Positions 1 to 64,000 of a DNA stretch of 64,000 bases are shown piece by piece. How positions within the stretch are numbered: the stretch's first letter is position 1; every line of letters starts with the position of its first letter. Made by a program: the position numbers and the translations under genes. Under the pieces are notes generated by a model that saw nothing but the letters and a program-made list of their open reading frames with translations, made no database searches and was not told the origin of the DNA. The DNA comes from Hyphomicrobiales bacterium (GTDB lineage: Bacteria > Pseudomonadota > Alphaproteobacteria > Rhizobiales > Beijerinckiaceae): positions 1,094,001 through 1,158,000 of the forward strand of contig CAKNFP010000001.1 in the NCBI GenBank assembly GCA_930633525.1, written 5' to 3'.

Positions 1-1574
1 CCCAGGAGGCGGGTGACGAGCTGCATCGTCTCTCCGCTCTCCGCCGCCGCCGCGTAGCCGTCCACAAGTGCGCGCCCCGCATAGAGATTTGGGGCGTCCA
101 GAACGCTGGCCGCGTCTCCCCCGTCGTTCAGCCCATGCTCGAGAGCATAGTAAGCGCTCAGGCTCGCCTTGGTTTTCACGATCTGGCCGTCTTCGCCCGC
201 CTGGCCGCCGGCTGACTGGATGAGGGCCAGGGCAAAATCGCTTGGAGCCAGTTGGCCCGTTTCGATCATCCGCACCCAGAAATTGAGACCCTCGCTGTCG
301 GGTGCGCGGCCGAGGATGTCGAAATAGGCCTGGGTTACCGCATAGGTCACAGACTGGCCTGCCGGTCGCGATCCGGCGGCTTCAGCGGAATCGTAGAAGC
401 GCTGGGCCAAATCCTCCAGGCTCATGCCGTTGGCATGCTGGGCGGCCCAGAAAAACAGACCGAGCGCGTCAGGGGCGCGATCAAAATAGGCGTTGTAAAG
501 GCTGATGATTGGCGCGAAATCCGCAGCGTTGAGATTGGCGGCTGCGAGCATCGACGTCAGATCGATCGTTTGACCATCGAATTCGGCGTTTTCCACATTG
601 GACAGCGTGTCGACGCCCTCTCCGCCAGTGCGGTCCGCGACGCTGAGTATGTGCTCGCCAGCACGCGCGCTGATCGCGAAGCTGCTGGCTGCTGCCGTAT
701 ACACTGCTGTATCGTTGCCCGAGCCCCCCTCGAGGACATCGTTGCCGCCGCCGCCGATCAGCCTGTCATCACCGTCGCCGCCATCGATATACTCATGGGC
801 CGCTGAGCCCAGCAGCGTGTTATGCGAGGCATCGCCGGCGAGAGCGGCAATTTTCTCGACCTTCACATCATCGACGTCGAAAAAGAACAACTGGTTCTGG
901 GCTTGGCTCGCGGCCGGTCGAAGGCTCGAGTCGCCGGTCGGCCAGGACGCGGGGGGGGCCCAGATGTTGAAGTGCAGGGCCATCGCCTTGTCGGGAACCA
1001 GATTGGTTTCAGTGCGCACAACCTGGCCATCGATCAGCCAGCGCACCATGTTTGGCAGCCACTCGATCCGATACGTATGGAAATCGGCCAGCGAGCCGCT
1101 GATCGGATAGGAAATGGGGTGGCCCTCTCCGAGCGGCTCATTGTGGTAGATATTCGTCTGCATCTCATTGAAGCGGTTCGACATCGCTTCAAAGTCGATT
1201 TCGTCGTGGTTTTGAGGTGGTCCGGCAAACGTGAAGAAGCCACCGATGATGCCACGCTGGTCCTGTTCGTAGCGAACCCGGGCCTCAAAGGCGATGGGCC
1301 CGTTGCCCAGGTCGAACAGCCGGTTGGTGATGGCCTCGGAGCCCACGAACGACGTATGGTTCGGGTCTGTTGGATTGAAGCTGTCAAGTTGCAGGCGCAT
1401 CACACCGTTCGACGCCACGGGCAACGATTGCCGCTGCTGCGTGTTGCCGTAGTGGGACCCGCCACCATCCGGCGGCGTCCACACATTATAGTGCCACTTC
1501 GCGGAATCGATTGGTCCGTTCGTTGAGAAGTCATCACTGAAAATGACCTCCGAACCGGTAAGCTGTGACGCCAT
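1..1574 (-). CDS. Secreted GH16 glycanase with RTX repeats and DUF4214 (5' part, cut by window edge)
   Basis: The open frame reads from an ATG at 1574 to the window edge, giving about 524 residues without a stop. Residues about 5-250 look like a GH16 beta-glucanase fold. It contains HDEIDFE, which fits the GH16 catalytic E-x-D-x-x/E motif (two glutamates as nucleophile and acid/base). Near residue 270 follow RTX calcium-binding nonapeptides (GGDGDDRLIGGGGNDVLEGG). The rest matches DUF4214 (NLNAADFAPIISLYNAYFDRAPDALG, then a second similar unit). There is no N-terminal signal peptide, as expected for type I secretion through a C-terminal signal. Known relative by architecture: rhizobial ExsH, which trims succinoglycan. 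I infer an extracellular enzyme acting on an exopolysaccharide; the exact substrate is not visible. The C-terminus lies outside the window. Confidence 0.88.
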   Translation of the reverse strand, partial: MASQLTGSEVIFSDDFSTNGPIDSAKWHYNVWTPPDGGGSHYGNTQQRQSLPVASNGVMRLQLDSFNPTDPNHTSFVGSEAITNRLFDLGNGPIAFEARVRYEQDQRGIIGGFFTFAGPPQNHDEIDFEAMSNRFNEMQTNIYHNEPLGEGHPISYPISGSLADFHTYRIEWLPNMVRWLIDGQVVRTETNLVPDKAMALHFNIWAPPASWPTGDSSLRPAASQAQNQLFFFDVDDVKVEKIAALAGDASHNTLLGSAAHEYIDGGDGDDRLIGGGGNDVLEGGSGNDTAVYTAAASSFAISARAGEHILSVADRTGGEGVDTLSNVENAEFDGQTIDLTSMLAAANLNAADFAPIISLYNAYFDRAPDALGLFFWAAQHANGMSLEDLAQRFYDSAEAAGSRPAGQSVTYAVTQAYFDILGRAPDSEGLNFWVRMIETGQLAPSDFALALIQSAGGQAGEDGQIVKTKASLSAYYALEHGLNDGGDAASVLDAPNLYAGRALVDGYAAAAESGETMQLVTRLL

Positions 1575-2195
1575 GTTACCCCCCAATGCCCGGCTGCCCA
1601 ATCCGGAGTCATTCCTCAAGCAATTCCGGAACATATGTGTGATGGCCTTTCGCTCCGGAATTGCGAAGGCCCGAAGATATGGAGCGTTTCCGCGTTTTCA
1701 AGAAAACGGCAACGTACTAAGTATCGAAAAATAATATATCGCCATCCGTCGTGCCAGCGCAAGACAAGCCTTGCGTTTCACGCCTTGCTTCACATGACCC
1801 GTGTGAATGGCCGCCTCATTTCATGGTGGTGCCGTTGAGCGTGGATATGGGCGCCGGCCACGGCGCCGTGTTTCGAGAAAGACTAGCCTTTTCAAGCTAT
1901 GGCCGGGAAAAGACAAGGTATGGGAGTAAGATCGAGGGTCGCCAGAAAATATCGCTTCGCGGAATGTTTTATATTTGCAAATATCGCACAAAAACCTCTT
2001 TTCTTGTAAGAATTGTGAATATTGAAGATATTTATTTGTAGTTACCTTGTGGTCCGCCCCTTATGTGCAGTTTCACGCGCTTGTCGCGGGTCGGGTCGGG
2101 GCAGCGGCTTACGGCCTTCTTATGCGACTGGCGATGGAGCCAGACCCGTCGATAGGGACGGGGACGCTCCCGTCCTGTTTTCCGGGGGAGGAGCC
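1575..2195. other. Intergenic region, no gene recognised
   Basis: About 620 bases lie between the start of the glycanase gene and the SMR remnant. No open frame here resembles a known protein. The stretches around 1720-1745 and 1965-2045 are clearly more AT-rich than the surroundings and could hold the promoter of the glycanase gene (minus strand), but no convincing -35/-10 pair was found. A strong hairpin at 2156-2175 (8-bp stem, loop ACGC) lies just before the Shine-Dalgarno sequence of the SMR remnant. Confidence 0.5.
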
Positions 2196-2528
2196 ATGGT
2201 GTCCAGCGCGTTGAGCTGTATGGATCTCCTGATCGCGGTCATCGCCGAGGTCGTCGCCACCTCGGCGCTGAAAGCAACAGTTCTACCCGTCTTGGTCGCG
2301 CCCCGTTGACAGGAGTGGGATAGGAGCCGTGTCTTGTCACTGACATGGCTCACAATGCCGAGCGGCGTGGCCTTGAGATCTGCGATCTGGTCTGGCGTCG
2401 GGCTCATTTCAGCCGAGAACTGGATAGGGTTCCAGCAAAGCCTGGATTGGCCGGGCTTTCTCGGGTTGGGCCTGATCATCGCAGGTGTCATTGTCGTGAA
2501 CGAGTTCCCCCGCTCGGTCGGACATTGA
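2196..2528 (+). pseudogene. Decayed SMR-family (EmrE/Qac-type) drug/metabolite transporter
   Basis: Two blocks in the same frame match small multidrug resistance proteins. MDLLIAVIAEVVATSALKAT (2220-2279) is the first membrane helix with the essential Glu retained. MPSGVALRSAIWSGVGL...WIGFQQSLDWPGFLGLGLIIAGVIVVN..SVGH (about 2355-2525) is the C-terminal half, with the IWSGVG motif and the usual C-terminus. Between them the sequence has diverged, is shorter than a normal SMR protein, and holds an in-frame TGA at 2307-2309, so no working protein can be made. An intact SMR protein is about 105-110 residues. A good Shine-Dalgarno (GGGGGAGGAGCC) precedes the ATG at 2196. The last 120 bases are antisense to the 3' end of the tyrA-like gene. 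I infer loss of a once functional transporter. Confidence 0.8.
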
Positions 2529-3347
2529 TGTCTGGACTGTGTTCGCCGTCAGCTCCGCCGGAAGCGGCTTCGCCAACGCGTTGGCAGCGTGATCCTCGAG
2601 CTCCAGATCGAGGGCGGCTGCCAGCGTGAAGAACCGACTGCGGACCGCGGCCGAATAGGGATTGGAACGCTCGATCGCCTGGAATACGGCCGGCGAGTCA
2701 TGGCGTACCATGCCAACGGCCTGCATGATGAGATCGAAACTGCGGGTCGTCATGCGTGTCGGCAGCGGCTCCATCTTCACGAGCACTTTGGCGATGAGAT
2801 GGGTCAGCCCCTGGACCACCGCAGCATCCTGGTCGTGCGCCTGCGGGGTCGTGACGATGACATCGAGGCCGAGCGCGCGGCGCAGGAATGCCGCCACCCT
2901 GAAGCCACGGCGGCCGCGGATGGGACAGACGGCAATTTTCAGGCCCGCGAGGCCATCGCGAGCGCTCTGCGGGCCGAAGAGCGGATGCGTCGCGACGATA
3001 TCGACAGTGTCCGGCAGCCCGCGTGTCATGATCTCGGCCGGGATAACCTTGACCGAGCCCACGTCAAGGACGAGCGTGCCGGCGCCGAGATGCGGCGCGA
3101 TCGCCGCCACCGCTTCTTCCAGCGCGCCGACGGGCGTGGCCAGGACCACGATCGGACATCGGGCCGCCGACGCCATGTCGGTGATCGCGACAGTCGGATG
3201 GCCGCTTGCCGATCCCGGGGGGATGGCGGGGTCAAAGGCGCGGATGTGGAAATGAGCGCCGAGGTGCCGGGCCATCAGCCGGGCAAAAGCGCCGAAACCA
3301 ATGATACCCAGAAGGGGAGGCTGAGCGGTATCGTGAGGGACTTGCAT
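2409..3347 (-). CDS. tyrA: Prephenate/arogenate dehydrogenase family protein (TyrA-like)
   Basis: The protein starts MQVPHDTAQPPLLGIIGFGAFARLMARHL, a Rossmann nucleotide-binding start (GxGxxA type), followed by VVLATPVGALEEAVAAIAPHL, VLDVGSVKV and ATHPLFGPQSA. This is the pattern of NAD(P)-dependent prephenate or arogenate dehydrogenases, which make the tyrosine precursor. The start at 3347 is chosen because AGAGG lies about 7 bases upstream; the frame stays open further upstream but without a comparable site. The last roughly 38 residues run antisense through the SMR pseudogene and do not look like the family, so the original stop was probably near 2530. Upstream lies a putative Tyr attenuator (3353-3488), which supports a role in tyrosine synthesis. 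Prephenate versus arogenate preference cannot be read from sequence. Confidence 0.85.
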   Translation of the reverse strand: MQVPHDTAQPPLLGIIGFGAFARLMARHLGAHFHIRAFDPAIPPGSASGHPTVAITDMASAARCPIVVLATPVGALEEAVAAIAPHLGAGTLVLDVGSVKVIPAEIMTRGLPDTVDIVATHPLFGPQSARDGLAGLKIAVCPIRGRRGFRVAAFLRRALGLDVIVTTPQAHDQDAAVVQGLTHLIAKVLVKMEPLPTRMTTRSFDLIMQAVGMVRHDSPAVFQAIERSNPYSAAVRSRFFTLAAALDLELEDHAANALAKPLPAELTANTVQTSMSDRAGELVHDNDTCDDQAQPEKARPIQALLEPYPVLG

Positions 3348-3352
3348 GGGAT

Positions 3353-3450
3353 GACCTCTGCAGGCGGCGCGCCAGAGAGGTCTTTCGGAACAACCGCTGG
3401 CCACGCAGCGGTTGAAAGATGACAAAGCACCTCGCCGCTAAGGAAGCGGC
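3353..3450 (-). promoter_or_regulatory. Putative transcription/translation attenuator of the tyrA-like gene
   Basis: Reading the minus strand after the leader ORF, three structures can form. A hairpin GCCGC/GCGGC (3434-3438 with 3446-3450) brackets the leader stop codon. A perfect 9-bp hairpin CAACCGCTG/CAGCGGTTG with a 6-base loop covers 3391-3414. GACCTCT pairs with AGAGGTC (3376-3382 with 3353-3359), burying the AGAGG ribosome-binding site of the tyrA-like gene. AGCGG of the first hairpin can instead pair with CCGCT of the second, giving mutually exclusive folds. CCTCGCC at 3430-3436 can also pair with GGCGAGG repeats in the leader ORF. The second hairpin is followed by TTCCG rather than a run of T, so termination there would be weak and RBS masking may matter more. 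Confidence 0.5.
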
Positions 3451-3488
3451 GCGTAGTAAAGTCCGGCGAGGGCGAGGCGCTTGTTCAT
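3438..3488 (-). CDS. Putative 16-residue leader peptide with tandem Tyr codons
   Basis: The minus-strand ORF from ATG at 3488 to TAG at 3438 encodes MNKRLALAGLYYAPLP. It ends 90 bases before the start of the tyrA-like gene and contains two adjacent Tyr codons (TAC TAC), the end-product amino acid of that enzyme's pathway. AGGAAG lies about 6 bases upstream. A TTGACA box further upstream places the likely transcription start only a few bases before the ATG, so the ORF may be translated from a very short leader, as known for the leaderless trpL of Sinorhizobium meliloti. Stalling at the Tyr codons would decide which downstream hairpin forms. This rests on codon content, position and hairpins only. 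Confidence 0.5.
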   Translation of the reverse strand: MNKRLALAGLYYAPLP

Positions 3489-3497
3489 GGGCCGCTT

Positions 3498-3525
3498 CCT
3501 AGAGCATTCGCACCTGCACTGTCAA
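3498..3525 (-). promoter_or_regulatory. Candidate sigma-70 promoter for the leader/tyrA-like transcript
   Basis: On the minus strand a perfect -35 box TTGACA (3520-3525) is followed after 16 bases by TCTAGG (3498-3503), a poor -10 match (3 of 6). The predicted start of transcription is within about ten bases of the leader ATG at 3488. Confidence 0.4.
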
Positions 3526-3566
3526 CGGTTTCAATATTCTCATCAGGCCTGGCGCTCGGCTCTGAG

Positions 3567-3655
3567 TGCATAGCTTGGCGGTGTCGCACGACATTTCACG
3601 CATATTGCATATGGCGCCGCTTGCTGCCGCGCTCTCCGCGTGCATTATGTGCATA
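3567..3655. promoter_or_regulatory. Cluster of TGCATA motifs, possible operator before the MHS/uxuA genes
   Basis: TGCATA occurs at 3567-3572 and 3650-3655. CATATTGCATATG at 3601-3613 is a perfect inverted repeat (5-bp arms, 3-base centre), and TGCATTATGTGCATA spans 3641-3655. Repeated palindromic words in a short stretch between two divergent transcription units suggest binding of a dimeric regulator, possibly a GntR-type uronate regulator. No regulator gene is adjacent, so this is a suggestion only. Confidence 0.3.
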
Positions 3656-3782
3656 TCTTCGGTCAAATTTCTCCTAATCCATGCAGTTTGCGAGGGTTCG
3701 GCGGGCGGCGTTGCCCTGAGCAAGACCCCGAACATGCCGAAAGGCCCATTACAACTGCTTCGCGTAAGCCGACGGAGATGGC

Positions 3783-5084
3783 ATGTCCGTGACGACGACT
3801 GAGTTTGCTGATGCACCCCGCCGGCTCAAGGCCATCTTTATTGGTTCAATCGGCAATCTTGTCGAATGGTACGATTTCTATGCCTATACCGCTTTCTCGC
3901 TGTATTTCGCGCCCGCGTTCTTCCCTTCGAGCGATCCCGTGGTCCAGCAGCTCAACGCCGCGACCCTTTTCGCCGCCGGCTTCATCGTGCGCCCCGTCGG
4001 CGGCTGGCTCTTTGGCCATCTGGCGGACCGATACGGCCGGCGTCTGTCCCTGACAGTCTCGGTTGTCATGATGTGCTTTGGCTCGCTTATCATAGCGGCG
4101 ACGCCCACTTATGCGACCATCGGCTTCGCGGCCCCGGCGCTTCTGGCCCTGGCGCGCATCATCGAGGGGCTCAGCCTCGGAGGTGAATATGGCGCGAGCG
4201 CCACATATCTCAGTGAGATGGCCGAGCCGGCGCATCGCGGATTCTACTCCAGCTTCCAGTACGTCACGCTCATCGGCGGGCAGCTCACGGCGATTCTTGT
4301 CCTCTTGCTGTTGCAGAATGTCTTTCTGACCCATGAGCAGCTCGTTGCCTGGGGCTGGCGTATTCCCTTCATCATCGGCGCCTGTCTCGCCATTTTCGCC
4401 GCTGTGATGCGGCGCGACATGCACGAGACCGAGTCGTTCCTCGATGCGCGCAAGGTCGCCAAGAGGGAGAGCTCGCTTCGCGGCTTGCTTCGCTATCCCC
4501 GCGAGGTGGCGATCGTCGTCGGCCTCACGGCCGGCGGTACCGCAGCCTTCTACACCTTCACGACCTATATGCAGACTTTCGTCCGGCAGACGGCCGGCTT
4601 TTCGGACATCGTTACCACTTATGTCATCGCCGCTTCGCTCATCTTTGCCGCGATCCTGCAACCGCTCTACGGGGCTCTTTCCGATCGCATCGGCCGCAAG
4701 CCTCTCCTCGTCTTCTTCGGCGTCGCGGGGACGCTCGCGACGGTGCCGCTGCTCAAGCTGCTGTCCCAGGCCCAGTCGCCCGTCATCGCCTGCCTTTTGA
4801 TTTGCGCCGCCTGGATCTTTACGGCGGGCTACACCTCGATCAATGCCATCGTGAAGGCCGAGCTTTTCCCGACATCGATCCGCGCCACCGGCGTGGCTCT
4901 ACCCTATGCCGTCACGGTCTCGGTGTTTGGCGGTACGGCGCCGGCGATCGCCCTGTGGTTCAAGCAGATGGGCCATGAGGAATGGTTCTACTACTATCTC
5001 GCGGGCATCATTTTCGTCTCGCTGCTTGTCTATAGCCTCATGCGCGACACCAAGCATGCCTCCGCCATGGACAGGCATGTGTAG
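3783..5084 (+). CDS. MFS transporter, MHS (metabolite:H+ symporter) family
   Basis: The 433-residue protein has about 12 hydrophobic segments and hallmarks of the KgtP/ProP/ShiA subfamily: IGNLVEWYDFYAYTAFSLYFAPAFFP at the N-terminus, FIVRPVGGWLFGHLADRYGRR (loop 2-3 motif), GLSLGGEYGASATYLSEMA, GALSDRIGRKPLL and ELFPTSIRATGVALPYA. It should be a proton symporter for a small organic acid in the inner membrane. The ATG at 3783 follows GGAGATGG at suitable distance. The mannonate dehydratase gene begins 144 bases downstream on the same strand, so the likely substrate is a hexuronate, an aldonate or a related sugar acid; that is inference from context, because the family usually carries dicarboxylates, proline/betaine or shikimate. 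Confidence 0.9.
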   Translation: MSVTTTEFADAPRRLKAIFIGSIGNLVEWYDFYAYTAFSLYFAPAFFPSSDPVVQQLNAATLFAAGFIVRPVGGWLFGHLADRYGRRLSLTVSVVMMCFGSLIIAATPTYATIGFAAPALLALARIIEGLSLGGEYGASATYLSEMAEPAHRGFYSSFQYVTLIGGQLTAILVLLLLQNVFLTHEQLVAWGWRIPFIIGACLAIFAAVMRRDMHETESFLDARKVAKRESSLRGLLRYPREVAIVVGLTAGGTAAFYTFTTYMQTFVRQTAGFSDIVTTYVIAASLIFAAILQPLYGALSDRIGRKPLLVFFGVAGTLATVPLLKLLSQAQSPVIACLLICAAWIFTAGYTSINAIVKAELFPTSIRATGVALPYAVTVSVFGGTAPAIALWFKQMGHEEWFYYYLAGIIFVSLLVYSLMRDTKHASAMDRHV

Positions 5085-5228
5085 GACGTATGCGAGCTCT
5101 CCAAGATGCCTGAAATCCGCTTCCGCCCGCCAGCTTCGTGAACTATGAGTGCGCTGACCGATGAGATCAGCGTAGGGACGGCGGCGGATCAGGCGCCGAA
5201 CGATCGCGGCAGGTGCAGGAGGCGACAG

Positions 5229-6407
5229 GTGGAACAGACATGGCGGTGGTTCGGGCCCCAAGACCCGGTGGAATTGTCCCATGCGCGGCAGGCGGGCGCG
5301 ACTGGTATCGTGTCGGCGCTCCATCATATTCCGGCCGATCAGCCGTGGACCGATGAAGAGGTCGCCAAGCGCAAGGCGATCATCACCGAGGCCGGCCTTA
5401 CCTGGTCGGTGGTCGAGAGCATTCCCGTCCACGACGCCATCAAGACCAACAGCGCCGACCGCAGGCGTTATGTCGATGCATGGATCGCATCATTGCGCGC
5501 CGTTGCGCGGGCCGGCGTGAAGACCATCTGCTACAACTTCATGCCGGTCGTGGACTGGACGCGCACGGATCTCATGTATCCCGTTCCGGCGGGCGGCTAT
5601 GCGCTGCGTTTTGATATCATCGACTTCGCGGCCTATGACATCTTCATTCTGGAACGCCCGAATGCCGAAGGCTCCTATGGCCCGGACGTACTCGCTGCGG
5701 CCAAGGCACGTTTCGACGCGCTCCTGCCGAGCGAGCGAGAGGCTCTCGAAGGCAATGTGATTGCCGGGTTGCCGGGAACGGATTTCCATCACGACCGCGC
5801 CGGCATGCGCCGCCTGCTCGCGGCCTATGACGGCATCACGCCGGATGACCTGCGGGAAAATCTCCTCAGTTTCCTGGCGGAAGTCGTTCCGGTCGCCGAG
5901 GAAGAGGGCGCGCGGCTCTGCATCCACCCCGATGATCCGCCGTTCTCGCTATTCGGCCTGCCGCGTGTCGTCTCCACCGCATCGGACGCGCGCGCCATTC
6001 TCGCCGGGGTCGAGTCCAGCGCGAACGGCCTGACGTTCTGCGTCGGCTCCTACGGCGCGCGGGAGGACAACGATCTCGTTGCGATGGTCGATGAATTCGC
6101 GCCGCGAATTCATTTCGCGCATCTACGCAACGTCAAGCGCGAGGCGCCGAAGACCTTCCACGAGGCCGAGCATCTCGGCGGCTCGTCCGACATGGTCGGC
6201 GTGGTCGCAGGCCTGATGAAGGAAGAGCGGCGCCGGCGGGCTGAAGGCCGCCCCGACGCCGAAATTCCGATGCGGCCCGACCATGGTCACCTGCTGATCG
6301 ATGATATCGGCAAGCGCACCAACCCCGGCTACTCCTGCATAGGACGCCTGAAAGGCCTGGCCGAGCTGCGCGGTGTCATGGCCGCCATCGATGCGGGGCA
6401 CGCCTGA
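5229..6407 (+). CDS. uxuA: Mannonate dehydratase
   Basis: The protein matches UxuA along its length: [35 protein letters not shown] at the start, then [70 protein letters not shown] and RPDHGHLL. The enzyme converts D-mannonate to 2-keto-3-deoxy-D-gluconate in glucuronate catabolism (cytoplasmic, Mn-dependent in studied members). I chose the GTG at 5229 because AGGAGG lies just before it and the product (392 residues) then begins like the known 394-residue E. coli enzyme; an upstream ATG at 5145 would add 28 unrelated residues. It probably shares a transcript with the MHS permease. UxuB and UxaC are not in the window. Confidence 0.93.
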
Positions 6408-6444
6408 TCGCGTTGGGCGATCAGGACTCAGTTTGATTTCGGCC

Positions 6445-6467
6445 TCGGCGGCGCGTGGCCGCCGAGC
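6445..6467. terminator. Hairpin between convergent uxuA and manC
   Basis: A perfect 9-bp inverted repeat (CTCGGCGGC, loop GCGTG, GCCGCCGAG) lies between the ends of two convergent genes. There is no T run on either side, so it may act as a weak or Rho-assisted bidirectional terminator. Confidence 0.45.
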
Positions 6468-6506
6468 GGAATGGATCAAGGGTGGCTTTGCGGCTGCCCC
6501 CGATTG

Positions 6507-7961
6507 TCACCCGACTTCGTTCGCCTTGTCGACGCGCGCGTAGACGTCCTCGATACGCACGATGTCGTCCTCGCCGAGATAGGGACCCGACTGTACCTCG
6601 ATCAGGTTCAGCGGGACCTTGCCCGGGTTCTCCAGCCGGTGCACGCAGCCGAGCGGCAGGAAGATCGACTCGTTCTCCCGGAGCAGCAGTTCCTCGGCGT
6701 CGCGCGTGACAAGCGCCGTGCCGTTGACCACCACCCAATGCTCGGCGCGGTGGTAGTGCTTTTGCAAGGACAGCTTGGCGCCCGGCTTCACGGTGATGCG
6801 CTTGACCTGGAAGCGCTCGCCCATATGCAGCGACTGGTAGTAGCCCCAGGGGCGATGCACGCGCGGCGTCTGCGTCGCGGCTTCGTGGCCATCCTTCTTC
6901 AGCCGTTCGACGAGAAGCTTCACGTCCTGGTCGCGATCGCGGCGGGTCACGAGCACGACGTCGGGGGTCGCCACGACGACGAGATCCTCGACGCCGAGCG
7001 CCGCCACGAGCTGGCCCTCGCCGCGCAGATAGGAGCCTTGGACGTCCTCCGCGACCACGTCACCCGCGATGACATTGCCGGCTGCATCCTGCGCGCCGAT
7101 CTCCCAGAGCGCCGACCAGCTGCCCACGTCCGCCCAGCCGCAGTCGGCCGGCACGACCACGGCCTTGTCGGTCTTCTCCATCACCGCGTAGTCGATGGAA
7201 ATCGAGGGCGAGGTGCGGAAGGCGTCATTGTCGAGACGCAGAAAGTCCATGTCGCTCTTGGCTTTGACCAGCGCTTCGCGGCTGGCGGCGAGAATCTCCG
7301 GCGCGAGCACGGCGAGATCGTCGAGGAAGGCCTGCGCCGGCAGCAGAAAGATGCCGCTGTTCCAGAGATAGTCGCCGTCCGTCACATAGGCGGCGGCCGT
7401 GGCGGCATCCGGCTTCTCGCGGAAGGCAGCTACAGCGTGTGCGCCAGGTGATTGCGGCAACGCCGTGCCGATATGGATGTAGCCGTAGCCGGTCGCCGGT
7501 GCGGTCGGCTTGATGCCGAACAGCACGAGCTTGCCCGCATCCGCGGCGGCGACGCCGGTTTCCACCGCATTCAGGAAGGCCTTGGGGTCAGAGACCACAT
7601 GGTCGGCGGGCATCAGCAGGATGATGGCGTCGGGGTCTTCATTCACCGCGATCAGGGCGGCCGTTGCCGCGGCCGGTGCCGTGTTGCGCCCGACAGGCTC
7701 CAGCACGATGGTGGCATCCTCGATGCCAAGGCCACGCAACTGCTCGGCGATGACGAAACGATGTTCGGCATTGGCGATGACAACGGGGGCCATGAAGGTG
7801 GAGCGATCCTCCACGCGGCGGGCGGTTTCCTGCAGCATGGTTCTGTCGCTGGCGAGCGGCAGGAGCTGCTTGGGGTAAGCCTCGCGGGACAGGGGCCAAA
7901 GGCGGGTCCCCGTGCCGCCGGACAGCAGGACCGGCATGATACGAGGTTTCGATAGTGCCAT
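6507..7961 (-). CDS. manC: Mannose-1-phosphate guanylyltransferase / mannose-6-phosphate isomerase (AlgA/ManC type)
   Basis: The protein makes GDP-mannose. The N-terminal half is a nucleotidyltransferase with the signature LLSGGTGTRLWPLSREAYPKQ and DAIILLMPADHVV. The C-terminal part is a type II phosphomannose isomerase cupin (LSLQKHYHRAEHWVVVNGTALV). From the ATG at 7961, preceded by GGGAG, it is 484 residues, close to AlgA (481). An upstream ATG at 7991 or an extension to 8114 is open but not family-like. It lies directly downstream of the outer-membrane-type gene at 7993-8964 on the same strand. With that gene and the nearby secreted glycanase it points to production of a mannose-containing surface polysaccharide. 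Confidence 0.93.
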   Translation of the reverse strand: MALSKPRIMPVLLSGGTGTRLWPLSREAYPKQLLPLASDRTMLQETARRVEDRSTFMAPVVIANAEHRFVIAEQLRGLGIEDATIVLEPVGRNTAPAAATAALIAVNEDPDAIILLMPADHVVSDPKAFLNAVETGVAAADAGKLVLFGIKPTAPATGYGYIHIGTALPQSPGAHAVAAFREKPDAATAAAYVTDGDYLWNSGIFLLPAQAFLDDLAVLAPEILAASREALVKAKSDMDFLRLDNDAFRTSPSISIDYAVMEKTDKAVVVPADCGWADVGSWSALWEIGAQDAAGNVIAGDVVAEDVQGSYLRGEGQLVAALGVEDLVVVATPDVVLVTRRDRDQDVKLLVERLKKDGHEAATQTPRVHRPWGYYQSLHMGERFQVKRITVKPGAKLSLQKHYHRAEHWVVVNGTALVTRDAEELLLRENESIFLPLGCVHRLENPGKVPLNLIEVQSGPYLGEDDIVRIEDVYARVDKANEVG

Positions 7962-7992
7962 GAAAGGGGGCGCTCCCATCTCTTTCGTCATG

Positions 7993-8964
7993 TCAGAAGC
8001 GGTACCACAAACCACTGACGAGTCCATGTTCGAGCGGTGCACTCTTGCCCGCAATTGTGGCGACACCGGCAATCTGCAAAGACCAGTCGTCGGCGAAATC
8101 CCAGACTGCGCCAACCTGCACTTTATGATAACGCGTCCCGCTCAATAGCCCCAGCACGGAGCCGCTCGCAAGTGCGTTCGTTGCAAGAACGTTGAACGAC
8201 TGTGCCAACAAGAGCCATTTTGGCATGGGCCGGACGCCGAGCGTGAAATCAAAACGAAACTCGTCGCCGTCGGCTCCGCCGCGCAGACGATAGGCGGCCT
8301 GGGCGTCGATGAAAGCCGGCCAGTCCCCCAGCATAAACGACTTGCCGACGAGGATCCGGCCATCGGCATACTTTTCCGTACAGCAGACCTCCGCGGGGTT
8401 GAGCGGATTGGTCGGGCCGGGAAAGCCGGCGATGGCTTGGACGGAGACGATCCAGCCGTCATGCTCGAATATGCGGTAACGCGCACCGGCCTCGGTATAG
8501 CCGAGGCCGGTATAGTGTGCTGGCTCAGGACCGGAGACGCGGGTTGAAAGGAGAGACGGCGAGAGGATCGCCGTCAAGCTGTCGGTCAGGCCGTATTCGA
8601 TGAAGGCTGTTGCCTCGAACTTCCGGTAGTCTGGCCCGCGAATGGTCCGGCCGCGCGCGTCGAAATAGCGATCAGCCTTCAAAAAGGTGCCGGTGACGAT
8701 GGCCTGCCCCTTCCCCTCCGGCAGTGTCCATGCGCCTGCCTGGGCCGTGCGGCTGGCAAACAGCAGCAACGCCACAAGCAGCGCCACTGCGAGAAACGCG
8801 GTGAGGCGCAGCACCTGTGGCCAGCCGCAGTAATAGTCGTGCGTGCCCGCCCGGGAAATGGTCTGCGCTGCTGCCCGCGCGTTGACGCCCCGACCGTGGG
8901 GTAGGCGTGCCGAGCTTGCGGTCGTGGTTCGACCGTTCGACCGCGCCATTCGCTTGTTGCCCAT
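7993..8964 (-). CDS. Predicted outer-membrane beta-barrel protein of unknown function
   Basis: A hydrophobic stretch (VLRLTAFLAVALLVALLLFASRTAQA, about residues 50-75) looks like a signal sequence ending in a signal-peptidase site. The natural start may therefore be downstream of the annotated ATG at 8964, for instance the GTG of VLRLTAF. The mature part is rich in alternating polar/hydrophobic strands with many aromatic residues (FEATAFIEYGLTDSLTAILSPSLL, YTEAGARYRIFEHDGWIVSVQA, FRFDFTLGVRPMPKWLLLAQ) and ends in ...GLWYRF, the terminal Phe typical of outer-membrane barrels. I do not recognise the family. Its position immediately before manC suggests a surface polysaccharide role, perhaps export, but this is only context. 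Confidence 0.65.
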   Translation of the reverse strand: MGNKRMARSNGRTTTASSARLPHGRGVNARAAAQTISRAGTHDYYCGWPQVLRLTAFLAVALLVALLLFASRTAQAGAWTLPEGKGQAIVTGTFLKADRYFDARGRTIRGPDYRKFEATAFIEYGLTDSLTAILSPSLLSTRVSGPEPAHYTGLGYTEAGARYRIFEHDGWIVSVQAIAGFPGPTNPLNPAEVCCTEKYADGRILVGKSFMLGDWPAFIDAQAAYRLRGGADGDEFRFDFTLGVRPMPKWLLLAQSFNVLATNALASGSVLGLLSGTRYHKVQVGAVWDFADDWSLQIAGVATIAGKSAPLEHGLVSGLWYRF

Positions 8965-9477
8965 CGTTTTCGGGCTCAGGGAAAGTCAGAAAGGCAGCTG
9001 TGTGAATGAAGCCGCAAGACCACGGCCAGTAAACGCTCTGGCATCGAGCAATATCTCCATAAAAAATGAATTTTGTCGGTTTAATAATGCCGTCGGAAGG
9101 TGTGAAAAGCCATGTGATAACAATGTTGAGGATAGTGGGTATGAAAAAGCGATTATTATATAACTGCGTATAATGTGAATGCCATGCCGTCGAAAAAGAA
9201 CTCTACTTGTGTTGCATATGCGAAAAATATCTCATCCGCCGCAGAACCTTCGTGCCATAAGTGTCATCGAAGTTTCATGGCAGACCGAATAGGTCAAGCT
9301 TAACGCAACCGCAAGTGCTGTCCAGTCCCGTCGTCCTGTCCGAACGAAGGAGCGCCGGACAACCGCCACAGTTTCATGCGGATTACGGGGCGACCGTTGC
9401 CGGTCAGGCGGCGGTCTACCGGGGTGGTGGTCGAAGAGCTGGACTGGGACGCTAAGACTTTGCATGAAAGACGGACC
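8965..9477. other. Intergenic region with AT-rich core
   Basis: This stretch separates the divergent outer-membrane-type gene and phnM. Bases about 9040-9225 are strikingly AT-rich compared with the flanks and probably contain the promoters of both genes. No known regulatory motif, such as a Pho box with two clear direct repeats, could be identified by eye. The frame of phnM is open back to 9376, but the upstream residues do not resemble the family. Confidence 0.4.
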
Positions 9478-10626
9478 ATGAGCGTGCGTGCCGATCTCAT
9501 CGAAAATGCCCGGCTTGTTCTGCCGGACCAGGTGCTCCAGCCCGGGTGGCTCGCGATCCAGGACGGCGTGATCGTCGATAGGGGCGAGGGCAGGGCGCCC
9601 GAGCGGGGCGTCGATCTCGGCGGCGATTTCCTGCTGCCGGGGTTTATCGAGTTGCATACGGATCATCTCGAGAGCCATTTCCACCCGCGCCCGCGCGTAC
9701 GCTGGCACCCGCTCAGCGCCGTGATGGCTTATGATGCCCAGATCATCGCCGCCGGCGTGACGACGGTCTTCGATTCCCTCAGGGCGGGTTCCGACACTGA
9801 GGGCGGCATGCCCAACAGTGATCTGTGGAGCCTCGCGGAGGCGCTCGACGAGGCGCGGGACGGAGGCTATCTGCGCGCCGAGCATCGTACACATCTCCGG
9901 TGCGAGGTCGCCACGCATGACGTCATCGACGAGGTGACGCGCTTTGCCGGCCGCTTTCCAATCCATGTCATTTCGCTGATGGATCACACCCCGGGCCAGC
10001 GGCAATTCCGCGACGTGGAGCTCTGGAAGGTCTATTTCACCGGCAAGACCGCGCGCACCGAGGCCGAGGCCAATGCGGTGGTGGAACGGCGTCTGGCGCT
10101 TCATCAGGCGAATGCCTCGCGGCATCGTCGAGAACTCGTCGCCTTTGCCCAGGCGCATGGTATCGCGCTTGCCAGTCATGACGATGCCACGGCCGAGCAC
10201 GTCGTTGAATCGATCGCCGACGGTGTCGCCATCGCGGAATTCCCAACCACCCACGAGGCAGCAGGGCTATCGCATGAAGCTGGTATTCGGGTGATGATGG
10301 GCGGGCCGAACCTGGTCCGTGGCGGGTCCCACTCCGGCAATATCGCGGCAGAGGGACTGGCGCGCGAGGGCCTGCTCGACATCATCTCCTCGGACTATGT
10401 GCCAGCCAGTCTCGCCATGGCGGTCTTCATGCTGGCCGAGCGTGTCGAAAGCATCAGCCTGCCCGAGGCCGTGCGCATGATCACGCTCAATCCCGCCCGC
10501 GCCGCCGGCCTTCACGACAGGGGTGCAATCGCGGTCGGCCAACGGGCCGATTGCCTGCAGGTGCATCTCGCCGGCAACGTGCCGATCGTGCGGCGGGTGT
10601 GGCGGCAGGGGCGGCAGGTCGTGTAA
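9478..10626 (+). CDS. phnM: Alpha-D-ribose 1-methylphosphonate 5-triphosphate diphosphatase
   Basis: An amidohydrolase-superfamily protein of 382 residues matching PhnM (E. coli 378). Diagnostic segments are FLLPGFIELHTDHLESHFHPRPRVRW, AAGVTTVFDSL, IASHDDATAEHV-type ALASHDDAT, VMMGGPNLVRGGSHSGN and LLDIISSDYVPASL. PhnM removes pyrophosphate from ribose 1-methylphosphonate 5-triphosphate in the C-P lyase pathway of phosphonate degradation. The ATG at 9478 gives a family-like start. No other phn gene (phnGHIJKLN) is within this window: the next gene, 207 bases on, is an alpha-2-macroglobulin, so phnM is either an outlier of a cluster elsewhere or works in another context. Confidence 0.92.
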   Translation: MSVRADLIENARLVLPDQVLQPGWLAIQDGVIVDRGEGRAPERGVDLGGDFLLPGFIELHTDHLESHFHPRPRVRWHPLSAVMAYDAQIIAAGVTTVFDSLRAGSDTEGGMPNSDLWSLAEALDEARDGGYLRAEHRTHLRCEVATHDVIDEVTRFAGRFPIHVISLMDHTPGQRQFRDVELWKVYFTGKTARTEAEANAVVERRLALHQANASRHRRELVAFAQAHGIALASHDDATAEHVVESIADGVAIAEFPTTHEAAGLSHEAGIRVMMGGPNLVRGGSHSGNIAAEGLAREGLLDIISSDYVPASLAMAVFMLAERVESISLPEAVRMITLNPARAAGLHDRGAIAVGQRADCLQVHLAGNVPIVRRVWRQGRQVV

Positions 10627-10833
10627 TGCTGGTCCGTCTGTCGCGGACGTGTTCTGGCTGGGAATAGACGCGAAAATTCAACGAATTGGTTGGAATAGCC
10701 GCGTTTTTGTTTCGAGCCTGTGTCGGATGCGACAGGGAGGACCAGAGCCGCGTTGCGGTTTGTGGTGTGAGTGATAATTTCGCACGCGGTACCAAGAGCC
10801 GCCAATCGCCGGCCTTGACGCAGGGAGTCTCAC

Positions 10834-13800
10834 ATGACGACATCGTTCCAGAATGGGTCCGGGAAGACCGGGCTGGCTGGTCTGATCGTTGCACTTGGGC
10901 TTGCTCTGGCTCCCTCGGGCCAGGCGTTCGCGCAGGCAGCCCCTCCCTCCCGGCCAGCCAGTCCACCGGCGGCGACCGTTCCGGCGCCGCAACCGGCCCC
11001 GGCGCCGGCCCTGAAGACCTATAACCGGGACGATCTCGCAAGCTCCGCTGTCCGTCTCGAGGCGGATATCAAGCGGGAAGTCGCGCCGCCCGCCACCCCC
11101 GCGGCCCCTGTGCCACCCACGACCTCCGCGGGTGGCCAGCCGCCGCGACCGCCGCAGCCAGACCGCCTTCGGCAGGAGGCCCAGGCGGCGCTTGGCCGGG
11201 GAGACAGCGTGCGGGCGCTCGCGCTCTATGGCAATCTCATTGCCCTGCAGCCCAACAATGTAGCGGCATGGCTCGGCTATTCCGCCGCGGCGGCTCAGGC
11301 CAAGGGCGCCAATTATTCGGAAAACCAGGACTATCGGCGGCGTGCGCTGGGGGCGGCCTATGCCGCTTACCAGAAGGCGACGACCGCGGCGCAGGAGGGC
11401 ACCGCGCTCGCCGATCTCGGCGCCTTGTTCGCGCAATACCGTCAATGGCGCGCCGCGATCGACACCTACCGGTCGAGCCTGGCATCCGCGGATGTTCCGG
11501 CGCGTCGCAGCATCTATGACAATCTCGTCGCGGCCCACGGCTTCCGCCTGACCGGCAACTCGACGGATTCGGATTCGGCGACGCCGCGTGCCTGCTTCCA
11601 GTTCTCCGAGCCGCTGCAGCAAGGCAAGGTCGATTTCACGCCCTATGTCGCCATCACCGGGGCGGCCAATGCCGCTGTCACGGGCGAGGGCAACCAGATC
11701 TGTGTGGACGGCCTGAAGCATGGCGAACGCTATGCCGTGGTGATCCGCCGGGGCCTGCCCTCGGCGATCGAAGGCGAGGCGCTGCAGAAGAACGCGGATT
11801 ACGAGATCTATGTGAAGGACCGCGCCCCCCAGGTGCGCTTCACCGGCCGCAACTATGTGCTGCCACGGACCGGCCAGCAGGGCATTCCTGTCGTCTCGGT
11901 CAATACCCCGAAGATCGATATCGAAGTCCTGCGCGTCGGCGATCGCTCCTTGCTGCCGACCGTGCGCTCGGACGACTTCCTCAGCCAGATCAGCCGCTAT
12001 ACCGCTGACAGCTACGCCAACGAAAAGGGCCAGCGCGTCTGGCAGGGCACGCTCGACGTCGCCAATACGCTCAACAAGGATGTCATCACGGCCTTCCCCG
12101 TCATGGAGGCGGTCGGCAACAAGCTGGAGCCCGGCGTCTATCTGATGACGGCGGCGGCGTCCGGCGGGCCGAAGGGCGACGGCGACTACGAGCTGAAGGC
12201 GACCCAGTGGTTCGTGGTGTCGGATCTCGGCCTGACCTCGATTTCCGGCAATGGCGGTATCGAGATCATGTTGCGCTCGCTCGGCAGCGCCGCGCCGCTC
12301 GACGGCGTCGAAGTCCGGCTGCTCGCCCGCAACAATGATGTGCTGGCCATCGAGAAGAGCGACGCGCAGGGACGCGTGCGCTTTCCCGCCGGGCTCGCGC
12401 GTGGCACGGGCGGTCAGGCACCCGGCCTCGTCGTCGCGTCAACTGCAGCGGGCGACTACAATTTCCTTGATCTCGGCCAGAGCCCGTTCGATTTGAGTGA
12501 TCGCGGCGCGAAGGGCCGGCGTGCAGCCGGGGCCCTTGACGCGATGGTGTTCACGGAACGGGGGGTCTATCGCACCGGTGAGACCGTCTATGTCACGGCC
12601 CTCCTGCGCGACGGCAAGGGCATTGCTGCGCCGAACCTGCCGGTGACGCTGGTGGCGAGGCGGCCGGATGGCGTCGAATATCGCCGTTCGCTGGTGACCG
12701 ACCAGGGCGAGGGCGGCCGCGCGTGGTCGCTGCCGATCCTCGGGGGCGCGATGCGCGGCACGTGGCGTCTGCAAGCCTATGCGGATCCCAAGGGGCAGGC
12801 CATCGGCGAGACGAGTTTCCTCGTTGAAGATTATGTGCCCGAGCGTATCGACGTGACCCTCACGCCGAGCCAGAAGGCGCTCGCGGCCGGCGAGCCCGCC
12901 CGCATCACCGTCGATGCGCGCTATCTCTATGGCGCGCCGGGCGCTGATCTCGATGTGAGTGGCGAACTGTCGGTGATGGCGAGCGAGACGACCTCGATTC
13001 CGGGGCTCGAAGGCTTCTCGATCGGCCTTGCGGACGAAGAGTTCACCACGGTCACGACGGAGATCGAGCAACATTTCACCACTGACGCGCAGGGGCGCGT
13101 GGTGGCCGAGGTGCCGATCGGCGAAATCACCGCGCCACGCCCCGTCGAGGCGAAGATCACGCTGCGGGTCGGCGAAACCGGCGGGCGGGCGGTGGAGCGC
13201 AGCGTGACGCTGCCGATCCTGCCGGACGGCAATGTCATCGGCGCGCGCAAGCTGTTCACGGAATTGGCCGAGGGCGGCACCGCATCCTTCGATGTCGTGC
13301 TGGCGACGCCGGCCGGTCAGCGCCTGTCCGGCGGCGTGCAATGGAATCTCTATCGCCTGGACCGGGATTATCAGTGGTACAATAACGATGGTCGCTGGTC
13401 CTATGAGAAGGTGACGCGCACACGGCGCATGGCGGATGGCCGCTTTGATGTGATTGCGGGGTCCGCCGGCCGGATCGCCACGCCCGTCGATTGGGGAACC
13501 TATCGCCTCGAACTCTCCTCCACCCAACCGGACGTTGGGCCCACCAGCATCACCTTCAATGTTGGCTGGGGTGGCGAGCAGACGGCGGATTCACCCGATC
13601 GGCTGGACGTGACGCTGGACAAGGCCGCCTTCAACAGCGGCGAAGACATGACGGTGACGATGCGTTCCCGTTTCGCCGGCAAGGCGACGGTCGCCGTCGT
13701 CAGCGACCATGTCCTGGAAGAGCGGCTCGTTGACGTCACGCCGGATGGCACGTCGGTGAAGCTGCCGGTCAGCGCGGATTGGGGCGCGGGCGCCTATCTC

Positions 13801-16209
13801 GTTGCCTTCGCGCACAGGCCGCTGGATGAGGCGGCCAAGCGCATGCCGGGCCGCGCGCTGGGTCTTGCGTGGTTCTCGGTGGACGCGGCCGCGCGTAACC
13901 TGAACGTCGACCTTGGCGCGCCCGCCGCCATGCGTCCGCGCGAGACGCTGCGTCTACCGATCAAGGTGGCTGGTGCCGTGCCGGGCGAGAAGGCTTACAT
14001 CACGGTCGCGGCTGTCGATGTCGGCATTCTTAATCTCACGCGCTATCAGGCTCCGCGCCCGGGCGATTATTTCTTCGGCCAGCGGCAGCTTGGCGCCGAG
14101 ATCCGTGACCTCTATGGCTTCTTGATCGACGGGATGCAGGGGACGCGCGGCACCATCCGCTCCGGTGGTGACGGGGGAGCCTCCCAGACGGTTGGCTCGC
14201 CGCCGGCGCAGGAGCCGGTTTCCCTCTATTCCGGCGTCGTCGAGGTCGGAGCCGACGGTACGGCGGAGGTCGCGTTCGCCATCCCCGATTTCAACGGCAC
14301 GTTGCGTGTCATGGCCACGGCCTGGACGAAGAGCCGCGTCGGGCAGGCCAGCGCCGACGTCATCGTGCGCGATCCCGTCGTGATGGTGGGAACATTGCCA
14401 CGCTTCCTCAACATCGGGGACAACTCGCGCTTTGCCATCGATATCAACAATGTCGAAGGCCAGGCCGGCGCCTACAAGCTCACCCTCAGCGCGGATGGTC
14501 CCATTGGGATCCCCGCCAACCAGCGTGAGCGCAGCCTCCAGCTTGCCAAGGGCGCCCGGCAGAGCCTCTCCATCCCCATTACCGGCGCAAGTGTCGGCAT
14601 CGCGACCATTGAGGCGCGCCTGACGGGTCCCGGTTTCGATGGTCCGCAGACGTTCCGCATCGGTGTGCAGCCGGGACGGCCGCCGCTGATCAACCGGACG
14701 GTGCGGCCGCTGGCCGCGCAGGCATCGGTGCGCCTGACGCCGGACCTGTTCGCGGATCTCCTGCCCGGCACGGGTCTGGCCTCGATCAGTGTTTCGCCGA
14801 TGTCGGCGCTCGATGTGCCGGCGCTGCTCGCCTCGCTCGATCGTTATCCCTACGGCTGCACGGAGCAGACGGTGAGCCGCGCGTTGCCGCTGCTCTATGT
14901 CAACGCGCTGTCGGCGGCGAATGCGCTTCCGACCGATACCAATCTCGACGAACGCATTCGTACGTCGATCGAACGCGTGCTGGCGCGCCAGGATTCGAAC
15001 GGCTCCTTCGGGCTGTGGGGCGTCGGCGGCGATGACATCTGGCTTGATTCCTATGTCGCGGACTTCCTGACGCGGGCGCGCGAAGGGGGCTTCGTCGTGC
15101 CGCAGATCGGTTTCGATCTCGCGCTGGACCGGCTGCGCAATTACGTCGCCAACCAGGACTTCACGAGCGGGTCCGGCGAGGGTCTTGCCTATGCCGTCTA
15201 CGTGCTGGCGCGCAACGGCCGCCCGGTGATGGGGGATCTGCGCTATCTAGCCGACGTCCGCATCAAGGACTTCGGCTCGCCGCTCGCGCAGAGCCAGATC
15301 GCGGCGGCGCTCGCGCTCCTCGGCGATCGGGGACGGGCGCAGGCGGCCTTCACGACGGCCGTTTCGGCGCTCGGCGCCGTTGCCGACAAGCCCACGTCCC
15401 GTCCCGACTACGGCTCGCGGCTGCGCGACGGTGCTGCCGTTCTGACACTGGCTGCGGAAGCGGGGGCCCAGGCTGGGGATATCACGGCGGTGGGCCGGGT
15501 TCTCGAGGATGCACGCGCCAAGCGCAGCTACGTCTCGACGCAGGAAGAGGCGTGGATGGTGCTTGCCGCCGAGGCGCTGACCAAGCGCGCCGATGGCATC
15601 CGCGTCACGGTCAATGGTACGCCGCATTCCGGCGCTTTGTACCGCAATCTGCGGGCGGACGCGCTCGGCGGGGCGGGCTTCACGGTGGCCAATGCTGGCT
15701 CCACGTCCTTGCAGATGGTGGTCAGTGTAGCCGGTAATCCCTCGACACCGGAGCCGGCCGCCTCGAAGGGCTACAAGGTTGAACGCGCCTACTACAAGCT
15801 CGATGGCACGCAGGTGGATGCCACCCGCGTGAACCAGAATGACCGCCTCGTGGTGACGCTCAAGGTGACGGAGACCGAGGCGGCCTTCGCCCGGCTCCTG
15901 CTCGTTGACTACCTGCCGGCTGGATTTGAAATCGACAATCCCAATCTCGTCGATTCCGGCTCGGTCGCGGGGCTCGACTGGCTGAAGCGCGACGTGGAGC
16001 CGAGCCATACCGAGTATCGCGATGATCGTTTCGTCGCGGCCTTTGACCGGGATGGCGGCAAAGCGGCGCTCTTCACCGTGGCCTACATGGTGCGTGCGGT
16101 TTCGCCGGGAACTTACGTCCACCCGCCGGTCGTCGTCGAAGACATGTACCGGCCGGAGCGGTTCGGTCGGGGGGATTTCGGCAAGGTCGAGGTTACTGCG
16201 GTGCGGTGA
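10834..16209 (+). CDS. yfhM: Bacterial alpha-2-macroglobulin family protein with thioester motif
   Basis: A 1791-residue exported protein. Residues 1-34 form a signal peptide ending AFA-QA. A Pro/Ala-rich linker (about 35-110) precedes a short helical-repeat region, then MG-type beta domains. The thioester motif is YPYGCTEQ with Cys1342 and Gln1345 (C-x-E-Q), followed by the alpha-helical thioester domain and a C-terminal receptor-like domain. Bacterial A2Ms trap proteases in the periplasm through the reactive thioester. The start at 10834 follows GGGAG. It lacks the lipobox of E. coli YfhM, so this version seems to be soluble or differently anchored. It overlaps pbpC by four bases (GTGA), the usual pairing, which links protease defence to cell-wall repair. 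Confidence 0.93.
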   Translation: MTTSFQNGSGKTGLAGLIVALGLALAPSGQAFAQAAPPSRPASPPAATVPAPQPAPAPALKTYNRDDLASSAVRLEADIKREVAPPATPAAPVPPTTSAGGQPPRPPQPDRLRQEAQAALGRGDSVRALALYGNLIALQPNNVAAWLGYSAAAAQAKGANYSENQDYRRRALGAAYAAYQKATTAAQEGTALADLGALFAQYRQWRAAIDTYRSSLASADVPARRSIYDNLVAAHGFRLTGNSTDSDSATPRACFQFSEPLQQGKVDFTPYVAITGAANAAVTGEGNQICVDGLKHGERYAVVIRRGLPSAIEGEALQKNADYEIYVKDRAPQVRFTGRNYVLPRTGQQGIPVVSVNTPKIDIEVLRVGDRSLLPTVRSDDFLSQISRYTADSYANEKGQRVWQGTLDVANTLNKDVITAFPVMEAVGNKLEPGVYLMTAAASGGPKGDGDYELKATQWFVVSDLGLTSISGNGGIEIMLRSLGSAAPLDGVEVRLLARNNDVLAIEKSDAQGRVRFPAGLARGTGGQAPGLVVASTAAGDYNFLDLGQSPFDLSDRGAKGRRAAGALDAMVFTERGVYRTGETVYVTALLRDGKGIAAPNLPVTLVARRPDGVEYRRSLVTDQGEGGRAWSLPILGGAMRGTWRLQAYADPKGQAIGETSFLVEDYVPERIDVTLTPSQKALAAGEPARITVDARYLYGAPGADLDVSGELSVMASETTSIPGLEGFSIGLADEEFTTVTTEIEQHFTTDAQGRVVAEVPIGEITAPRPVEAKITLRVGETGGRAVERSVTLPILPDGNVIGARKLFTELAEGGTASFDVVLATPAGQRLSGGVQWNLYRLDRDYQWYNNDGRWSYEKVTRTRRMADGRFDVIAGSAGRIATPVDWGTYRLELSSTQPDVGPTSITFNVGWGGEQTADSPDRLDVTLDKAAFNSGEDMTVTMRSRFAGKATVAVVSDHVLEERLVDVTPDGTSVKLPVSADWGAGAYLVAFAHRPLDEAAKRMPGRALGLAWFSVDAAARNLNVDLGAPAAMRPRETLRLPIKVAGAVPGEKAYITVAAVDVGILNLTRYQAPRPGDYFFGQRQLGAEIRDLYGFLIDGMQGTRGTIRSGGDGGASQTVGSPPAQEPVSLYSGVVEVGADGTAEVAFAIPDFNGTLRVMATAWTKSRVGQASADVIVRDPVVMVGTLPRFLNIGDNSRFAIDINNVEGQAGAYKLTLSADGPIGIPANQRERSLQLAKGARQSLSIPITGASVGIATIEARLTGPGFDGPQTFRIGVQPGRPPLINRTVRPLAAQASVRLTPDLFADLLPGTGLASISVSPMSALDVPALLASLDRYPYGCTEQTVSRALPLLYVNALSAANALPTDTNLDERIRTSIERVLARQDSNGSFGLWGVGGDDIWLDSYVADFLTRAREGGFVVPQIGFDLALDRLRNYVANQDFTSGSGEGLAYAVYVLARNGRPVMGDLRYLADVRIKDFGSPLAQSQIAAALALLGDRGRAQAAFTTAVSALGAVADKPTSRPDYGSRLRDGAAVLTLAAEAGAQAGDITAVGRVLEDARAKRSYVSTQEEAWMVLAAEALTKRADGIRVTVNGTPHSGALYRNLRADALGGAGFTVANAGSTSLQMVVSVAGNPSTPEPAASKGYKVERAYYKLDGTQVDATRVNQNDRLVVTLKVTETEAAFARLLLVDYLPAGFEIDNPNLVDSGSVAGLDWLKRDVEPSHTEYRDDRFVAAFDRDGGKAALFTVAYMVRAVSPGTYVHPPVVVEDMYRPERFGRGDFGKVEVTAVR

Positions 16210-18311
16210 TCGTCATGCGTCGGCATCTACGTCGCATCATCCTTGGCCTCGGCGGACTAGCGGCTGCCGGGCTTGTTGCCGGCGCCGCGATGCTCTGGCA
16301 TTACACGGTGGCGCTGGGGCCGCTCGATCTGTCGGTCGCGGACCTCAGGTCGACGGAGGTGCGCGATCGCGACGGCAGACTGTTGCGGGCCTTCACGACC
16401 CGGGATGGGCGCTGGCGTCTGCCGGTGAAGACCGAGGATGTCGATCCGCGCTTTCTGGCGCTGCTGACGCTTTACGAGGACAAGCGTTTCGAGAGCCATC
16501 CCGGCATCGACGGCTTCGCGCTGGTCCGAGCGGCCGGGCAGTTCGCCTGGAATGGCCGGGTCGTGTCCGGCGCCTCCACATTGACGATGCAGGTCGCGCG
16601 GCTGCTTGAGCCGCGGGCGGAGCGCACGGTCGATGCCAAGCTGAGACAGGCGGTGCGCGCCGTTGAACTCGAACGTCGTTTCGCCAAGACCGAGATCCTC
16701 TCGCTCTATCTCAGCCTTGCGCCCTATGGCGGCAATCTGGAGGGGCTGAGAGCCGCGAGCTTCGCCTATTTCGCCAAGGAGCCGAAGCGTCTGTCGCTCG
16801 CCGAGCAGGCGCTGCTGGTGGCCTTGCCGCAATCGCCGGAGACGCGCCGGCCGGATCGTTTTCCGGAGGCGGCGCGCGCGGCGCGTTCCCGCGTATTGGC
16901 CCGGGCGCTGGAGGCGGGTTTCATTTCCGAGGCCGAGGTGGAGGCGGCGGAACGCGCGCCGATCCCCGAGGCGCGCCAGCCCTTGCCCATGGTTGCCGCC
17001 CATGCCGCGGAACAGGCTGTTCGCGACGACCCGGACGCCACGACCATCCGGCTTGCCATCGACGGCCGTCTGCAACGCAGCCTTGAGGCTCTGGCGCGCG
17101 AGAGCGCCGAGCGCGTCGGCCCCGGGGTGTCCGCCGCGATCATCGCCATCGACAACGCGACGGGCGAAATCCGGGCGCAGGTCGGCGCGCCCGATTATTT
17201 CGCGCGAGACCGGGCTGGCGCCGTCGATGCGACGCTCGCCGTGCGCTCGCCGGGCTCGGCGCTGAAGCCGTTCATCTACGCCTTCGCCTTCGACAACGGG
17301 ATTGCCCATCCCGAGACGGTGCTGGATGACCGCCGTGTCCGTTTCGGCACCTATGCGCCCGAGAATTTCGATCTCGCCTTTCAGGGAACGGTGACCGCCC
17401 GCCGCGCGCTCCAGCAATCGCTCAACATGCCAGCGGTGGAACTGCTCGATGTGCTGGGCTCGGTAAAGTTCCTCGCCCGCCTGCGCAGCGCCGGCGCCGA
17501 TATCGTCCTGCCCAAGGACGAGACCGGGCCGCCCGGCCTCGCGATCGCCCTCGGCGGCCTCGGCATTCGGCTCACCGACATGGCGCGTCTTTATGCAGGG
17601 CTGGCGCGCGGCGGCGATATGCCCGGGCTGGTGCGCCGCCTCGACCGGCCGGCGGAGGCGCGGCGTGACCAGCCGCTGACGACGCCGGTCGCCGCCTGGT
17701 ATGTGGCCGATATCCTGCGCGGTGCGCCGCCGCCGGACAATGCTGTACCGGGCCGCATCGCCTTCAAGACTGGGACGTCCTACGGCTATCGCGATGCCTG
17801 GGCCATCGGCTTCGATCGGCAGACCACCATCGCCGTGTGGCTGGGGCGGCCTGACGGGGCCTCGGTGTCCGGGCTTGTGGCGCGCAGCACGGCCGCACCC
17901 GTCCTGTTCGATGCCTTCGCGCGGCTAGATCGCGCGCCGGAGCCGATCCCCGCGCCGCCCAACGTCCTGTTCGCCTCGACGGCGACGCTCCCGCCGCCGC
18001 TGCGCCATTTGCGGCAGGACCAGCCGAAGACGATCGCAGCCACCGCGACGGCTCCGCTGCGCATCGCCTATCCGCCCAATGGCGCGCGCGTCGACCTCGG
18101 TTTGCGCGCGAACGCCGGCGAGGCCTCCGCGCTATCGCTGAAGGCGAGCGGTGGTGTGCTGCCGTTGACATGGCTGGTGAACGGCGCCCCCGTTTCCGAG
18201 GCGAGCCTGCGGCGACAGTCGAGCTGGCAGCCGGACGGAGAGGGCTTCGCCCGTGTCTCGGTCATCGATGCCAAAGGCGCCAGCGACAGTGTGACGGTGC
18301 GGCTGGAGTGA
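16206..18311 (+). CDS. pbpC: Penicillin-binding protein 1C, peptidoglycan glycosyltransferase/transpeptidase
   Basis: A 701-residue bifunctional murein synthase with one N-terminal membrane anchor (IILGLGGLAAAGLVAGAAMLW). The glycosyltransferase domain shows YEDKRFESHPGIDGFALVRA and GASTLTMQVARLL. The transpeptidase domain shows RSPGSALKPFIYAF (active-site Ser in S-x-x-K), QSLNMPA (S-x-N) and FKTGTSYGYRDAW (K-T-G). A C-terminal PBP1C-associated domain follows (LRIAYPPNGARVDL..). GTG at 16206 overlaps the stop of the A2M gene by four bases; an ATG at 16215 is an alternative. The order A2M-pbpC matches the known conserved pair, with A2M thought to guard the periplasm when the wall is breached. 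Confidence 0.95.
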   Translation: MIVMRRHLRRIILGLGGLAAAGLVAGAAMLWHYTVALGPLDLSVADLRSTEVRDRDGRLLRAFTTRDGRWRLPVKTEDVDPRFLALLTLYEDKRFESHPGIDGFALVRAAGQFAWNGRVVSGASTLTMQVARLLEPRAERTVDAKLRQAVRAVELERRFAKTEILSLYLSLAPYGGNLEGLRAASFAYFAKEPKRLSLAEQALLVALPQSPETRRPDRFPEAARAARSRVLARALEAGFISEAEVEAAERAPIPEARQPLPMVAAHAAEQAVRDDPDATTIRLAIDGRLQRSLEALARESAERVGPGVSAAIIAIDNATGEIRAQVGAPDYFARDRAGAVDATLAVRSPGSALKPFIYAFAFDNGIAHPETVLDDRRVRFGTYAPENFDLAFQGTVTARRALQQSLNMPAVELLDVLGSVKFLARLRSAGADIVLPKDETGPPGLAIALGGLGIRLTDMARLYAGLARGGDMPGLVRRLDRPAEARRDQPLTTPVAAWYVADILRGAPPPDNAVPGRIAFKTGTSYGYRDAWAIGFDRQTTIAVWLGRPDGASVSGLVARSTAAPVLFDAFARLDRAPEPIPAPPNVLFASTATLPPPLRHLRQDQPKTIAATATAPLRIAYPPNGARVDLGLRANAGEASALSLKASGGVLPLTWLVNGAPVSEASLRRQSSWQPDGEGFARVSVIDAKGASDSVTVRLE

Positions 18312-18335
18312 CGTTCGGCCACCCGCGAACGCCGG

Positions 18336-18965
18336 TTACCGCTGGCGTGGGATGAGCCGGGAGACGACCTGATCGCTCGCATCGCCGCTGGTGAGCAGGC
18401 CTTCCGCCACGCCGTCGCGGTCGTCCGCGTTCCGGTTCTGGCTCATCTTGCGCTTGCCCTCGATGCGGGTGATCGGGAGCCGGAGGCCGACGATCCCCTT
18501 GAGCTGCGCCTTGATGAAGGCCTCCGGCGCGTCCGTCACGCTCCAGGGCGCGACGCGGGGCTGTTCGTGGAGGTTCGTGAGGCGTGTGACCGCCTCAAGG
18601 AGCCGCGCCTCGTCATCAAAGAACTCGGGCTGTCCATAGGCATGCACCGCCACATAGTTCCAGGTCGGCACGACTTTGCCGTGCTCGCGCTTGGAGGGGT
18701 ACCAGGAGGGCGTCACATAGGCGTCCGGCCCGGAGAAGATGACGAGCGCTTCCCCGCTGGCGGGCAACTTCCACTGGGAGTTGGCCTTGGCCAGATGACC
18801 GTGGAGCACGCCGTGGTCTCCCTCACTCTCATCGAGAATGAGAGGCAGTGGGGTTGCGATCAGGCCCTCGGTCGTGGCGGTCACCAGCGTTGAGAGGCGG
18901 GCCTCCCTCATGATCCGCCGAAGTTCCGAGGGATCGTCCTCACGGAATGCGGGTGGCACATACAT
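18336..18965 (-). CDS. PaiB-type FMN-binding negative transcriptional regulator
   Basis: A 209-residue protein beginning MYVPPAFREDDPSELRRIMREARLSTLVTATTEGLIATPLPLI, with SGPDAYVTPSWYPSKREHGKVVPTWNYVAVHAYG and KAQLKGIVGLRLPITRIEGKRKMSQNR, all typical of the PaiB (FMN-binding split-barrel) family. Bacillus PaiB represses sporulation and protease genes; in proteobacteria the role is unknown and may be enzymatic or flavin-dependent. The start lies 18 bases after the stop of the EamA transporter gene, so the two form an operon read away from the MocR regulator. Confidence 0.9.
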   Translation of the reverse strand: MYVPPAFREDDPSELRRIMREARLSTLVTATTEGLIATPLPLILDESEGDHGVLHGHLAKANSQWKLPASGEALVIFSGPDAYVTPSWYPSKREHGKVVPTWNYVAVHAYGQPEFFDDEARLLEAVTRLTNLHEQPRVAPWSVTDAPEAFIKAQLKGIVGLRLPITRIEGKRKMSQNRNADDRDGVAEGLLTSGDASDQVVSRLIPRQR

Positions 18966-18983
18966 TGGGCTGCCCTTTCGGTC

Positions 18984-19847
18984 CTATCTGGCGAATTTCC
19001 GCGCGCCGGCTACGCATAGGATGACCGCGATGGTCACGGCCAGCATCATCATCGTCACCGGCTCGTGCAAGAGCGTGGCGGCGAGCGCCAGGCCAAAGAA
19101 CGGCTGCAGGAGCTGCAACTGGCCGACCGCCGCGATGCCGCCTTGCGCCAGTCCTCGATACCAGAAGACGAAGCCGATCAACATGCTGAACAGCGAGACA
19201 TAGGCCAGCCCAAGCCACGCGGGTCCCTCGATGCCGGAGAATGATGGCGGCACGGAGATGATCGCCAGCGCGAGCATGATCGGCAGCGACAATGTGAGCG
19301 CCCATGAGATCACCTGCCAGCCGCCGAGCCTGCGGGACAACTTCGCGCCCTCCGCGTAGCCAAGACCGCAGACGACGATCGCTGCGAGCATGAGCAGATC
19401 TCCGACGGGCGAGGCGGCGATGCCCTGTGAAGCGGCAAAGCCCGCGACGATCGTGCTGCCCAGTATCGAGAAGATCCAGAACGCCGGCTTTGGCCGTTCA
19501 CCTCCGCGGATGACCGCGAAGATCGCCGTCGCCAGCGGCAGGAGACCGATGAAGACGATCGAATGCGCCGAGGTCACGTGCTGCAGGGCCAATGCGGTGA
19601 GCAGCGGGAAGCCGACCACGACGCCGACGGCGACAATGGCGAGTGAGATCAGATCCTCCCGCGAGGGACGCCGCTCCTTGAAAACGATCAGCAGGCAGAG
19701 GGCCAGGAAGCCGGCGATCGCCGCGCGGGCCACTGTCAGGAAAACGGGATCGAACTGCATCACGGCCACGCGGGTGGCAGGCAGCGACCCGCTGAAAATG
19801 ACCACGCCAACCAGGCCATTCATCCATCCGCGCGCTGTCTGGTCCAT
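18984..19847 (-). CDS. EamA/DMT-family transporter
   Basis: About ten hydrophobic helices arranged as two EamA repeats (for example GLVGVVIFSGSLPATRVAVMQFDPVFLTVARAAIAGFLALCLLI and the second half from GDLLMLAAIVVCGLGYAEGAKLSRRLGGWQVISWALT). The product is an inner-membrane drug/metabolite exporter of unknown substrate. MDQTARGWMNGL at 19847 is the most plausible start; the frame is open up to 19886. It is divergent from the MocR-type regulator, which is the usual arrangement of a MocR protein with its target, and is followed by a PaiB gene. I infer control by that regulator and a substrate related to amino acids or vitamin B6 compounds. Confidence 0.9.
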   Translation of the reverse strand: MDQTARGWMNGLVGVVIFSGSLPATRVAVMQFDPVFLTVARAAIAGFLALCLLIVFKERRPSREDLISLAIVAVGVVVGFPLLTALALQHVTSAHSIVFIGLLPLATAIFAVIRGGERPKPAFWIFSILGSTIVAGFAASQGIAASPVGDLLMLAAIVVCGLGYAEGAKLSRRLGGWQVISWALTLSLPIMLALAIISVPPSFSGIEGPAWLGLAYVSLFSMLIGFVFWYRGLAQGGIAAVGQLQLLQPFFGLALAATLLHEPVTMMMLAVTIAVILCVAGARKFAR

Positions 19848-19910
19848 TCCGCATTCTCTCGATTGTGCCGCCTTTATCGGTCGCAACGGCTGGCGCTGCC
19901 AGCAACAATC

Positions 19911-19954
19911 CAGTACGGTTTCATCAAACTGTTATGGTGAAAGGTACAGTACGG
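19911..19954. promoter_or_regulatory. Putative MocR operator: two direct repeats and an inverted repeat
   Basis: CAGTACGG occurs at 19911-19918 and again at 19947-19954, 36 bases apart start to start. Between them TTTCATCA and TGGTGAAA form an imperfect inverted repeat (7 of 8). The second direct repeat abuts the ATG at 19955. MocR-type regulators are known to bind paired direct repeats in divergent promoters, so this fits autoregulation plus control of the EamA/PaiB operon. Confidence 0.5.
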
Positions 19955-21364
19955 ATGGACAGGCAGGCGGCCGGGGTTACGCGGGTGGCGATGGTAATGG
20001 CGACGATCCGGCAGCGCATCGCTGGACGCAGCCTGACGCCGGGCGCCAAATTGCCGTCGATCCGGGGGCTGGCTGGAACGTTGAAGGTGTCGGCCTCGAC
20101 GGTCGTTGAGGCCTACGAGCGCCTGGTTGCCGAGGGCGTGATCCATCCGCGCCCCGGCTCCGGTTTCTATGTCGCCAGCCAGACGGCTCCACTGTCCCTC
20201 GCCGAGATCGGCCCGAAACTCGACCGCGCGGTCGACCCCTTCTGGATATCGCGGCAGTCGTTGGAAGCGGGCGACGGCGGCCTCACGCCGGGATGCGGGT
20301 GGCTTCCGCCTTCGTGGCTTCCCGAGGACAGCTTGAGGCGCGCCCTTCGCTCGCTCTCCCGAGCCGAGAATACGGCCCTGGCCGACTACAGCGCGCCGCT
20401 TGGCCTGCAACCGCTGCGCCAGTTGATTGCCCGGCGCATGGCGGAGCGCGGCATCGAAGCCTCTCCGGATCAGATCATCCTGGCCGATTCCGGGACGCAG
20501 GCTATCGATCTGCTGTGCCGCTTCCTCATCGAGCCCGGCGACACCGTGCTGGTCGATGACCCCTGCTACTTCAACTTCCATGCGCTCCTGAGGGCGCACC
20601 GCGCCCGGATCGTCAGCGTGCCTTATACGCCCCTGGGCCCGGATATCGAACTCTTCGCGCAGGCGCTCGCCGAGCATCGGCCGCGGCTCTACATCACGAA
20701 CTCTGCGATCCATAATCCCACCGGCGCCACGCTGTCACCCATGGTCGCCCACAAGGTGTTGAAGCTCGCCGATCAATTCGCGTTGACCATCATTGAGGAT
20801 GACATTTTCGCCGATCTGGAGCACACGCCGGCGCCGCGCCTCGCCGCGTTCGACGGGCTCGACCGTGTCATCCATATAGGCAGCTTCTCGAAGACGCTGT
20901 CAGCGTCGGCCCGGTGCGGCTTCATCGCCACGCGGCGCGACTGGATCGAAGGCCTGACCGACCTCAAGATCGCCACATCATTCGGCGCCGGCCGTCTCAA
21001 TGCTGAACTGGTTCTGCGCGTCCTGAGCGACGGGAGCTATCGCAAGCATGTGGAGGGCTTGCGCGGCCGGCTGTCCAAGGCGAGGTTCGAGGTTGCAGCA
21101 AGGCTGAACGGCCTCGGCATCAAGCCTTGGATCGAACCCCAGGCCGGCATGTTCCTATGGGCGCAATTGCCAGACGGGCTGGACGCTGCGGAGGTTGCGC
21201 GCGCGGCGCTCGCGTGGAATGTCGTGCTGGCGCCAGGGAACGCGTTCAGCCTGTCACAGTCGGCGACCAGCTTCCTGCGGTTCAACGTCTCGCAAACGCG
21301 TGACGACCGCATCTTCGCTGTATTGGACGCTGTCCTCGCGCAGACCCGGAACGGCCGCGCTTAG
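19955..21364 (+). CDS. MocR-family regulator (GntR helix-turn-helix plus aminotransferase domain)
   Basis: Residues 1-75 are a winged helix of the GntR type (IRQRIAGRSLTPGAKLPSIRGLAGTLKVSASTVVEAYERLVAEGVIHPRPGSGFYVA). The rest is a fold-type I PLP aminotransferase domain: ILADSGTQAIDLLCRFL, DDPCYFNF, ITNSAIHNPTG, IIEDDIFADLE, and HIGSFSKTLSASARCGF, in which SFSKTL holds the PLP-binding Lys. These proteins sense PLP or amino compounds and regulate a divergent gene, here EamA/PaiB. The ATG at 19955 has GAAAGG upstream; ATG at 19934 is possible but has no such site. Confidence 0.92.
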   Translation: MDRQAAGVTRVAMVMATIRQRIAGRSLTPGAKLPSIRGLAGTLKVSASTVVEAYERLVAEGVIHPRPGSGFYVASQTAPLSLAEIGPKLDRAVDPFWISRQSLEAGDGGLTPGCGWLPPSWLPEDSLRRALRSLSRAENTALADYSAPLGLQPLRQLIARRMAERGIEASPDQIILADSGTQAIDLLCRFLIEPGDTVLVDDPCYFNFHALLRAHRARIVSVPYTPLGPDIELFAQALAEHRPRLYITNSAIHNPTGATLSPMVAHKVLKLADQFALTIIEDDIFADLEHTPAPRLAAFDGLDRVIHIGSFSKTLSASARCGFIATRRDWIEGLTDLKIATSFGAGRLNAELVLRVLSDGSYRKHVEGLRGRLSKARFEVAARLNGLGIKPWIEPQAGMFLWAQLPDGLDAAEVARAALAWNVVLAPGNAFSLSQSATSFLRFNVSQTRDDRIFAVLDAVLAQTRNGRA

Positions 21365-21406
21365 TCCAAAGCCAATTCCGGTTTCATCGAATTGGTGAAA
21401 CTCTGC

Positions 21407-21492
21407 CGGGATGGCCGGGCTTGTCCCGGCCATCCCGATAAGTGAGGTTTACGTGCCTTTCCGATCGGGATCCCCGGCATAAGGCCGGGGAT
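21407..21492. repeat. Two GC-rich palindromes between convergent genes
   Basis: CGGGATGGCCGGG (21407-21419) pairs perfectly with 21425-21437 across a 5-base loop, and ATCCCCGGC (21470-21478) pairs perfectly with 21484-21492. They lie between the convergent MocR and helicase genes and lack T runs. They may be bidirectional terminators or members of a genome-wide extragenic palindrome family; copies elsewhere would tell. Confidence 0.5.
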
Positions 21493-21529
21493 GTGGCCTT
21501 CGGATTAGGCCGCCTGACCGGATAGAGCT

Positions 21530-23056
21530 TTACGACTGGGCGCTACGCGAGGCAGGGCCCTTATAGCGCGGACGGCGTGGACGGCCGCCTGGTGCTCCGT
21601 TCGGTGCTCCGTCGCGGCCGCCGGACCGGCTGGCGAAACCGCTATGGCCGTGCCCGCCGCGCTCGTGGCCGTTGCCCCGTTGTGCCTCGGCGCCTGCGCC
21701 AGGCCCGGGTCCGCGGCGATCGCCGTGCCCATGCGGCTGGGATGCCCCGCTACCGGCGTGATTGCGGTTCTCCGCGCCACGGCCCTCGCCGCCATGGCCA
21801 TTGCGACCACCGCCGTGATGACCGCCATGGGCGCCCTGCGGCCGGCCGCGACCGCCGTTGTTGCCGCCATTGCCGCCCTGGCGCTTGGTCTGGGGCTTGG
21901 CCGAGAAGAGCTCCAGCGCGGTGGATTGGTCGGCGCGACCATCTGTTGCCGGGATCTTCTGGCGCGTCAGCTTTTCGATATCGCGCAGATATGCGCGTTC
22001 CTCGGCATCACAGAAGGAGATCGCGGAACCCTCGGCGCCGGCGCGGGCGGTGCGCCCAATGCGGTGGACGTAAGATTCCGGGACATTCGGCAGGTCGAAA
22101 TTGATGACGTGGGTCACGCCATCGACGTCGATGCCGCGCGCCGCGATATCGGTCGCGACGAGGATCGGCGTGCGGCCGGAACGGAACTCGGCCAGCGCCT
22201 TCTCGCGCTGTCCCTGGCTCTTGTTGCCGTGGATGGCCGCTGAGCGGACGCCGTCCTGCTCGAGATGGCGCACGATGCGGTCGGCGCCGTGCTTGGTGCG
22301 CGCGAAGACGAGCGTGCGGCCCTTGACGACCTCGCGCAGAGTCTTGGCGAGCAGGTTGCGCTTGTGGCCCGTCTCGACAAAAATCACCTGCTGGTCGACG
22401 CGTTCGGCCGTGGTGGCCACCGGTGTCACCGAGACCTTGACGGGGTCCTTGAGGAACTCCGCCGCCAGCGCACCGATCTCCTTCGGCATCGTCGCCGAGA
22501 AGAACAGGTTCTGCCGGGCCTTGGGCAGGCCGGGAAGGATCCGGCGGATGGCATGGATGAAGCCCATGTCGAGCATCTGGTCGGCTTCGTCGAGCACGAA
22601 GACCTCGACACTCCCGAGATTGACCGCGCGGCCATCGAGATGGTCGATCAGCCGTCCGGGTGTTGCGACGAGCACATCCACGCCCTGAGCGAGCTGCATG
22701 GCCTGGGGCCGCACGCCGACGCCGCCGAAGCAGACGGCAATCGTGAGGCCGAGATGCTGGCCATAGGTGCGGAAGCTGTCCGCGATCTGGCTGGCGAGTT
22801 CGCGTGTCGGGCTCAGCACCAGCGCACGGCACGCGTGGCGCCGGCGCGGCTGCTTGTTGGCCGCAAGCTTGTGCAGGATCGGCAGCGCGAAGGCGGCTGT
22901 CTTGCCGGTGCCCGTCTGGGCGATACCGAGAAGATCATGGCCTTCGAGGAGATGGGGAATGCTCTGCGCCTGGATGGGGGTGGGGGTGTGGTAGCCTTCG
23001 CCTTCCAGGGCCTTGAGCAGCGGCTGGGCAAGGCCCAGGTCTTTGAACGTCGTCAA
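21530..23056 (-). CDS. rhlE: DEAD-box ATP-dependent RNA helicase, RhlE type
   Basis: All helicase motifs are present in order: Q motif (FKDLGLAQPLLKAL...TPTPIQAQSIP), AQTGTGKTAAF, PTRELASQI, ATPGRLIDHL, VLDEADQMLDMGF, FFSATMP, VFARTKHGADRIVRHL, ATDIAARGID and HRIGRTARAG. The C-terminal 120 or so residues are low-complexity, rich in Gly, His, Arg and Asn, as in RhlE proteins that bind structured RNA. The TTG at 23056 (TTFKDLGLAQ) is chosen because GGAAAGA precedes it at 8 bases and the known family starts there; the longer open frame to 23257 begins with unrelated residues. Expected role: ribosome assembly and RNA remodelling in the cytoplasm, often cold-related. Confidence 0.92.
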   Translation of the reverse strand: MTTFKDLGLAQPLLKALEGEGYHTPTPIQAQSIPHLLEGHDLLGIAQTGTGKTAAFALPILHKLAANKQPRRRHACRALVLSPTRELASQIADSFRTYGQHLGLTIAVCFGGVGVRPQAMQLAQGVDVLVATPGRLIDHLDGRAVNLGSVEVFVLDEADQMLDMGFIHAIRRILPGLPKARQNLFFSATMPKEIGALAAEFLKDPVKVSVTPVATTAERVDQQVIFVETGHKRNLLAKTLREVVKGRTLVFARTKHGADRIVRHLEQDGVRSAAIHGNKSQGQREKALAEFRSGRTPILVATDIAARGIDVDGVTHVINFDLPNVPESYVHRIGRTARAGAEGSAISFCDAEERAYLRDIEKLTRQKIPATDGRADQSTALELFSAKPQTKRQGGNGGNNGGRGRPQGAHGGHHGGGRNGHGGEGRGAENRNHAGSGASQPHGHGDRRGPGPGAGAEAQRGNGHERGGHGHSGFASRSGGRDGAPNGAPGGRPRRPRYKGPASRSAQS

Positions 23057-23281
23057 TCGATAGTCTTTCCAAAACAACACGCCGACACTGCCAGCCGACG
23101 GGGCTGCAGGTCGCGGGCGCGGGACATGAACGCCCCGCGTGATTGGGCTGTTCGGTGAGGTGCGGACTGTCGGCGGGTAACGATTGGTATCGTCACTCAC
23201 GCTGCCGATGGCATAGCGTCCACACCGGCCCCACTGAACTGGTGCGAATAGTTCCAAAAGTCAAGTGAAATGGCCCGGACT

Positions 23282-24427
23282 TCAGGTGGTATCGTCCCGC
23301 GACGGGGAAAGGCGTGGCGCTTTTGCCGTGCGCTGCCGCAAGTCTGCCTCTCTCTGCGCAAGCGCCCCGCGGATAATGCCGGACGGCACGCTGACATAGC
23401 GTTGCAGCGGCATTGGCCAGTTCGTAGGGCTGGTGATGAAGGCGATGGCCAGCGCTATCATTCCGCCGAGCGCGGTGGCGAACAACCGATGGAGCGCCGA
23501 GAGTGGTCCGGGCTGGTGCTCCAGCGTCAGGACGAAGACGATGGTCGCGGTGATGGCGATGGTGAAGAGAATATAGCGGCTGCGCTGGAGACCATAGGCA
23601 AGCCAGGCCGTCACCAATGTCAGGACAAGCATGACCGCGTCGGACAGCTGCATCAGGCTGATCAATGTTGCGACACCAGCCCCGATCAGTGTGCCGACCA
23701 GCCGCTCGATGCCACGCGTACGCGTGGCGCGCAGTTGCGGGCGCAGGACGATGAAGGCCGTCATGGCTGCCCAGTAGCCATAAGGCAGGCCCATCCAATG
23801 CACGAGGCCGAGGGCGATGGCGACCGAGAGGCCGGCGCGGGCCGCGTGACGCACTGTGGGTAGCCGGCCGTGACGGGCCAGCCGCAAGCTCTTGCGGATG
23901 CGTCTGATGCTGTGGTGGGCGCCCGGTGACGGCGGCCCGCCGCTGAGCCTCCAGCCTATCAGCACGAGACAGAACTGCAGAAGCCCGCCCGCGAATACAA
24001 GGCCGGCGCGGGTCGAGGCCCCCGCGATATCAGCAGGGAAATACCCGGCCACGAACAACGCAATGGACCACTGCAGAATGATCCACCATGCGCCGAACTC
24101 GATCGTCGCGAACATCGCGCAAGCTGCCGTCCACAGGACCGCGGTCAGAATGAAGAGCAGCTCATGATTGCCGACCTGTGAGCCGACGAATGTCGAAATG
24201 GCGATCCCGATCGCGGCCAGAAGCATGGGCGCCCAGCGATACTCCGTGAAGGCATGCACGGAGCCAAAGCCGACGGCCAGCGCCCCTCCGGTGAGAATGC
24301 TGCCGCCGATCACATCACCGCTCAGCGCGCCATAGGCCAAGGTGATGACGAGCGCCGGCATGCACAACAGCGCAGACGTTCCCTCGAAGGGGATCGAACG
24401 AAGTTTGCTGAGAGCGACATCCAACAT
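23282..24427 (-). CDS. FUSC-family inner-membrane protein
   Basis: A 381-residue protein with two blocks of about four to five membrane helices separated by a basic cytoplasmic stretch (HHSIRRIRKSLRLARHGRLPTVRHAARAG). The second block reads LPYGYWAAMTAFIVLRPQLRATRTRGIERLVGTLIGAGVATL, characteristic of the FUSC/aromatic acid exporter-like family. It probably exports small aromatic or toxic compounds, but no partner (HlyD-like or DUF1656) is adjacent, and the protein is about half the length of AaeB. Substrate unknown. Confidence 0.82.
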   Translation of the reverse strand: MLDVALSKLRSIPFEGTSALLCMPALVITLAYGALSGDVIGGSILTGGALAVGFGSVHAFTEYRWAPMLLAAIGIAISTFVGSQVGNHELLFILTAVLWTAACAMFATIEFGAWWIILQWSIALFVAGYFPADIAGASTRAGLVFAGGLLQFCLVLIGWRLSGGPPSPGAHHSIRRIRKSLRLARHGRLPTVRHAARAGLSVAIALGLVHWMGLPYGYWAAMTAFIVLRPQLRATRTRGIERLVGTLIGAGVATLISLMQLSDAVMLVLTLVTAWLAYGLQRSRYILFTIAITATIVFVLTLEHQPGPLSALHRLFATALGGMIALAIAFITSPTNWPMPLQRYVSVPSGIIRGALAQREADLRQRTAKAPRLSPSRDDTT

Positions 24428-24693
24428 GTCCCTTCGTTACTGCGCCTGTGTCTAAACTGTAAGACCCTTTTGTGGTCATCGGCTCCAAAAGCAACGCTTG
24501 GGATTCACATGAAGCGCAAGCGAGGCTTTCAGTATTGCGGCTGCAATCGTGCTGTGATGAGACGAAAGGAAAATTATCATAGGTGTAATTTGTGAGTAGA
24601 TTTTTCACTGGCTGCGGTCAATCGCAGGGAACCATCAATGATTTACACCGTTGTCCCTGCAAGATGATCAATTTGCGAGAAGGAGAGGTAGCA

Positions 24694-25278
24694 ATGATGA
24701 TTAAAAACGTAACGCTTGCCACGGCACTTTTGGCTGCTTTGGCTGCAGGCCCGGCTTTTGCTCAAAACGCAACCAACCCTTCCACGACGGCACCGGGCGC
24801 CAATCCGCCTGCGGCAGCACCAGCGCCAGCGGCACCGATGGCTCCTGGCGCGACGATGAGTACGCCGGCCGCGCCGGCTGGTGCTGTGAGCTACATTTCA
24901 CAGCAGACGGATAATCAATTGCTTGGCTCCAAGCTTATCGGCGCGACTGTGGTCGGTAACGAGGATGCATCGATTGGTGAAATCAACGACCTGTTGATCG
25001 CCCGGAACGGTTCAGTCGAAGGTGTTGTGGTCGGGGTTGGCGGCTTCCTGGGGCTTGGCCAGAAGAATGTAGCCGTTCCGATGACGGCGCTGCAGGTAAC
25101 GCCGGATGGCAACACCGCCAACACGCCGAAGATCATGATGCAGGTCAGCAAGGCCGATCTGCAGAACGCGCCGGATTTCAAGCGCGCGGATGACACCACG
25201 GATACGATGAGTACGGGCTCGACGAGCCCCGCCGCTCCTCCGGCTGCACCTGGCGCTCCAGCTGCACCGGTCCGCTAA
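24694..25278 (+). CDS. Exported PRC-barrel domain protein
   Basis: Residues 1-23 are a clean signal peptide (MMIKNVTLATALLAALAAGPAFA). A Pro/Ala-rich linker follows to about residue 68. The PRC-barrel (NQLLGSKLIGATVVGNEDASIGEINDLLIARNGSVEGVVVGVGGFLGLGQKNVAVPM) comes next, and the tail is again Pro/Ala-rich. The start is fixed by AAGGAGAGG upstream of 24694 (a second ATG follows at once). PRC-barrel proteins of this exported kind are common in Hyphomicrobiales, with unknown and perhaps stress-related periplasmic function. A strong terminator follows at 25361-25387, so the gene is monocistronic. Confidence 0.88.
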   Translation: MMIKNVTLATALLAALAAGPAFAQNATNPSTTAPGANPPAAAPAPAAPMAPGATMSTPAAPAGAVSYISQQTDNQLLGSKLIGATVVGNEDASIGEINDLLIARNGSVEGVVVGVGGFLGLGQKNVAVPMTALQVTPDGNTANTPKIMMQVSKADLQNAPDFKRADDTTDTMSTGSTSPAAPPAAPGAPAAPVR

Positions 25279-25360
25279 TCAGGACGGAATTAGCAGCTCT
25301 GATTTCGGCAGGGCGGCTATCGCAGGAAGACGATCGATAATCTCCAGTCCCGACTTGCTA

Positions 25361-25387
25361 AGCCCGCCTCATCGGCGGGCTTTTTTT
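25361..25387 (+). terminator. Rho-independent terminator of the PRC-barrel gene
   Basis: AGCCCGCC and GGCGGGCT form an 8-bp stem with loop TCATC and run into seven T residues (25381-25387). It is oriented for the plus strand. Confidence 0.9.
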
Positions 25388-25403
25388 GTCAGATGCTGGC
25401 CAC

Positions 25404-26579
25404 TCAATGATAGGGATCGGCTGCGTCACGGAGCCCATCGCCCATGAAGTTGAAGGCGAGAACCACCAGAACCACCGGCAGGATCGGCCACAGCAACCAG
25501 GGCTGAAGATTGACGGCGGCGAGGTTCTGCGCCTCGTTGAGCAGAACGCCCCAGCTCGTGATCGGCGGCCGGAGGCCAAGGCCGAGGAACGACAGAGCCG
25601 TCTCGCCCAGGATCATCGAAGGGATGGACAGGGTGGCGGAGGCGATGAGATGGCTCATGAAATTCGGTATGAGATGGCGCGCGATGATGCGCCGCCGTGA
25701 GGCGCCCATCAGCACGGCCGCGCGCACATACTCTTCCTCACGCAGGGCCAGCAGCTTGGAGCGTACCGCGCGTGCCAGCCCAGGCCAATCGAGCAATCCG
25801 AGGATGATGGTGATGCCGAAGAAGACGAGCAGGGGGCTCCAGTTGGCGGGCAGGGCGGCCGACAGGGCGAGCCAGAGCGGCAGCTCCGGCAGCGACCGCA
25901 GGATCTCGATCATCCGCTGCACGACATTGTCGACCCATCCGCCGAGATAGCCGGCAATGCCGCCGAAAAACAGGCCGAGCGCAAAAGACACCGCGATACC
26001 GACGATGCCGACGGTCAGCGATATGCGCCCGCCATAGATGATGCGCGAAAAGATATCGCGCCCCAGTCTGTCCGTGCCGAGCAGGAAGAACGTGCCGCCC
26101 TCCGGCGGGCAGACGAGATGCGCGCGCGCCTCGAACAGGCCCCAGAAGCTGTAGCGCTCGCCCTGGCAGAAGAAGCGGATCGGCTGCGGCTTCGTGCGGT
26201 CGACGACGTAGTCGCGGGTGAAAGTGTCGAGATTGAACGTGAAGGAATAGGGATAGACGTGAGGGCCGACAAAGCGGCCTTCGTGGAAGAGATGGACGCC
26301 TTGCGGCGGCGCATAGAGGAAGTTGCCGTTGCGCTGGTTTTGCCCATAGGGCGCGATCAGCTCCACGAACGGAATGCTGAGATAGAAGAAGAGAAGCAGG
26401 AGCGCCGAAGCGACCGCGAGCCGATGGCGCTTGAACTTCCACCAGATCAGCTTCAGCGAGGAGGCTTGATAGAAGCGCTCATCCTCGCCCGTGCCGGGAT
26501 CTGTGAGACCAGGATCGAAGGGCGCCTTGTCCACGAAATGCGCTGTCGCGCTTCCCGCCGCATCACGGGTCATCGTCAT
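25404..26579 (-). CDS. ABC importer permease, DppC/OppC/YejE type
   Basis: A 391-residue inner-membrane permease. After an unusually long N-terminus (about 45 residues) the first helix (LAVASALLLLFFYLSIPFVEL) is followed by a large periplasmic loop of about 100 residues, then LGTDRLGRDIFSRIIYGGRISLTVGIVGI, typical of DppC-like subunits. The EAA loop that docks the ATPase is EEYVRAAVLMGASRRRIIARHLIPNF. It is the last gene of the ABC operon and follows the other permease by 39 bases. With the very large binding protein it resembles the YejABEF or oligosaccharide-type branch of the peptide family. Confidence 0.9.
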   Translation of the reverse strand: MTMTRDAAGSATAHFVDKAPFDPGLTDPGTGEDERFYQASSLKLIWWKFKRHRLAVASALLLLFFYLSIPFVELIAPYGQNQRNGNFLYAPPQGVHLFHEGRFVGPHVYPYSFTFNLDTFTRDYVVDRTKPQPIRFFCQGERYSFWGLFEARAHLVCPPEGGTFFLLGTDRLGRDIFSRIIYGGRISLTVGIVGIAVSFALGLFFGGIAGYLGGWVDNVVQRMIEILRSLPELPLWLALSAALPANWSPLLVFFGITIILGLLDWPGLARAVRSKLLALREEEYVRAAVLMGASRRRIIARHLIPNFMSHLIASATLSIPSMILGETALSFLGLGLRPPITSWGVLLNEAQNLAAVNLQPWLLWPILPVVLVVLAFNFMGDGLRDAADPYH

Positions 26580-26618
26580 GGTTCACCTCGTGATGCGCAA
26601 ATCATTGTGGCCTGCATG

Positions 26619-27635
26619 TTATCGTTGTCCGAGCCGGATACGCGGATCGAGCCACGCAAGCAACAGATCCGAGATGAGCATGCCGACGACCGTCAGCACA
26701 GCGACGAACATGAGAATGAAGCCGGCAAGGAACTGATCCTGGGACTTGAGCGCGGCGAGCAGGATAGGGCCGACGGTTGGCAGGCTCATGACCAGCGACA
26801 CGAGAACCGAGCCCGACACGAGATGCGGCAGCAGGTTGCCGATATCGGAGACGAAGGGGTTGAGCGCCATGCGGAAGGGGTATTTCAGCAAGGCCTTGGT
26901 CGGCGGCAGCCCTTTGGCTTTGGCGGTGACGTAATACTGCTTGCTGAGCTCGTCGAGCAGATTGGCGCGCATGCGCCGGATCATCGCCGCGGTTCCGGAC
27001 AGCCCGATGACCAGCGTCGGCACGATGAGGTGCTGGAGCAGGGACTTGATCTTGTCCGGTGTCCAAGGCTGATTGGCGTAGCGCGAGTCGTAGAGGCCGC
27101 CGATGGATATCCCGAACCATCGGTTCATGTAATAGAGCAAGATCAACGCGAGCAGGAAGCTCGGCATGGCCAGGCCAATATAGCCGAGCAGGGTGAAAGC
27201 ATAGTCACCGATGGAATATTGTCGTCTCGCCGAATAGATGGCGATGGGAATGGCGACGATATGGACGAAGGCGACTGTTGTCAGGTTAAGCAGCAATGTC
27301 AGCCAGAGCGTGTCGCCGACAACCTGATTGACCGGCTTGTCATACTCGAATGACCACCCCCAATCGCCCTGCAGCAATCCCGAGTAGCCATTGCTCCCCG
27401 GCATCACGCCGATCCAGACGAGATATTGTTCCCAGACCGGGCGGTCGAGGCCATATTGCTTGATCAGGAAGTCGGCACGCGCCGCCGCCCCCGCATCGCC
27501 CTGCGAGCGCAACTCCGCGATCTGGTTGGACAGGAAATCCCCAGGGGGCAGTTTGATGATGAAAAAGGTCAACGCGCTGATGAGCAGCAGCGTCCCCACC
27601 ATCGTGGCGAAGCGCTTCGCGAGAAAGCCGATCAT
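26619..27635 (-). CDS. ABC importer permease, DppB/OppB/YejB type
   Basis: A 338-residue membrane subunit with six predicted helices: FLAKRFATMVGTLLLISALTFFIIKLPPGDF at the N-terminus and the EAA loop QYYVTAKAKGLPPTKALLKYPFRMALNPF. It pairs with the DppC-type permease. Its start overlaps the end of the binding-protein gene by four bases (27632-27635, ATGA), so the two are translationally coupled. Confidence 0.92.
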   Translation of the reverse strand: MIGFLAKRFATMVGTLLLISALTFFIIKLPPGDFLSNQIAELRSQGDAGAAARADFLIKQYGLDRPVWEQYLVWIGVMPGSNGYSGLLQGDWGWSFEYDKPVNQVVGDTLWLTLLLNLTTVAFVHIVAIPIAIYSARRQYSIGDYAFTLLGYIGLAMPSFLLALILLYYMNRWFGISIGGLYDSRYANQPWTPDKIKSLLQHLIVPTLVIGLSGTAAMIRRMRANLLDELSKQYYVTAKAKGLPPTKALLKYPFRMALNPFVSDIGNLLPHLVSGSVLVSLVMSLPTVGPILLAALKSQDQFLAGFILMFVAVLTVVGMLISDLLLAWLDPRIRLGQR

Positions 27636-29635
27636 AATACCTGCGCCACCCGACGTTCCGCCTTGTTCCAGTAGATTTCGTCAACGCGATAGATGCCGAC
27701 AAGCGATGTCGGATCCCAGCTATACACGGCTTTTTCCGGGAAGTTCTTGAGGCCGTCGCGCAGGATGATCGGCTGCAGCGCATCTGCGACGGTGCCGATC
27801 GACCATTGCTGCTCTACATGGTTCGACAGCATTTCCTTCCAGATCTTGGCCTGCTCGACTTCGTCGGCCGTGCTGAGCCAGCTTTCATAGAGCTCGAGCA
27901 GGCGTTTTGCTTCCTTGACGTCGCAAGCCTCGCCGTTCTTGCCCTTGGTCTCGATATACTGGCCCCATTTCGGCCAGGCGAAATTGTCCTGGAAGATGGG
28001 CGCGAGCTCCGAGGGCAGCATTTCGGCGGTTGGAATGGCGTTGTCGATGCCAAAACCCGCCACCATGACCGGCAGTCCGGCATAGGCCCGGTTGCGCAGC
28101 ACATTGATGTCCTGTGGCTTGATGAACAGGCCCACGCCGATCTCGCGCCAGAACTCGACCAGGAGCTGGAGCGTATCGACGGTCATGCCGCCTTCGCCGT
28201 CGACCTCGACGACGATCTCAAGCGGTCGCCCGTCAGACAGCAGGCGTGTGCCGTCGCCACGACGCTCGGTGAGGCCGATCTCGTCCAGCAGGGCATTGGC
28301 GGCTTCGGGATCGTAGATGCCATAGCGCGTGCGGAAGTCCGGCTCGAACATCGCCGAGCCCTCACGGACCGTATTGTTGCCCTCCTGGCCCAGTCCGAAG
28401 AAGATCGCGTTGTTGATCGTGTGACGATCGATGCCGAGCGACAATGCCCGACGGAAACGCACATCGCGATTGAGCTTGCGCCACACCGGGTCGGCAACCG
28501 TGAGATTGGGGTAAAGCGCGACCTGCGAGCCCCGGGCGATCGGCCAGAGCAGCGTGCGATAGCCCTGGGCCTTCTCGCCTTCTTTCAGCACGGGAATATC
28601 CGGCATGGACAGGCCGCGCGCCAGGAAATCGACCTCACCCGCATTGGCCTTGGCCGGGAACAGGCTGGCGGAGGCGATGTCGACGATGACCTTGTCCGTG
28701 TAGGGGAGTTGCTGACCCGCTTCATCGACCCGATGGTAGTAGGGGTTGCGCTCGAAGACGAAACGCGTCGCCGGGCTCGCGTTCATGATCTTCCAGGGCC
28801 CAAGCGTCGGGATGTCCGGGTTCGAATTCTCGAACATGTCGTCCATGCGGTTATGCAACGCCGCCCAGGACTTGAGCTTGGCGCGTGCTGCCGCCTGGGC
28901 GAGCGCTTCCGCATCGGAATATTTCGTATGAAACTGCTTCATATAATGCGCGGGCCGGTAGATCATCGGATCGCGCGGCAACGCCAGCGTTGGCAGGAAG
29001 CGCGGATTGGACCTCGGCCATTCGTAGCGTACCGTGACTTCGTCGATGACCGTGAAGGTCGGCAACTGGCCATCGATCATCATGAAAATCGGGGGGCCGG
29101 CCGGGAAGAGCGCCTTGTTGAGGGCTGCATCCTCCCACCAGTAGCGGAAATCCTCGGCGGTGAAGGGATGTCCGTCCGACCACCGGTGACCGCGCCGCAG
29201 GTGCAGCGTGATGACGCGATCGTCCTGATTATCGACGGACTCGAGGATATCTGGACGCAGAACGAGTTTTTCGTCGTAGCCGACCAGGCGGTTGTAGGCG
29301 ATGGCTGAGAAATAGCGCAGATCGCGCGCCCTTGCGGCGAGCGTGATGATGTCACCGCCTTGCTTCCCGATCTCGCGGCCCCGCGCCTTGAGATCCGCGA
29401 CGAGGGGCTGTTTTGGCACGCGCTCGGCGACAGGCGGCAGCTTGCCGTCATCCACCAGCTTCTGAAAGAACGGCGTCTCCACCCAATGGCTGGGCAAAGG
29501 CATGGTGGAGGGACCCAGCGCCGATTGGGCCTGAGCGCCACGCGCGAGAACCGCCAGACTGGCGGCGCCGAGGCCTGCCCTCGCGAAGGCGCGGCGGGTC
29601 AGGGGGCGATTGAGATAGGGAGGTAGGCGTGTCAT
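27632..29635 (-). CDS. Family 5 extracellular solute-binding protein, Tat-exported
   Basis: A 667-residue binding protein with a twin-arginine signal (LTRRAFARAGLGAASLAVLARGAQA). The SBP family 5 signature region is IAYNRLVGYDEKLVLRPDILESV...LRRGHRWSDGHPFTAEDFRYWWED. It is about 100 residues longer than classic DppA/OppA and belongs to the long subgroup associated with larger ligands such as modified peptides or oligosaccharides; I cannot name the ligand. Tat export implies folding with a cofactor or rapid folding in the cytoplasm. Both gene ends overlap neighbours by four bases. Confidence 0.92.
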   Translation of the reverse strand: MTRLPPYLNRPLTRRAFARAGLGAASLAVLARGAQAQSALGPSTMPLPSHWVETPFFQKLVDDGKLPPVAERVPKQPLVADLKARGREIGKQGGDIITLAARARDLRYFSAIAYNRLVGYDEKLVLRPDILESVDNQDDRVITLHLRRGHRWSDGHPFTAEDFRYWWEDAALNKALFPAGPPIFMMIDGQLPTFTVIDEVTVRYEWPRSNPRFLPTLALPRDPMIYRPAHYMKQFHTKYSDAEALAQAAARAKLKSWAALHNRMDDMFENSNPDIPTLGPWKIMNASPATRFVFERNPYYHRVDEAGQQLPYTDKVIVDIASASLFPAKANAGEVDFLARGLSMPDIPVLKEGEKAQGYRTLLWPIARGSQVALYPNLTVADPVWRKLNRDVRFRRALSLGIDRHTINNAIFFGLGQEGNNTVREGSAMFEPDFRTRYGIYDPEAANALLDEIGLTERRGDGTRLLSDGRPLEIVVEVDGEGGMTVDTLQLLVEFWREIGVGLFIKPQDINVLRNRAYAGLPVMVAGFGIDNAIPTAEMLPSELAPIFQDNFAWPKWGQYIETKGKNGEACDVKEAKRLLELYESWLSTADEVEQAKIWKEMLSNHVEQQWSIGTVADALQPIILRDGLKNFPEKAVYSWDPTSLVGIYRVDEIYWNKAERRVAQVL

Positions 29636-31542
29636 GCAGCCCTCCTTTCACCAGTCAGGTTCATGCGAACGCGATGGCCCGGTTCGATCTCGCGCATCGT
29701 GCTGGCGACGCCTGGCGCGAGCCGGAAGGGTTCCGGCCACTTTTCCGGGTCGGAGAAGCGGTCCGAGCGCAACGCGTTGAAATCGAGCGGATGGTCGAGA
29801 TCGGGGCTCGGCACCGCCGCGAGGAGCGCGCGCGTATAGGGGTGGGCCGGGTTGCGGAACAGCGACGCCTTCGGCGCCTCCTCAACGATATGGCCCCTGC
29901 ACATCACGGCGATGGTGTCGGCGAGATAGTCGACCACCGCCAGATTGTGGGACACGAACAGATAGGAGAGGCCGAGCGCGCTCTGCAGATCCTTCAAGAG
30001 ATTGAGGATCTGTGCCTGGACGGAAACGTCGAGCGCCGATACCGGCTCATCGAGCACGAGCACCCGGGGCGACAGGGCGAGCGCCCGGGCGATACCGATG
30101 CGCTGGCGCTGGCCGCCCGAGAAGGAATGCGGGTAGCGCCTGAGATAGCGCTTGTCGAGGCCGACGAGCTCCATCAGCATCTTCGCTTTAGCGAAACGCT
30201 CCTCGCTCGTCCCGATGCGGTGGATGACGAGCGGTTCGATCAGCGCCTCATAGACCGTCATGCGCGGGTTGAGCGACGAGAATGGGTCCTGAAAGACGAT
30301 CTGGATCGCGCGGCGATAGGCGAAGAGATCGTCTCCCTCCAGCTGGCTGATATCGCGGGGACCGCTGCCGTCGTCGAAGAGCACGCGACCTCCGTCAGGA
30401 TCGATCGCCCGCATGATGATCTTCGAGACGGTCGTCTTGCCGCAGCCGGATTCCCCGACAAGGCCGAGAGTTTTCCCTGATGGCAGCGCGAGGCTTACCT
30501 CGTCGATGGCGCGCATGGTCCTCGTGCGGCCAGAGAACCAGCCGCTTCGCAGGGTATAGGTCTTGCCGATGCCCTCGACGAGGAGCACCGGCCCCTTCGG
30601 CTGGGCGCGCACCATCTTCGGCGTAGCCTCGATGATCCCGGTCGATGCGACCTCGCGGATGGGTGTCAGCCGCTCTCCGGGCGGCATGTCGAAACGCGGC
30701 ACCGCACGCAGGAGAGCCTTGAGATAGGGATGCTGCGGATCGCGGAACAAGGCCTCGCGCGTCCCGGATTCAACGATGCGGCCGCGATACATCACGGCGA
30801 TGTCGTCCGCCATATTGGCGACGATGCCGAGATCATGGGTGATCAGGAGGATCGCCATGCCTGTCTCGGCCTGCAACTCCCGCATCAGGTCGAGGATCTG
30901 GGCCTGGGTCGTCACGTCGAGCGCGGTCGTCGGCTCGTCGGCGATCAGGAGAGCTGGGCGGCAGATCAGCGCCATGGCGATCATCGCGCGTTGGCGCATG
31001 CCGCCGGAGAGCTCGAAAGGATAGGTGTCGAAGGTGCGCTCGGGGTTCGGGAAGCCGACACGCTCGAAGACGGCGATGGACAGGGCCTTCGCTTCCGCGG
31101 CGGATACCTTCTGATGCAGCATCACCGCTTCGCTGACCTGGTCGCCGACCGTGTGCACGGGGGACAGCGAGGTCATCGGTTCCTGGAAGATCATCGCGAT
31201 GCGGCCGCCACGCAGCGCCCGCATGGCCTCCGATTCCGGGTCGAGACGCGCGATATCGATCGGTTTATCGGCGCCGTGGTGATGCGCCGGATCCCTGAAC
31301 AGGATCTCTCCGCCCGTCACATGTCCCGTCTTGGGGAGGATGCCGAGAATAGCCTGGGAGGTGACGGACTTCCCCGAGCCGGATTCGCCGACCAGGGCGA
31401 CCGTGCGCCCGGCCTCGATCGTCAGGGACACGCCGTCGAGCGCGCGAAAGGCCGCTTGGTCACCGGTGAAGGTGACTTCAAGACCGCGAACGGCGAGCAG
31501 AGGCCCGCTTTGCGGCTTGCCGGTCTTGTCCATCGCACTCAC
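29632..31542 (-). CDS. Dual-ATPase ABC subunit, YejF/GsiA type
   Basis: One polypeptide carries two full ATP-binding cassettes: Walker A GESGSGKS and GESGCGKT, signatures LSGGMRQR and FSGGQRQR, Walker [13 protein letters not shown] and [12 protein letters not shown], plus the oligopeptide C-terminal extension after each. It energises the adjacent permeases. GTG at 31542 is preferred because GGAGG lies seven bases upstream; an ATG three codons later and the open frame to 31563 are alternatives. It is the first gene of the four-gene operon ending at 25404. The ATPase-first order is less usual than binding protein first. Confidence 0.92.
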
Positions 31543-31762
31543 AGCTTCCCCTCCGACGCCCACGGCGATCTTATCAACACTAATCTATTACAGGAGTCTG
31601 TCACTTTATCGAGACGGACTTTGTGCGTGTTTTATGCAAACGGCGGTCTTTGTCTGCGGTGGCTCTCGATAGTCGCGCGGTTGATGCTCTAAGTGATTGA
31701 TCTCGCGCAATTTCTGGTAGGCTTTTGACGTTGCATGAATTTTGCGGATGAAGTTCTTCCGG

Positions 31763-33736
31763 TCATCGTGGTCGCTCGGCGGCGCTCGCATTGGCGGCGC
31801 CGGCGCCGGTGAAAATGGCTCGCGCGGCGAGCGGCCTGACGACGGCCGAGGCCATCAGATGCGCGAGGAGATCCTCGCAGAAGCGCCAGATCGCCTCATC
31901 ATGAACCAGATGATGGGTCAGGAGGCCGATGGGCTCGTCGTCGGTCATGGTGAGGATCTCGCTTGCGAGCCGGTCGATGACGATATGTGGGTCGACGAGG
32001 CTGCGGCTTCCATGCCAGTCGATCGGATCGCAGTGGCAATTGGCAACGACGAGGCCCGCAAGTGATCTGCGCGGCTTGAACGTCGAGAGACCTCGATAGC
32101 CCAGCGCCGGGAGCGTCGCGGCCAGTTCCGGAGCGATCCGGTTCCACGGTGGCACGAAGGCCGGAACGAGCTTGCGTGGCATCAGGGCGCGCAGGCGTTC
32201 AAGCCCGGCCCGTACCTCTCCATGCAAGGTCTCCAGCGGCCGATGGTCGCCGAACTCCGCCTTCTTCACACCGGCCGGGGCGTGGTTGTGGTGGCCGTAT
32301 CCATGAACGAGCACGTCGACCGAAGGTTCGGCGGCAAGGCGCGCTGCCAGCTCCCGTTCCGCGCCCTCTGGAATGACGGCGAGCGCGATCGGCATTCCCT
32401 GCCTGGTGCTCATCGCCAGCAGTCTGTCGAGCGCCGCGGTCGGCGCGACGGCATCGTCGTCGCGCCACCAGACATCCAGGGTGGCGCCGCGATCGGCACG
32501 CCGGCCGAGGGCTTCGTCCAGCGCGACCCAGAGCCCTGAGGTATCCGGCAGGATGGCGGGCGCGGCGAGTGGGATGGTCGCCTCCCGCCGGGCCGCGGCG
32601 GCGAGTTCCGCGATGATGGTGACGCTGCGCTCGAGGCCGTCCCGGTCGATCGATGCAGCTTGTGGTTGTGGGCCTGCCAGCACGGCACGCACAGCCTCGG
32701 CGAGGCGGTCCGCCGACAATTCCGCCTGCGGCAGCACCCTGACCAGCCCCTCGCGGGCGAAACGCTCGGCGCGCAGGCGCTGCTCCGTCTCGCCGCCATC
32801 CTCGAAGGGCACGACGACGGCGCGTGTTCCGGCGCGCAGCAAATCGACCGCGGTATTGTAGCCGAACTGGCTGACGGCGACCGCCGCGCGGGCGAGCAAG
32901 GCGGGAAAGTCGCGCCGCGCGCGCTCGACGGTGACGTGGGTGGGGGCGGCCTCACCGAGAGACTTGAAATCGTCCTCGCTCACGCCCGCCCCGATCAGAA
33001 GGCGCCAGTTGTGGCGCCTGTGGATCGCCGCCGCCGCGATCGCGGCCCGATAGAGCGGCAGCGAGGCGGCGCTGCCCCCGCCGGACACGAGGATCTCGCC
33101 CTCGGGAAACGCGGTGGCGTCATCAGACCGGACGGCTGCCGCAGAGCCATCATCGATATAGCCGGTATAGTACAGGAGGGCGGCAACGCCGTCATCGACG
33201 GGCCAGCTCGCCTCCAGCGGCAGCACGGCCGGATCCCCGTGCACGAGCACCGCATCATAGAAGGCGCGGAGGTGGTCATGGCTCTGGGCTATGCGCTCCG
33301 GCCGGCGTGAGGCGGCCAGCACGTCCCGCGCCGACGACAGGATCAGCGGGCGCGGCGTCAAGGCGTGGGCGGCCTCGAGCAGGGCGAGATGTTCGGCGGC
33401 GAGCGCCCTGCGGCCGAAGGGAAAAAGCTCGGTAATCACAACATCAGGGCGAAGCGCGCGAAGCGTTGTCACCAACTGCTCGGCGCGTGCCGCAAGATGC
33501 GCCTGGGAGGCTGGTTCGCCTGAGGTATCCAGAAGATGCGAGAAAGCGGTGCCCTTGACCCGCACGGGTGGCAGCTGAACGACCGTGAAGCCCGTGCTGT
33601 CGAGCAAGGGCGAGGGCATACCACCCGAGACGAGCGTGACATCATGTCCAGACGCCGCGAGCGCACGGGCAATGGCGGCGGCGCGGTTGAGATGACCGAC
33701 GCCGAGGAGATGGGTGACGCTGACGAGGATCTTCAT
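31763..33736 (-). CDS. Fusion of a GT-B glycosyltransferase and a polysaccharide deacetylase-like domain
   Basis: Residues 1 to about 385 form a MurG-like GT-B fold: MKILVSVTHLLGVGHLNRAAAIARALAASGHDVTLVSGG, ILVSGGGSAASLPLYRAAI and the donor-side AVSQFGYNTAVDLLRAGTRAVVVPFEDGGETEQRLRAERF. Residues about 415-640 look like a NodB/polysaccharide deacetylase: WWRDDDA (Asp426-428), HGYGHHNHAP (metal His pair), FVPPWNRI and a late His motif LLTHHLVHD. Such a fusion suggests that a sugar is transferred and then N- or O-deacetylated, or that deacetylation precedes transfer. No signal peptide is visible, so both steps would be cytoplasmic. The start lies one base after the upstream glycosyltransferase stop; it is the last of four clustered glycosyltransferase genes. 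Confidence 0.85.
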   Translation of the reverse strand: MKILVSVTHLLGVGHLNRAAAIARALAASGHDVTLVSGGMPSPLLDSTGFTVVQLPPVRVKGTAFSHLLDTSGEPASQAHLAARAEQLVTTLRALRPDVVITELFPFGRRALAAEHLALLEAAHALTPRPLILSSARDVLAASRRPERIAQSHDHLRAFYDAVLVHGDPAVLPLEASWPVDDGVAALLYYTGYIDDGSAAAVRSDDATAFPEGEILVSGGGSAASLPLYRAAIAAAAIHRRHNWRLLIGAGVSEDDFKSLGEAAPTHVTVERARRDFPALLARAAVAVSQFGYNTAVDLLRAGTRAVVVPFEDGGETEQRLRAERFAREGLVRVLPQAELSADRLAEAVRAVLAGPQPQAASIDRDGLERSVTIIAELAAAARREATIPLAAPAILPDTSGLWVALDEALGRRADRGATLDVWWRDDDAVAPTAALDRLLAMSTRQGMPIALAVIPEGAERELAARLAAEPSVDVLVHGYGHHNHAPAGVKKAEFGDHRPLETLHGEVRAGLERLRALMPRKLVPAFVPPWNRIAPELAATLPALGYRGLSTFKPRRSLAGLVVANCHCDPIDWHGSRSLVDPHIVIDRLASEILTMTDDEPIGLLTHHLVHDEAIWRFCEDLLAHLMASAVVRPLAARAIFTGAGAANASAAERPR

Positions 33737-33737
33737 C

Positions 33738-34871
33738 CTATCCCTGTCCTCCGGACGTCTTGGCGAGGAGAGGCGCGAGCGACTGCCTCAGGATCGCGGC
33801 CGCGCCCGCGAGGCTTCGTTCGTTCTGCGCGAAATCAGCGGCGGCTTCCCCCATGGCGGCGCGGCGCGCGGGATTGTCGAGAAGCTGGGAGAGAGCAGCA
33901 GTGAAGGCTGCGGCATCGCCGGGGGACACCAACCGGCCGGTCTTGCCGTCACGAATCACACCCGGCACCCCGCCGTAGGCGCCGGCGATCGCCGGGCAGC
34001 CTTGGGCGGCGGCCTCGAGGAAGATCATGCCATAGGCCTCGTTGACGGCCGGCCAGATAAGAAGCTCCGCCTTGCCATAGAAAGCCGCCAGGCGGCTTTC
34101 GTCCTCCACGAGGCCGTGGAATGCGACGCGCTCGCGAAAAGGAGCGAACAACGTTTCGACCTCAGCTCGCGCCGGGCCGTCACCCACGATGTCCAGATGC
34201 CACGGCCCATCGCCGGACAATTGTTGAAGCGCCTGCGCCAGCAGCCGGTAGCTCGCGAGCTTGTCGCCATGGCGCATCATCGCCACGGTCAAGAGGCGGC
34301 ACGGGCCTTCGCCGCGCCGGGACCGGCCATCCCCGGCAGGCTGTGTCGCGTCGATGAAGGGGGGCAGCGCTACGAGTTGCTGCTTGGCGGGTCTCGCCGC
34401 CGCAAGCGCGGGGCGATCGGCCTCATTCATCACGAAGACAATGGCTGCGGCATCGAGCGCTGCCTCCGCGCCGGTATGGCCGAGCTGCCATGGGCCGTCG
34501 GCGCGCTTCCGCGCGCGCGAGCCTTCCGCGACGGCATAGGGAATGCCGAGGGCGGCCGCGACGCGGGGGCCGATCCAGTCCGGGGCCTTGTAATAGACAT
34601 GGTAGGTGAACCAGAGGGCCGGCCGCTCGGCCGCGGGCAGGGCGCCCCACGCCTCGATGAGGCGATCGGCCTCCGCGAGGCTCGCCTCCCGCAACGCATT
34701 TTGCCGTACGGCCTCACCGGCGCCGTCGAAGCTGCGCAGGGTACTCGCGAGTTCCGGAGTGAACCCTGCCTGGGTGAGCGCCGCCTGCAGCAGCCGGGCC
34801 ATCCGCCGGTCACCGGAAGCGACGGGATGATCCGGTGGCTTGAGCGGTGCGTAGAACGCGATCGCGCTCAT
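33738..34871 (-). CDS. Glycosyltransferase family 4 protein
   Basis: A 377-residue retaining GT-B enzyme. The C-terminal domain shows the GT4 pattern: LDIVGDGPARAEVETLFAPF, RVAFHGLVEDESRLAAFYGKAELLIWPAVNEAYGMIFLEAAAQGCPAIAGAYGGVPGVIRDGKTGRLVSPGD. The conserved E-x7-E appears as EAYGMIFLEA. It overlaps the preceding GT4 gene by four bases (34868-34871) and touches the fusion gene downstream, so it is part of one operon. Donor and acceptor cannot be deduced. Confidence 0.9.
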   Translation of the reverse strand: MSAIAFYAPLKPPDHPVASGDRRMARLLQAALTQAGFTPELASTLRSFDGAGEAVRQNALREASLAEADRLIEAWGALPAAERPALWFTYHVYYKAPDWIGPRVAAALGIPYAVAEGSRARKRADGPWQLGHTGAEAALDAAAIVFVMNEADRPALAAARPAKQQLVALPPFIDATQPAGDGRSRRGEGPCRLLTVAMMRHGDKLASYRLLAQALQQLSGDGPWHLDIVGDGPARAEVETLFAPFRERVAFHGLVEDESRLAAFYGKAELLIWPAVNEAYGMIFLEAAAQGCPAIAGAYGGVPGVIRDGKTGRLVSPGDAAAFTAALSQLLDNPARRAAMGEAAADFAQNERSLAGAAAILRQSLAPLLAKTSGGQG

Positions 34872-36208
34872 TCCACCCGCGCTGCGGCGAGGGCGCGTTC
34901 CGCCTCTACGCTGGCCCCACCGTGCTCCCGGACGGATGGCGAGCTGTCGTCGCCGAGCTGGGCGCGAAAGCGGGCCGCGAGAAGGTCGACCCCGGCGTCC
35001 ATGGAAAAATCCCGGGCGAGCCTGTGGGCCGCGGCCTGTCCGAGAAGCGCGCGGCGTTTCGGATCACGCGCCAGCATATTGATCGTGTTGGCGAGAAGGT
35101 CCCAGCGGCCGGGAGGCACCAGCACGCCCTCGCGGCCGTCGCGCAGGAATTCGGGAATACCGGCGAAGTCACTCGCGACGATCGCGAGTTCCTGGCTGGC
35201 CGCCTCCATCAACACGTTGGGCAGCCCGTCGCGATCACCGGATTTGGCTTCCTTGGCCGGCAAGACGAAGAGATCCGCCTCGCGCATCATGGTGATGACG
35301 TCCGGCTGCGCCTTGGCGCCGAGAAAGACGACGCGCCCCGCTATCCCCTCGCGGGCGGCCTGTTGCTTGAGGTCGCCGAGCAATTCGCCACCGCCGATAT
35401 GCACGAACTGCCAGTGGAGACCCTCCGGCAGGGCGGCGAGCGCTGCGAGAAGATCGTCGAAGCCCTTCTTGGCGACCGCGCGCCCGACTGTGACGATACG
35501 GATGGGATCGGCCGGGTCAGAGCCGTCACGCGGCGGCCTTTGCGGAGGCGCCGGAAAGCGGCTGAGATCAAGCCCGTGGTAGACGAGCCCCACGCGCTGG
35601 GCTCCGGATGACTCGGACGGCGAAAGCGAGGACAGCCTGACGTGGCCGTCCTGCGTGCAGGTCACGCCCCAGGCACTGTCCGCGATCTTTTCCCGGATCT
35701 CCCAGTCAGGCGTCGTCCAGATGTCCTTGGCATGGGCGGAGAAGCTGAAAGTCAGGCCGCGCAACATCGCCGCATAGCGCACAACCGAGGCAGGCGTGTG
35801 CAGATAGTGCACGTGGAGATGGCCGGTGTCCGCGGGGAGCTCGCGCGCCAGCACGAAGGCCTGGCCCAGGCGCCGCCCACGGTTCGGCGTCCTGTCGCGC
35901 TTGAGGTCGCGCCAGAATGTGCCGAGCATGCGCCAGACAGCCGGCTGGCGCAGCCCCCAGAGAAGGCCGGCGCCGACGCGCAGAGGCTCCTGATAGAGGT
36001 ATTCTGGCAGGTAGTTGGCCCGCGCCTTGATCTTTTTGTGCATGGGATGCACGGCCTTTTCCGTCGGATGGCGGAGAGACCAGATGGCGAGCGGCAGGCC
36101 ACGCGCCTCGAGGGCCAGGATTTCCTGCGCGATGAAGGTTTCCGACAGACGTGGGTAGCCCTTGACGACAATGGCGATGGCGCCGGAGGAACGCGGCTGC
36201 GATGGCAT
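34868..36208 (-). CDS. Glycosyltransferase family 4 protein, colanic-acid type
   Basis: A 446-residue GT4 protein beginning GAIAIVVKGYPRLSETFIAQEILALEARGLPLAIWSLRHP. It has the donor-site block IRIVTVGRAVAKKGFDDLLAALAAL...VVFLGAKAQPDVITMMREADLFVLPAKEAKSGDRDGLPNVLMEAASQELAIVASDFAGIPEFLRDGREGVLVPPG. This resembles WcaL/AmsK-like transferases of exopolysaccharide clusters. It begins four bases after the upstream glycosyltransferase stop and overlaps the next gene by four bases. Confidence 0.9.
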   Translation of the reverse strand: MPSQPRSSGAIAIVVKGYPRLSETFIAQEILALEARGLPLAIWSLRHPTEKAVHPMHKKIKARANYLPEYLYQEPLRVGAGLLWGLRQPAVWRMLGTFWRDLKRDRTPNRGRRLGQAFVLARELPADTGHLHVHYLHTPASVVRYAAMLRGLTFSFSAHAKDIWTTPDWEIREKIADSAWGVTCTQDGHVRLSSLSPSESSGAQRVGLVYHGLDLSRFPAPPQRPPRDGSDPADPIRIVTVGRAVAKKGFDDLLAALAALPEGLHWQFVHIGGGELLGDLKQQAAREGIAGRVVFLGAKAQPDVITMMREADLFVLPAKEAKSGDRDGLPNVLMEAASQELAIVASDFAGIPEFLRDGREGVLVPPGRWDLLANTINMLARDPKRRALLGQAAAHRLARDFSMDAGVDLLAARFRAQLGDDSSPSVREHGGASVEAERALAAARVE

Positions 36209-36212
36209 AAGT

Positions 36213-37556
36213 TTACTCGGCCGCCTGATGCGTCAGGAGCGGTTCCGGCCGCTCGGCGAGCCAATCGCTGAACCGGCGCCCGATGACGTCGAGGCCGTCG
36301 AGAAGGCCCGGAACGAACACCTCGGACGGGCGCTTCTGGTTGGCGAGATCATTGATGGCATGGGCCATGGTCTCGGCCGTGCCCTCGCCCTGCACCAGCA
36401 TGCGGATGAGGCCGAGGCGCTCGGCCTGCGCGGCGCGGATATACTGTTCCAGGCGTGGGGTGGTGCGGGGCACGATCAGCGTCGGCTTGTCGAAGGACAG
36501 CACCTCGCAGAACGTATTGTATCCGCCCATGGCCACGACGGCCGAGGCACGGTTCATCAGCAATTCGAGCTTCGAATCGAAGGAGATCGCCGCGAGCTTC
36601 GGATGCTTGGCGATGCGCGCCATAAAGCCGCGCCGCTGCTCGCGGTTGATGAACGGGCCGAAGACGATGAGGGCCGGGATATCCGGGCAAGCCGGGGATT
36701 CATAGGCGGAGATCGTCCAGTCGATGAGGTCTTCGCCGTCGCCGCCGCCGCCGGTCGTCACGAGCACGAAGGGCCCACGCGTAATCCGGGGATAGCTCGT
36801 GATGCTGGCCTCGCGCGGCAGGCCGCGCCGCAGATAGCCCGTATAGAGAATGCGCTGCTTGACCTCATCGGACAGGGGAAGGCAGGCCAGCGGCTCGTAG
36901 AATTGCTGGAGGCCATAGGCCCAGATCTCGTCGTAGTAGGTCGACAGGGCTTCAAGCCCGCCCTTGCGTTCCCACTCGGGCTTCAAGGCCGCCGGCTCGT
37001 CCATCACGTCGCGGATGCCCAGCACGAGGCGGGCGCCGTTGCGCTTCAGGATATTGAGGGCGGGCAGGATCTCGCCGCGAAAGCCCGTCGGCTCCTTGTC
37101 GATGATGACGAGATCCGGCCGGAAGCTTTGCGCTGTCTGCGCGATGATGGCGGCGCGCAGGTTGGTCGTTTCCTCGATGCCGATATTCAGGTTGAGGCTT
37201 CGATAATCGCCGTTGCGCAGTTTCACGACGCCTGGAACGCGCACGTGATCGACGCCGGATCCGAACTCGAAATTGCCGATGACCGGCGAGCCCGAGATGA
37301 TGACCACGGACACGCCGGCGGTGCCGCCCGCCAGCGCATTGGCGATCGCGCGCGAGCGGCGGAGATGCCCGAGCCCGAACGTGTCGTGGCTGTAAATGAG
37401 CACGCGTGCCCGTTCAGCGGCGGGCGTCGCCGGGAGTTGGTGGTCGACGAGCTCGCCGATATGTTCGTCGTCGAATACTGCCGCCGGCATGGCAGCCCCC
37501 CGGCCGATTGATCCCGCTATTCCGGTGTTATGGATTGCTTCGGCGCTTTCGTCCAT
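36213..37556 (-). CDS. Predicted glycosyltransferase, COG4671/MurG-like
   Basis: Residues from about 48 form a GT-B fold: ARVLIYSHDTFGLGHLRRSRAIANALAGG, FRPDLVIIDKEPTGFRGEILPAL, PFVLVTTGGGGDGEDLIDW, and AVVAMGGYNTFCEVLSFDKPTLIVPRTTPRLEQYIRAAQAERLG. This is the COG4671 predicted glycosyltransferase family. The first 47 residues are not conserved-looking; an ATG at 37490 with GGGGGG upstream is an alternative start. It is the first gene of the glycosyltransferase operon, 107 bases from the divergent pseudo-ABC gene, so the two units may share regulation. Confidence 0.87.
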   Translation of the reverse strand: MDESAEAIHNTGIAGSIGRGAAMPAAVFDDEHIGELVDHQLPATPAAERARVLIYSHDTFGLGHLRRSRAIANALAGGTAGVSVVIISGSPVIGNFEFGSGVDHVRVPGVVKLRNGDYRSLNLNIGIEETTNLRAAIIAQTAQSFRPDLVIIDKEPTGFRGEILPALNILKRNGARLVLGIRDVMDEPAALKPEWERKGGLEALSTYYDEIWAYGLQQFYEPLACLPLSDEVKQRILYTGYLRRGLPREASITSYPRITRGPFVLVTTGGGGDGEDLIDWTISAYESPACPDIPALIVFGPFINREQRRGFMARIAKHPKLAAISFDSKLELLMNRASAVVAMGGYNTFCEVLSFDKPTLIVPRTTPRLEQYIRAAQAERLGLIRMLVQGEGTAETMAHAINDLANQKRPSEVFVPGLLDGLDVIGRRFSDWLAERPEPLLTHQAAE

Positions 37557-37663
37557 GGTGGAGGAGCCTATATAGTCCTATTATTGATGACGACGCACGC
37601 AGGTGCGGCTCGCATTGAGATGCCCTATTTGTTGCCGTTGCGTGTCAGCCCGGAATCAGCCGC

Positions 37664-40447
37664 GTGGATAAAAGCCTCTTCCGCTACATCTGGCGATACT
37701 CCAGCCGCGAGCAACTCGTCATTTTCGCGGTCATCCTCGCATCGCTTCCCTTCTATTTCTGGTCGCTGGACCTGCCCAAGAGCATCGTCAACGATGTCAT
37801 ACAGGCGGGCGCGTTCAAAAATGGCAAGACGGACGCCATTTTTCTCGAAATCGCCTTCACGCCGCCAGGGTTCTTCGGGGACTGGGGCCGCATCACATTG
37901 TTCCCCGGGATCACGGTGGACCAGATCGGGCTGCTGCTCGGCTTGTCGGTCATGTTCCTCGTCCTGGTCCTGATCAACGGCGCCTTCAAATACTGGATCA
38001 ACGTGGCCAAGGGCGCACTCGGCGAGCGTATGCTGCGCCGCCTGCGCTTCGATCTGTTCGCCATCACGTTGCGCTTCACGCCCAACACGCTGCGCACTGT
38101 CAAGGCATCCGAGACGGCGACGATCATCAAGGATGAGGTGGAGCCGATCGGCGGCTTCATCGGCGACGCCTTCGTCCAGCCCTTGCTGCTTGGCACCCAG
38201 GCCTTGACGGCCATGATCTTCATCCTGATGCAGAACGTGTGGCTCGGGCTTCTGGCGGGCGGTGTGGTCGGGGTGCAGTTCACCGTTATCCCACGGATGC
38301 GGCGGATCCAGTTGCGGCTCGGCAAGAAGCGCCAGATCGCCTCCCGCCGGCTTGCCGGCCGTATCGGCGAAATCGTCGACGGCATGGAAGCCGTGCATGT
38401 GCACAACGCCACGCGCTGGGAGCGCGCCGAGATCGGCGATCGCCTTTACTACATCTTTGACCTGCGTTTCCGGATCTACAAATGGAAATTCATGGTCAAG
38501 TTCCTCAACAACCTCTTGGCCCAGATCACCCCCTTCTTTTTCTATGTCGTCGGTGGATATCTCGCCCTCAAGGGGCATCTCGACATCGGCCAGCTCGTTG
38601 CTGTCATAGGCGCTTACCGCGATCTGCCACCGCCTCTCAAGGAGCTGATCGACTGGGATCAGCAACGGCTGGATGTCCAGATCAAATACGACCAGATCAT
38701 CCAGCAGTTCATTCCGGACAAGCTACTGCCGCCCGAATCCACGAGCGAGCCCGGGGAAATCCCAGAGCTGGACGGGCCGGTGGCGTTCAAGAATCTGCAT
38801 GTACTGGACGCGCATGGCAGCACACTGCTCGAGGGGGTGACGCTCGCCTGGCCCTATCCGGCGCGGGTCGCCCTGGTTGGCGATACAAGCCCTGGACCCG
38901 GCGTCATGGCACGCGTCCTGGGTCGCCGGATCGTGGACTACGGAGGCTCCGCCACGATCGCGGGCAACGAAATGTCGCAGATGTCGGATGCAGTCTCCGG
39001 GCGGCATGTCGCCTATGTGGGCAGCGAGCCTATTCTGTTTCCGGGCACCTTGCGCGAAAATCTGGTCTACGGCCTGCGCTACGCTCCACATCCCGCGGGG
39101 GAAGACGGTGGCGCCGCCGACATGGAGCGGATCCTTGAGGCCGAACGCACCGGCAATCCGAGCGACAAGCTGACCGATGACTGGATCGACTATCAGGCGG
39201 CGGGTGTGGACGGGCCCGAGGAACTCGATGTCCAGCTTATCGAGATCCTGACGGAGCTGGAGCTTGCCGACGACGTCTATCGTTTTGGACTGTCGGGCCT
39301 CGTTGACCTCGACCGCCAGCCGGAGCTCGAGGAGCAGGTCGTCGAGGCGCGGCATCTCCTGCGCGCCAAGCTCAAGGAGGATGGACTTGAGCGCCTTGTC
39401 GAGCCGTTCAACCAGGACCGCTACAACCGCCAGGCTTCGATCGGCGAGAATTTGTTGTTCGGCGCGTCCTCCGCGCCAAGTTTCTCCGGACGCGGCCTTG
39501 TGGCCAACCCGCTTCTGCGCGGTGTGCTCGACAGCGAGGAGTTGACGCCTGAATTGGTAGAACTCGGCGCGCGTATCGCCGAGACCATGACGGAAATCTT
39601 CCGGGACTTGCCGCCGGGGCATCCGCTCTTCGACCAGTTCTCCTTCATCGCGGCCGATGACCTGCAGGAATACGAGGACCTCATGCGGCGCCGCTCCCTG
39701 CGCGGCACCGCGGCGCTGTCGCGTGAGGACAAGACGCGCCTGCTTGCCCTGCCGTTCGACTACATCGAGCCAAGGCATCGCTTGGGCTTCCTGAATGACG
39801 AGCTGCGCGAGCGAATCGTTGCGGCGCGGCGCGTGCTCAGTGAGCGCCTCAAGGGCAGCGTCTTCGAGAACGACCTGGTGCTCTATGATCCGGAAGAATT
39901 GTGCAGCGCCGCGCCCCTCAGGGACAATCTGCTGTTCGGCCGGGTGGCCTATGACATCGCCGATGCCCAGAGCCGGATCACGACGCTGATATCCGAGGTC
40001 GTCGATGAACTCGGCCTTCGGCAGAGCGTCGAGGTGGTCGGGCTCGGTTACCAGGTCGGTCCGGCGGGGCGCCTCCTGACGCCACAGCAGCGTTCCGGCG
40101 TGGCGCTCGGGCGCTGTATTGTCAAGCGGCCCGATCATTTCATCTTGAACAATGCGATGTCAGCCTATGGCGACGCGCAGGCCCGCCGCCTTTTGACACG
40201 TTTACTCGACACTCACCGCGAGCGGTGTATCGTCGTTGTCATGCGTCAGCTTCACAGTCGCGATGAATTCGACGTGGTCGTGGAGTTCGAAGGCGCCGGG
40301 GCACGGATTGTGCATGGCATGGATGTTTCCCCGACGAAAAAGGGGGAGCAGGATGACGGTGCCCTGTCCGTCGCGGACGAGGCTGTTGGCGGGGCAGGCG
40401 GGCACCATGACAGGGTCGAGGCAATTTTGGTGAAGGGCAGATCATGA
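37664..40447 (+). CDS. ABC exporter-like protein with a catalytically degenerate, expanded ATPase domain
   Basis: Residues 1 to about 340 are an ABC exporter membrane domain with several helices. The nucleotide-binding domain retains its order but lacks the catalytic residues. Walker A is GDTSPGPG (406-413): Lys and Ser/Thr are replaced by Pro412 and Gly413. The Q-loop Gln is Ser454 (YVGSEP). The signature LSGGQ reads LTPQQ (805-809). Walker B ILDEATSA reads ILNNAMSA (Asn829, Asn830), and the switch His is missing (VVVMRQL). Q-loop and signature lie 350 residues apart instead of the usual roughly 60. The motif [ED]NL[LV][FY]G recurs at 465, 595 and 754. The start is GTG at 37664. The downstream cNMP-binding gene overlaps by four bases. 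I infer a non-hydrolysing scaffold or channel regulated by its partner. Confidence 0.85.
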   Translation: MDKSLFRYIWRYSSREQLVIFAVILASLPFYFWSLDLPKSIVNDVIQAGAFKNGKTDAIFLEIAFTPPGFFGDWGRITLFPGITVDQIGLLLGLSVMFLVLVLINGAFKYWINVAKGALGERMLRRLRFDLFAITLRFTPNTLRTVKASETATIIKDEVEPIGGFIGDAFVQPLLLGTQALTAMIFILMQNVWLGLLAGGVVGVQFTVIPRMRRIQLRLGKKRQIASRRLAGRIGEIVDGMEAVHVHNATRWERAEIGDRLYYIFDLRFRIYKWKFMVKFLNNLLAQITPFFFYVVGGYLALKGHLDIGQLVAVIGAYRDLPPPLKELIDWDQQRLDVQIKYDQIIQQFIPDKLLPPESTSEPGEIPELDGPVAFKNLHVLDAHGSTLLEGVTLAWPYPARVALVGDTSPGPGVMARVLGRRIVDYGGSATIAGNEMSQMSDAVSGRHVAYVGSEPILFPGTLRENLVYGLRYAPHPAGEDGGAADMERILEAERTGNPSDKLTDDWIDYQAAGVDGPEELDVQLIEILTELELADDVYRFGLSGLVDLDRQPELEEQVVEARHLLRAKLKEDGLERLVEPFNQDRYNRQASIGENLLFGASSAPSFSGRGLVANPLLRGVLDSEELTPELVELGARIAETMTEIFRDLPPGHPLFDQFSFIAADDLQEYEDLMRRRSLRGTAALSREDKTRLLALPFDYIEPRHRLGFLNDELRERIVAARRVLSERLKGSVFENDLVLYDPEELCSAAPLRDNLLFGRVAYDIADAQSRITTLISEVVDELGLRQSVEVVGLGYQVGPAGRLLTPQQRSGVALGRCIVKRPDHFILNNAMSAYGDAQARRLLTRLLDTHRERCIVVVMRQLHSRDEFDVVVEFEGAGARIVHGMDVSPTKKGEQDDGALSVADEAVGGAGGHHDRVEAILVKGRS

Positions 40448-40887
40448 CATTGGAATCCGAAGTTCAATCCCTTCGCCAGGTTCCGATGTTCAGGGAAATC
40501 GATCCGGCGCGGCTCAAACTGCTCGCCTTCACCAGTGAACGCGTGGGATTTGCGCCCGGACAGCGCTTTTTTAGCCAGGGCGATGCGTCCGATGCCGCCT
40601 ATGTGATCCTGGTGGGCAAGGCGCAGGTGGTGCTCGATCTGCCGGCTGGCGCGTTCAAGATCGCAGAACTTGGCACGAACGACATCGTCGGCGAGATGGG
40701 CATCCTGTCGGATACGCCGCGTTCGGCAAGCGTCATTGCCGAGGGCGAGGTGACGGCGCTCCGTATCGACAAGCGCGTCTTTCTGGAGCTTCTCGGTCAG
40801 TTTCCGCAGATGTCGATCGCCGTCATGCGCGAACTCGCCAAGCGCCTGGAGCGCACCAATGCCCGGCTGGCGGAAAGCTCGAGCTGA
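40444..40887 (+). CDS. Stand-alone cyclic-nucleotide-binding domain protein
   Basis: A 147-residue protein consisting almost entirely of a CRP-type cNMP-binding beta roll (VPMFREIDPARLKLLAFTSERVGFAPGQRFFSQGDASDAAYVILVGKAQVVL). The phosphate-binding cassette is GEMGILSDTPRSASVIA, with the Glu and Arg that bind the nucleotide both kept. There is no DNA-binding helix-turn-helix, so it is not a transcription factor. The four-base overlap with the pseudo-ABC gene implies obligate co-expression; it may be a ligand-sensing subunit of that protein. Confidence 0.9.
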   Translation: MTLESEVQSLRQVPMFREIDPARLKLLAFTSERVGFAPGQRFFSQGDASDAAYVILVGKAQVVLDLPAGAFKIAELGTNDIVGEMGILSDTPRSASVIAEGEVTALRIDKRVFLELLGQFPQMSIAVMRELAKRLERTNARLAESSS

Positions 40888-41070
40888 GTTGTTCGAGGAC
40901 GCGCGGCCGGAACCAGAACCGATAAGCTGTTAGGATTGGCCGCGACCTTGGCGCGAGGCGCCTTTTTATTTGAACCGCGTCGCTTCCGGATCCCTTGGGC
41001 CGTTGCTACGCCGCGTCCCTCCGGTGTCAGGAACAACGCGACCGGCACCCCATGCCGGCGCGTTATCCTC

Positions 41071-41883
41071 TCAGCGCGAAGGACCGGCGCGGGACAACAG
41101 CCATTGGTCCTGCCGGCACCAATCCGGGTCGGACAGGAGGTCCTCGACTGGGATTGCCGCGCCTGGCCAGGAATTGCCGACCGGCTGAGCAAGCCAGCCT
41201 GAAAATGGCGCCAGAGCGGCGCGTTCCAGGGAGGCCCTGTCCGCGCCGGGCCGTGCTTCGGCCAGAATGCCGGGGTGGAACGATACGAGCACGGCGGTTC
41301 GTGGATGCGCGAGGAGTGGCGCCAGTGCGGGCAGCACGCCATATTCGGCGCCTTCGAGATCGATCTTGATGACGGGCCGCTCGCCCGGGGCGATGAGCGC
41401 GGCGATTTCAGCGGGCGTGATGGCCTGGGTAATCCAGGTCACCGTCGCCGTCTCGGCGAGCAGCATGCTCGCCATTGAGTCCCCGGCCTTCCTGCGGGCG
41501 CCGAATGTCACCGGTGCGGAGGTTGCTGCCACGGCGCGTTCGATGACGGTGATTCGTGACGCCAGCTCCGGATTGGCGGCGACATTGTTTTTCAGGACGG
41601 CGGCAGCAGTGGGGTCCGCTTCGACCGCGATGACACGCGCGCCACAGGCGGCGGCATGCAGGCTGGTCGGGCCGATCCAGGCGCCGAGGTCGATGAAGAG
41701 GGTATCGCCGGTGATGAGCTCGGCCTGCGCGCGCAACGCAGCGGCCTCCCAGATGCCCGCATCCGCCCGGGCCCAGAATGTCGGATAGTCATCGATGACC
41801 GTCACCGCGTGGCCACCGAGGTGGACGGTTCGTGCGGTCATGTTTGGCGCCGTCGCTTCGGTCATGATCGGCGTCCCGCTCAT
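41071..41883 (-). CDS. FkbM-family methyltransferase
   Basis: A 270-residue SAM-dependent methyltransferase. SAM motif I is LFIDLGAWIGPTSLHAAACGARVIAVEADP, and VIKIDLEGAEYGVLPALAPLL is the diagnostic FkbM block. Members methylate hydroxyl groups of sugars or polyketides. The gene overlaps the UDP-glucose dehydrogenase gene by four bases (41880-41883, ATGA), so a role in O-methylating a uronate or sugar residue of a surface polysaccharide is likely, though the acceptor is unknown. Confidence 0.88.
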   Translation of the reverse strand: MSGTPIMTEATAPNMTARTVHLGGHAVTVIDDYPTFWARADAGIWEAAALRAQAELITGDTLFIDLGAWIGPTSLHAAACGARVIAVEADPTAAAVLKNNVAANPELASRITVIERAVAATSAPVTFGARRKAGDSMASMLLAETATVTWITQAITPAEIAALIAPGERPVIKIDLEGAEYGVLPALAPLLAHPRTAVLVSFHPGILAEARPGADRASLERAALAPFSGWLAQPVGNSWPGAAIPVEDLLSDPDWCRQDQWLLSRAGPSR

Positions 41884-43184
41884 GGTCGGCCGACACTGAC
41901 ATAGGTGAAGCCGCGCTGGCGCATCTCCTGCGGCCTGTAGACATTGCGCAGATCAACCACGACGGGTGCGGCCAGGGTCGCTTTGATCCGATCGAGATCG
42001 AGCGCACGGAACGCATCCCATTCGGTCAGGATGACGAGGGCATCGGCGCCGTTCATGCAGTCATAGGCATCCTCGCTGAGATGGATGCCCGGCAGAAGCC
42101 GCTGGATTTCTGGCGATTGCGTGGGCTCGAAGGCCCGCACGATTGCCCCCGCCTCTTGCAGGGCGGGCACGATGGTGAGGGACGGCGCGTCGCGCATGTC
42201 ATCGGTGTTCGGCTTGAAGGTGAGGCCGAGCAGGGCGACGGTTTTGCCCGAAACATCGCCACCGCAGGCCGCGATGATCTTGTCGGCCATCGCGCGTTTG
42301 CGCCGATCGTTGGTCTCGACGACGGCTGAGACGATCGACAGCGCGATGTCGTTCTCCTCGGCGGTGCGCAGGAGCGCCAGCGTATCCTTGGGAAAGCACG
42401 AGCCGCCGTAGCCGGGGCCGGCATGTAGGAACTTACCGCCGATGCGATTGTCGAGACCGATGCCGCGGGCAACCTCCTGCACATTCGCGCCGACGCTCTC
42501 GCAGAGGTCGGCGATCTCGTTGATGAAGGTGATCTTGGTCGCGAGGAAGGCGTTGGCCGCGTATTTGATGAGTTCGGCGGTGCGGCGGCCGGTGAAGACG
42601 ATGGGGGCCTGGTTGAGGTAGAGCGGCCGGTAGATCTCCGACATCACCGTCTGCGCGCGCTGTTCGTCGGTGCCGATGACGATGCGGTCGGGCCGCTTGA
42701 AATCAGTGATGGCCGCGCCTTCACGCAGGAATTCCGGGTTGGAGACGACCGAGATATCGGCGTCCGGCCGGATCTCGTGCATGATCCGCTCGACTTCATC
42801 CCCAGTGCCGACGGGCACCGTCGATTTGGTCACGACCACGGTATAGCCGTCTATCGCCGCCGCGATCTCGCGCGCGGCCTGGTGCACGAAGGTGAGGTCG
42901 GCATGTCCGTCGCCGCGACGTGACGGCGTACCGACGGCGATGAACACCGCGTCCGCCTCGCGCACCGCATCCGTCAGATCCGTGGTGAAGGACAGCCGTC
43001 CCGCCTTGCGGTTGTTGTCCACCAGCTCACCGAGGCCCGGCTCGAAAATCGGGATCTCGCCGCGCTGGAGCATGGCAATCTTGGCGGGATCGTTGTCGAC
43101 GCAGGTGACCTGATGGCCGAAATCTGCAAAGCACGTTCCAGATACGAGGCCGACATAGCCCGTACCGATCATCGCAATACGCAT
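41880..43184 (-). CDS. ugd: UDP-glucose 6-dehydrogenase
   Basis: A 434-residue enzyme oxidising UDP-glucose to UDP-glucuronate. The N-terminal Rossmann domain is MRIAMIGTGYVGLVSGTCFADFGHQVTCVDND. The catalytic Cys is Cys263 in AGPGYGGSCFPKDTLAL, and the C-terminal domain includes LLGLTFKPNTDDMRDAPSL. The start at 43184 is preceded by AAGGAAGG; the longer frame to 43364 is not family-like. It heads a two-gene operon with the FkbM methyltransferase and supplies a precursor for acidic exopolysaccharide. Confidence 0.95.
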   Translation of the reverse strand: MRIAMIGTGYVGLVSGTCFADFGHQVTCVDNDPAKIAMLQRGEIPIFEPGLGELVDNNRKAGRLSFTTDLTDAVREADAVFIAVGTPSRRGDGHADLTFVHQAAREIAAAIDGYTVVVTKSTVPVGTGDEVERIMHEIRPDADISVVSNPEFLREGAAITDFKRPDRIVIGTDEQRAQTVMSEIYRPLYLNQAPIVFTGRRTAELIKYAANAFLATKITFINEIADLCESVGANVQEVARGIGLDNRIGGKFLHAGPGYGGSCFPKDTLALLRTAEENDIALSIVSAVVETNDRRKRAMADKIIAACGGDVSGKTVALLGLTFKPNTDDMRDAPSLTIVPALQEAGAIVRAFEPTQSPEIQRLLPGIHLSEDAYDCMNGADALVILTEWDAFRALDLDRIKATLAAPVVVDLRNVYRPQEMRQRGFTYVSVGRP

Positions 43185-43356
43185 CAGTCGCCTTCCTTGC
43201 GAGCCTCGCACGGGATTTAGCGATCGCGGAGCCTGCCCGCAAGGACGGCTCGCAGGCGCGGGCCTCTCACCCGTCGTCGGCCATTGCCGCAACACCCGCG
43301 TGGAACGCTTTGACAAGCCGGCTGTTACACGGCACGAAGCCGTCAGGAGGTCGCGG

Positions 43357-44364
43357 ATGGACAATCCTGTTCTCGTTGAAGTGAGCCGTGGTGCGGTGGT
43401 GGAATCACGTCACCGCGGAGCGGTCGCCGTCGTTGATGCGGGCGGCGGATTGGTGCTGGCCATTGGTGACGTGGAGCGGCCGGTTTTCCCGCGCTCTGCC
43501 GTAAAGGCGCTCCAGGCGTTGCCCTTGATCGAGAGCGGCGCGGCTGACCGTTTCGGCCTGTCCGGGGCGGAGCTCGCGCTGGCCTGCTCGTCCCATTCCG
43601 GTGAGGAACTGCATGCCGAGACGGCCGCTGCCATGCTGGCGAAGGCTGGTCGTCAGCCCGCCTGCCTCGAATGCGGCATTCAGCATCCGATGGGTGTGGC
43701 GGCGGCCCGGGCGCTCGCCTGGCACCACCAGAAGCCGTCGGTCCTGCACAACAACTGTTCGGGCAAGCATGCCGGCTTTGTCTGTGTGGCGACCGCGATG
43801 GGTGTCGACGTAGCGGGTTACGTGGGGGCAGAGCACCCCGTGCAACGCGAGGTGCGAGCCGCGCTGGAGACCATGACCGGGGCGCCGCACGTCGATTCGC
43901 TGCGCGGAACCGATGGCTGTTCGATACCGACCTACGCCGTACCGCTGCAATCGCTGGCGCTCGCCTTTGCCCGTCTTGGCACCGGCGTCGGCCTGTCCCC
44001 GCAGCGCGCCGCGGCGGCCGCGAGGCTACGCAAGGCCGTTGCCGAGAATCCTTTCATGCTTGCGGGGTCCGGGCGCTTCGATACCCGCATCACCGAGATT
44101 TTTCGTGAGCGCGTCTTCCTGAAGACAGGCGCCGAAGGCGTCTACTGCGGGAGTTTGCCCGAGGTAGGCCTCGGCTTCGCGGTCAAATGCGACGACGGTG
44201 CGACCCGCGCCGCGGAAGTGGCGACAGCCGCGCTGATCGCACGTTTCCTGGTCCTCGGCGATGCTGACAGGGCGGCCCTCAGGCCCTTCGTCGCACCTGG
44301 ACTGACCAATTGGAACGGCATCGCCGTTGGAGCGCTGGCGCCCGCTGCAGCGCTTGCCCTATGA
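43357..44364 (+). CDS. L-asparaginase, class 3 (rhizobial ReAV type)
   Basis: A 335-residue asparaginase II family protein. RSAVK holds Ser47 and Lys50 and NNCSGKHAGF holds Cys134, Lys137 and His138, aligning one position off the catalytic Ser48/Lys51 and Cys135/Lys138 described for Rhizobium etli ReAV. It hydrolyses L-asparagine to aspartate and ammonia in the cytoplasm and is unrelated to the E. coli-type enzymes. AGGAGG at 43345-43350 fixes the ATG at 43357. It is divergent from ugd and overlaps the convergent TIGR03808 gene by six bases. Confidence 0.92.
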   Translation: MDNPVLVEVSRGAVVESRHRGAVAVVDAGGGLVLAIGDVERPVFPRSAVKALQALPLIESGAADRFGLSGAELALACSSHSGEELHAETAAAMLAKAGRQPACLECGIQHPMGVAAARALAWHHQKPSVLHNNCSGKHAGFVCVATAMGVDVAGYVGAEHPVQREVRAALETMTGAPHVDSLRGTDGCSIPTYAVPLQSLALAFARLGTGVGLSPQRAAAAARLRKAVAENPFMLAGSGRFDTRITEIFRERVFLKTGAEGVYCGSLPEVGLGFAVKCDDGATRAAEVATAALIARFLVLGDADRAALRPFVAPGLTNWNGIAVGALAPAAALAL

Positions 44365-45756
44365 GGTGACCGCATTGCCCTCGATGCGAATGCCCTTGGC
44401 GCGTTCGTCTGCTGCGCGGGTGAGGTCGCCCGTTACCGCATCCGTATAGCGGTAGCCGACGACGGCGCCTTTCGCGGCACCGGCAATGACATTGTTGGCG
44501 ATAACGGCGTTCCGGATGTCCGGCACAAGGCTCACGCCGATGCCGACCGGCGATCCGCGCACCATGTTGCTGGTGATGACGAGATTGCGCATGGCATAGG
44601 ACCAGCCGGCGCTGATGCCGACGAAATCGGCGCCGTCGATCGCATTGCCGGTGACGGTCGTCTCCGCCTCGGCGTGAATGCCGTAGCCGCCGACGATATC
44701 CGAGGCATAAGGGGATTTCCGGCGCGTCACATTGCGCACGAGATTGCCCGAGCAGACTGCAAGCCGCCCGCCCTGGTCGAGGTTGGTGATGGAAATGCCG
44801 GTCGCGGCATCGTCGATGATGTTGTTGGCGATCACCGCGCCCTGGAAGGCGAATTCCGAGAAGATCGCGGTCTCGCCGAAATGCGCGCAGTTGTTGCCGA
44901 GAATCTGGCAGTTCGCCCCGGAGTTGTTGCGGATCGCGGAGAGCGCGCAATCGCGGACGACGTTATTCGCGATCATCACGCCACCGGCCCGGAACACGCT
45001 GATTCCATTGCCGTTCTCGCCTGTGCCGCCCCCGTCGAAGTGGATGTCCGAGACGCGGTTGCCGCGAACGACGGTGCCATCCTCGCCCATCGCGGAGCGC
45101 CAGATCTGGATGCCGTTGTCGCTGCAGGTGCGGACCGTGTTGTCGACGACCGAAAGGCCGATCGCGTCGAGGCTGAAGAGCGCCGAGGACCCCATGCCCG
45201 TGAAACCCGTCGTCTCGACGCGTCCTCCCGAGCCACGCAGAACGAGGCCAATCTGGCTGGCGTTGGTGAAGCTGCACATCTCCACGACGACCTGCGGCGT
45301 ACCGTCGATCTCGACGAGGCCGCGGCCCGGGGGCAAGGGCTGGCTCATGCCGTCGAAAGTGAGATGGGTGAGGCTGACACGCCGAATGCTGTCGGCGAGG
45401 ACGATCGGGCTGTCAGACGCCTGTACGAGACGCGCCTGGCCACCCACGCCGATGAGGGTGCTGCCCTCCACCAGCGGTACTGCGGAAACACGGTAGCGAC
45501 CTGGCTGCAGAACGAGTGGCAACTGGCGCTGCGCCGCCTCCCGAATGGCGGCGGTCAGCGCCTTGCTCTGATCGTCGGGGCTGTTGGCGTTAAGGCCGAG
45601 TGTCGCTGCATCGAGGCCGAGATTCCCCGCCGGTGAAGGCGGACGGCCCCGGTCGCGGGATTGGGCGAGGACATCCGTTGACCTCAGGAGTGCGCTTCCC
45701 GCTGCCAGACCGAGCGCGCCAGCGCCTGTCAGAAGAGTGCGTCGGCTGGTCACCAT
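44359..45756 (-). CDS. TIGR03808-type Tat-exported right-handed beta-helix protein
   Basis: A twin-arginine signal (MVTSRRTLLTGAGALGLAAGSALLRSTDVLAQ) is followed by a pectate-lyase-like N-terminal segment (DQSKALTAAIREAAQRQLPLVLQPGRYRVS). About ten imperfect beta-helix coils follow, of the form IANNVVRDCALSAIRNNSGANCQILGNNCAHFGETAI. This matches the uncharacterised Hyphomicrobiales family TIGR03808. Parallel beta-helices often bind or cleave polysaccharides, but no catalytic set is recognisable here. The signal to the periplasm is clear; function is unknown. Confidence 0.88.
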   Translation of the reverse strand: MVTSRRTLLTGAGALGLAAGSALLRSTDVLAQSRDRGRPPSPAGNLGLDAATLGLNANSPDDQSKALTAAIREAAQRQLPLVLQPGRYRVSAVPLVEGSTLIGVGGQARLVQASDSPIVLADSIRRVSLTHLTFDGMSQPLPPGRGLVEIDGTPQVVVEMCSFTNASQIGLVLRGSGGRVETTGFTGMGSSALFSLDAIGLSVVDNTVRTCSDNGIQIWRSAMGEDGTVVRGNRVSDIHFDGGGTGENGNGISVFRAGGVMIANNVVRDCALSAIRNNSGANCQILGNNCAHFGETAIFSEFAFQGAVIANNIIDDAATGISITNLDQGGRLAVCSGNLVRNVTRRKSPYASDIVGGYGIHAEAETTVTGNAIDGADFVGISAGWSYAMRNLVITSNMVRGSPVGIGVSLVPDIRNAVIANNVIAGAAKGAVVGYRYTDAVTGDLTRAADERAKGIRIEGNAVTS

Positions 45757-45942
45757 GTCCGAATGTCCTTTCGCGCGCCTGTCCGGTCACGGGATAGGGG
45801 CCCCGCACCCGGTCGAAAGAGCGGGCTATCACCTTAACGCCGTTAGCTTGCCACTGACTCGTAAAGGACGAACAAAAGTTGTCGCAGCAGGCCCATTGAC
45901 GGCTGCACTCTCGCCGCGCGATTGCCGCAATCGCCGCGCTCT

Positions 45943-47013
45943 ATGGCGCCCCGAATGATGAGCCCTGCGTTACCTATGCCGCTTCGTCCTGTGATTTCCC
46001 GCCGCCTGTTGCTTCGCCTTGCCGCCGTGCAGGGTGCGACCACCGCTCTCGCCGCCTGTGGCGGGGCGACCGCCGATTTTGCCGTGGGCGCCAGCACTGC
46101 CGGCACCGGCGGTAGGGACGCCAGTTTCGTCGTCGATGCGATCACCAACCGCAAGCCCGTGGATGGCGCCCAGGCCTCCCCATGGTTCGGCAGTGACCGC
46201 AGCGGCGCCGTGCGCGCCGTTGAGGTCAAGTTCGCGCCTCCCCCGTCGGGCTTGATCGGACGCGCCTCCGCCTCGATCACCGGTCGCTGGCAGATCACGA
46301 GCGTGGAGCCCAATGGCTCGTCCGATCCGATCGCCGGCGTCGCGCAACGTGCGGTTGGCCGGGAGGTGCTCCTCTATATTCACGGCTACAACGAATCATT
46401 CGAGACCGCCGTCATCAGCGCGGCTGAACTCTCCACAGGCATCCGCTTCACGGGTATGACAGCCGCCTTCAGCTGGCCTTCGAAGAGCGGGCTGCTCGAC
46501 TATGTCTATGACCGTGAGAGCGCATTGTGGTCGCGGGACGCTCTTCAGGATCTTCTGGAAGCGTTGGTACGCAACGGAGCCGTGGGGCGCGTGCATATTG
46601 TCGCGCACAGCATGGGCTCGCTCCTGCTGCTGGAAACCCTGCGCCAGCTTTGGGCGTCGAGCGCGAGCGCCGACATTCCTCCTCACTTCGGTGCGATCGT
46701 GCTGGCCGCCCCGGATGTGGACGTCGACCAGTTCGCGGCGACGCTGAAGCGAATCGGGCCGCTGGCCCAGCACATCACGGTGATCACCTCGTCGAGCGAT
46801 CGCGCGCTTGGTGTCTCACGGCGCATCGCCGGTGGTGTCGCCCGTGTCGGCGGCGCCGATCGGTCAGTGCTCGAACCGCTCGGCGTCAAGGTCGTCGATG
46901 CATCGGACTACGGTTGGGGCGTCATTGGGCATGACGTCTTTCTGACCAATTCCGACGTGCGTCAGGTCATCGCCCGCGCTGTCGAAAGGCGGGGTGCGGT
47001 CGCCTCGCGCTGA
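45943..47013 (+). CDS. Alpha/beta hydrolase, DUF900 type, Tat lipoprotein
   Basis: The N-terminus combines twin arginines with a lipobox (ISRRLLLRLAAVQGATTALAACGG), so the mature protein should be a Tat-exported lipoprotein. The catalytic domain has LLYIHGYNESFETAVISAAELSTG, FSWPSKSGLLDYVYDRESALWSRDALQDLLEAL and the nucleophile elbow VHIVAHSMGSLLLLETL, plus a late GHDVFLTN with the probable catalytic His. This is the DUF900 branch of serine hydrolases with unknown substrate. Several in-frame ATGs (45943, 45955, 45958, 45976) could start it; 45976 gives the most typical signal length. Confidence 0.85.
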   Translation: MAPRMMSPALPMPLRPVISRRLLLRLAAVQGATTALAACGGATADFAVGASTAGTGGRDASFVVDAITNRKPVDGAQASPWFGSDRSGAVRAVEVKFAPPPSGLIGRASASITGRWQITSVEPNGSSDPIAGVAQRAVGREVLLYIHGYNESFETAVISAAELSTGIRFTGMTAAFSWPSKSGLLDYVYDRESALWSRDALQDLLEALVRNGAVGRVHIVAHSMGSLLLLETLRQLWASSASADIPPHFGAIVLAAPDVDVDQFAATLKRIGPLAQHITVITSSSDRALGVSRRIAGGVARVGGADRSVLEPLGVKVVDASDYGWGVIGHDVFLTNSDVRQVIARAVERRGAVASR

Positions 47014-47030
47014 CGACCAGTGCCCGTCGC

Positions 47031-47441
47031 TCAGTATGTCATGACTGGCGGCAGGCTCTTGGCCTGTTCGATCCATCCGGTGACGACACTTTCGGGAGGA
47101 AGGGCGCGCACGAGTTTGCGCTTCTCATTGGCGTCGGCGAGTGCTTTCGTGAGATTGGCCGCATTGCGGTGCCGGAGTTCCTTGACCGTATCGACGCCGG
47201 CGGCTTCGAGCAGCTCGGAATATTCCTCGGCAATGCCCTTGATCCGCATCAGATCCGCCATGTTGGTCCATTTGAGGATCCGGCTTTCGTCGACACCCGT
47301 CGCGGAGGCCAGTTCCTTGCGGCCTTTTGGATCCTTGCCACGTTCAAGGAGCTTCTCGGTGGTCGTTACGCCGGCTGCCTTGAGCTTTTCCGCATAGACC
47401 GCGCCAATGCCTTCGATCGCCACTATGGAATAGGACGCCAT
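47031..47441 (-). CDS. DUF4332 (helix-hairpin-helix) protein
   Basis: A 136-residue protein with two helix-hairpin-helix-like units: IVAIEGIGAVYAEKLKAAGVTTTEKLLERGKDPKGRKELA and MADLMRIKGIAEEYSELLEAAGVDTVKELRHRNAANLTKAL. This is the DUF4332 family. The GIG/GIA hairpins resemble non-specific DNA-binding folds, but no function has been shown. It is convergent with the lipoprotein hydrolase gene. Confidence 0.88.
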   Translation of the reverse strand: MASYSIVAIEGIGAVYAEKLKAAGVTTTEKLLERGKDPKGRKELASATGVDESRILKWTNMADLMRIKGIAEEYSELLEAAGVDTVKELRHRNAANLTKALADANEKRKLVRALPPESVVTGWIEQAKSLPPVMTY

Positions 47442-47600
47442 CGTGCTGCTCTCCCTCGTGCGGCGCCAGCGGGATGCCGGCGGCTTCCGAATTGTCCAAT
47501 CCTCCTGAAAACCGGTCTTGTTGTGGATTTTTGGGAGTCCGGTAAGGACTCCGGAAGACTGCTGGCCGGAGCGTTCGCCGGCCGGCAGGTGGTGGCACGA

Positions 47601-47993
47601 TTACACGAACTGCGAAAGGCCGGGGATCTCGCCGACGATGGCACCCATCACGTCCTCTCCGGCCTTCTCCCGGCCGTAAGCGAAAAGCTCCCGGCCGAGC
47701 GTCTGCATCTGGCCCATGGACAACCCTGCGGCGGTCAATTCGCTGCCAAGCGCCATGATGCCACCGGAGCCGCCCATCAGGCCTCCAAGTACGCCCATCA
47801 GCCCGCCGCCTTGCGATGACGAGCCCGCTTCGGCGATTGCCTGATCCGCGCCGGGCAGCGCGGCGACGAGCGCACTCACCTCATTCTCCGGCCCCTCGCG
47901 CTGGAGAAAGGCAAGAACGATCCCGATGGCACGGCGCGTCAATGCCGCGTCGAGGCCAACCTTTTCGCTGATCAGGTTTACGAGTTCGTCCAT
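47601..47993 (-). CDS. Small DUF2267-like protein
   Basis: A 130-residue protein: [55 protein letters not shown], then a Gly/Met-rich middle ([29 protein letters not shown]) and a helical end ([31 protein letters not shown]). It resembles the DUF2267/DUF2780 group of uncharacterised proteins. The start at 47993 has GGAGG five bases upstream; ATG at 48005 is also open. Function unknown. Confidence 0.75.
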
Positions 47994-48202
47994 GCTATCC
48001 TCCATGCGCGACCATTGTCTCACGCCTACGTTTAAGATCAATGATTCGCGTGGCGCGAGCGGGGCAGGGCGCCTTTTTGCATTGTCTGGCCAGAGTTGAA
48101 ACCGGCGGCGGCGAAGCCCCGGCGCGTTGCGCTATGGAAAGGGCATGTCTGATCACTTATAAAATTCGCAGACGATTTTTTGGCCCTTCCCGGATAAAGC
48201 GC

Positions 48203-49750
48203 ATGACCGATAGCGGCTCTATTTTCATCGGAAAGAGCACGAAGCCCGAAGAGCTTCTGCTCCGCCTCGCCAACCGCCACGGATTGGTGACGGGGGCCAC
48301 CGGCACCGGAAAGACGGTGACGCTACAGGTCATGGCCGAGGGCTTTTCGAATGCCGGCGTGCCGGTGTTCGCAGCCGACGTGAAGGGCGACCTCTCCGGC
48401 ATTTCGCAGCCCGGCGACAGCAAGCCTCCCTTCGTCAAGCGCGCTGCCGATATTGGTGTCGAATATGTGCCGGATCGCTTCCCCGTGACCTTCTGGGATG
48501 TGTTCGGCGAGCAGGGCCATCCCATTCGGGCGACCATTTCCGAGATGGGGCCGTTGTTGCTCTCGCGGCTGCTCGATCTCAACGACACGCAGGAAGGGGT
48601 GCTCAACATCGCCTTCCGCGTCGCCGATGAGCGGGGCCTCCTGCTCCTTGATCTCAAGGATCTGCGCGCGCTGCTGACCTTCGTCGCCGAACAGGCCAAG
48701 GACCTCACGGTGACCTACGGCAATGTCTCCGTCCAGTCGATCGGCGCCATCCAGCGCCAGCTTCTGGTTCTGGAGAACCAGAAGGGCGAGAAGTTCTTCG
48801 GCGAGCCGGCGCTCGATATCAATGACCTCCTGAAGACCGATCGCGACGGTCGCGGCGTGGTCAATATCCTCGCCGCGGACAAGCTTATGGCCAATCCGCG
48901 CGTCTACGCGACCTTCCTGCTGTGGCTCCTGTCCGAATTGTTCGAGCAGATGCCCGAGGTTGGCGACCTCGACAAGCCGAAGCTCGTCTTCTTCTTCGAC
49001 GAGGCGCATCTCCTGTTCGACAATGCGCCCAAAGCCTTGGTCGACGCCGTTGAGCGCGTCGTCCGGCTCATCCGCTCGAAGGGCGTGGGCGTCTATTTCG
49101 TCACGCAGAATCCGCTCGACGTGCCGGATGCGGTGCTGGCCCAGTTGTCCAACCGCGTCCAGCACGCGCTCCGTGCCTTCACGCCGCGTGACCAGAAGGC
49201 GGTGAAGGCGGCGGCGGACACTTTCCGGCAGAACCCGGCTTTCGACACCGCCAAGGCGATCCTCGAACTGTCGGTGGGCGAGGCCCTCGTCTCGACCCTT
49301 GACGCCAAGGGAGCCCCCTCCGTCGTCGAGCGCACCTTGATCGCGCCGCCGTCAGGGCGTGTCGGACCCTGTACGCCCGAGGAGAGACGGGCGATTATCG
49401 CGGCCAGTTCCATGCGTGGCAAATACGACGAGGAGATCGACCGGGAATCCGCCTATGAGGTGTTGACCCAGCGCACCGCCGATAACGCCGCCCCTGCTGG
49501 CGGTCAGTCCGAAGGCGGCGTGCTCGACACGATCTCCGGCATGTTGGGATCGATTCTCGGAACCAACGTGAAGCGCGGCACCCGCCTGACGACCACACAG
49601 ACGGTGGCGCGCAGTGTCACGCGGACTGTCATCAACAATGTCGCGGGCAGCGTCGCGTCGCAGATCGGCAAGTCCGTCGGCGGCTCGACCGGCAGCTCGG
49701 TCGGCCGCGCCATCGTCCGCGGCATGCTTGGCGGCATCCTGAAGCGGTAG
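48203..49750 (+). CDS. HerA-like ATPase, DUF853 family
   Basis: A 515-residue RecA-fold ATPase. Walker A is GATGTGKT (31-38), preceded by [13 protein letters not shown]. Walker B is [13 protein letters not shown], and the FtsK/HerA-like arginine region is [23 protein letters not shown]. The C-terminus is rich in Ser/Thr/Val/Gly ([53 protein letters not shown]) and looks membrane-associating or polymeric. E. coli YjgR is the same family; function is unsettled. The ATG at 48203 begins the conserved part; the frame is open to 48041. No NurA nuclease is adjacent, so it is not a HerA-NurA end-resection pair. Confidence 0.9.
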
Positions 49751-49874
49751 AGAGGACGGCCCGGCCGCCTCGGCCGCGGTCTTCCGCCGCTCCTTCATCA
49801 TAACGCGGACGTGAGACGACCGCGCGGCCAGGCTGACTTAACCTTTGTTGCATCGCAACGATCGGGGTGAAGTC

Positions 49875-50669
49875 ATGTCGAAAGCCTCTGCCGTTCTTGC
49901 CGCTGTACTGACGGTCACGTCTCTTTCCCTGTCCATCGGGGGCCAGTCCACGAGCGCACTGGCCGCAGAGGAGGTCGATCTCGAACTGGTGCTGGCGGCT
50001 GATGGTTCGGGATCCATCGACAATGACGAGTTGCGCCTGCAGCGCGAGGGTTGGGGCTCTGCCCTGACCAGCCCGGAGGTGCTCAACGGCATCCGCGATG
50101 GCCTCACCGGCAAGATCGTCGTCGCCTATGTCGAATGGGGCGGCCCGGATTCGCAGGTGATCGTGGTTGACTGGCAGGTGATCAAGGACCCGGCGAGCGC
50201 CGCCGATTTCGCCGAGAAGCTCAGAACGCGACCACGCGGCGCCTATGGCTACAACTCCATCTCGAACGCGATCGACTATGCGGTGAACATGGTCGAGACC
50301 AACGCCTACGAAGGTATCCGCAAGATCATCGACGTGTCCGGCGACGGGCCCAATATCGGCGGGCGGCCGCTGGCCGCCGCCCGTGGCGATGCGCTCGCCA
50401 AGGGTTTCACCATCAATGCCCTGGCGATCCGCCGGCCGGGCGGGCGCCCGGGTGGGCCAGGCGGCATGGCGCTGGAGACCTATTATGCGCAGGCGGTCAT
50501 CGGCGGGCCTGGATCGTTCGTGGAGATAGCCGACAGCCAGCGCCCCTTTGCCCTCGCCGCAAAGCGCAAGCTCGTGCAGGAAATCGCCGGAAGGCCGCTC
50601 GATACGCACCGGTTTGCCTATGATCACGCCGCCTTGGGGCGGGGATCATCAAATGCGGCGCAACGATAG
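49875..50669 (+). CDS. Exported DUF1194 (VWA-like) protein
   Basis: A signal peptide (MSKASAVLAAVLTVTSLSLSIGGQSTSALAA) precedes a von Willebrand A-like domain: VDLELVLAADGSGSIDNDELRLQREGW carries a MIDAS-like DxSxS sequence, and KIIDVSGDGPNIGG the second metal segment. DUF1194 proteins are periplasmic and functionally undefined; VWA domains usually bind metal and a protein partner. The last 21 bases overlap the convergent murJ gene. Confidence 0.88.
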   Translation: MSKASAVLAAVLTVTSLSLSIGGQSTSALAAEEVDLELVLAADGSGSIDNDELRLQREGWGSALTSPEVLNGIRDGLTGKIVVAYVEWGGPDSQVIVVDWQVIKDPASAADFAEKLRTRPRGAYGYNSISNAIDYAVNMVETNAYEGIRKIIDVSGDGPNIGGRPLAAARGDALAKGFTINALAIRRPGGRPGGPGGMALETYYAQAVIGGPGSFVEIADSQRPFALAAKRKLVQEIAGRPLDTHRFAYDHAALGRGSSNAAQR

Positions 50670-52175
50670 CCGCAAGCCCTTGAACGCGACGAGGATCGCC
50701 GCCGCATAGACGATGCCGCCGATCAGCGCATCGACGGCAAGAAGGATCTCGTCGTTGAAGCGCGGCAGTCCGGCGCTCCAGGGACTAGCGACGTGATGGG
50801 TGGCGAGCGTCGCGCCCGCGAGCGCAAAGCAGGCGAGCGCGGTGGCGAGGACGGCGCGCATGAGTTCGCTGTTTGGCGCCGTCCAGCCGCGATGGAGTGC
50901 TATGCCGTAGAGGATGAGTACATTGGCCCAGGCCGCGATGGCGGTGGCCAGCGCCAGCCCGGCCGCGCCGAGACGCTGTGCGAAGATGATCTTGAGCGTG
51001 ACGTTGACGGCGATCACCGACAGCGAGACGATCGCCGGCGTCGCGGTGTCGAGGCGGGAACGGAAACTCGCGACAACGCTCGATATCAGCACGATGGCGG
51101 GCAGGCCGATGGCATAGGCCGACAGCACGGCGCCGGCGGCTTCGGCGTCGGCGGCCGTGAAGGCGCCGCGTCCGAATACCGCCGACATGATCGCGGTCGG
51201 CAGCAGGAAGAAGGCCACCAGGCATGGCGCCGAGAGGGCGAGCGAGAAGATGAAGGCGCGGTTCTGCGCGCGGTGGGCGCTGACCTCGTCTCCGATTGAA
51301 AGGCGTCGGCTCATTTCCGGCAGGAGCACGGTCCCGGCCGCGATGGCGATGACGCCGACGGGCAACTGATAGAGCCGATCCGCATAATAGATCGAGGCGA
51401 CGGCGCCGGTCGGCAGTTGTGACGCAATGATGGTGTCGGCGAAAACGGCGATCTGGATGCCTGCCGATCCGATCACGGCGGGTAGGAGTGCCTTCAGGAA
51501 CACTTTCATATCCGCGTCGAGGCGCGGCCGCACCAGCCGCGGCACAACGCCCGCGATACGCGCGTCCGCCAGCACCATGAGAAGCTGCAGCAGGCCGGCG
51601 ACGCTGACCCCCCAGGCCGCCGCGTGGCCGGCAGTCGGGAAGAGCGCCGCGAAAGCGAGCGCCACTACCATGGCGATATTGAGCAGGATCGGGGAGGCGG
51701 CCGCCGCGGCGAAGCGATCGACGGAATTGAGGATGCCGCTGACCAGCGTCACCAGGGTGATGAAGAAGAGATAGGGAAAGGTGATGCGCGTCAACGTGAT
51801 GGCGAGCGCGTATTTCTCCGGCTGGTCGGAGAAGCCGGGCGCGAGCAGCGAGACGAGCCAGGGCATGCCGACGAGGGCGATGATCATCAGCGGCAGCTGA
51901 ACGATGATCATCAGCGTCCAGACGCTGCTCGCGAAATGCTGGGCCGCCTTGTCCCCGCTGGCTTCGCGCAGGCGCGAGATCGAGGGAATGAACGCCTGGT
52001 TGAAGGCACCCTCACCGAAAATGGCGCGAAAGTGGTTGGGCAGGCGAAGCGCGACGAAGAAGGCATCCGCCAGCATGCCGGCGCCCATGATGGCGGCGGC
52101 CATGAGGTCGCGGATCAGGCCTGTGATACGCGAGAGGAGTGTGAAGCCGCTGACGGACAGGAGTTTTCTGAGCAT
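50649..52175 (-). CDS. murJ: MurJ/MviN-family lipid flippase
   Basis: A 508-residue protein of the MOP superfamily with about 14 helices, starting MLRKLLSVSGFTLLSRITGLIRDLMAAAIMGAGMLADAFFVALRLPNHFRAIFGEGAFNQAFIPSISR, the classic MurJ start, including the Arg residues needed for lipid II flipping. The start codon overlaps the stop of the glycosyltransferase gene by one base (TGATG), so the two are coupled. It is either the essential lipid II flippase or a paralogue devoted to another lipid-linked sugar; the unusual coupling to a GtrB/ArnC-type enzyme makes the second option worth testing. Confidence 0.9.
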   Translation of the reverse strand: MLRKLLSVSGFTLLSRITGLIRDLMAAAIMGAGMLADAFFVALRLPNHFRAIFGEGAFNQAFIPSISRLREASGDKAAQHFASSVWTLMIIVQLPLMIIALVGMPWLVSLLAPGFSDQPEKYALAITLTRITFPYLFFITLVTLVSGILNSVDRFAAAAASPILLNIAMVVALAFAALFPTAGHAAAWGVSVAGLLQLLMVLADARIAGVVPRLVRPRLDADMKVFLKALLPAVIGSAGIQIAVFADTIIASQLPTGAVASIYYADRLYQLPVGVIAIAAGTVLLPEMSRRLSIGDEVSAHRAQNRAFIFSLALSAPCLVAFFLLPTAIMSAVFGRGAFTAADAEAAGAVLSAYAIGLPAIVLISSVVASFRSRLDTATPAIVSLSVIAVNVTLKIIFAQRLGAAGLALATAIAAWANVLILYGIALHRGWTAPNSELMRAVLATALACFALAGATLATHHVASPWSAGLPRFNDEILLAVDALIGGIVYAAAILVAFKGLRLSLRRI

Positions 52176-53203
52176 CAGATGTTCGCTGGCGCCCCAGCCG
52201 TGGTGGGCGATGTGGTGGCTTGCGGGCGCGCTTGTATCTGCGCCTGCGCGCCAGCAGGGACGAGGCTTTCCGCGACGATATAGAGCGGACGGCGTTTCAC
52301 CTCCGCGAAAATGCGCCCGACATACTCCCCGATCATCCCAAGCGACATGAGCTGAATGCCGGAGAAGAACATCACCGACACGATCAGCGAGGGATAGCCG
52401 GGCAGGTCCGAGCCCAGGATGAGGGTGCGGATGAGGAAGTAGAGGGCCGTCGCGATGGAGGCGAGCGAAATCCCGAGACCCGCATAGGTCCAGATCTTCA
52501 GCGGAATGGTCGAGAATGAGGTGATGCCATCGAAGGCGAAACGGAAGAGCTTGCGGAAGCTCCATTTCGTGACGCCATGGGCGCGATCCGCCACCACGAA
52601 GGGCACACCGACCGAGGAAAAGCCGACCCAGGCGTAGAGCCCCTTGGAGAAGCGGGCCCGTTCACCCATGGCGCGCAGCGCGTCCACCGCCCGGCGGTCG
52701 ACGAGGCGGAAATCACCGGCGCCTTCCGGCAGCGGCATCTCCCCGAAGGCGCGGAACAGGCGATAGAACAGCCGCGCGAAGCCCCGTTTGATCGGTGTTT
52801 CGTTCACACGGTCCGTCCGCTGGCCATAGACCATCACGAAGCCCTCGCGCCATTTGGCGACGAATTCGGCAATCGTCTCGGGCGGATGCTGGAGATCGGC
52901 GTCCATGATCACCACGCCCCGGCCCCGCGCGTAGTCGAGACCGGCGGCGATGGCCACCTCCTTGCCGAAGTTGCGGCTGAAGGCGACTACGCCGACGCGT
53001 GGCTCCTTCTCATGGGCCTCGCGGATCCGGGCAAGGGTGGCGTCGCGGCTGCCGTCGTTGACGAAGACGATCTCCCAGCTCGCCTTGCCCGTGTCTCCCG
53101 ACGCAGGCAGGCCGAGACCTTCGAGCACCGGGATCAGGCGCGCGAGAAGAGGTGCGATGTTATCGGCCTCATTATAGACTGGCACGACGACCGAGAGTTC
53201 CAT
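52175..53203 (-). CDS. Glycosyltransferase family 2, GtrB/ArnC type (polyprenyl-phosphate sugar transferase)
   Basis: A 342-residue GT-A enzyme: MELSVVVPVYNEADNIAPLLARLIPVLEGL, FVNDGSRDATLARI, SRNFGKEVAIAAGLDYARGRGVVIMDADLQHPPE (DxD) and VNETPIKRGFARLFYRLF. Two C-terminal membrane helices follow (IWTYAGLGISLASIATALYFLI and YPSLIVSVMFFSGIQLMSLGMIGEYVGRI). This is the pattern of enzymes that attach a single sugar to undecaprenyl phosphate (GtrB, ArnC, DpmS). It is coupled to a MurJ-type flippase and lies beside a divergent YdjC/HpnK-type deacetylase, suggesting a pathway that builds, trims and flips a lipid-linked sugar. Confidence 0.9.
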   Translation of the reverse strand: MELSVVVPVYNEADNIAPLLARLIPVLEGLGLPASGDTGKASWEIVFVNDGSRDATLARIREAHEKEPRVGVVAFSRNFGKEVAIAAGLDYARGRGVVIMDADLQHPPETIAEFVAKWREGFVMVYGQRTDRVNETPIKRGFARLFYRLFRAFGEMPLPEGAGDFRLVDRRAVDALRAMGERARFSKGLYAWVGFSSVGVPFVVADRAHGVTKWSFRKLFRFAFDGITSFSTIPLKIWTYAGLGISLASIATALYFLIRTLILGSDLPGYPSLIVSVMFFSGIQLMSLGMIGEYVGRIFAEVKRRPLYIVAESLVPAGAQAQIQARPQATTSPTTAGAPANI

Positions 53204-53394
53204 GCGATACGCCTATCCCTTGACCGCCTATTCACGCCCCCAGCTCCATGAGGCAAGCGCTGAATTGGGCCGCCATCAAGACAACCTTTGCACCCGGACT
53301 TCAAGTGGGATCACAATCCGCGTGGCACGCGGCTGAGCCGCCACATATTGAGCGCGATCATGGCGTGCGATCGGGCCTCTTGGGAGATTGAAGC

Positions 53395-54348
53395 GTGCGC
53401 GTAGACGCCTTTGGTGAGAGATGGCCGCCGCGTTCGGACGCGCATCCGGCTTTTGCCCTCTGTGCTGATGATTTTGCGATGACCCAGGGGGTGAGCCGGG
53501 CCATTCTGAGCCTCGCTGATCAGGGGCGCTTGTCCGCGACCAGCGTCATGACCACGATGCCACATTGGCGGGCGCTCGCGCCTGCCTTGCGGGAGCGCGA
53601 GGCGGACCTCGCGATCGGCCTGCATCTCAACCTGACGCTTGGACAGCCGGCGACGGCGATGCCGCGGCTGGCGCCAGGCGGACGCCTGCCGGCTTTCGGC
53701 AGCCTCGCCACGCAAAGCCTGACGGGCCGCTTGCAGGGTACGGCTGCCAGGAACGAGCTCGCGGCTGAGATCGGGGCGCAGCTCGACCTGTTCGCGGAGG
53801 TGTTCGGACGAGAACCGGACTATGTGGATGGACACCAGCATGTGCATGTTCTGCCGGGCGTGCGCGGTCCGTTGCTCACCTGCCTTGGCAACCGAGGCCT
53901 CGCGGGCCGCCTGTGGCTGCGTGATCCCTCTGAAAAAGTGGCTTCGATTCTCTCGCGACGCGGCCCGATGGTGAAGGCCTTGGTGATCGCGACCCTGGCA
54001 AAAGGATGGCGCGAGGCCGCGATAGCGGGAGGATTCGCCACCAATCATGGTTTCGCGGGGGTCAGCGCCTTTCGATCCACAGGAAATTTCGAGACTGAAT
54101 TTGCCGCGTTTCTCGTCGCGCCCGGGCCGCGTCACCTCGTGATGTGTCACCCCGGGACAATCTATCGCGCCGGCGAGGTCGACGCGGAACTCATGGCCCT
54201 CGATCCCGTCGTCGATAGCAGGCCGATGGAGTTCGCCTTCCTGAAATCTCCGCGATTCGCGGAGATCTGTAACGCGGCGGGCCTTGCCCTGATGTCCGGG
54301 GCCGCGCTCAAGCGACAGGGTTTGAGCACCAGTGCGTGGCAGGTCTGA
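53395..54348 (+). CDS. ChbG/HpnK (YdjC)-family carbohydrate deacetylase
   Basis: A 317-residue protein with the YdjC metal site: FALCADDFAMTQGVSRAI (Asp-Asp) and YVDGHQHVHVLPGV (His-x3-His), plus IGLHLNLTLGQPAT and VMCHPG. Members remove acetyl groups from N-acetylated sugars (ChbG from chitooligosaccharides, HpnK in hopanoid biosynthesis, NaxD from undecaprenyl-linked GalNAc). The start is a GTG at 53395 after GGGAGATTG. It is divergent from the polyprenyl-sugar transferase/flippase pair, which favours a NaxD-like role over ChbG. No hopanoid gene is nearby. Confidence 0.88.
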   Translation: MRVDAFGERWPPRSDAHPAFALCADDFAMTQGVSRAILSLADQGRLSATSVMTTMPHWRALAPALREREADLAIGLHLNLTLGQPATAMPRLAPGGRLPAFGSLATQSLTGRLQGTAARNELAAEIGAQLDLFAEVFGREPDYVDGHQHVHVLPGVRGPLLTCLGNRGLAGRLWLRDPSEKVASILSRRGPMVKALVIATLAKGWREAAIAGGFATNHGFAGVSAFRSTGNFETEFAAFLVAPGPRHLVMCHPGTIYRAGEVDAELMALDPVVDSRPMEFAFLKSPRFAEICNAAGLALMSGAALKRQGLSTSAWQV

Positions 54349-54387
54349 ATGGCAGCCTGAGAATCACGCTGTTTTCCCGCTCGAAAC

Positions 54388-54453
54388 GGTTCCTCTTCAC
54401 GCCTCGGTCCGAAGAGGAACCCGCAAAGAAAATGGGGCCGTAGGGCCCCATTT
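54388..54453. terminator. Hairpin and bidirectional terminator between deacetylase gene and sodB
   Basis: GGTTCCTCTTC (54388-54398) pairs perfectly with 54411-54421. Next, AAAATGGGGCC (54428-54438) pairs perfectly with GGCCCCATTTT (54443-54453) across loop GTAG. The flanking A and T runs make the second hairpin a good bidirectional terminator for the two convergent genes. Confidence 0.75.
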
Positions 54454-54471
54454 TCCGCTAGCGCAAATGGA

Positions 54472-55068
54472 TCAGCGGACGGCGGCGTAAAGCTCGGCCA
54501 CATATTCCCAGTTGACCAGGTTTTCCACGAAGGCCTTGAGATAGTCGGGGCGGCGATTGCGGTAGTCGATGTAGTAGGAGTGCTCCCACACATCCACGCC
54601 GAGGATCGGCGTGGCGCCGTGAACGAGCGGATTCTCGCCGTTGGGCGTCTTCATGACGACGATCTTGCCATCCTTGACCGCAAACCAGGACCAGCCCGAG
54701 CCGAATTGGGTGACGCCGCCCTGGATGAAATCTTCCTTCGCCTTTTCGACGGAGCCGAAGTCTTCCACAAGCTTCTTTTCAAGCTCGCCCGGAAGCTTGC
54801 CGCCGCCATTCGGCTTCATCCACTTCCAGAAATGGAGGTGGTTATAGTGCTGGCCCGCATTGTTGAAGAGGCCGGCATTCTTGCCATACGAACCTTTGAC
54901 GATCTCTTCGAGGGATTTGCCCTCGAATTCGCTGCCCTTCAGGAGGTTGTTGCCGTTGTCGACATAGGCCTTGTGGTGCTTGTCGTGATGATACTCAAGC
55001 GTCTCCTTCGACATGTAGGGCTGGAGCGCATCATAAGCATAGGGCAGGTCTGGAAGGGAAAAAGACAT
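54472..55068 (-). CDS. sodB: Superoxide dismutase, Fe/Mn family
   Basis: A 198-residue dismutase: MSFSLPDLPYAYDALQPYMSKETLEYHHDKHHKAYVDN, FNNAGQHYNHLHFWKWM, QFGSGWSWFAVKDGK and the metal-binding DVWEHSYYIDYRNRRPDYLKAFV. The spacing and AGQHYNHLHFW favour the iron type. It detoxifies superoxide in the cytoplasm. The start at 55068 follows AAGGAG, whereas the longer frame to 55134 is not conserved. It appears monocistronic. Confidence 0.95.
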   Translation of the reverse strand: MSFSLPDLPYAYDALQPYMSKETLEYHHDKHHKAYVDNGNNLLKGSEFEGKSLEEIVKGSYGKNAGLFNNAGQHYNHLHFWKWMKPNGGGKLPGELEKKLVEDFGSVEKAKEDFIQGGVTQFGSGWSWFAVKDGKIVVMKTPNGENPLVHGATPILGVDVWEHSYYIDYRNRRPDYLKAFVENLVNWEYVAELYAAVR

Positions 55069-55375
55069 CGTGGGCTCCTTGGCATCCCCTGGCTGGATGC
55101 TCGACTTGAGTTCCTGTGTCCACCGGGATTGCATGTCTATCCCAAACGGTCAGGCATGCGCCAATTGTTCCACGGATGATCAGCAAAACCATCAGGCTTT
55201 GTTCGCCCCGTCAGATTTCGGCATTTCCCAGCTTGATCGGTGAAATCATCCACAGATTCTTTGAGGATGACCCGACCATTTCTTAATTATGATCCCACGA
55301 GCCCGGCGGCAAGCGTTGCCTGATTGAATGGCAGGAGTTGGCAGCGCGAGCCGAAAACTCTAATCTAACCGGCAC
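55069..55375. other. Divergent intergenic region upstream of sodB
   Basis: Just over 300 bases separate sodB from the plus-strand gene at 55376. The stretch must carry both promoters. I see no clear Fur box, no strong palindrome and no convincing -35/-10 pair. Confidence 0.4.
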
Positions 55376-57487
55376 TTGTGTGTGTCAGATAAGGAAAGTC
55401 GTCAGCCGATGGTCGTGATTTGCTTGCTGATAGGCTGCTTGATGGTGGCCGGCGGCGTCACCGCGGTGACGACCGGGATGGGATTCATCGTTCTTGAGCG
55501 CGGCTGGTCGATGGTCATCGCCGGCAGTGTCGTCGCCACCGGCGGTGCGCTCCTCATAGGGATCGCGCTTCTCATCCGCGAGATCCGCAGGCTTCCCATG
55601 CACCTGGCGACTTACGACCAGCCCGAGGAATGGGAGGAAGCGGACCATCACGCCCGCCGCGTCGACGGCGCCCCCCATCAAGAGCACGCGGCCAGTTACC
55701 AAAGCGTTAACGAGCCCCGGACAGAAGCCTTCCATGACGACGTCCGGCCGGCTTCCGCTGCCGGAGAGCGTGAGGAGAGCCGTGAGCTGCCGCCACCCGT
55801 GCGGCCTTCCCTGGAACCCGTGTCCTCGGCGCCGGTTCCAGACACCGTGCCCGCCGCTGTTCGCGGCACAATTGCCGGTGCGGCTGCCACCGCCGCGCTG
55901 GCGACAGCGGCTCCGGTGGTCGTCGCGGCCGCCACGCGCAAGGCCGATGCCTTGGCCGACGCCAATGATGTGGCTGACGAGGCTGTGCCGACTTCCGAGG
56001 CTCAAGTCCCCGCTGCCGCGGGCGCTGATCGCGCGGGATTGGATCGGGCTCTGGCCTCGGTCGAGGAGGCCTTCGCGGCGAGCTTTGATTTCGCGCCGGC
56101 CCCTGCCGGAAAGCCGGTTGCCGCCAGCGAGGAGCCCGAGCTTTCGACGGAAGAGAAGCCCGAGGGGGCTGTCGAGCCTTCACATGAGGACATTGGCGGG
56201 CGTGAGCCGGCTGTCGATCAGGATGCCTTTCTCCGGGATCTCACGGCCGACCAGCCGCCGGCGGTCGAGCCCGAGCCGGCAGCGAGCGCGCCGGAGCCCG
56301 TGCGGCCATCGCTTCCCTCCTGGTTCTCGCCGTCGCGCTTTACGCGCGCGGCACCCCAAGAGGCGCCCAAGCCCGAATTGGCACCCAAGCCCGAATTGGT
56401 GTCTGCGCCCGAGCCTGCTGAGCCCCGGCCGGAGGTCGGTGTTGAACAGGACGTGGCCAGCGTTGATCACAGCGCCGCCGAGGTCGCCAATCCCGAGGAA
56501 CCTGACCTTGCCGGGCCGGAACGGCCGACCTTCCCTGACCTCGCTGTCTCACGCGACACTCCGGCTGCGGGGAACGATGCCGCGCCGGTGCCTGACATGG
56601 GATTGCCCGCTGCCGTCACCGCGGAGAAAACACCGGAGCAGACCGCTGCCGAGCGTAAAGCGCGCTGGTCCCTGTTCCGCAGGCGCAGTGAGGCGCCTGC
56701 AAGTTCCGAGACCGACGCGGAACGCGCTGCCAGGATAGCCGCCGCGGCTCTCGCGGTGACGCCCGGCCGTTCCTTCGCCGGCGAGGAACCTCGCCTCGAT
56801 GTGCCGGCGCCGGTGCCCGAGGATGTCGAATCCCGGCCTGCCGAGGAAGAATTGCAGGAGGAAGGCCTCAGCACGCGTGAGGCGCCATGGCGCGGCATGA
56901 CACCGGTCAACGAGGAGCGGGCCTATGTGCACGTGGATCATCCTTCGGCGGCCGACGATGACAGGCTTCCGTCCGATATCGACGCGCCGCTTGTGGACGA
57001 AGAGCGGGAGTCGGTTCGCTCGGCTGCCGCAGTGGCCGATGACGATGAATTCTTCAGCGGCGGTGGCCAGCAGCGTGAAGAGGGCCATGCGTCCCTGGCG
57101 CGGGAAGAAGCTCCCGTAGGCCATGAGATCTCATCGCCGCAGCCTGCCGAGGCCGAGATATCCGAGCGCGAAGCTGCAATTGCCGAAGAATTGACGGTCG
57201 AGGACGAGCCGGCGTCATCGGAATTCGTGCCCGATCCGGTGCCTACCGTGGTGGGAACCTACAGCGCGGGTGGCAATCTCTACGTCATGTTCTCCGATGG
57301 TTCCATCGAGGCGGAGACGAGCCGCGGCACCTATCGTTTCCGCTCGCTCGACGAACTCAAGGCCTATGTGGCGGCGAGCGAGGAGGGCGGTGAAGGCGCC
57401 GGGGCGGGCAGCTACCCCGACGACGATCGTCAGGAGACGGAGGCCGAAGGCAACGTGCCCTGGACGACCCCGAGGGCGAACGCGTAG
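55376..57487 (+). CDS. Large membrane-anchored, intrinsically disordered protein of unknown function
   Basis: Two close N-terminal membrane helices (about residues 12-36 and 42-66) are followed by roughly 550 residues of low-complexity sequence rich in Glu, Pro, Ala and Ser. A compact C-terminal module (about 620-665) has the sequence VVGTYSAGGNLYVMFSDGSIEAETSRGTYRFRSLDELKAYV. The linker contains partial repeats (KPELAPKPELVSAPEPAEP). I do not recognise the family, though similar C-terminal modules seem typical of Hyphomicrobiales proteins. The start is uncertain: TTG 55376, GTG 55382 or ATG 55409. The architecture suggests a cytoplasmic tether holding a small folded domain away from the membrane. 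Its last 58 bases overlap the convergent oligopeptidase gene. Confidence 0.72.
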   Translation: MCVSDKESRQPMVVICLLIGCLMVAGGVTAVTTGMGFIVLERGWSMVIAGSVVATGGALLIGIALLIREIRRLPMHLATYDQPEEWEEADHHARRVDGAPHQEHAASYQSVNEPRTEAFHDDVRPASAAGEREESRELPPPVRPSLEPVSSAPVPDTVPAAVRGTIAGAAATAALATAAPVVVAAATRKADALADANDVADEAVPTSEAQVPAAAGADRAGLDRALASVEEAFAASFDFAPAPAGKPVAASEEPELSTEEKPEGAVEPSHEDIGGREPAVDQDAFLRDLTADQPPAVEPEPAASAPEPVRPSLPSWFSPSRFTRAAPQEAPKPELAPKPELVSAPEPAEPRPEVGVEQDVASVDHSAAEVANPEEPDLAGPERPTFPDLAVSRDTPAAGNDAAPVPDMGLPAAVTAEKTPEQTAAERKARWSLFRRRSEAPASSETDAERAARIAAAALAVTPGRSFAGEEPRLDVPAPVPEDVESRPAEEELQEEGLSTREAPWRGMTPVNEERAYVHVDHPSAADDDRLPSDIDAPLVDEERESVRSAAAVADDDEFFSGGGQQREEGHASLAREEAPVGHEISSPQPAEAEISEREAAIAEELTVEDEPASSEFVPDPVPTVVGTYSAGGNLYVMFSDGSIEAETSRGTYRFRSLDELKAYVAASEEGGEGAGAGSYPDDDRQETEAEGNVPWTTPRANA

Positions 57488-59580
57488 ACGAGAGCGATCT
57501 CGTCGAGCCGATCAAAACGGCCGGCCGCGCCACCGTGGCCGGCATCCATGTTGGTGCGCAGCAGGAACGGGCCGCCGCCCGACGCCGTTGCGCGGACCTT
57601 GGCGATCCATTTCGCAGGTTCCCAATAGGTCACGCGCGGATCCGACAAACCGCCCAGGGCCAGGATCGCCGGATAGCGCTGCGTCTTCACCTGATCATAA
57701 GGCGAGTAGGCCTGGATACGCGTGAACGCGGCTCGGTCCGTTATGGGGTTGCCCCATTCCGGCCATTCCGGGGGTGTGAGCGGCAGATCGCCATCGAGCA
57801 TGGTATTCAGCACATCGACGAAGGGCACTTCCGCCAGGATCGCGGCGAAGAGTTCCGGCGCGTCATTGGCGATCGCGCCCATCAGCATTCCGCCTGCGCT
57901 GCCGCCATGGGCGGCGATCCGCCCGGTTGCCGTATAGCCGGTCGTGATCAGGTGCTGGGCCACCGCGATGAAATCCGAGAATGTGTTCGGCTTCTTGTCG
58001 CGCTTGCCCTCGAGATACCAGTGCCAGCCCTTCTCGCTCCCGCCACGCACATGGGCGATGGCATAGACGAAGCCACGATCAACCAGGGAGAGATTGTTGG
58101 CACTGAAGCCGGCGGACAGCGCATGGCCGTAGGCACCATAGCCATAGAGCAAGCACGGGGCGCTGCCGTCGAGCTTGAGATCACGCCGGTGGAGAATGGA
58201 TACCGGCACGAGTTCACCGTCGGGCGCACGCGCTAGCAGACGCCGCGTGACATAGGCGGCTGGATCATGGCCGGACGGAATGGTCTGGCGCTTGCGCAGC
58301 ACGCGCTCATGGCTCGCCATGTCATAGTCATAGGTTTCGTTGGGCGTCGTCATCGAGGAATAGACGAAGCGCAACTGGTTGGTATCGAATTCCAGGACCT
58401 CACCGAGTGAGAGCCGATAGGCCTCCTCGGGAATGCTGATGGCATGCTCCTCACCTGTAGCCAGAGTGCGGATGACAATGCGCGGGAGCGCATTCTCGCG
58501 CTCGAGCCGCACAAGGTGGCGCTGGAGAACGAGCTGGGCCAACACGAAGATGCCCGGGCGGTGGGGCACCGCATCACGCCAATGGGCGCGCTCCGGTGTT
58601 GCCAGCGGGGCGGTGACGATCTTGAAATCCTCGGCGCCATCGGCGTTGGTCAGGATGAACAGCGCTCCATCGTGATGCTCGACCTCATAGCGCAGGCCTT
58701 CCTCGCGGGCCGCCACGAGACGGGGCCTGGGCGCCTCTTCGTTAAGGTCGAGAAGGTGGGCTTCCGAGGTCTCGTGGTCGCTGACCGAGATGATGGCGAA
58801 GCGGCGTGACTGCGTCTGCGACAGATTGACGAACCAGGCGGGATCGTTGCTGCGGAAGATCAGCGCATCATCGGCCGCCGGCGTCCCCAGGCGATGCAAC
58901 AGCACCTCGCAGGGGCGATGGTTGTCGTCCAGCCGCACATAGTAGAACGCAGTCCCGTCGGCAGCCCAGGCAATGTCGTCGGAGGCCTGCTCGATGCGAT
59001 CATCGAGATCCCGGCCGGAGGCGATGTCCCGCACGCGGATGACGTTGAACTCGGCGCCGGTGTCGTCGGCGCACCATGCCAGGCGGCTGTGGTCCGGTGA
59101 TTGGACGGCCTCGGCGAGGTCGAAAAAGGCCTTCCCCTGAGCCAGCGCGTCGCCATCGAGCAGGATATCCGTGTCATCCGCGGGGGGCGCCCCGAAAGCC
59201 CGGTCCGTGTCCATCGCCGAGGCCGAAGCGCGGCAGATCAGCGGATGTTGCCCCCCTTCGCGATAGCGGGTGTAGTAATAGAAAGGACCGTCGCGAGCCG
59301 GCACGCTGGCATCGTCCTCGCGAATGCGCCCGCGCATCTCCGCGACGAGTGTCTTGCGCAGGGCGGCGGTGGGAGCGAGGATCGTCTCCGCGAATGCGTT
59401 TTCCGCCTCCAGATGAGTGCGGATGTGCCCCGGCAAAGCCGATGGATCTGCCAGGACTTCACGCCAGTTGTCGGCTTTCAGCCAAGCGTAGTCGTCGCGG
59501 AGTGTCACGCCATGGACCACGGTCTCATGGGGGGTGGTGAGAGCGACGGGCGGCTCGGCGGGGGGCTGGCTGTGTTTCAT
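57430..59580 (-). CDS. ptrB: Oligopeptidase B (S9A serine peptidase)
   Basis: A 716-residue prolyl-oligopeptidase-type enzyme: an N-terminal beta-propeller, then the hydrolase domain with PCLLYGYGAYGHALSAGFS, VRGGSEKGWHWYLEGK, and the nucleophile motif RIAAHGGSAGGMLMG (Ser561). The His is in NMDAGHGGAAGRFDRLDEIALVYAF. It cleaves short peptides after basic residues in the cytoplasm. AAGGAGG lies seven bases before the ATG at 59580. Length and motifs are intact. Confidence 0.95.
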   Translation of the reverse strand: MKHSQPPAEPPVALTTPHETVVHGVTLRDDYAWLKADNWREVLADPSALPGHIRTHLEAENAFAETILAPTAALRKTLVAEMRGRIREDDASVPARDGPFYYYTRYREGGQHPLICRASASAMDTDRAFGAPPADDTDILLDGDALAQGKAFFDLAEAVQSPDHSRLAWCADDTGAEFNVIRVRDIASGRDLDDRIEQASDDIAWAADGTAFYYVRLDDNHRPCEVLLHRLGTPAADDALIFRSNDPAWFVNLSQTQSRRFAIISVSDHETSEAHLLDLNEEAPRPRLVAAREEGLRYEVEHHDGALFILTNADGAEDFKIVTAPLATPERAHWRDAVPHRPGIFVLAQLVLQRHLVRLERENALPRIVIRTLATGEEHAISIPEEAYRLSLGEVLEFDTNQLRFVYSSMTTPNETYDYDMASHERVLRKRQTIPSGHDPAAYVTRRLLARAPDGELVPVSILHRRDLKLDGSAPCLLYGYGAYGHALSAGFSANNLSLVDRGFVYAIAHVRGGSEKGWHWYLEGKRDKKPNTFSDFIAVAQHLITTGYTATGRIAAHGGSAGGMLMGAIANDAPELFAAILAEVPFVDVLNTMLDGDLPLTPPEWPEWGNPITDRAAFTRIQAYSPYDQVKTQRYPAILALGGLSDPRVTYWEPAKWIAKVRATASGGGPFLLRTNMDAGHGGAAGRFDRLDEIALVYAFALGVVQGTLPSASVS

Positions 59581-60173
59581 ATAAGCCTCCTTGGGGCTGC
59601 GGCGGTCGCGCCTCTGCCAATTTCGCGCGCTGACGATGCCATCTTACTAGAACATGGGGTCGAGACCTGTGAAGCGGTATTCGCCGGCCCCGACCGGGTT
59701 CCGAGAGGTGCCGGCGTCGAGCGCTGCAAGGCTATCTGACATGCCTCATCGCGCCTCAGGGCCCCGTTTCGCCAGGTGATGCTTCATCCCGATGTATTGG
59801 GGCGGGGAAACTGCGCCTGCGTTGAAGTGCGAAAAATCGATCGCATCACCGTGGCACACGCTGCTTATTTCGCAGCAATATCGTTCTCTGCAAAGGGCGG
59901 TCTTGATGCTTTTTCTGATCAATCGGGTGGGTTGAATAAACAGAGACATCTTTCCAGTGCGAAGTATATTTCAAGATATAGATCGTCTGATCGATGATAT
60001 ATGTGGCAATTATATTTCTTGTATTGATTGTGCAAGTATTATCCAATAATTACTTTCTGGAGCGATGTTGCGTCTGGATGCGTCACCGTTGCGGCGGGGT
60101 TCAGGTCGCGGATTGTATGAAATGTTTCTACGCGCAGGCGCTATTGGAGTGGAAAAAGGGGAAACAACCTGTG
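59581..60173. other. AT-rich intergenic region upstream of mucR
   Basis: No gene is recognisable. The segment from about 59830 to 60060 is far more AT-rich than the genome around it. MucR/Ros proteins bind AT-rich DNA and autoregulate, so this is a plausible regulatory region for mucR. An open frame reaches from 59994 into mucR, but its extra 60 residues do not resemble the family. Confidence 0.5.
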
Positions 60174-60602
60174 ATGAACGATGCCGAGACTAATCCCAAC
60201 TATGTCGAGCTCACGGCTGATATCGTGTCGGCGTATGTAAGCAACAATACGGTCGGGCCGGGTGAACTGGCTGCTATGATCGGTGAGGTGCACGCGGCGC
60301 TGGCGCGCGTCACCGGCGGTCCCGTTGAGGAGCCGGTCGAGGCGCCGAAGCCGGCGATCTCCATCAGGAAATCCATAACGCCGGACTATCTGATTTGTCT
60401 TGAGGACGGAAAGAAATTCAAGTCTCTCAAGCGGCATCTGCGTACGCAATACGATATCACGCCTGAGCAATATCGGGAGAAATGGGGGCTGCCATCCGAC
60501 TATCCCATGGTCGCCCCCAATTATGCCAAGGCGCGATCGCAGCTTGCCAAGGATATGGGGCTGGGCCAGCAACGGCGGAAACGACGCGGCGGCCGCGGTT
60601 GA
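60174..60602 (+). CDS. mucR: MucR/Ros-family zinc-finger transcriptional regulator
   Basis: A 142-residue protein: an N-terminal helical oligomerisation part ([37 protein letters not shown]), then the Ros-type finger [62 protein letters not shown]. The second canonical Cys is Asp (CLED), as in several alphaproteobacterial homologues. Rhizobial and Brucella MucR control exopolysaccharide, motility and virulence genes as H-NS-like AT-rich DNA binders. The ATG at 60174 matches the family start, with AAGGGGAA upstream. The surface-polysaccharide genes in this window are plausible targets. Confidence 0.93.
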
Positions 60603-60957
60603 GCTGCCGATTGAGTATCGAACCGGAGACTGTATGCGGCTTTCGGATAAATTCGATGCTTATCGAAATCGATAGAGCGGCGTAACCGCTTCCACGCGAG
60701 CATCCGCCGCTCAAGGATCAATCAGCATTAGTGATGGCACGCGCGCCGGTTATTCCCTGCCGCAACCCTGTGGATCGTTCCCGGATGACTGGGTGTGTTC
60801 CATGCACCTCCGTCAAGGCAGACGTAAACTCAGAATTCATGCTCGCGGTTCGAATGTCGGTCGTCCTTGGCCTTGGTAAAGCCTGGGGACGGAATGGGAA
60901 GCTCGCTTTGATGGCTCTGCCCGCGACTGGTCAAGCCTACGCTGTACAGCGGGGATA

Positions 60958-60990
60958 GCAAGGCGGGCGTCGCCTGGCCCGCTTTGCTTT
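60958..60990 (+). terminator. Terminator-like hairpin 1
   Basis: GCAAGGCGGGC (60958-60968) pairs with GCCCGCTTTGC (60977-60987) with one G-U pair and an 8-base loop, followed by TTTGTT. Confidence 0.6.
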
Positions 60991-61021
60991 GTTCTCATGG
61001 GCGAACTGAGCGTCACTCCAA

Positions 61022-61048
61022 GCGTCGGCCTTCCGGTCGGCGTTTTTT
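61022..61048 (+). terminator. Rho-independent terminator
   Basis: GCGTCGGCC (61022-61030) folds on GGTCGGCGT (61035-61043) around loop TTCC, using several G-U pairs, and runs into six T residues. Confidence 0.7.
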
Positions 61049-61175
61049 GTTGCAATTTTCAAATTAGGAATATATTCATATCGCATCACGCTGATATCAT
61101 CTCGTGAGGGCGGGCCGCGAGGTCCATGCGAGAAGTAAAATATAGAACATATCATGAACATTGCCGAGGTGCACC

Positions 61176-62027
61176 ATGCGAATTGATGATCGAGGAAATG
61201 GGACCAGACAGCTCTCCGCGGCGGCGGTGCGTCTGCTCACCCATCTCGCGACACGAGGGGCCAGCGCCCGCCAGCTCGCGGAAATGCCTGACGACATTAA
61301 CCTTTTCGTCGAGCGCAAGGGCGTGACGCTCGGCGCGGGGCGTTTGCCCGTCGCCGCGGCGGGTATGCTTGCCGCGCATGATCTCGCGATTTGGGAGGGA
61401 ACAGGCCCACGGCGCAGACTGGTGATCACGTCGGCTGGCATGGCGCATTTGCGCAGGCGGGCGGCCGAGCCGGAGGATCGTTTCGTCGCCCAACATCTCA
61501 GCACCGCTGAAAGGACGCTGGAGGTCGAGGGCGTGCGGCGCAAGGTTCGGATCGACGAAGGGGAAAGTCCGCTTGCCTGGCTCAGGGCTCGCCGTGACCG
61601 CAACGGTCGGCCGTTTGTCGATGCGGTCTGTTTCGAGGCAGGCGAGCGGTTGCGCGGGGACCTGACGATTGCCCAGCTCCTGCCCAAGGTCACGATGCGC
61701 TGGACGACGGGGCCCTTGGGGCAGGGGGGGCAGGGCCCCGCCGCGGCCACCGATGCAATGATCGCGGCACGGCAACGCGCGCGGCGCGCGCTTCAGGCCG
61801 TTGGCTCTGATTTCGCCGGCCTTCTGATGGACGTCTGCGGCTTTCTGAAAGGCCTCGAGACGATCGAGCGCGAGCGTGGCTGGCCGCCGCGCTCGGGCAA
61901 GGTCATCCTGCAACTAGCCCTGCGGCGTCTGGCGGAAGCTTATGGCCTGTCGGCCGAGGCTAAAGGGAAGGCTGAGGCGGGCGGCATTCATTCGTGGCAT
62001 GCGCCGATCGATCGCATGGAAGCCTGA
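61176..62027 (+). CDS. DUF6456 protein
   Basis: A 283-residue protein with an N-terminal winged-helix-like region (LSAAAVRLLTHLATRGASARQLAEMPDDINLFVERKGVTLGAGRLPVAAAGMLAAHDLAIWEG). The conserved C-terminal block starts near RKVRIDEGESPLAWLRARRDRNGRPFVDAVCFEAGERLRGDLTIAQLLPKVTMRW, which is DUF6456. This Hyphomicrobiales-specific family may be a DNA-binding regulator; no activity is known to me. The ATG at 61176 follows GAGGT at seven bases. Its position between mucR and sufE is the order I would expect in this bacterial order. Confidence 0.85.
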   Translation: MRIDDRGNGTRQLSAAAVRLLTHLATRGASARQLAEMPDDINLFVERKGVTLGAGRLPVAAAGMLAAHDLAIWEGTGPRRRLVITSAGMAHLRRRAAEPEDRFVAQHLSTAERTLEVEGVRRKVRIDEGESPLAWLRARRDRNGRPFVDAVCFEAGERLRGDLTIAQLLPKVTMRWTTGPLGQGGQGPAAATDAMIAARQRARRALQAVGSDFAGLLMDVCGFLKGLETIERERGWPPRSGKVILQLALRRLAEAYGLSAEAKGKAEAGGIHSWHAPIDRMEA

Positions 62028-62067
62028 AGGCCGCGGCGGGAACCCTTGCAGCCGCCTGCGGAAATCT

Positions 62068-62505
62068 TCAGGTCGCTGCTTCGGCGAGCGCGGCCCGCGC
62101 GTCGGTCTTGATCCGTTCAACCATCGAACGCAGGCCGTTGGAGCGCTGCGGGGTCAGGTGGTCGCCAAGCCCGAGCTTGGTGAAGAGCGCGAGCGCGTCC
62201 GTTTCAACGATCTCGCGGGCGGTGTGGCCGGAGAATATGGCGAAGGCCAATGCGACCAGCCCACGGACGATATGCGCGTCACTGTCGCCGCGGAAATTCA
62301 CCACCGGCTCGTGATCGGCATCGCGCGCGATCATTGTTTCCAGCCAGACCTGGCTGGCGCAGCCGCGAACCTTGTTGGCATCGGAGCGCGCCGCATCAGG
62401 CAACGGCTCCAGCATCCGCCCGAGCTCGATGAGGTAGCGGTAGCGATCATCCCAATCGTCGAGGAACTCGAAGTTGTCGAGTATCTCGTCGAGCGGCGGC
62501 TGCAT
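62068..62505 (-). CDS. sufE: SufE-family cysteine desulfuration protein
   Basis: A 145-residue SufE: DEILDNFEFLDDWDDRYRYLIELGRMLEPLP, the active Cys49 in KVRGCASQVW, and DSDAHIVRGLVALAFAIFSGHTAREIV. It takes sulfur from SufS for iron-sulfur cluster assembly in the cytoplasm. AAGGA precedes the ATG at 62505. The rest of the suf operon is not in the window, which is common for this stand-alone copy. Confidence 0.94.
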   Translation of the reverse strand: MQPPLDEILDNFEFLDDWDDRYRYLIELGRMLEPLPDAARSDANKVRGCASQVWLETMIARDADHEPVVNFRGDSDAHIVRGLVALAFAIFSGHTAREIVETDALALFTKLGLGDHLTPQRSNGLRSMVERIKTDARAALAEAAT

Positions 62506-62728
62506 GCAACTATCCTTGGTTCAGGCTCTTGCTTCGGTCTCTTGGCGGGGGCCATGTTATGGCCTGATCCGTCAACAGGTTCAGAGGTGATATGGGCCCT
62601 TCATGCAAAAAGGGCCAGAGCATTTTCGTCCGTGCGGCGATAACGGCGGTCAATCCCCGTCTCGCGCAATCCCGGGCGAAGAGCCTTTCGGATGTCCGCC
62701 GGATTTGCCCCGCGCGGGATGGCGAGGG

Positions 62729-63049
62729 TCATTTCGACCGGGTTCCTGCTTCGCCGCTGTCCTGTGTCGAGATCAGCGCGTCGATCAGGCGACGGCGCGT
62801 CGCCGCGTCCAGCGAATTCAGGAGACGCGTGGCCTGCTCGGCGGCGGTGAGGATGTCGCGGCCGTTATGGGTGTCGGATTGCGGCTGGCGGGTCCCAGGG
62901 CCTGCCTTGCCGACACTGCCGGTGATGACCCCATCGGATCGGGCCGCGGCTGCGGGATGGGCGTGGCGCGGCTCCTCCGCCCTGTCGTGGACGGGCGAGA
63001 ACCAGTAGATTGCCGCGATGCAGATGGCGCAGCGCCATAGCAGACTCAT
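62729..63049 (-). CDS. Small exported protein, probably DUF5330
   Basis: A 106-residue protein with a short hydrophobic N-terminus (MSLLWRCAICIAAIYWFSPV), a low-complexity stretch (RAEEPRHAHPAAAARSDGVITGSVGKAGPG) and a small helical end (RDILTAAEQATRLLNSLDAATRRRLIDALISTQ). It fits the DUF5330 family often found next to sufE in this order. Function unknown; the membrane anchor or signal is weakly defined. Confidence 0.68.
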   Translation of the reverse strand: MSLLWRCAICIAAIYWFSPVHDRAEEPRHAHPAAAARSDGVITGSVGKAGPGTRQPQSDTHNGRDILTAAEQATRLLNSLDAATRRRLIDALISTQDSGEAGTRSK

Positions 63050-63251
63050 GGAACGTCGCTCACGTCAGGTCTCCCGACGATAGAATGACAAGTCTCGCGC
63101 AGTTTTCTCGCTGAACCCCTGCCTGAACGTTAGGCGCAAGCGCGGCAGCTTGCGCCTCTGACGAGATTCAGCGCGTTGCCGCACTGTCCAGGTAAGATGC
63201 AAAGCGTTTCTTAGCGTTCGTTTAAGCCGCGACTGCCATTGTGAGGGTTCA

Positions 63252-64000
63252 ATGGAAAGGGGCGCGCCTATCGAGCGTGTGACAATCGTGACCGCTTTGA
63301 TATCTGGATTGTCGATGCGTCAACGTCTGGCCAGCTTGATTCACCCCTCCGTGGGGGAGGATGAAGATGAGCGCGCGCGTCACGAGCATTTCATCGTAAC
63401 GCGCCTGATCGTCGCTTTCGTGGCCCTGACGGCGCTGCCGCTCTATCTCGCGGTTTTCGGCGTGCCGTCGCTTGCCCAGCTCCTCGTGCTCATCTTCCTC
63501 GCCGCTCCGATCGGCGCTGTCGTGCTGCTGTCGCGGACTGGGCGGCTCGACGTTGCCTATGGTCTGTCGTCGGCGTCCTTCGCGTTGCTCGTCCTGGTGC
63601 TCGCCACGGCCTCCGGCGGCACCACTTCGCCCGCGTTGATCTGCCTTGTGGCCCTGCCGGTGGAGGCGCTTCTGTCGGGCTCGACGCGCCTGGTGCTTGC
63701 GTCGAGCTTCATGGGTGTCGTTGCCGCGTTTACCGTTGCGGTCCTGCAGGCGCTGGGCTTCGTGCAGGCTGGCGGCGTGCAGCCCGGGTTGATGATGCCG
63801 CTCTGCGCATCGGCGGCGATCGGCTACGTGGCGACTCAGGCGCTTGCGGCCTGCCGCCGGGAGGCCAAGGACCGCGCGGTCATCGCCCAGCATGACGCGC
63901 GTGATCAGGTGGTCCTGGAGACGATCGGCGATCTCGTGACATGGCATGATCGCAGCGGCTCGGTGGTTTTCGTCAGCGCGGCCGCCGAGGTGCTGACCGG
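63252..64000 (+). CDS. PAS-type sensor histidine kinase, N-terminal part (cut by window edge)
   Basis: The frame is open from ATG 63252 (GAGGG just upstream) to the right edge, 249 codons. Residues about 45-185 hold five or six membrane helices (LIVAFVALTALPLYLAVFG, LAQLLVLIFLAAPIGAVVLL, LSSASFALLVLVLATASGG and so on). A linker and the start of a PAS domain follow (DQVVLETIGDLVTWHDRSGSVVFVSAAAEVLTG). This layout fits the PdhS/PleC-like sensor kinases that lie near sufE in Hyphomicrobiales and act in cell-cycle signalling. The kinase core is outside the window, so the class is an inference. ATG 63315 is an alternative start. Confidence 0.8.
   Translation, partial: MERGAPIERVTIVTALISGLSMRQRLASLIHPSVGEDEDERARHEHFIVTRLIVAFVALTALPLYLAVFGVPSLAQLLVLIFLAAPIGAVVLLSRTGRLDVAYGLSSASFALLVLVLATASGGTTSPALICLVALPVEALLSGSTRLVLASSFMGVVAAFTVAVLQALGFVQAGGVQPGLMMPLCASAAIGYVATQALAACRREAKDRAVIAQHDARDQVVLETIGDLVTWHDRSGSVVFVSAAAEVLT

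Follow-up and report, generated by a model that had tools for sequence, protein, structure and literature searches.

A tyrosine-codon leader and candidate ribosome-stalling RNA switch upstream of a second TyrA gene in Alphaproteobacteria

The window, by which we mean the whole 64,000-nucleotide stretch of DNA that was analysed, carries on its minus strand a prephenate-dehydrogenase-like gene preceded by a short open reading frame with tandem tyrosine codons and a series of inverted repeats. A sequence-only reading of this region had described a TTGACA box, a 16-codon leader, a hairpin over the leader stop, a 9-bp hairpin and a stem holding the ribosome-binding site, and on re-reading the minus strand the coordinates of all five were exact. 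The same holds for its claim that AGCGG (3439-3435) is able to pair with the CCGCT of either hairpin. We found one additional pairing, absent from that reading, between the start of the leader (3488-3476) and the linker (3431-3419), called P0 here, whose register in the window was assigned by hand. The distance from the leader stop to the tyrA ATG is 90 bases. The features are as follows, with the basis of each in brackets:

3520..3525, minus strand: −35-like box TTGACA (sequence)
3497..3502, minus strand: likely −10 element CTAGGA, predicted (sequence and inference)
3438..3488, minus strand: leader open reading frame MNKRLALAGLYYAPLP, 16 codons plus stop, from ATG at 3488 to TAG at 3438 (sequence)
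3453..3458, minus strand: tandem Tyr codons TAC-TAC, of which the first, placed six codons ahead of the stop, is conserved (sequence, 101-locus alignment)
3419..3488, minus strand: P0, AUGA..AAGCGCC (3488-3485, 3482-3476) with linker GGUGCUU..UCAU (3431-3425, 3422-3419) (partner-swap test)
3433..3451, minus strand: P1, hairpin spanning the leader stop codon, segment 1 (3451-3445) with segment 2 (3439-3433) (partner-swap test, pair counts)
3391..3414, minus strand: P2, perfect 9-bp hairpin, segment 3 (3414-3406) with segment 4 (3399-3391) (partner-swap test, pair counts)
3407..3439, minus strand: alternative pairing 2:3, AGCGG 3439-3435 with CCGCU 3411-3407 (partner-swap test)
3367..3406, minus strand: alternative pairing 4:5, the anti-sequestor, 3406-3402, 3400-3397 and 3395-3392 with 3371-3367, 3375-3372 and 3382-3379 (partner-swap test)
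3353..3382, minus strand: P3 (5:6), 7-bp stem 3382-3376 with 3359-3353, containing the ribosome-binding site AGAGG 3359-3355 (folding, partner-swap test)
2409..3347, minus strand: second prephenate-dehydrogenase-like gene (TyrA paralogue, 312 aa), ATG at 3347 (Pfam, structure-chain match)

From the position of CTAGGA, the predicted transcription start is at most a few bases away from the leader ATG. The same leader is present in the same-genus genome G001 and in Chelatococcus asaccharovorans DSM 6462 (L063). By eye, a small transporter-like frame on the plus strand at 2022-2530, which we take to be an SMR-type membrane transporter, is split in the window and open in the same-genus locus L005; the C-terminal tail of tyrA overlaps this frame from the opposite strand.

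The downstream gene had been called tyrA-like, which its product bears out with a match to Pfam PDH_N (E 4.7e-15) and whose best solved relatives, at E 4.7e-32, are several chains, 5t9f among them, that bear the name Prephenate dehydrogenase 1. Another gene in the same genome, sitting by eye after an aminotransferase-like frame, passes the cut-off of the TyrA model NF005694, and the gene in the window is therefore a second TyrA and not the housekeeping one. Defining housekeeping TyrA as NF005694 above cut-off, we sought it in 53 genomes (39 + 15; G805 has the size and coordinates of G291, and the two were counted once), which cover 30 of the 94 family genomes and leave aside the leaderless class genomes G524, G525, G603 and G796. 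Leader and housekeeping TyrA occurred together in 31 of the 53 (one, G016, with a doubtful leader), and neither occurred in 18, which represent perhaps seven lineages, 11 of the genomes belonging to one genus. The exceptions were two genomes with the leader and without housekeeping TyrA (G291; L095, Acidisphaera) and two with housekeeping TyrA and without the leader (G515; L101, Acidisoma). This association (31/2/2/18) gives a Fisher value of 5e-10 from genomes that are not independent of one another. Elsewhere, at L152, L153 and L155, the gene lies by eye immediately after an aminotransferase-like frame. Our reading of the co-occurrence is that the leader would accompany the role of a second, inducible enzyme. 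The co-occurrence also suggests a hypothesis open to test, in which genomes retain the leader where this TyrA is a reserve and lack it where this TyrA is the sole one. Among the paralogues themselves, that of L009 (1141-2121; G011) has an extra stretch early in the protein; in L210, L213 and L214 the match begins only at about residue 46-50 and the leaders stand some 490-574 nt upstream, which suggests an extra early stretch like that of L009.

A query of the genome contigs with the single protein gave no match; an alignment of nine orthologues (A1) then found many. Among the 397 family genomes, 94 had a match to this alignment at E <= 1e-25 (95 loci, one genome having two copies), and the gene was also found in 15 of 385 class genomes. 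A scan of named genomes with A1 gave at least 424 relatives, and 80 loci were kept among the matches listed, including Methylobacterium, Bosea, soil-type Brucella, Mesorhizobium, Aureimonas, Roseococcus and other Acetobacteraceae, Marivita, Ruegeria and other Rhodobacteraceae, and others, presumed to span several orders. The comparison of orthologues had been set beforehand as the test that could refute the sequence-only reading, and it came out in favour of that reading: 77 of the 80 named loci among the matches listed have a leader, and across these 80 there is YY in 61, a single Tyr in 15 (e.g. SYRAPLP) and none in L072. Three of the 80, L101 (Acidisoma), L111 (Caulobacter) and L138 (Brevundimonas), yielded no leader. 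Within the family, 84 of the 95 loci (94 genomes) have one, among them that of G016, which is doubtful and without a TTGAC box, and that of G292, which is without Tyr; the 11 loci without a leader are all from genus g33. The named and family sets partly overlap (e.g. L036 and L063). At class level, the three best-scoring new loci (L149, L150 and L151) have YY leaders, and no YY leader was found at the remaining ten. As judged from sequence, many bacteria of soil and sea have the putative leader switch upstream of a second gene for tyrosine synthesis.

In Microvirga brassicacearum (L072/L162; G292) leader and hairpins are kept and both Tyr codons are replaced (CAT TGC; RHCAPLS), so this leader should not sense tyrosine. 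The genome G350 has two copies of leader plus tyrA (G350:C4 and G350:C2; L195 and L205), with leaders ending in GFYYAPLF and GLYSAPLI. A typical alphaproteobacterial leader and tyrA appear in a Solirubrobacterales record (L142), possibly a contaminating contig, and in Marivita the leader is preceded, at a distance of about 450 nt, by an RNase P RNA (Rfam RF00010; L094 1011-1378).

A covariance model of the element (R1) gave 78 matches in 394 family genomes, 74 of them at <=600 nt before the tyrA paralogue (up to 150 nt for 70 of them, and 388-472 nt for the other four, measured to the gene's first matched part). One other match, L227 (G184:C1:3559450-3559568, minus strand), is a YY leader similar in design that ends in KYYPLLT, has a TTGAC box and precedes a gene for a GNAT acetyltransferase (Pfam PF00583), in a genome outside the set with the tyrA paralogue; L228-L230 were weak and judged not to be leaders. 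Among the 385 class genomes, scanned under stricter filters that lose weak matches, R1 matched before the tyrA paralogue in four, and the weak matches L147 and L148 were rejected as spurious. The model missed all eight leaders of genus g32, which also holds G292. These (L217-L224) are YY leaders, e.g. FSYYRPSP, with a TTGAC box and with a different second hairpin, GCCGCC..GGCGGC, followed by four U in five of the eight; by eye, at least three of them allow a stem that covers the ribosome-binding site. This divergence speaks for the Tyr codons being the oldest shared part, and for a putative terminator in that genus.

To describe the leader we started from 110 loci, of which 101 were aligned after removal of L071 (by the start-codon rule, though it has a YY leader) and of eight loci without a leader (L041, L042, L045, L052, L062, L101, L111 and L138); taking out 33 near-duplicates above 93% left 68 non-redundant sequences. 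Leaders were picked with scores that reward Tyr, ATG, TTGAC and lengths close to 15.5, and the counts of these three features, Tyr, box and length, are therefore not blind. Among the 101 aligned loci, 99 have a leader of 15 or 16 residues, a constancy partly built in by the picking score, and 100 have the first Tyr six codons ahead of the stop. TTGAC occurs 35-40 nt upstream of the leader ATG in all 101 (background 0.014 per 45 nt; here too the picking gave a bonus), a spacing consistent with a transcript that would begin at or within a few bases of that ATG, and the gene starts 87-113 nt downstream of the leader stop. Over the 68 non-redundant sequences the first Tyr codon is TAT in 63, TAC in 4 and CAT in 1. 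With Tyr encoded in 67 of 68 and both TAT and TAC in use, what is conserved at this position is the amino acid and not just the DNA. The second position is Tyr in 52 and not in 16, one of the latter (Microvirga brassicacearum) being without any Tyr. The tandem Tyr codons of the earlier reading are therefore conserved in their first member and less so in their second. The residues around Tyr vary by clade: APLP, PQLR (Rhodobacteraceae), APSS (Bosea) and RPSP (genus g32). Chance was gauged in two ways. In shuffles of the region upstream of tyrA in the window, a YY leader-like frame (ATG start, 13-24 codons) arose in 4 of 1000; in a control over the 68 relatives that is blind to the picking score, such a frame was present in 50 of 68 in the forward direction, in 1 of 68 in reverse, and in none in each of 20 shuffle rounds.

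Pairings were examined with a partner-swap test, which compares the duplex energy of a segment with its own and with other species' partners over the 68 sequences, and also within four clades assigned from organism names and resemblance. P3 (5:6) scored strongest of all helices tested (z −9.9; within clades −6.6). P2 (3:4) gave −6.9 and −5.8, P0 −7.0 and −3.7, 4:5 −6.4 and −3.1, and 2:3 −5.9 and −2.3, while P1 (1:2) reached −7.8 overall and fell short within clades (−1.3). Nine control pairs showed no better fit to their own partners (z −1.5 to +3.9), and their positive values imply that relatedness shifts the scores, so the z values are not calibrated and are not probabilities. The sequence-only reading had made conserved pairing in orthologues its second point of comparison, and co-evolving partners were indeed found for both hairpins, the stem over the ribosome-binding site and the swap pairings. 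Across P1 and P2, 90.9% of cells are paired and 7 of 17 pairs show double changes; 2:3 is paired in 91.7% with almost no variation, and is therefore conserved but hardly tested by covariation. P0 can be drawn in 68 of 68 sequences as a duplex of 6 bp or more that joins the first leader codons to the linker, partly as expected by chance; its mean energy is −10.2 with the own partner versus −8.1 with those of other species, and its strands change together, e.g. in L109 and L137. RNAalifold on the whole alignment predicted P2 only, probably owing to competition of P1 with 2:3 and to a register of P3 that shifts from clade to clade, and for that reason the segments were tested individually. In the Bosea-type loci, and also in L149 and L150, the last stem pairs by eye with the start codon and not with the ribosome-binding site, over 8 bp in the clearest Bosea-type case. 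The sets 1:2/3:4/5:6 and 2:3/4:5 are mutually exclusive, as is usual in the logic of attenuation. Comparison across species thus establishes, in terms of conserved sequence, the leader, its Tyr codon, the spacing and the co-evolving helices, in support of the ribosome-stalling layout that had been proposed for the window.

From this layout we infer a tyrosine response, a translational output, an order of folding and a role for P0. The nearly leaderless transcript would begin at the 16-codon leader. When tyrosine is ample, ribosomes would pass the Tyr codons and P1, or a ribosome at the stop, would occupy segment 2; this would let 3:4 (P2) and 5:6 (P3) form and hide the ribosome-binding site or the start codon of tyrA. 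When charged tRNA-Tyr is short, the ribosome would stall on the first Tyr codon and cover segment 1, allowing 2 to pair with 3 and 4 with 5, so that segment 6, with the ribosome-binding site, would emerge unpaired. With the usual ribosome footprint, a ribosome whose A site holds the first Tyr codon should cover segment 1 and leave segment 2 and the first 12 bases free. On a leader without a ribosome, P0 would close the leader start codon and clamp P1, keeping the switch off. The switch would probably let the cell make the second TyrA only when tyrosine is short.

Equilibrium folding lent little to this scheme, and we rejected accessibility of the ribosome-binding site at equilibrium as support for switching. 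Across the 68 sequences and the window, release of the site was not seen and the Shine-Dalgarno sequence (SD) was mostly closed in every state, with a mean unpaired fraction of 0.15-0.19 at 26 of 29 truncation points, a closure that does agree with a site hidden in the stem. Blocking segment 3 raised mean SD openness from 0.153 to 0.188, with a rise above 0.05 in 19 of 68 sequences and a fall in 5; the rise was 0.036 for cognate versus 0.029 for non-cognate chimaeric sequences (p 0.18). For the window the same block moved the SD from 0.00 to 0.03 and the start codon from 0.97 to 0.06 unpaired, masking segment 1 moved SD openness from 0.01 to 0.26, and the forced ON fold left part of the SD in a small hairpin. 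The OFF fold was better than the ON fold by 4.2 kcal/mol on average. With the SD closed at equilibrium and OFF favoured, the switch would have to be kinetic, with 4:5 forming before segment 6 appears. In folds ending before segment 6, the bases of segment 4 paired with 5 numbered 9.4 with segment 3 occupied versus 6.9 with it free, and 8.9 in non-cognate chimaeras.

The same Tyr-stalling leader could instead act by terminating transcription, either intrinsically at P2 or through Rho between leader and gene, with P3 as a secondary feature. The trpL leader of Sinorhizobium meliloti terminates transcription (PMC7298713), and U-runs lie after or near P2 in L106, L059 and L149 as well as at the five g32 loci. 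However, 66 of the 68 sequences have no run of four U within 12 nt after P2. The U-run that in an intrinsic terminator follows a GC-rich hairpin was found after P2 in 2 of 68 and not in the window, and the element is therefore not classed as an intrinsic-terminator attenuator. The strongest pairing score belongs to the stem over the ribosome-binding site, and the Bosea-type loci reach the start codon by a different stem. The rarity of U-runs together with the score of the ribosome-binding-site stem makes translation the likelier target, and we regard termination as a rather unlikely output.

Alternatively, the leader could be a nascent-chain arrest peptide whose sequence, not the supply of Tyr-tRNA, senses a metabolite, as the near-fixed length, the near-fixed end YYAPLP across many genera and the Pro near the end of most leaders listed might suggest. 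The clade-dependent residues around Tyr and the freely variable N-terminal half of the leader speak against this, and we consider it quite improbable. A conserved structured 5′ region upstream of an amino-acid gene could also be a metabolite riboswitch or T-box with an incidental open reading frame, but the structure covers the frame, its stop and its start codon, and no Rfam family, T-boxes included, matched over the element at gathering score in 8 loci, nor at E 5 in the window. Tyrosine T-boxes sense the charging of tRNA-Tyr; in a T-box the tRNA binds the RNA directly and a leader frame is not known. Unlike them, the element here has a leader frame and no Rfam T-box match. Some T-boxes do hide the Shine-Dalgarno sequence, e.g. 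at ileS in Actinobacteria (PMC1262725). To an explanation by riboswitch or T-box we give hardly any credence. Our preferred reading remains a ribosome-stalling attenuator that senses charged tRNA-Tyr and hides or frees the tyrA ribosome-binding site. We think it probable in this translational form and rate it no higher because of the U-runs in genus g32, the poor release in folds of the window and the share of the odds that falls to its rivals; that some Tyr-codon attenuator, of either output, is at work we hold to be very likely.

Vitreschak and colleagues, surveying attenuators of proteobacteria in 2004, reportedly dealt with branched-chain amino acids, His, Thr, Trp and Phe. A comparative paper of 2005 has attenuators for His, Thr and Phe and only T-boxes for tyrosine (PMC1262725). 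The closest known systems differ in several respects. S. meliloti trpL (rnTrpL) is described as a 14-aa leader with a transcript from the leader ATG and two exclusive folds (PMC7298713). The present element likewise has a short leader with codons for the product and two exclusive folds, but trpL has Trp codons, stands before trpE(G) and uses a transcription terminator. Here the codons are for Tyr, the gene is a second tyrA, a stem holds the ribosome-binding site and 66 of 68 sequences lack a U-run. The Corynebacterium glutamicum aroR leader, before the aroF operon, is also an aromatic-pathway leader with a Tyr codon (Phe-Tyr-Phe), and responds to limitation of Phe and not to the availability of Tyr, acting on transcription, according to a review (PMC11802643). 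uORFC-8-2, a Cys leader before cysS in Rhodobacterales with a U-run in all cases (PMC8632094), is likewise an alphaproteobacterial amino-acid leader found by comparison, but has Cys codons, cysS and a U-run where the element here has Tyr codons and tyrA and mostly no such run. In the open-access literature we found no Tyr-specific ribosome-stalling leader (a paper on Enterococcus durans tyrS, PMC3315439, surfaced in the same search); subscription papers lay outside its scope and novelty is not certain.

It is possible, and we put it forward tentatively, that this is the first Tyr-specific ribosome-stalling switch, combining a pairing relay that opens the ribosome-binding site with a helix that shuts the leader's own start codon once it has been used, and controlling a reserve TyrA across several alphaproteobacterial orders. 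If widespread, a Tyr leader would close the gap left by control of tyrosine through T-boxes only and by an aroR leader that does not respond to Tyr. It would also define a class of second TyrA enzymes by their regulation and give a compact, portable tyrosine sensor. If true, these bacteria would hold an inducible reserve prephenate dehydrogenase under the control of a Tyr switch, which at least one genome has before an acetyltransferase gene.
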